From the NCBI GenBank assembly GCA_018667995.1, contig JABIQT010000073.1, positions 1 through 5,095 on the forward strand: a stretch of DNA of 5,095 nucleotides, in the 5' to 3' direction. A program made the position numbers and the translations under genes. Shown here in pieces: positions 1 to 5,095 of the stretch. Source of the DNA: Candidatus Latescibacterota bacterium (GTDB lineage: Bacteria > JAAXHH01 > JABIQT01). Below the pieces are notes generated by a model, which worked only from the letters and a program-made list of their open reading frames with translations, was not told the origin of the DNA and ran no database searches. The first letter of the stretch is position 1. Each line of letters opens with the position of its first letter.

Positions 1-70
1 GGTGTATTGCCAAGAGGGTTTTTATTTAATTTAGTATTATTTTAATAGGTCCGCCGAGGCACACCGGACG

Positions 71-352
71 TTACTTTACGGGGTTTGGAGGGGTTGGCGA
101 CACCACTGTGACGCTCTTGATGAACGCTCTGGGTATCTTCTCAAGTGTGCTGCACTCCTTGTCGCCAATGGTCGAGAGTAGACTCAGATGTTCTTTACCA
201 TCGTATACTAAGTACCCAACGGTACGCATAGTCGGACAGGGTTTCTTAGCGTGTGCCAGTTGACTCTTGATGTCATTCCAACCAACCTCACCGAACTCTT
301 CAGCATCTATCCAGCACACCTCTACAATGTCATACTCTTTAGATTTAACCAT
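71..352 (-). CDS. small phage protein of unknown function (93 aa)
   Basis: A 93-residue soluble protein that I do not recognise by name. The start at 352 is preferred over an upstream in-frame ATG at 400. It has the strong Shine-Dalgarno sequence AGAGGAG seven bases upstream, and the longer form would be read from inside the terminator hairpin at 389-418. The N-terminal part reads MVKSKEYDIVEVCWIDAEEF, followed by GW (24-25), TVGYLVYDGKEHLSL (44-58) and IPRAFIKSV (73-81). This alternating hydrophobic pattern ending in an 'IP..xIK' strand resembles small beta-rich proteins seen often in tailed phages, whose role is unknown to me. The tail is proline-rich (PTPPNPVK). No signal peptide, membrane segment or metal-binding motif is visible. 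The gene lies downstream of cobT on the same strand but is separated from it by two terminators, so it is probably expressed by readthrough or from a promoter I cannot identify. The coding call is firm; the function is unknown. Confidence 0.82.
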   Translation of the reverse strand: MVKSKEYDIVEVCWIDAEEFGEVGWNDIKSQLAHAKKPCPTMRTVGYLVYDGKEHLSLLSTIGDKECSTLEKIPRAFIKSVTVVSPTPPNPVK

Positions 353-359
353 GATATAA

Positions 360-366
360 CTCCTCT
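360..366 (-). promoter_or_regulatory. ribosome binding site deciding the start of the 93-aa gene
   Basis: On the minus strand AGAGGAG lies seven bases before the ATG at 352. It matches the anti-Shine-Dalgarno sequence closely and selects this start over the in-frame ATG at 400, which lies in the terminator region. Confidence 0.8.
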
Positions 367-382
367 CTATTATATATGTGAT

Positions 383-418
383 GAAAAAAGATTCTCCCAC
401 CTTTCAGCAGGAGAATCT
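383..418 (-). terminator. intrinsic terminator, distal of a tandem pair
   Basis: On the minus strand a 9-bp perfect stem (AGATTCTCC, 418-410, paired with GGAGAATCT, 397-389) closes a 12-base loop. It runs directly into a T tract (TTTTTT counting the last stem base). This is a textbook Rho-independent terminator for transcription leaving the CobT-like gene. On the plus strand the hairpin has no following T run, so it is directional. Confidence 0.85.
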
Positions 419-422
419 CATG

Positions 423-445
423 AAAAACGGAGCATATAACTCCGC
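423..445 (-). terminator. intrinsic terminator, proximal of a tandem pair
   Basis: On the minus strand CGGAG (444-428 outer arms) pairs with CTCCG around a 7-base loop (TTATATG), possibly extended by a G-T pair, and is followed at once by TTTTT. It starts about 13 bases after the stop codon of the CobT-like gene. The stem is short, so alone it may be leaky. The second terminator begins only four bases after its T run. Confidence 0.7.
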
Positions 446-457
446 AGGGATTCAGGA

Positions 458-2686
458 TCATGCAGCGAAGATGTCTACCATCTTGTTTGCAATCACACGA
501 CTGCTCTTCTTACGATTTCCACCCCTGATGAATGCATTCTTGATTCGGGTGTAACTTGCGTCATCTTCAAGACCTTCCATGGAATCGGTTTCCACCTTAA
601 GATTACCTTTGATGAGGAAGTACTCGTCATATGCACTTTCAAGGGTGACAAAGTTCTTGACCTTATAGTCTTCGCACATCTGTTGCCATCGTCGGTCGTC
701 TACATTCTTACCGATGTAGTATCGAAGATTATTGAGGCTTTTGCTATCGCATAGACGGATACCAACAAGGTTGGTCCCAGTGCGGTCACGGAGCATGCTC
801 AAGAGACACATGGTCTCGCCATAATATCCATTAGCGGCATCCCGTGTATCGTAATTCTTCTTGGTCTTCTGATCAGCGATGAACGTATGACCATATCCAC
901 GGAGCATCGAGTGACCTTCGCCGTCAGTGAGGAATACGGTGTTGACGATCTGGACGCCATTTCGATTCTGGAATTCAGGAACCTGCGTCATGGCGCATGT
1001 GATCGCCTCATTCAGAGGAGTGCATCCAAGGTGCAGGCAATTCGGAATTTCGCTGTTGTAGTAATAATCACCACGGTCAACGATCTTCCAGAGATTCGTA
1101 AGAGCCGTTTCATACTCCCGATTATTCATTCGACTGCTCAGGAAGTTATAGAGCGAGAGGGTATGGGGTTCGATGTCCGAATCCTTTTGATTGTCCCACT
1201 GGGGTCGGTCTTCACGACTGTCAATAAAATCTTGATAATCCTTTGACGACCGTCGGCCAGTAAAGGGGCAATACTCGTTCGAGGAGAATGCATAGACTTC
1301 GAATGGAATATTCACCTTGCGGCAGAATTCCACCAATACCAGCAATTGCTCGACGGTATCCTTCAGGATGCCACTCATGGAGGAGGACCAATCAAGGTAC
1401 ATAATCATTCCATGGTTCTTACCATCAGAGTGAACTTCGTTCTTGAGGAAGATATCTTCGCTCCAACGGTAATCAATCATTCGCACGGTATCAAGGACAC
1501 CGGTCTTAGCGACTTCGGTCTTCTTATCGGCATCAGCAGCCTGTTTCATTTGGAACTGCTGAACCATCTGGGCAACGATGCCCTTGATGGAGTTGCGATA
1601 GGTGTGGAGGCGAAGATTGCTTTGGGTCGTGTTTTCTTCTATTTGTGCTTTTCCCTCATCATTGCGATCTTGCAAGAAAGCCTTTTTGCTTTCCACCCAA
1701 AGATCAGCGATTTTTGAGAATTCAACAACAATATTTTCAAGTTTCGGTTTTGGAAGCGTCACATAGGTGCGGGCTGCAGCCTTATCGTCCCGAAAGTCGC
1801 TCACTGCACCTTCAAAGGCGCGTTGAGTCATGCCGGGAATGGCATTGCCACCGTTGGCGTATGCTTCATAAGACAAATCGTTTCCCTGCTCGTCGTCGTC
1901 GGGTTCACCATCTTGGCTATCAGCAGACTCACCATCATCGGTATCGTCTTCCATGCTGGCGCCAGAATCTTCACCAGACTCGTCGCCGGCACTGCCGGAA
2001 CCCTGTCCCTGCTCAGAATCTTCGTCGCTATCAGCAGCAACACCGGCAACGGCTTCGCCATCTTCGGCTTCGCCGGATTCTTGCTGTTTTTGCTCTTCTT
2101 TTTCTTGCTGATCCTCAAATAGATCCTGTGCAAGTGTCATAACCTCTTCAAAGGTCTTTGTTTCCGCCATACGAGTAATATACTGCTGCTCTTCGGCGGT
2201 GAATGGAACGTCCATTTGGCAGTGAATGCCCAACTTGAATTGAAGATTCAATCGGTCCACCAGTGGCAGATCCGTGATAGTTTTACCATTCAATTCAAAC
2301 AAGTCCCGATCCTCAAGTGACTTATATGCTTTCGCAAAGTCACGCCTGAGGCCGGGAAATTTATCTTTGATCATGCGCTCGATACGAGCGTCTTCGACCA
2401 CATTGAGATACATGTGGCGCATGGGCGCATTACGGCCTTCGCCAACGAATTCCTGCCACCCATCAGCAGGCGTATGCAGGGCGTGGGACACTTCATGCCC
2501 AACAAGCATATCGTACATGGCGTGATCCATGTCCTGCCAGACGGGCAAACATAGAACGCGATTCTTAGTATCGAAATACGCCGTTTGGGCCTCCGCACTA
2601 TGCTGTACTGAGATGTCCTCCTGCGCTATAGCGCGGGCGAGGATGTCTTTGGAAGTGGTTCGGACTGGTGATATACCCTGATTCAT
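458..2686 (-). CDS. cobT: CobT-like protein: HExxH metallopeptidase-like domain plus VWA domain (742 aa)
   Basis: Large cytoplasmic protein in three parts. (1) Residues 1-190 hold a metallopeptidase-like domain with HEVSH (64-68, HExxH) in the context GHEVSHALHTP. About 30 residues later comes NVVEDARIER (95-104), whose Glu98/Asp99 could supply the third zinc ligand. (2) Residues about 191-270 form a low-complexity acidic linker rich in Asp, Glu, Ser, Gly and Gln. (3) The C-terminal half is a VWA domain with a complete MIDAS: DWSSS (432-436, DxSxS), Thr556 in GCTPLNEA, and Asp588 in FLTDGEG. The family is the phage 'CobT' or putative metallopeptidase/VWA group, partnered with a CobS/MoxR AAA+ ATPase, which lies divergently at 3051. 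Bacterial CobT is a cobaltochelatase subunit, but the HExxH domain argues for a proteolytic or remodelling role here; that is inference. The start at 2686 is the only good one before the HExxH motif. It has no Shine-Dalgarno sequence, and a promoter -10 lies just upstream, suggesting a leaderless message. Length is normal for phage members and there is no sign of damage. Confidence 0.88.
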   Translation of the reverse strand: MNQGISPVRTTSKDILARAIAQEDISVQHSAEAQTAYFDTKNRVLCLPVWQDMDHAMYDMLVGHEVSHALHTPADGWQEFVGEGRNAPMRHMYLNVVEDARIERMIKDKFPGLRRDFAKAYKSLEDRDLFELNGKTITDLPLVDRLNLQFKLGIHCQMDVPFTAEEQQYITRMAETKTFEEVMTLAQDLFEDQQEKEEQKQQESGEAEDGEAVAGVAADSDEDSEQGQGSGSAGDESGEDSGASMEDDTDDGESADSQDGEPDDDEQGNDLSYEAYANGGNAIPGMTQRAFEGAVSDFRDDKAAARTYVTLPKPKLENIVVEFSKIADLWVESKKAFLQDRNDEGKAQIEENTTQSNLRLHTYRNSIKGIVAQMVQQFQMKQAADADKKTEVAKTGVLDTVRMIDYRWSEDIFLKNEVHSDGKNHGMIMYLDWSSSMSGILKDTVEQLLVLVEFCRKVNIPFEVYAFSSNEYCPFTGRRSSKDYQDFIDSREDRPQWDNQKDSDIEPHTLSLYNFLSSRMNNREYETALTNLWKIVDRGDYYYNSEIPNCLHLGCTPLNEAITCAMTQVPEFQNRNGVQIVNTVFLTDGEGHSMLRGYGHTFIADQKTKKNYDTRDAANGYYGETMCLLSMLRDRTGTNLVGIRLCDSKSLNNLRYYIGKNVDDRRWQQMCEDYKVKNFVTLESAYDEYFLIKGNLKVETDSMEGLEDDASYTRIKNAFIRGGNRKKSSRVIANKMVDIFAA

Positions 2687-2707
2687 ACGTATATTTTACC
2701 ATAAATC
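2687..2707 (-). promoter_or_regulatory. promoter of the CobT-like gene (extended -10)
   Basis: The minus strand reads TTTATGGTAAAATATAC just before the ATG. TG-G-TAAAAT (2701-2693) fits an extended -10 element of the sigma-70 type. No good -35 is visible at 17 bp (TATCGG), as is often the case for extended -10 promoters. The predicted transcription start, about seven bases after the hexamer, falls on or next to the start codon at 2686. The same 21-base sequence, with two differences, forms the opposing promoter at 2973-2993. Confidence 0.55.
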
Positions 2708-2721
2708 CACCCATTCCGATA

Positions 2722-2732
2722 GGGTACTACCC
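2722..2732. repeat. short palindrome GGGTA-C-TACCC, possible operator
   Basis: Perfect 5-bp arms around one central base, about 36-46 bp upstream of the predicted cobT transcription start. GGGTACTA recurs in the same orientation at 2871-2878 (GGGTACTACC against GGGTACTATC). A regulator-binding role is possible, but only two sites are seen and the second is not palindromic. Confidence 0.3.
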
Positions 2733-2764
2733 GATAAAAATGAAGTTTTTTTCTATAAGGCGTA

Positions 2765-2808
2765 ACCCCTTATCAATACTGCATTTAGCCAGTATGCTTG
2801 GCGGGGGT
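2765..2808. repeat. imperfect inverted repeat in the divergent region
   Basis: ATACTG (2776-2781) pairs with CAGTAT (2790-2795) around an 8-base loop. Outside it, ACCCC (around 2765-2769) faces GGGGT (2804-2808). There is no T run on either side, so it is not an intrinsic terminator. It could be a protein-binding site or part of a replication or regulatory structure. Confidence 0.35.
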
Positions 2809-2825
2809 AAAAATGGGGTATAGAG

Positions 2826-2845
2826 TTATCCACAATTTATCCCCA
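2826..2845 (+). promoter_or_regulatory. DnaA-box-like pair
   Basis: TTATCCACA at 2826-2834 is a perfect match to the strong bacterial DnaA box. TTATCCCCA at 2837-2845 differs at one base and lies 11 bp further on the same strand, about one helical turn. This could bind host DnaA for replication initiation or control of the divergent promoters. Two sites are too few to call an origin. Confidence 0.4.
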
Positions 2846-2919
2846 ATTGGCAGATGTTAGGGTTTTGTTCGGGTACTATCACGGGTGCCTCGTAAGTCCG
2901 GTAATGGCAGGGGTTTACG

Positions 2920-2944
2920 AAAAATGTGAAAAAAAGGTGAAAAA
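2920..2944 (+). promoter_or_regulatory. three phased A-tracts (curved DNA / UP-element-like)
   Basis: Runs of 5, 7 and 5 adenines at 2920-2924, 2929-2935 and 2940-2944 have centres at 2922, 2932 and 2942, an exact 10-bp phase. Part of it is a GTGAAAAA direct repeat 11 bp apart. Phased A-tracts bend DNA. The block lies just upstream of the cobS -35 (about -50 to -74 from the predicted start), where curvature or an UP element would raise promoter activity. Confidence 0.5.
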
Positions 2945-2958
2945 GTCCCTTAAGTGGG

Positions 2959-2993
2959 TTCAAATTGGTGCTGATTTATGGTACAATATACAT
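2959..2993 (+). promoter_or_regulatory. promoter of the CobS-like gene
   Basis: TTCAAA (2959-2964; 4 of 6 matches to TTGACA), a 17-base spacer, and TACAAT (2982-2987) with an extended TG-G in front (2979-2981) make a good sigma-70 type promoter. The predicted start is near 2994, giving a leader of about 57 bases. The stretch 2973-2993 matches the opposing cobT promoter in 19 of 21 positions. Confidence 0.6.
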
Positions 2994-3040
2994 TCACAAG
3001 AAGGCGATTTCCGCCCCTTAATCAGAATTAGACTTTCCTT

Positions 3041-3045
3041 CGGAG
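3041..3045 (+). promoter_or_regulatory. ribosome binding site of the CobS-like gene
   Basis: CGGAG lies five bases before the ATG at 3051. It supports this start over the far-upstream in-frame ATG at 2847, which would place the promoter inside the coding region. Confidence 0.7.
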
Positions 3046-3050
3046 TTAGT

Positions 3051-4256
3051 ATGACACTCAAAAACAGACAACAACAATTCATCGACGCCTTGGCAGCAGC
3101 AGGCGCCACCAGCCCAGTCACAAGACAGGACCTGGTCGCCGCGTGTGAAAGCACCGGCATCTATTCCTGCCCGCCATCGTGGATCACGCAGGACTCGACC
3201 CGCAAAGCCGGTCGTGGTCTATATGATCTGCCCGAACTCGACACCGCTTCTCCGAAGGAAGTGGCCCCCGCTCCCGCTCCTGCCCAGGCCTGCTCAAAAG
3301 CGCCTGTGCAGGGTGCGGTCGAGCAAGTATCATCTGGTGCCGTTGCCAACATGGCAATGGGCATGACTGGTGGCGAACGCGCCACGCTCATTCCGCCCAC
3401 GTTCAACGGTTACGTTGCGTGGGGACACTTCTCCGATGTTGAGAAGATCGTCCGTTCGCGTCAATTCTACCCGATCTATGTGACTGGTCTCTCCGGCAAC
3501 GGTAAGACCCTCATGGTGGAGCAGGTGTGTGCCAAACTCAAGCGGGAATGTTTCCGCGTCAATGTCACACGCCAGACCGATGAGGATGATTTGCTCGGTG
3601 GATTCCGCCTTGTCAATGGTCAGACCGTTTGGGTCGATGGACCAGTGGTCACGGCGATGAAGTCTGGCGGCGTGCTGCTGCTTGATGAGATCGACCTTGG
3701 GTCGGCCAACCTCATGTGCCTCCAGCCCGTGCTGGAAGGTAGAGGTGTCTTCCTCAAGAAGATCAGCCAATGGGTTACGCCTGCGCCTGGTTTCACTGTG
3801 TTTGCCACAGCGAACACCAAGGGCAAGGGTAGCGACGATGGCCGCTTCGTTGGCACTGGCATCATGAATGAAGCCATGCTTGACCGATTCCCCGTGACGA
3901 TGGAACAGCCCTACCCTACCCGTGGCACTGAGAAGAAGATTCTCTCCAAGGCTGGATTGACTGATGCAGACTTCACGGACCATCTGACCAAGTGGGCAGA
4001 GATCATCCGCAAGTCCTTCTATGAGGGTGCTGTGGATGAGATCGTTTCCACGCGCCGCCTGGTGGATATCGTCAAGGCGTACTCTATCTTCACCGACAAG
4101 TCCAAGGCAATTGCCATGTGTCTTGCCCGGTTCGATGATGACACTAAAGAGGCTTTCATGAGCCTCTATGGTAAGGTGGATGCGGACACTGACATGGAAG
4201 CACCCACCGAGGCCGCGGCCACTGAAGCCGACGGAGAAAACAAATGTCCCTTTTGA
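3051..4256 (+). CDS. cobS: CobS-like / MoxR-type AAA+ ATPase (401 aa)
   Basis: Cytoplasmic AAA+ ATPase. Residues 1-62 look like a small winged-helix-type adaptor (TRQDLVAACES, then PPSWITQDSTRKAGRGLYDLP), typical of phage CobS-like proteins. Residues about 67-95 are an Ala/Pro-rich linker. The ATPase core has Walker A GLSGNGKT (146-153), Walker B VLLLDEID (208-215), sensor 1 in FATANT (Asn255), a likely arginine finger in LDRF (Arg279), and a sensor-2-like STRR (333-336). The C-terminus is acidic. All catalytic residues are intact. The bacterial homologue is the ATPase subunit of cobaltochelatase working with CobT. Here the partner is the divergent VWA/HExxH protein, and no CobN is in view, so a remodelling or chaperone role on that partner is as likely. 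The start at 3051 is chosen for its CGGAG site, its position downstream of the promoter, and the family-like N-terminus. The 68 residues that could be read upstream look non-coding. The gene overlaps the next one slightly. Confidence 0.92.
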   Translation: MTLKNRQQQFIDALAAAGATSPVTRQDLVAACESTGIYSCPPSWITQDSTRKAGRGLYDLPELDTASPKEVAPAPAPAQACSKAPVQGAVEQVSSGAVANMAMGMTGGERATLIPPTFNGYVAWGHFSDVEKIVRSRQFYPIYVTGLSGNGKTLMVEQVCAKLKRECFRVNVTRQTDEDDLLGGFRLVNGQTVWVDGPVVTAMKSGGVLLLDEIDLGSANLMCLQPVLEGRGVFLKKISQWVTPAPGFTVFATANTKGKGSDDGRFVGTGIMNEAMLDRFPVTMEQPYPTRGTEKKILSKAGLTDADFTDHLTKWAEIIRKSFYEGAVDEIVSTRRLVDIVKAYSIFTDKSKAIAMCLARFDDDTKEAFMSLYGKVDADTDMEAPTEAAATEADGENKCPF

Positions 4257-4471
4257 AACAGGAAAACAATATGACTGACAACTATCACGCGGGACCGGGT
4301 CCTGACTATGACATCGAACCAGACATGGATGAAGTAGATCCAGAAGACGAAGAACTTGACGGCGATGTAGACCTTGATTGGGATGACGCGCCATTGCAGG
4401 ACGCAGATGGACTCACTGCTGAAGGATACGCTCTGTTAGCAGAGATGGATTATAGGCGGGACTTCATATAG
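4244..4471 (+). CDS. very acidic small protein, unknown function (75 aa, or 66 aa from 4271)
   Basis: Two starts are plausible. ATG 4244 has GGAG seven bases upstream and overlaps the cobS stop by 13 bases. ATG 4271 has AGGA seven bases upstream and gives MTDNYHAGPGPDYDIEP and so on. Counted from 4271, 24 of 66 residues are Asp or Glu, with only two Arg and no Lys, so the protein is strongly acidic. The acidic block runs from about residue 19 to 53 of the long form (DYDIEPDMDEVDPEDEEL). A short hydrophobic, probably helical end follows (TAEGYALLAEMDYRRDFI). No known domain is recognised. The overlap with cobS implies translational coupling and co-expression with the ATPase. It could be a partner or adaptor of the ATPase or a DNA-mimic type protein, but nothing in the sequence proves either. 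It is real by position, ribosome sites and composition. Confidence 0.75.
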   Translation: MSLLKQENNMTDNYHAGPGPDYDIEPDMDEVDPEDEELDGDVDLDWDDAPLQDADGLTAEGYALLAEMDYRRDFI

Positions 4472-4605
4472 GGGGGACCGAACAGTGCCACGCGATAGGG
4501 ACTCCTATGAAATCTGGGGGTTAAGTCAAAGAAACTTTAAAAATAAGGGACTCCCTAAAAAATTGGCGTCCCAAAAAATTTAGGATTCCTCATCTTGGGA
4601 CTCCT
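4472..4605 (+). repeat. A-rich leader with three GGGACTCC repeats at 49-50 bp spacing
   Basis: A gap of 134 bases before the DUF5710-type gene. GGGACTCC occurs at 4498, 4547 and 4597. The first and third copies share 13 bases (GGGACTCCTATGA), including an ATG: the first opens a 5-codon frame (4507-4524), the third opens the gene at 4606. The middle copy is GGGACTCCC, an odd palindrome. A degenerate copy, GGATTCCT, sits at 4583. ATAGG/CCTAT (4495-4508) can form a small hairpin around the first copy. Possible roles are operators or an RNA control element. No clear sigma-70 promoter is visible. Confidence 0.5.
4536..4572 (-). terminator. possible minus-strand hairpin terminator within the leader
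   Basis: GGGACTCC (4547-4554) pairs with GGCGTCCC (4565-4572), an 8-bp stem with one mismatch and a 10-base loop. Read on the minus strand the stem is followed by TTATTTTT; read on the plus strand it is followed by a run of A, so it would only stop antisense transcription. It may instead be simply part of the repeat structure. Confidence 0.3.
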
Positions 4606-5095
4606 ATGAGCAAATACCAGAATGGAACACAACAAACCATGAGAAAAAACGAACTACGAAAATGGCGAGAGAATTACACTACATACACAGGCGAATGCTT
4701 GGCGGAAGGTGTGCGTCTCAATGTCCATTACGAAGAGAAGGACTATGTGAAGGATCTTGGTGCAAAGTGGCATCCCGATTCATCTGGTAAAGGTGGATAT
4801 TGGTGGATGCCTATGCGGCAGTTGTCTCGCCAACCCGATTCATATGTTCCAAGTGTTGTGAATACCTTTGAAATGGGCGAGAGCGATACTGGCGGAACAA
4901 CCACAGGCATTACCGTTCTCCAATGGTTGAACGACAACAAGATGCTCTCTGGTGATTGGCATGGCGATCTTGACAAAGATGCATGTGGCAAAGCAAGCAT
5001 TGACGAAACCCCCAAGGAATATTCCCTTGTACTCAAAGATGCAACAATGAAATTTGATTTCTACAACGATTTGCAGATTGTTCGGTTCACGATCA
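4606..5095 (+). CDS. DUF5710-motif protein, 3' end outside the window (163+ aa)
   Basis: An open frame from ATG 4606 runs to the end of the window with no stop, so it is partial at the C-terminus. Residues 36-69 match the short DUF5710-type pattern 'LNV-x-EKD-x-LGAKW-x-WWMP': VRLNVHYEEKD (36-46), LGAKWHPD (51-58) and YWWMPMRQL (65-73). This small beta-rich motif occurs in plasmid and phage proteins, including some primase-like and DNA-modifying ones, and its activity is not established. The rest (ITVLQWLNDNKMLSGDW, 102-118; EYSLVLKDATMKFDFYND, 138-155) is not recognised. Only a weak ribosome site, GGGA five bases upstream, supports ATG 4606. ATG 4639 (MRKNELRKW) is an alternative. No signal peptide or membrane segment is visible. 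It may be transcribed with cobS and the acidic gene, or from its own leader. Confidence 0.75.
   Translation, partial: MSKYQNGTQQTMRKNELRKWRENYTTYTGECLAEGVRLNVHYEEKDYVKDLGAKWHPDSSGKGGYWWMPMRQLSRQPDSYVPSVVNTFEMGESDTGGTTTGITVLQWLNDNKMLSGDWHGDLDKDACGKASIDETPKEYSLVLKDATMKFDFYNDLQIVRFTI

Follow-up and report, generated by a model that had tools for sequence, protein, structure and literature searches.

We examined the junction between a cobT-like and a cobS-like gene in a stretch of 5,095 nucleotides (hereafter the window), and found at its edges a pair of outward-facing, predicted promoter arms. The pair recurs in 18 phages, each time where cobT and cobS diverge, and within many of them the two arms are matched to each other. 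This supports the "duplicated promoter" put forward in a sequence-only reading of the window. The pair probably goes back to an old inverted duplication of a promoter, the two copies of which have been kept alike by recombination on either side of a shared control block. We suggest more tentatively that it may be self-homogenising and invertible, the recombining arms being the outward promoters of two partner genes: the promoters would stay matched, and the regulatory or origin block could flip without loss of expression.

The promoter pair of the window

Within a 6-Mb metagenome bin, the window forms a single short contig (C817); compared with phage records by megablast, it gave no match. In G000, searched for the host of the bin, SBP_bac_10, PEP-CTERM families and 16S rRNA were not found, the SBP_bac_10 and PEP-CTERM searches being uninformative (no match in any control). 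The two genes are separated by a 364-bp gap, inside which both promoter arms flank a control block (Table 1). Ahead of its VWA-type motif, the cobT-like protein has an HExxH-type stretch (GHEVSHALHT) that is invariant, and it is possibly a metallopeptidase-VWA fusion, a reading that agrees with the name "peptidase" of its PHROG.

Table 1 Features of the window discussed in the text (promoter, -35 and leader entries are predictions)
Feature	Position	Strand	Remarks
cobT-like gene, PHROG 459 "peptidase"	458..2686	-	Conserved HExxH near N terminus; DxSxS as in VWA domain
cobT-side promoter arm GATTTATGGTAAAATATACGT	2687..2707	-	TG 2701-2700; -10 TAAAAT 2698-2693; cobT ATG starts at 2686 = predicted +1
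29-bp imperfect palindrome, copy 1 CGTAACCCCTTATCAATACTGCATTTAGC	2761..2789	+	Position weight matrix
DnaA box TTATCCACA, exact	2826..2834	+	
Second DnaA-like box TTATCCCCA	2837..2845	+	11 bp downstream of the first
29-bp imperfect palindrome, copy 2 CGTAAACCCCTGCCATTACCGGACTTACG	2891..2919	-	Position weight matrix
-35 of cobS-side promoter, weak (TTCAAA)	2959..2964	+	17-nt spacer
cobS-side promoter arm GATTTATGGTACAATATACAT	2973..2993	+	TG 2979-2980; -10 TACAAT 2982-2987; predicted +1 near 2994
Predicted cobS leader, 57-nt	2994..3050	+	Small 5' stem-loop (GGCG/CGCC); Shine-Dalgarno GGAG 3042-3045
cobS-like AAA ATPase gene, PHROG 249	3051..4256	+	Pfam AAA_5 and CbbQ_C

The sequence-only reading had described a 21-base motif directed outward on both flanks, and the two arms are indeed identical at 19 of 21 bases. 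They were the sole matches in the window to the 19-base GATTTATGGTANAATATAC with at most three mismatches (none in 200 dinucleotide shuffles), and to a repeat finder they were the inverted repeat with the longest match in this region (19 nt, 95 %, with 265 nt between the copies). The weaker similarity that had been reported further upstream (AATGGGTG / AATTGGTG with a 2-base gap) is also present. Matching thus covers the core and about 10 bases, and no further: beyond this upstream stretch, the arms of the window resemble each other no more than arms drawn from different phages do, and over the 54 nt upstream of the core their own score of 8 ranks fifth of 15. Most of the 19/21 identity is the extended -10 core and the ATAC behind it, i.e. 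the consensus of the whole family.

As in sigma-70 extended -10 promoters, TGN directly precedes a TANAAT -10 hexamer at both sites of the window and in most arms of its relatives, and TTGC-type -35 elements occur in many relatives, the -35 being weak in many arms. Both sites are predicted to act as extended -10 promoters of the sigma-70 type (TGGTANAAT). What sets the family apart from such promoters is that its two copies form an inverted repeat, with a match of up to 70 bp, and are conserved as a pair. A T4 late promoter was also considered and rejected, its -10 element TATAAATA being in neither arm. No description of the promoter pair was found in the literature searched, coverage of which was partial. 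Nested within the arms lies a second, inner inverted repeat, TACTACCCGATAAAAA / TTTTGTTCGGGTACTA (81 %, positions 2725-2740 and 2863-2878), that resembles a degenerate TATCGGAC site.

In 14 of 15 phages (L041 differs), an in-frame cobT ATG lies 6-8 nt after the -10 hexamer, i.e. at the predicted +1 to +3, so that the cobT mRNA is probably leaderless. Further in-frame cobT start codons exist upstream in some of these phages and would fall inside or before the promoter. The cI mRNA of phage lambda is a named case of a leaderless mRNA (PMC9031893); it resembles cobT in that the start codon coincides with the transcription start or lies no more than about two bases from it, as predicted here, whereas the cobT-like gene encodes a peptidase/VWA protein and no repressor, and its leaderlessness is a prediction. 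The cobT-like gene, with this conserved and probably leaderless start, is a widespread phage gene. On the other side, cobS leaders measure 30-64 nt and mostly open with a stem-loop; over the first 28 nt, mean z was -2.46 there and 0.09 on the cobT side. Most relatives have a strong hairpin. That of the window is weak, its full 60-nt leader folding no better than shuffles and the first 28 nt reaching z -2.1.

Matching of the two arms within phages

Relatives were retrieved by searching viral and genome contigs with CobS and CobT, which gave 15 distinct loci, window included, all with divergent cobT/cobS genes. Three further loci came from a search of viral contigs with the 29-bp element alone, bringing the total to 18 distinct phages. 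On each side, all 15 loci have an extended -10 promoter or a sequence closely resembling one. A wide scan of viral contigs with a CobT alignment yielded almost exclusively same-direction loci, and the equivalent scan of genome contigs gave L302. In more distant viral loci, cobT and cobS mostly run in the same direction, whereas here they diverge with a control region in between. The relatives were placed among T4-like phages because of their hallmark proteins (large terminase, gp46-like SbcC and, by inspection, family B DNA polymerase). They share homologous CobS and "peptidase" proteins with cyanobacterial T4-like phages, in whose core cobS is listed (PMC3037559). In all five long records (G001, G002, G003, G004 and G007), the junction lies within about 2-8 kb of a contig end, which may be either a true end of the genome or a break in the assembly. 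The 157-kb G001 may be a complete genome, as some 161 bp are directly repeated at its termini (start of L487 and end of L494).

Within-phage matching was scored over the 54 nt ending upstream of the core. With 15 loci, the score was 17.6 between arms of the same phage and 8.0 between arms from different phages (0 of 20,000 permutations); when all 18 loci were considered, it was 16.5 against 8.0 outside the core (0 of 50,000 permutations). Orthologous arms, i.e. those on the same side in different phages, reached 8.35 (cobT-arm to cobT-arm) and 8.31 (cobS-arm to cobS-arm); own arms were closer to each other than to any orthologous arm in five phages (L024, L031, L041, L021 and L022). Outside the core, 10 of the 18 phages exceeded the 99th percentile of shuffles and 8 did not. 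Past the -10, over the next 14 nt, the effect was weaker, the observed value being reached by 30 of 20,000 permutations. The -10 hexamer itself was identical in 78 % of own pairs vs 35 % of cross pairs, and even odd hexamers were shared by both arms (TAGCTT in L509, TACAGT in L032). Matching was 60-70 bp long in L031 and L041, and in L032 and L023 the matched stretch takes in the cobT start codon and neighbouring bases, which places an in-frame ATG within the cobS leader. The window stands at the weak end of this range. The argument that an extended -10 promoter alone would not need identity on both flanks holds for relatives such as L031, L024, L041 and L044 (about 30-70 bp matched), but in the window the identity is mostly the family consensus.

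The control block and its orientation

A 29-bp imperfect palindrome occurs in one to three copies in each of 15 control regions; first regular expressions found nothing clear, and a position weight matrix worked. With a leave-one-out model, the top match of each left-out phage still fell inside the control region. Within the records of 118-157 kb the element is unique to the cobT/cobS control region, the next background matches coming within about 5 and 10 bits in L025 and L040. In viral contigs, its strict form matched six stretches, all six at divergent cobT/cobS junctions, and the element can be used to find this phage group in metagenomes. Exact TATCGGAC sites were counted 16 times in 13 of 18 regions (shuffles 0.22), the window having none. 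Another palindrome, CTGACAACATAGTGTCAG, recurs in the control regions of L031 and L042, never in shuffles, and looks like another operator. The 29-bp element, the DnaA boxes and the TATCGGAC sites most likely regulate both promoters jointly, and co-timing of cobT and cobS by the paired promoters is plausible.

The block could also be a phage replication origin, at which DnaA boxes and iteron-like 29-bp elements would load replication, activated by the outward promoters. This is rather unlikely, although it could coexist with recombination between the arms. It would fit the 16 copies of TTATCCACA in the 18 regions (shuffle mean 0.12), the paired boxes spaced 11 bp apart in the window, L024, L025, L031 and L040, and the confinement of the 29-bp element to the control region of the long records. 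Against it, the 16 copies are found in 9 of the 18 regions, leaving 9 without DnaA boxes, and cumulative GC skew tracks gene strand with no clear switch at the junction.

The orientation of the block differs between phages. Aligned end to end, the control region of the window scored 59.5 with that of L021 in reverse complement and 22.5 forward, and the block interiors 47.5 vs 19 (z 15); likewise, L042 aligned reversed with L031 (52). With the promoters removed, the window, L024 and L025 were reversed relative to L021, L042 and L302 relative to L031, and L506 relative to L041. The clear pairs form two consistent orientation groups, a few weak pairs being near ties. The DnaA boxes point in one direction in the window, L024, L025 and L031 and in the opposite one in L021 and L302. 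In the protein tree, reversed phages do not form one clade; the number of inversions is uncertain because backbone support is low (20-43 %). Both phages sampled twice (L025/L026 and L504/L508) had identical junctions, with no within-phage flip seen. Inversion between the arms would be the simplest account of the opposite blocks, as far as a comparison between phages can tell.

Origin of the matching

The favoured explanation runs as follows. Two outward host sigma-70-type extended -10 promoters would edge the compact control region of a T4-like phage, the cobT-side one initiating the cobT transcript at the ATG or no more than about two bases away (hence a leaderless mRNA) and the cobS-side one producing a cobS mRNA whose 57-nt leader contains a Shine-Dalgarno site. 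Both arms would descend from a single inverted duplication. Gene conversion between them would homogenise the two copies, and crossing over would invert the intervening block, both promoters staying functional; the block, with its 29-bp palindromic element, DnaA boxes and TATCGGAC sites, would co-regulate the two. The junction may thus be a naturally occurring example of two interacting proteins whose expression stays matched through DNA exchange between their promoters.

The main rival is operator co-evolution: both arms would bind the same phage- or host-encoded regulator of shifting specificity, and selection would keep them alike with no exchange of DNA. The arms do serve partner genes, a locus-specific palindrome is present, and within-phage matching spans the spacer between -35 and -10. 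A regulator would nevertheless not readily account for matching over 60-70 bp, nor for matching that crosses the cobT start codon into the cobS leader, where the roles of the copies differ; the arm sequence does not recur in a set of other promoters of the same phage, and the reversed blocks are left unexplained. We consider it unlikely as the explanation, though it could act alongside recombination. That the arms are two independent, ordinary extended -10 promoters, alike through selection for a strong core, is less likely still. The window taken singly would suit it, since its arms match over the core region only and that core is common to the whole family, but the matching outside the core in 10 of the 18 phages and the odd hexamers shared within phages already disfavour it for the family.

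Least probable of all is a phage-specific promoter class serving many genes and co-timing a regulon, which the sequence-only reading had envisaged and which whole-record scans largely refute. In its favour, the motif extends beyond the -10 hexamer and has a few additional, weaker copies (G004:104484 and G007:9561). However, TTTATGGTANAATATA with at most one mismatch had no other occurrence in the 6-Mb bin, and in the long records the zero-mismatch motif lies almost only at the cobT/cobS junction, three of these records each having one further copy. Absence of the motif elsewhere was part of the refuting condition set in the sequence-only reading, and on that part the class fails. When each 44-nt arm was scanned against the five long records, the opposite arm was the best other match for most arms, weaker third copies following in L031 and L040; in L025 the opposite arm was no better than background genome-wide.

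Recombination between the arms, as favoured here, has parallels in known systems. Invertible promoter switches consist of a DNA block flanked by inverted repeats and present in either orientation. The block studied here likewise lies between inverted repeats and is found in either orientation, between different genomes only. It differs in that the promoters themselves form the repeats, and both genes would stay on after a flip; moreover, no dedicated recombinase was seen in the window and no mixed orientation within one phage. In phage T4, imperfect inverted repeats are corrected by template switching, which would similarly make two inverted copies identical, but the copies here are about 265 nt apart.

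Of the third copies, that at G007:9561 precedes the gene of a 75-aa protein and has DnaA-like boxes upstream. The one at G004:104484 precedes the gene of a PEP-CTERM-tailed protein, with an ATG again right after the -10. This gene (L478; G004:104457, minus strand) ends in a PEP-CTERM-like tail, VPAPGAIALMGIAGISATRRRR, and its ATG lies 6 nt after the -10 of the third copy. L302 sits in a Phycisphaerae MAG, which, together with the tail of the L478 protein, hints at planctomycete hosts.
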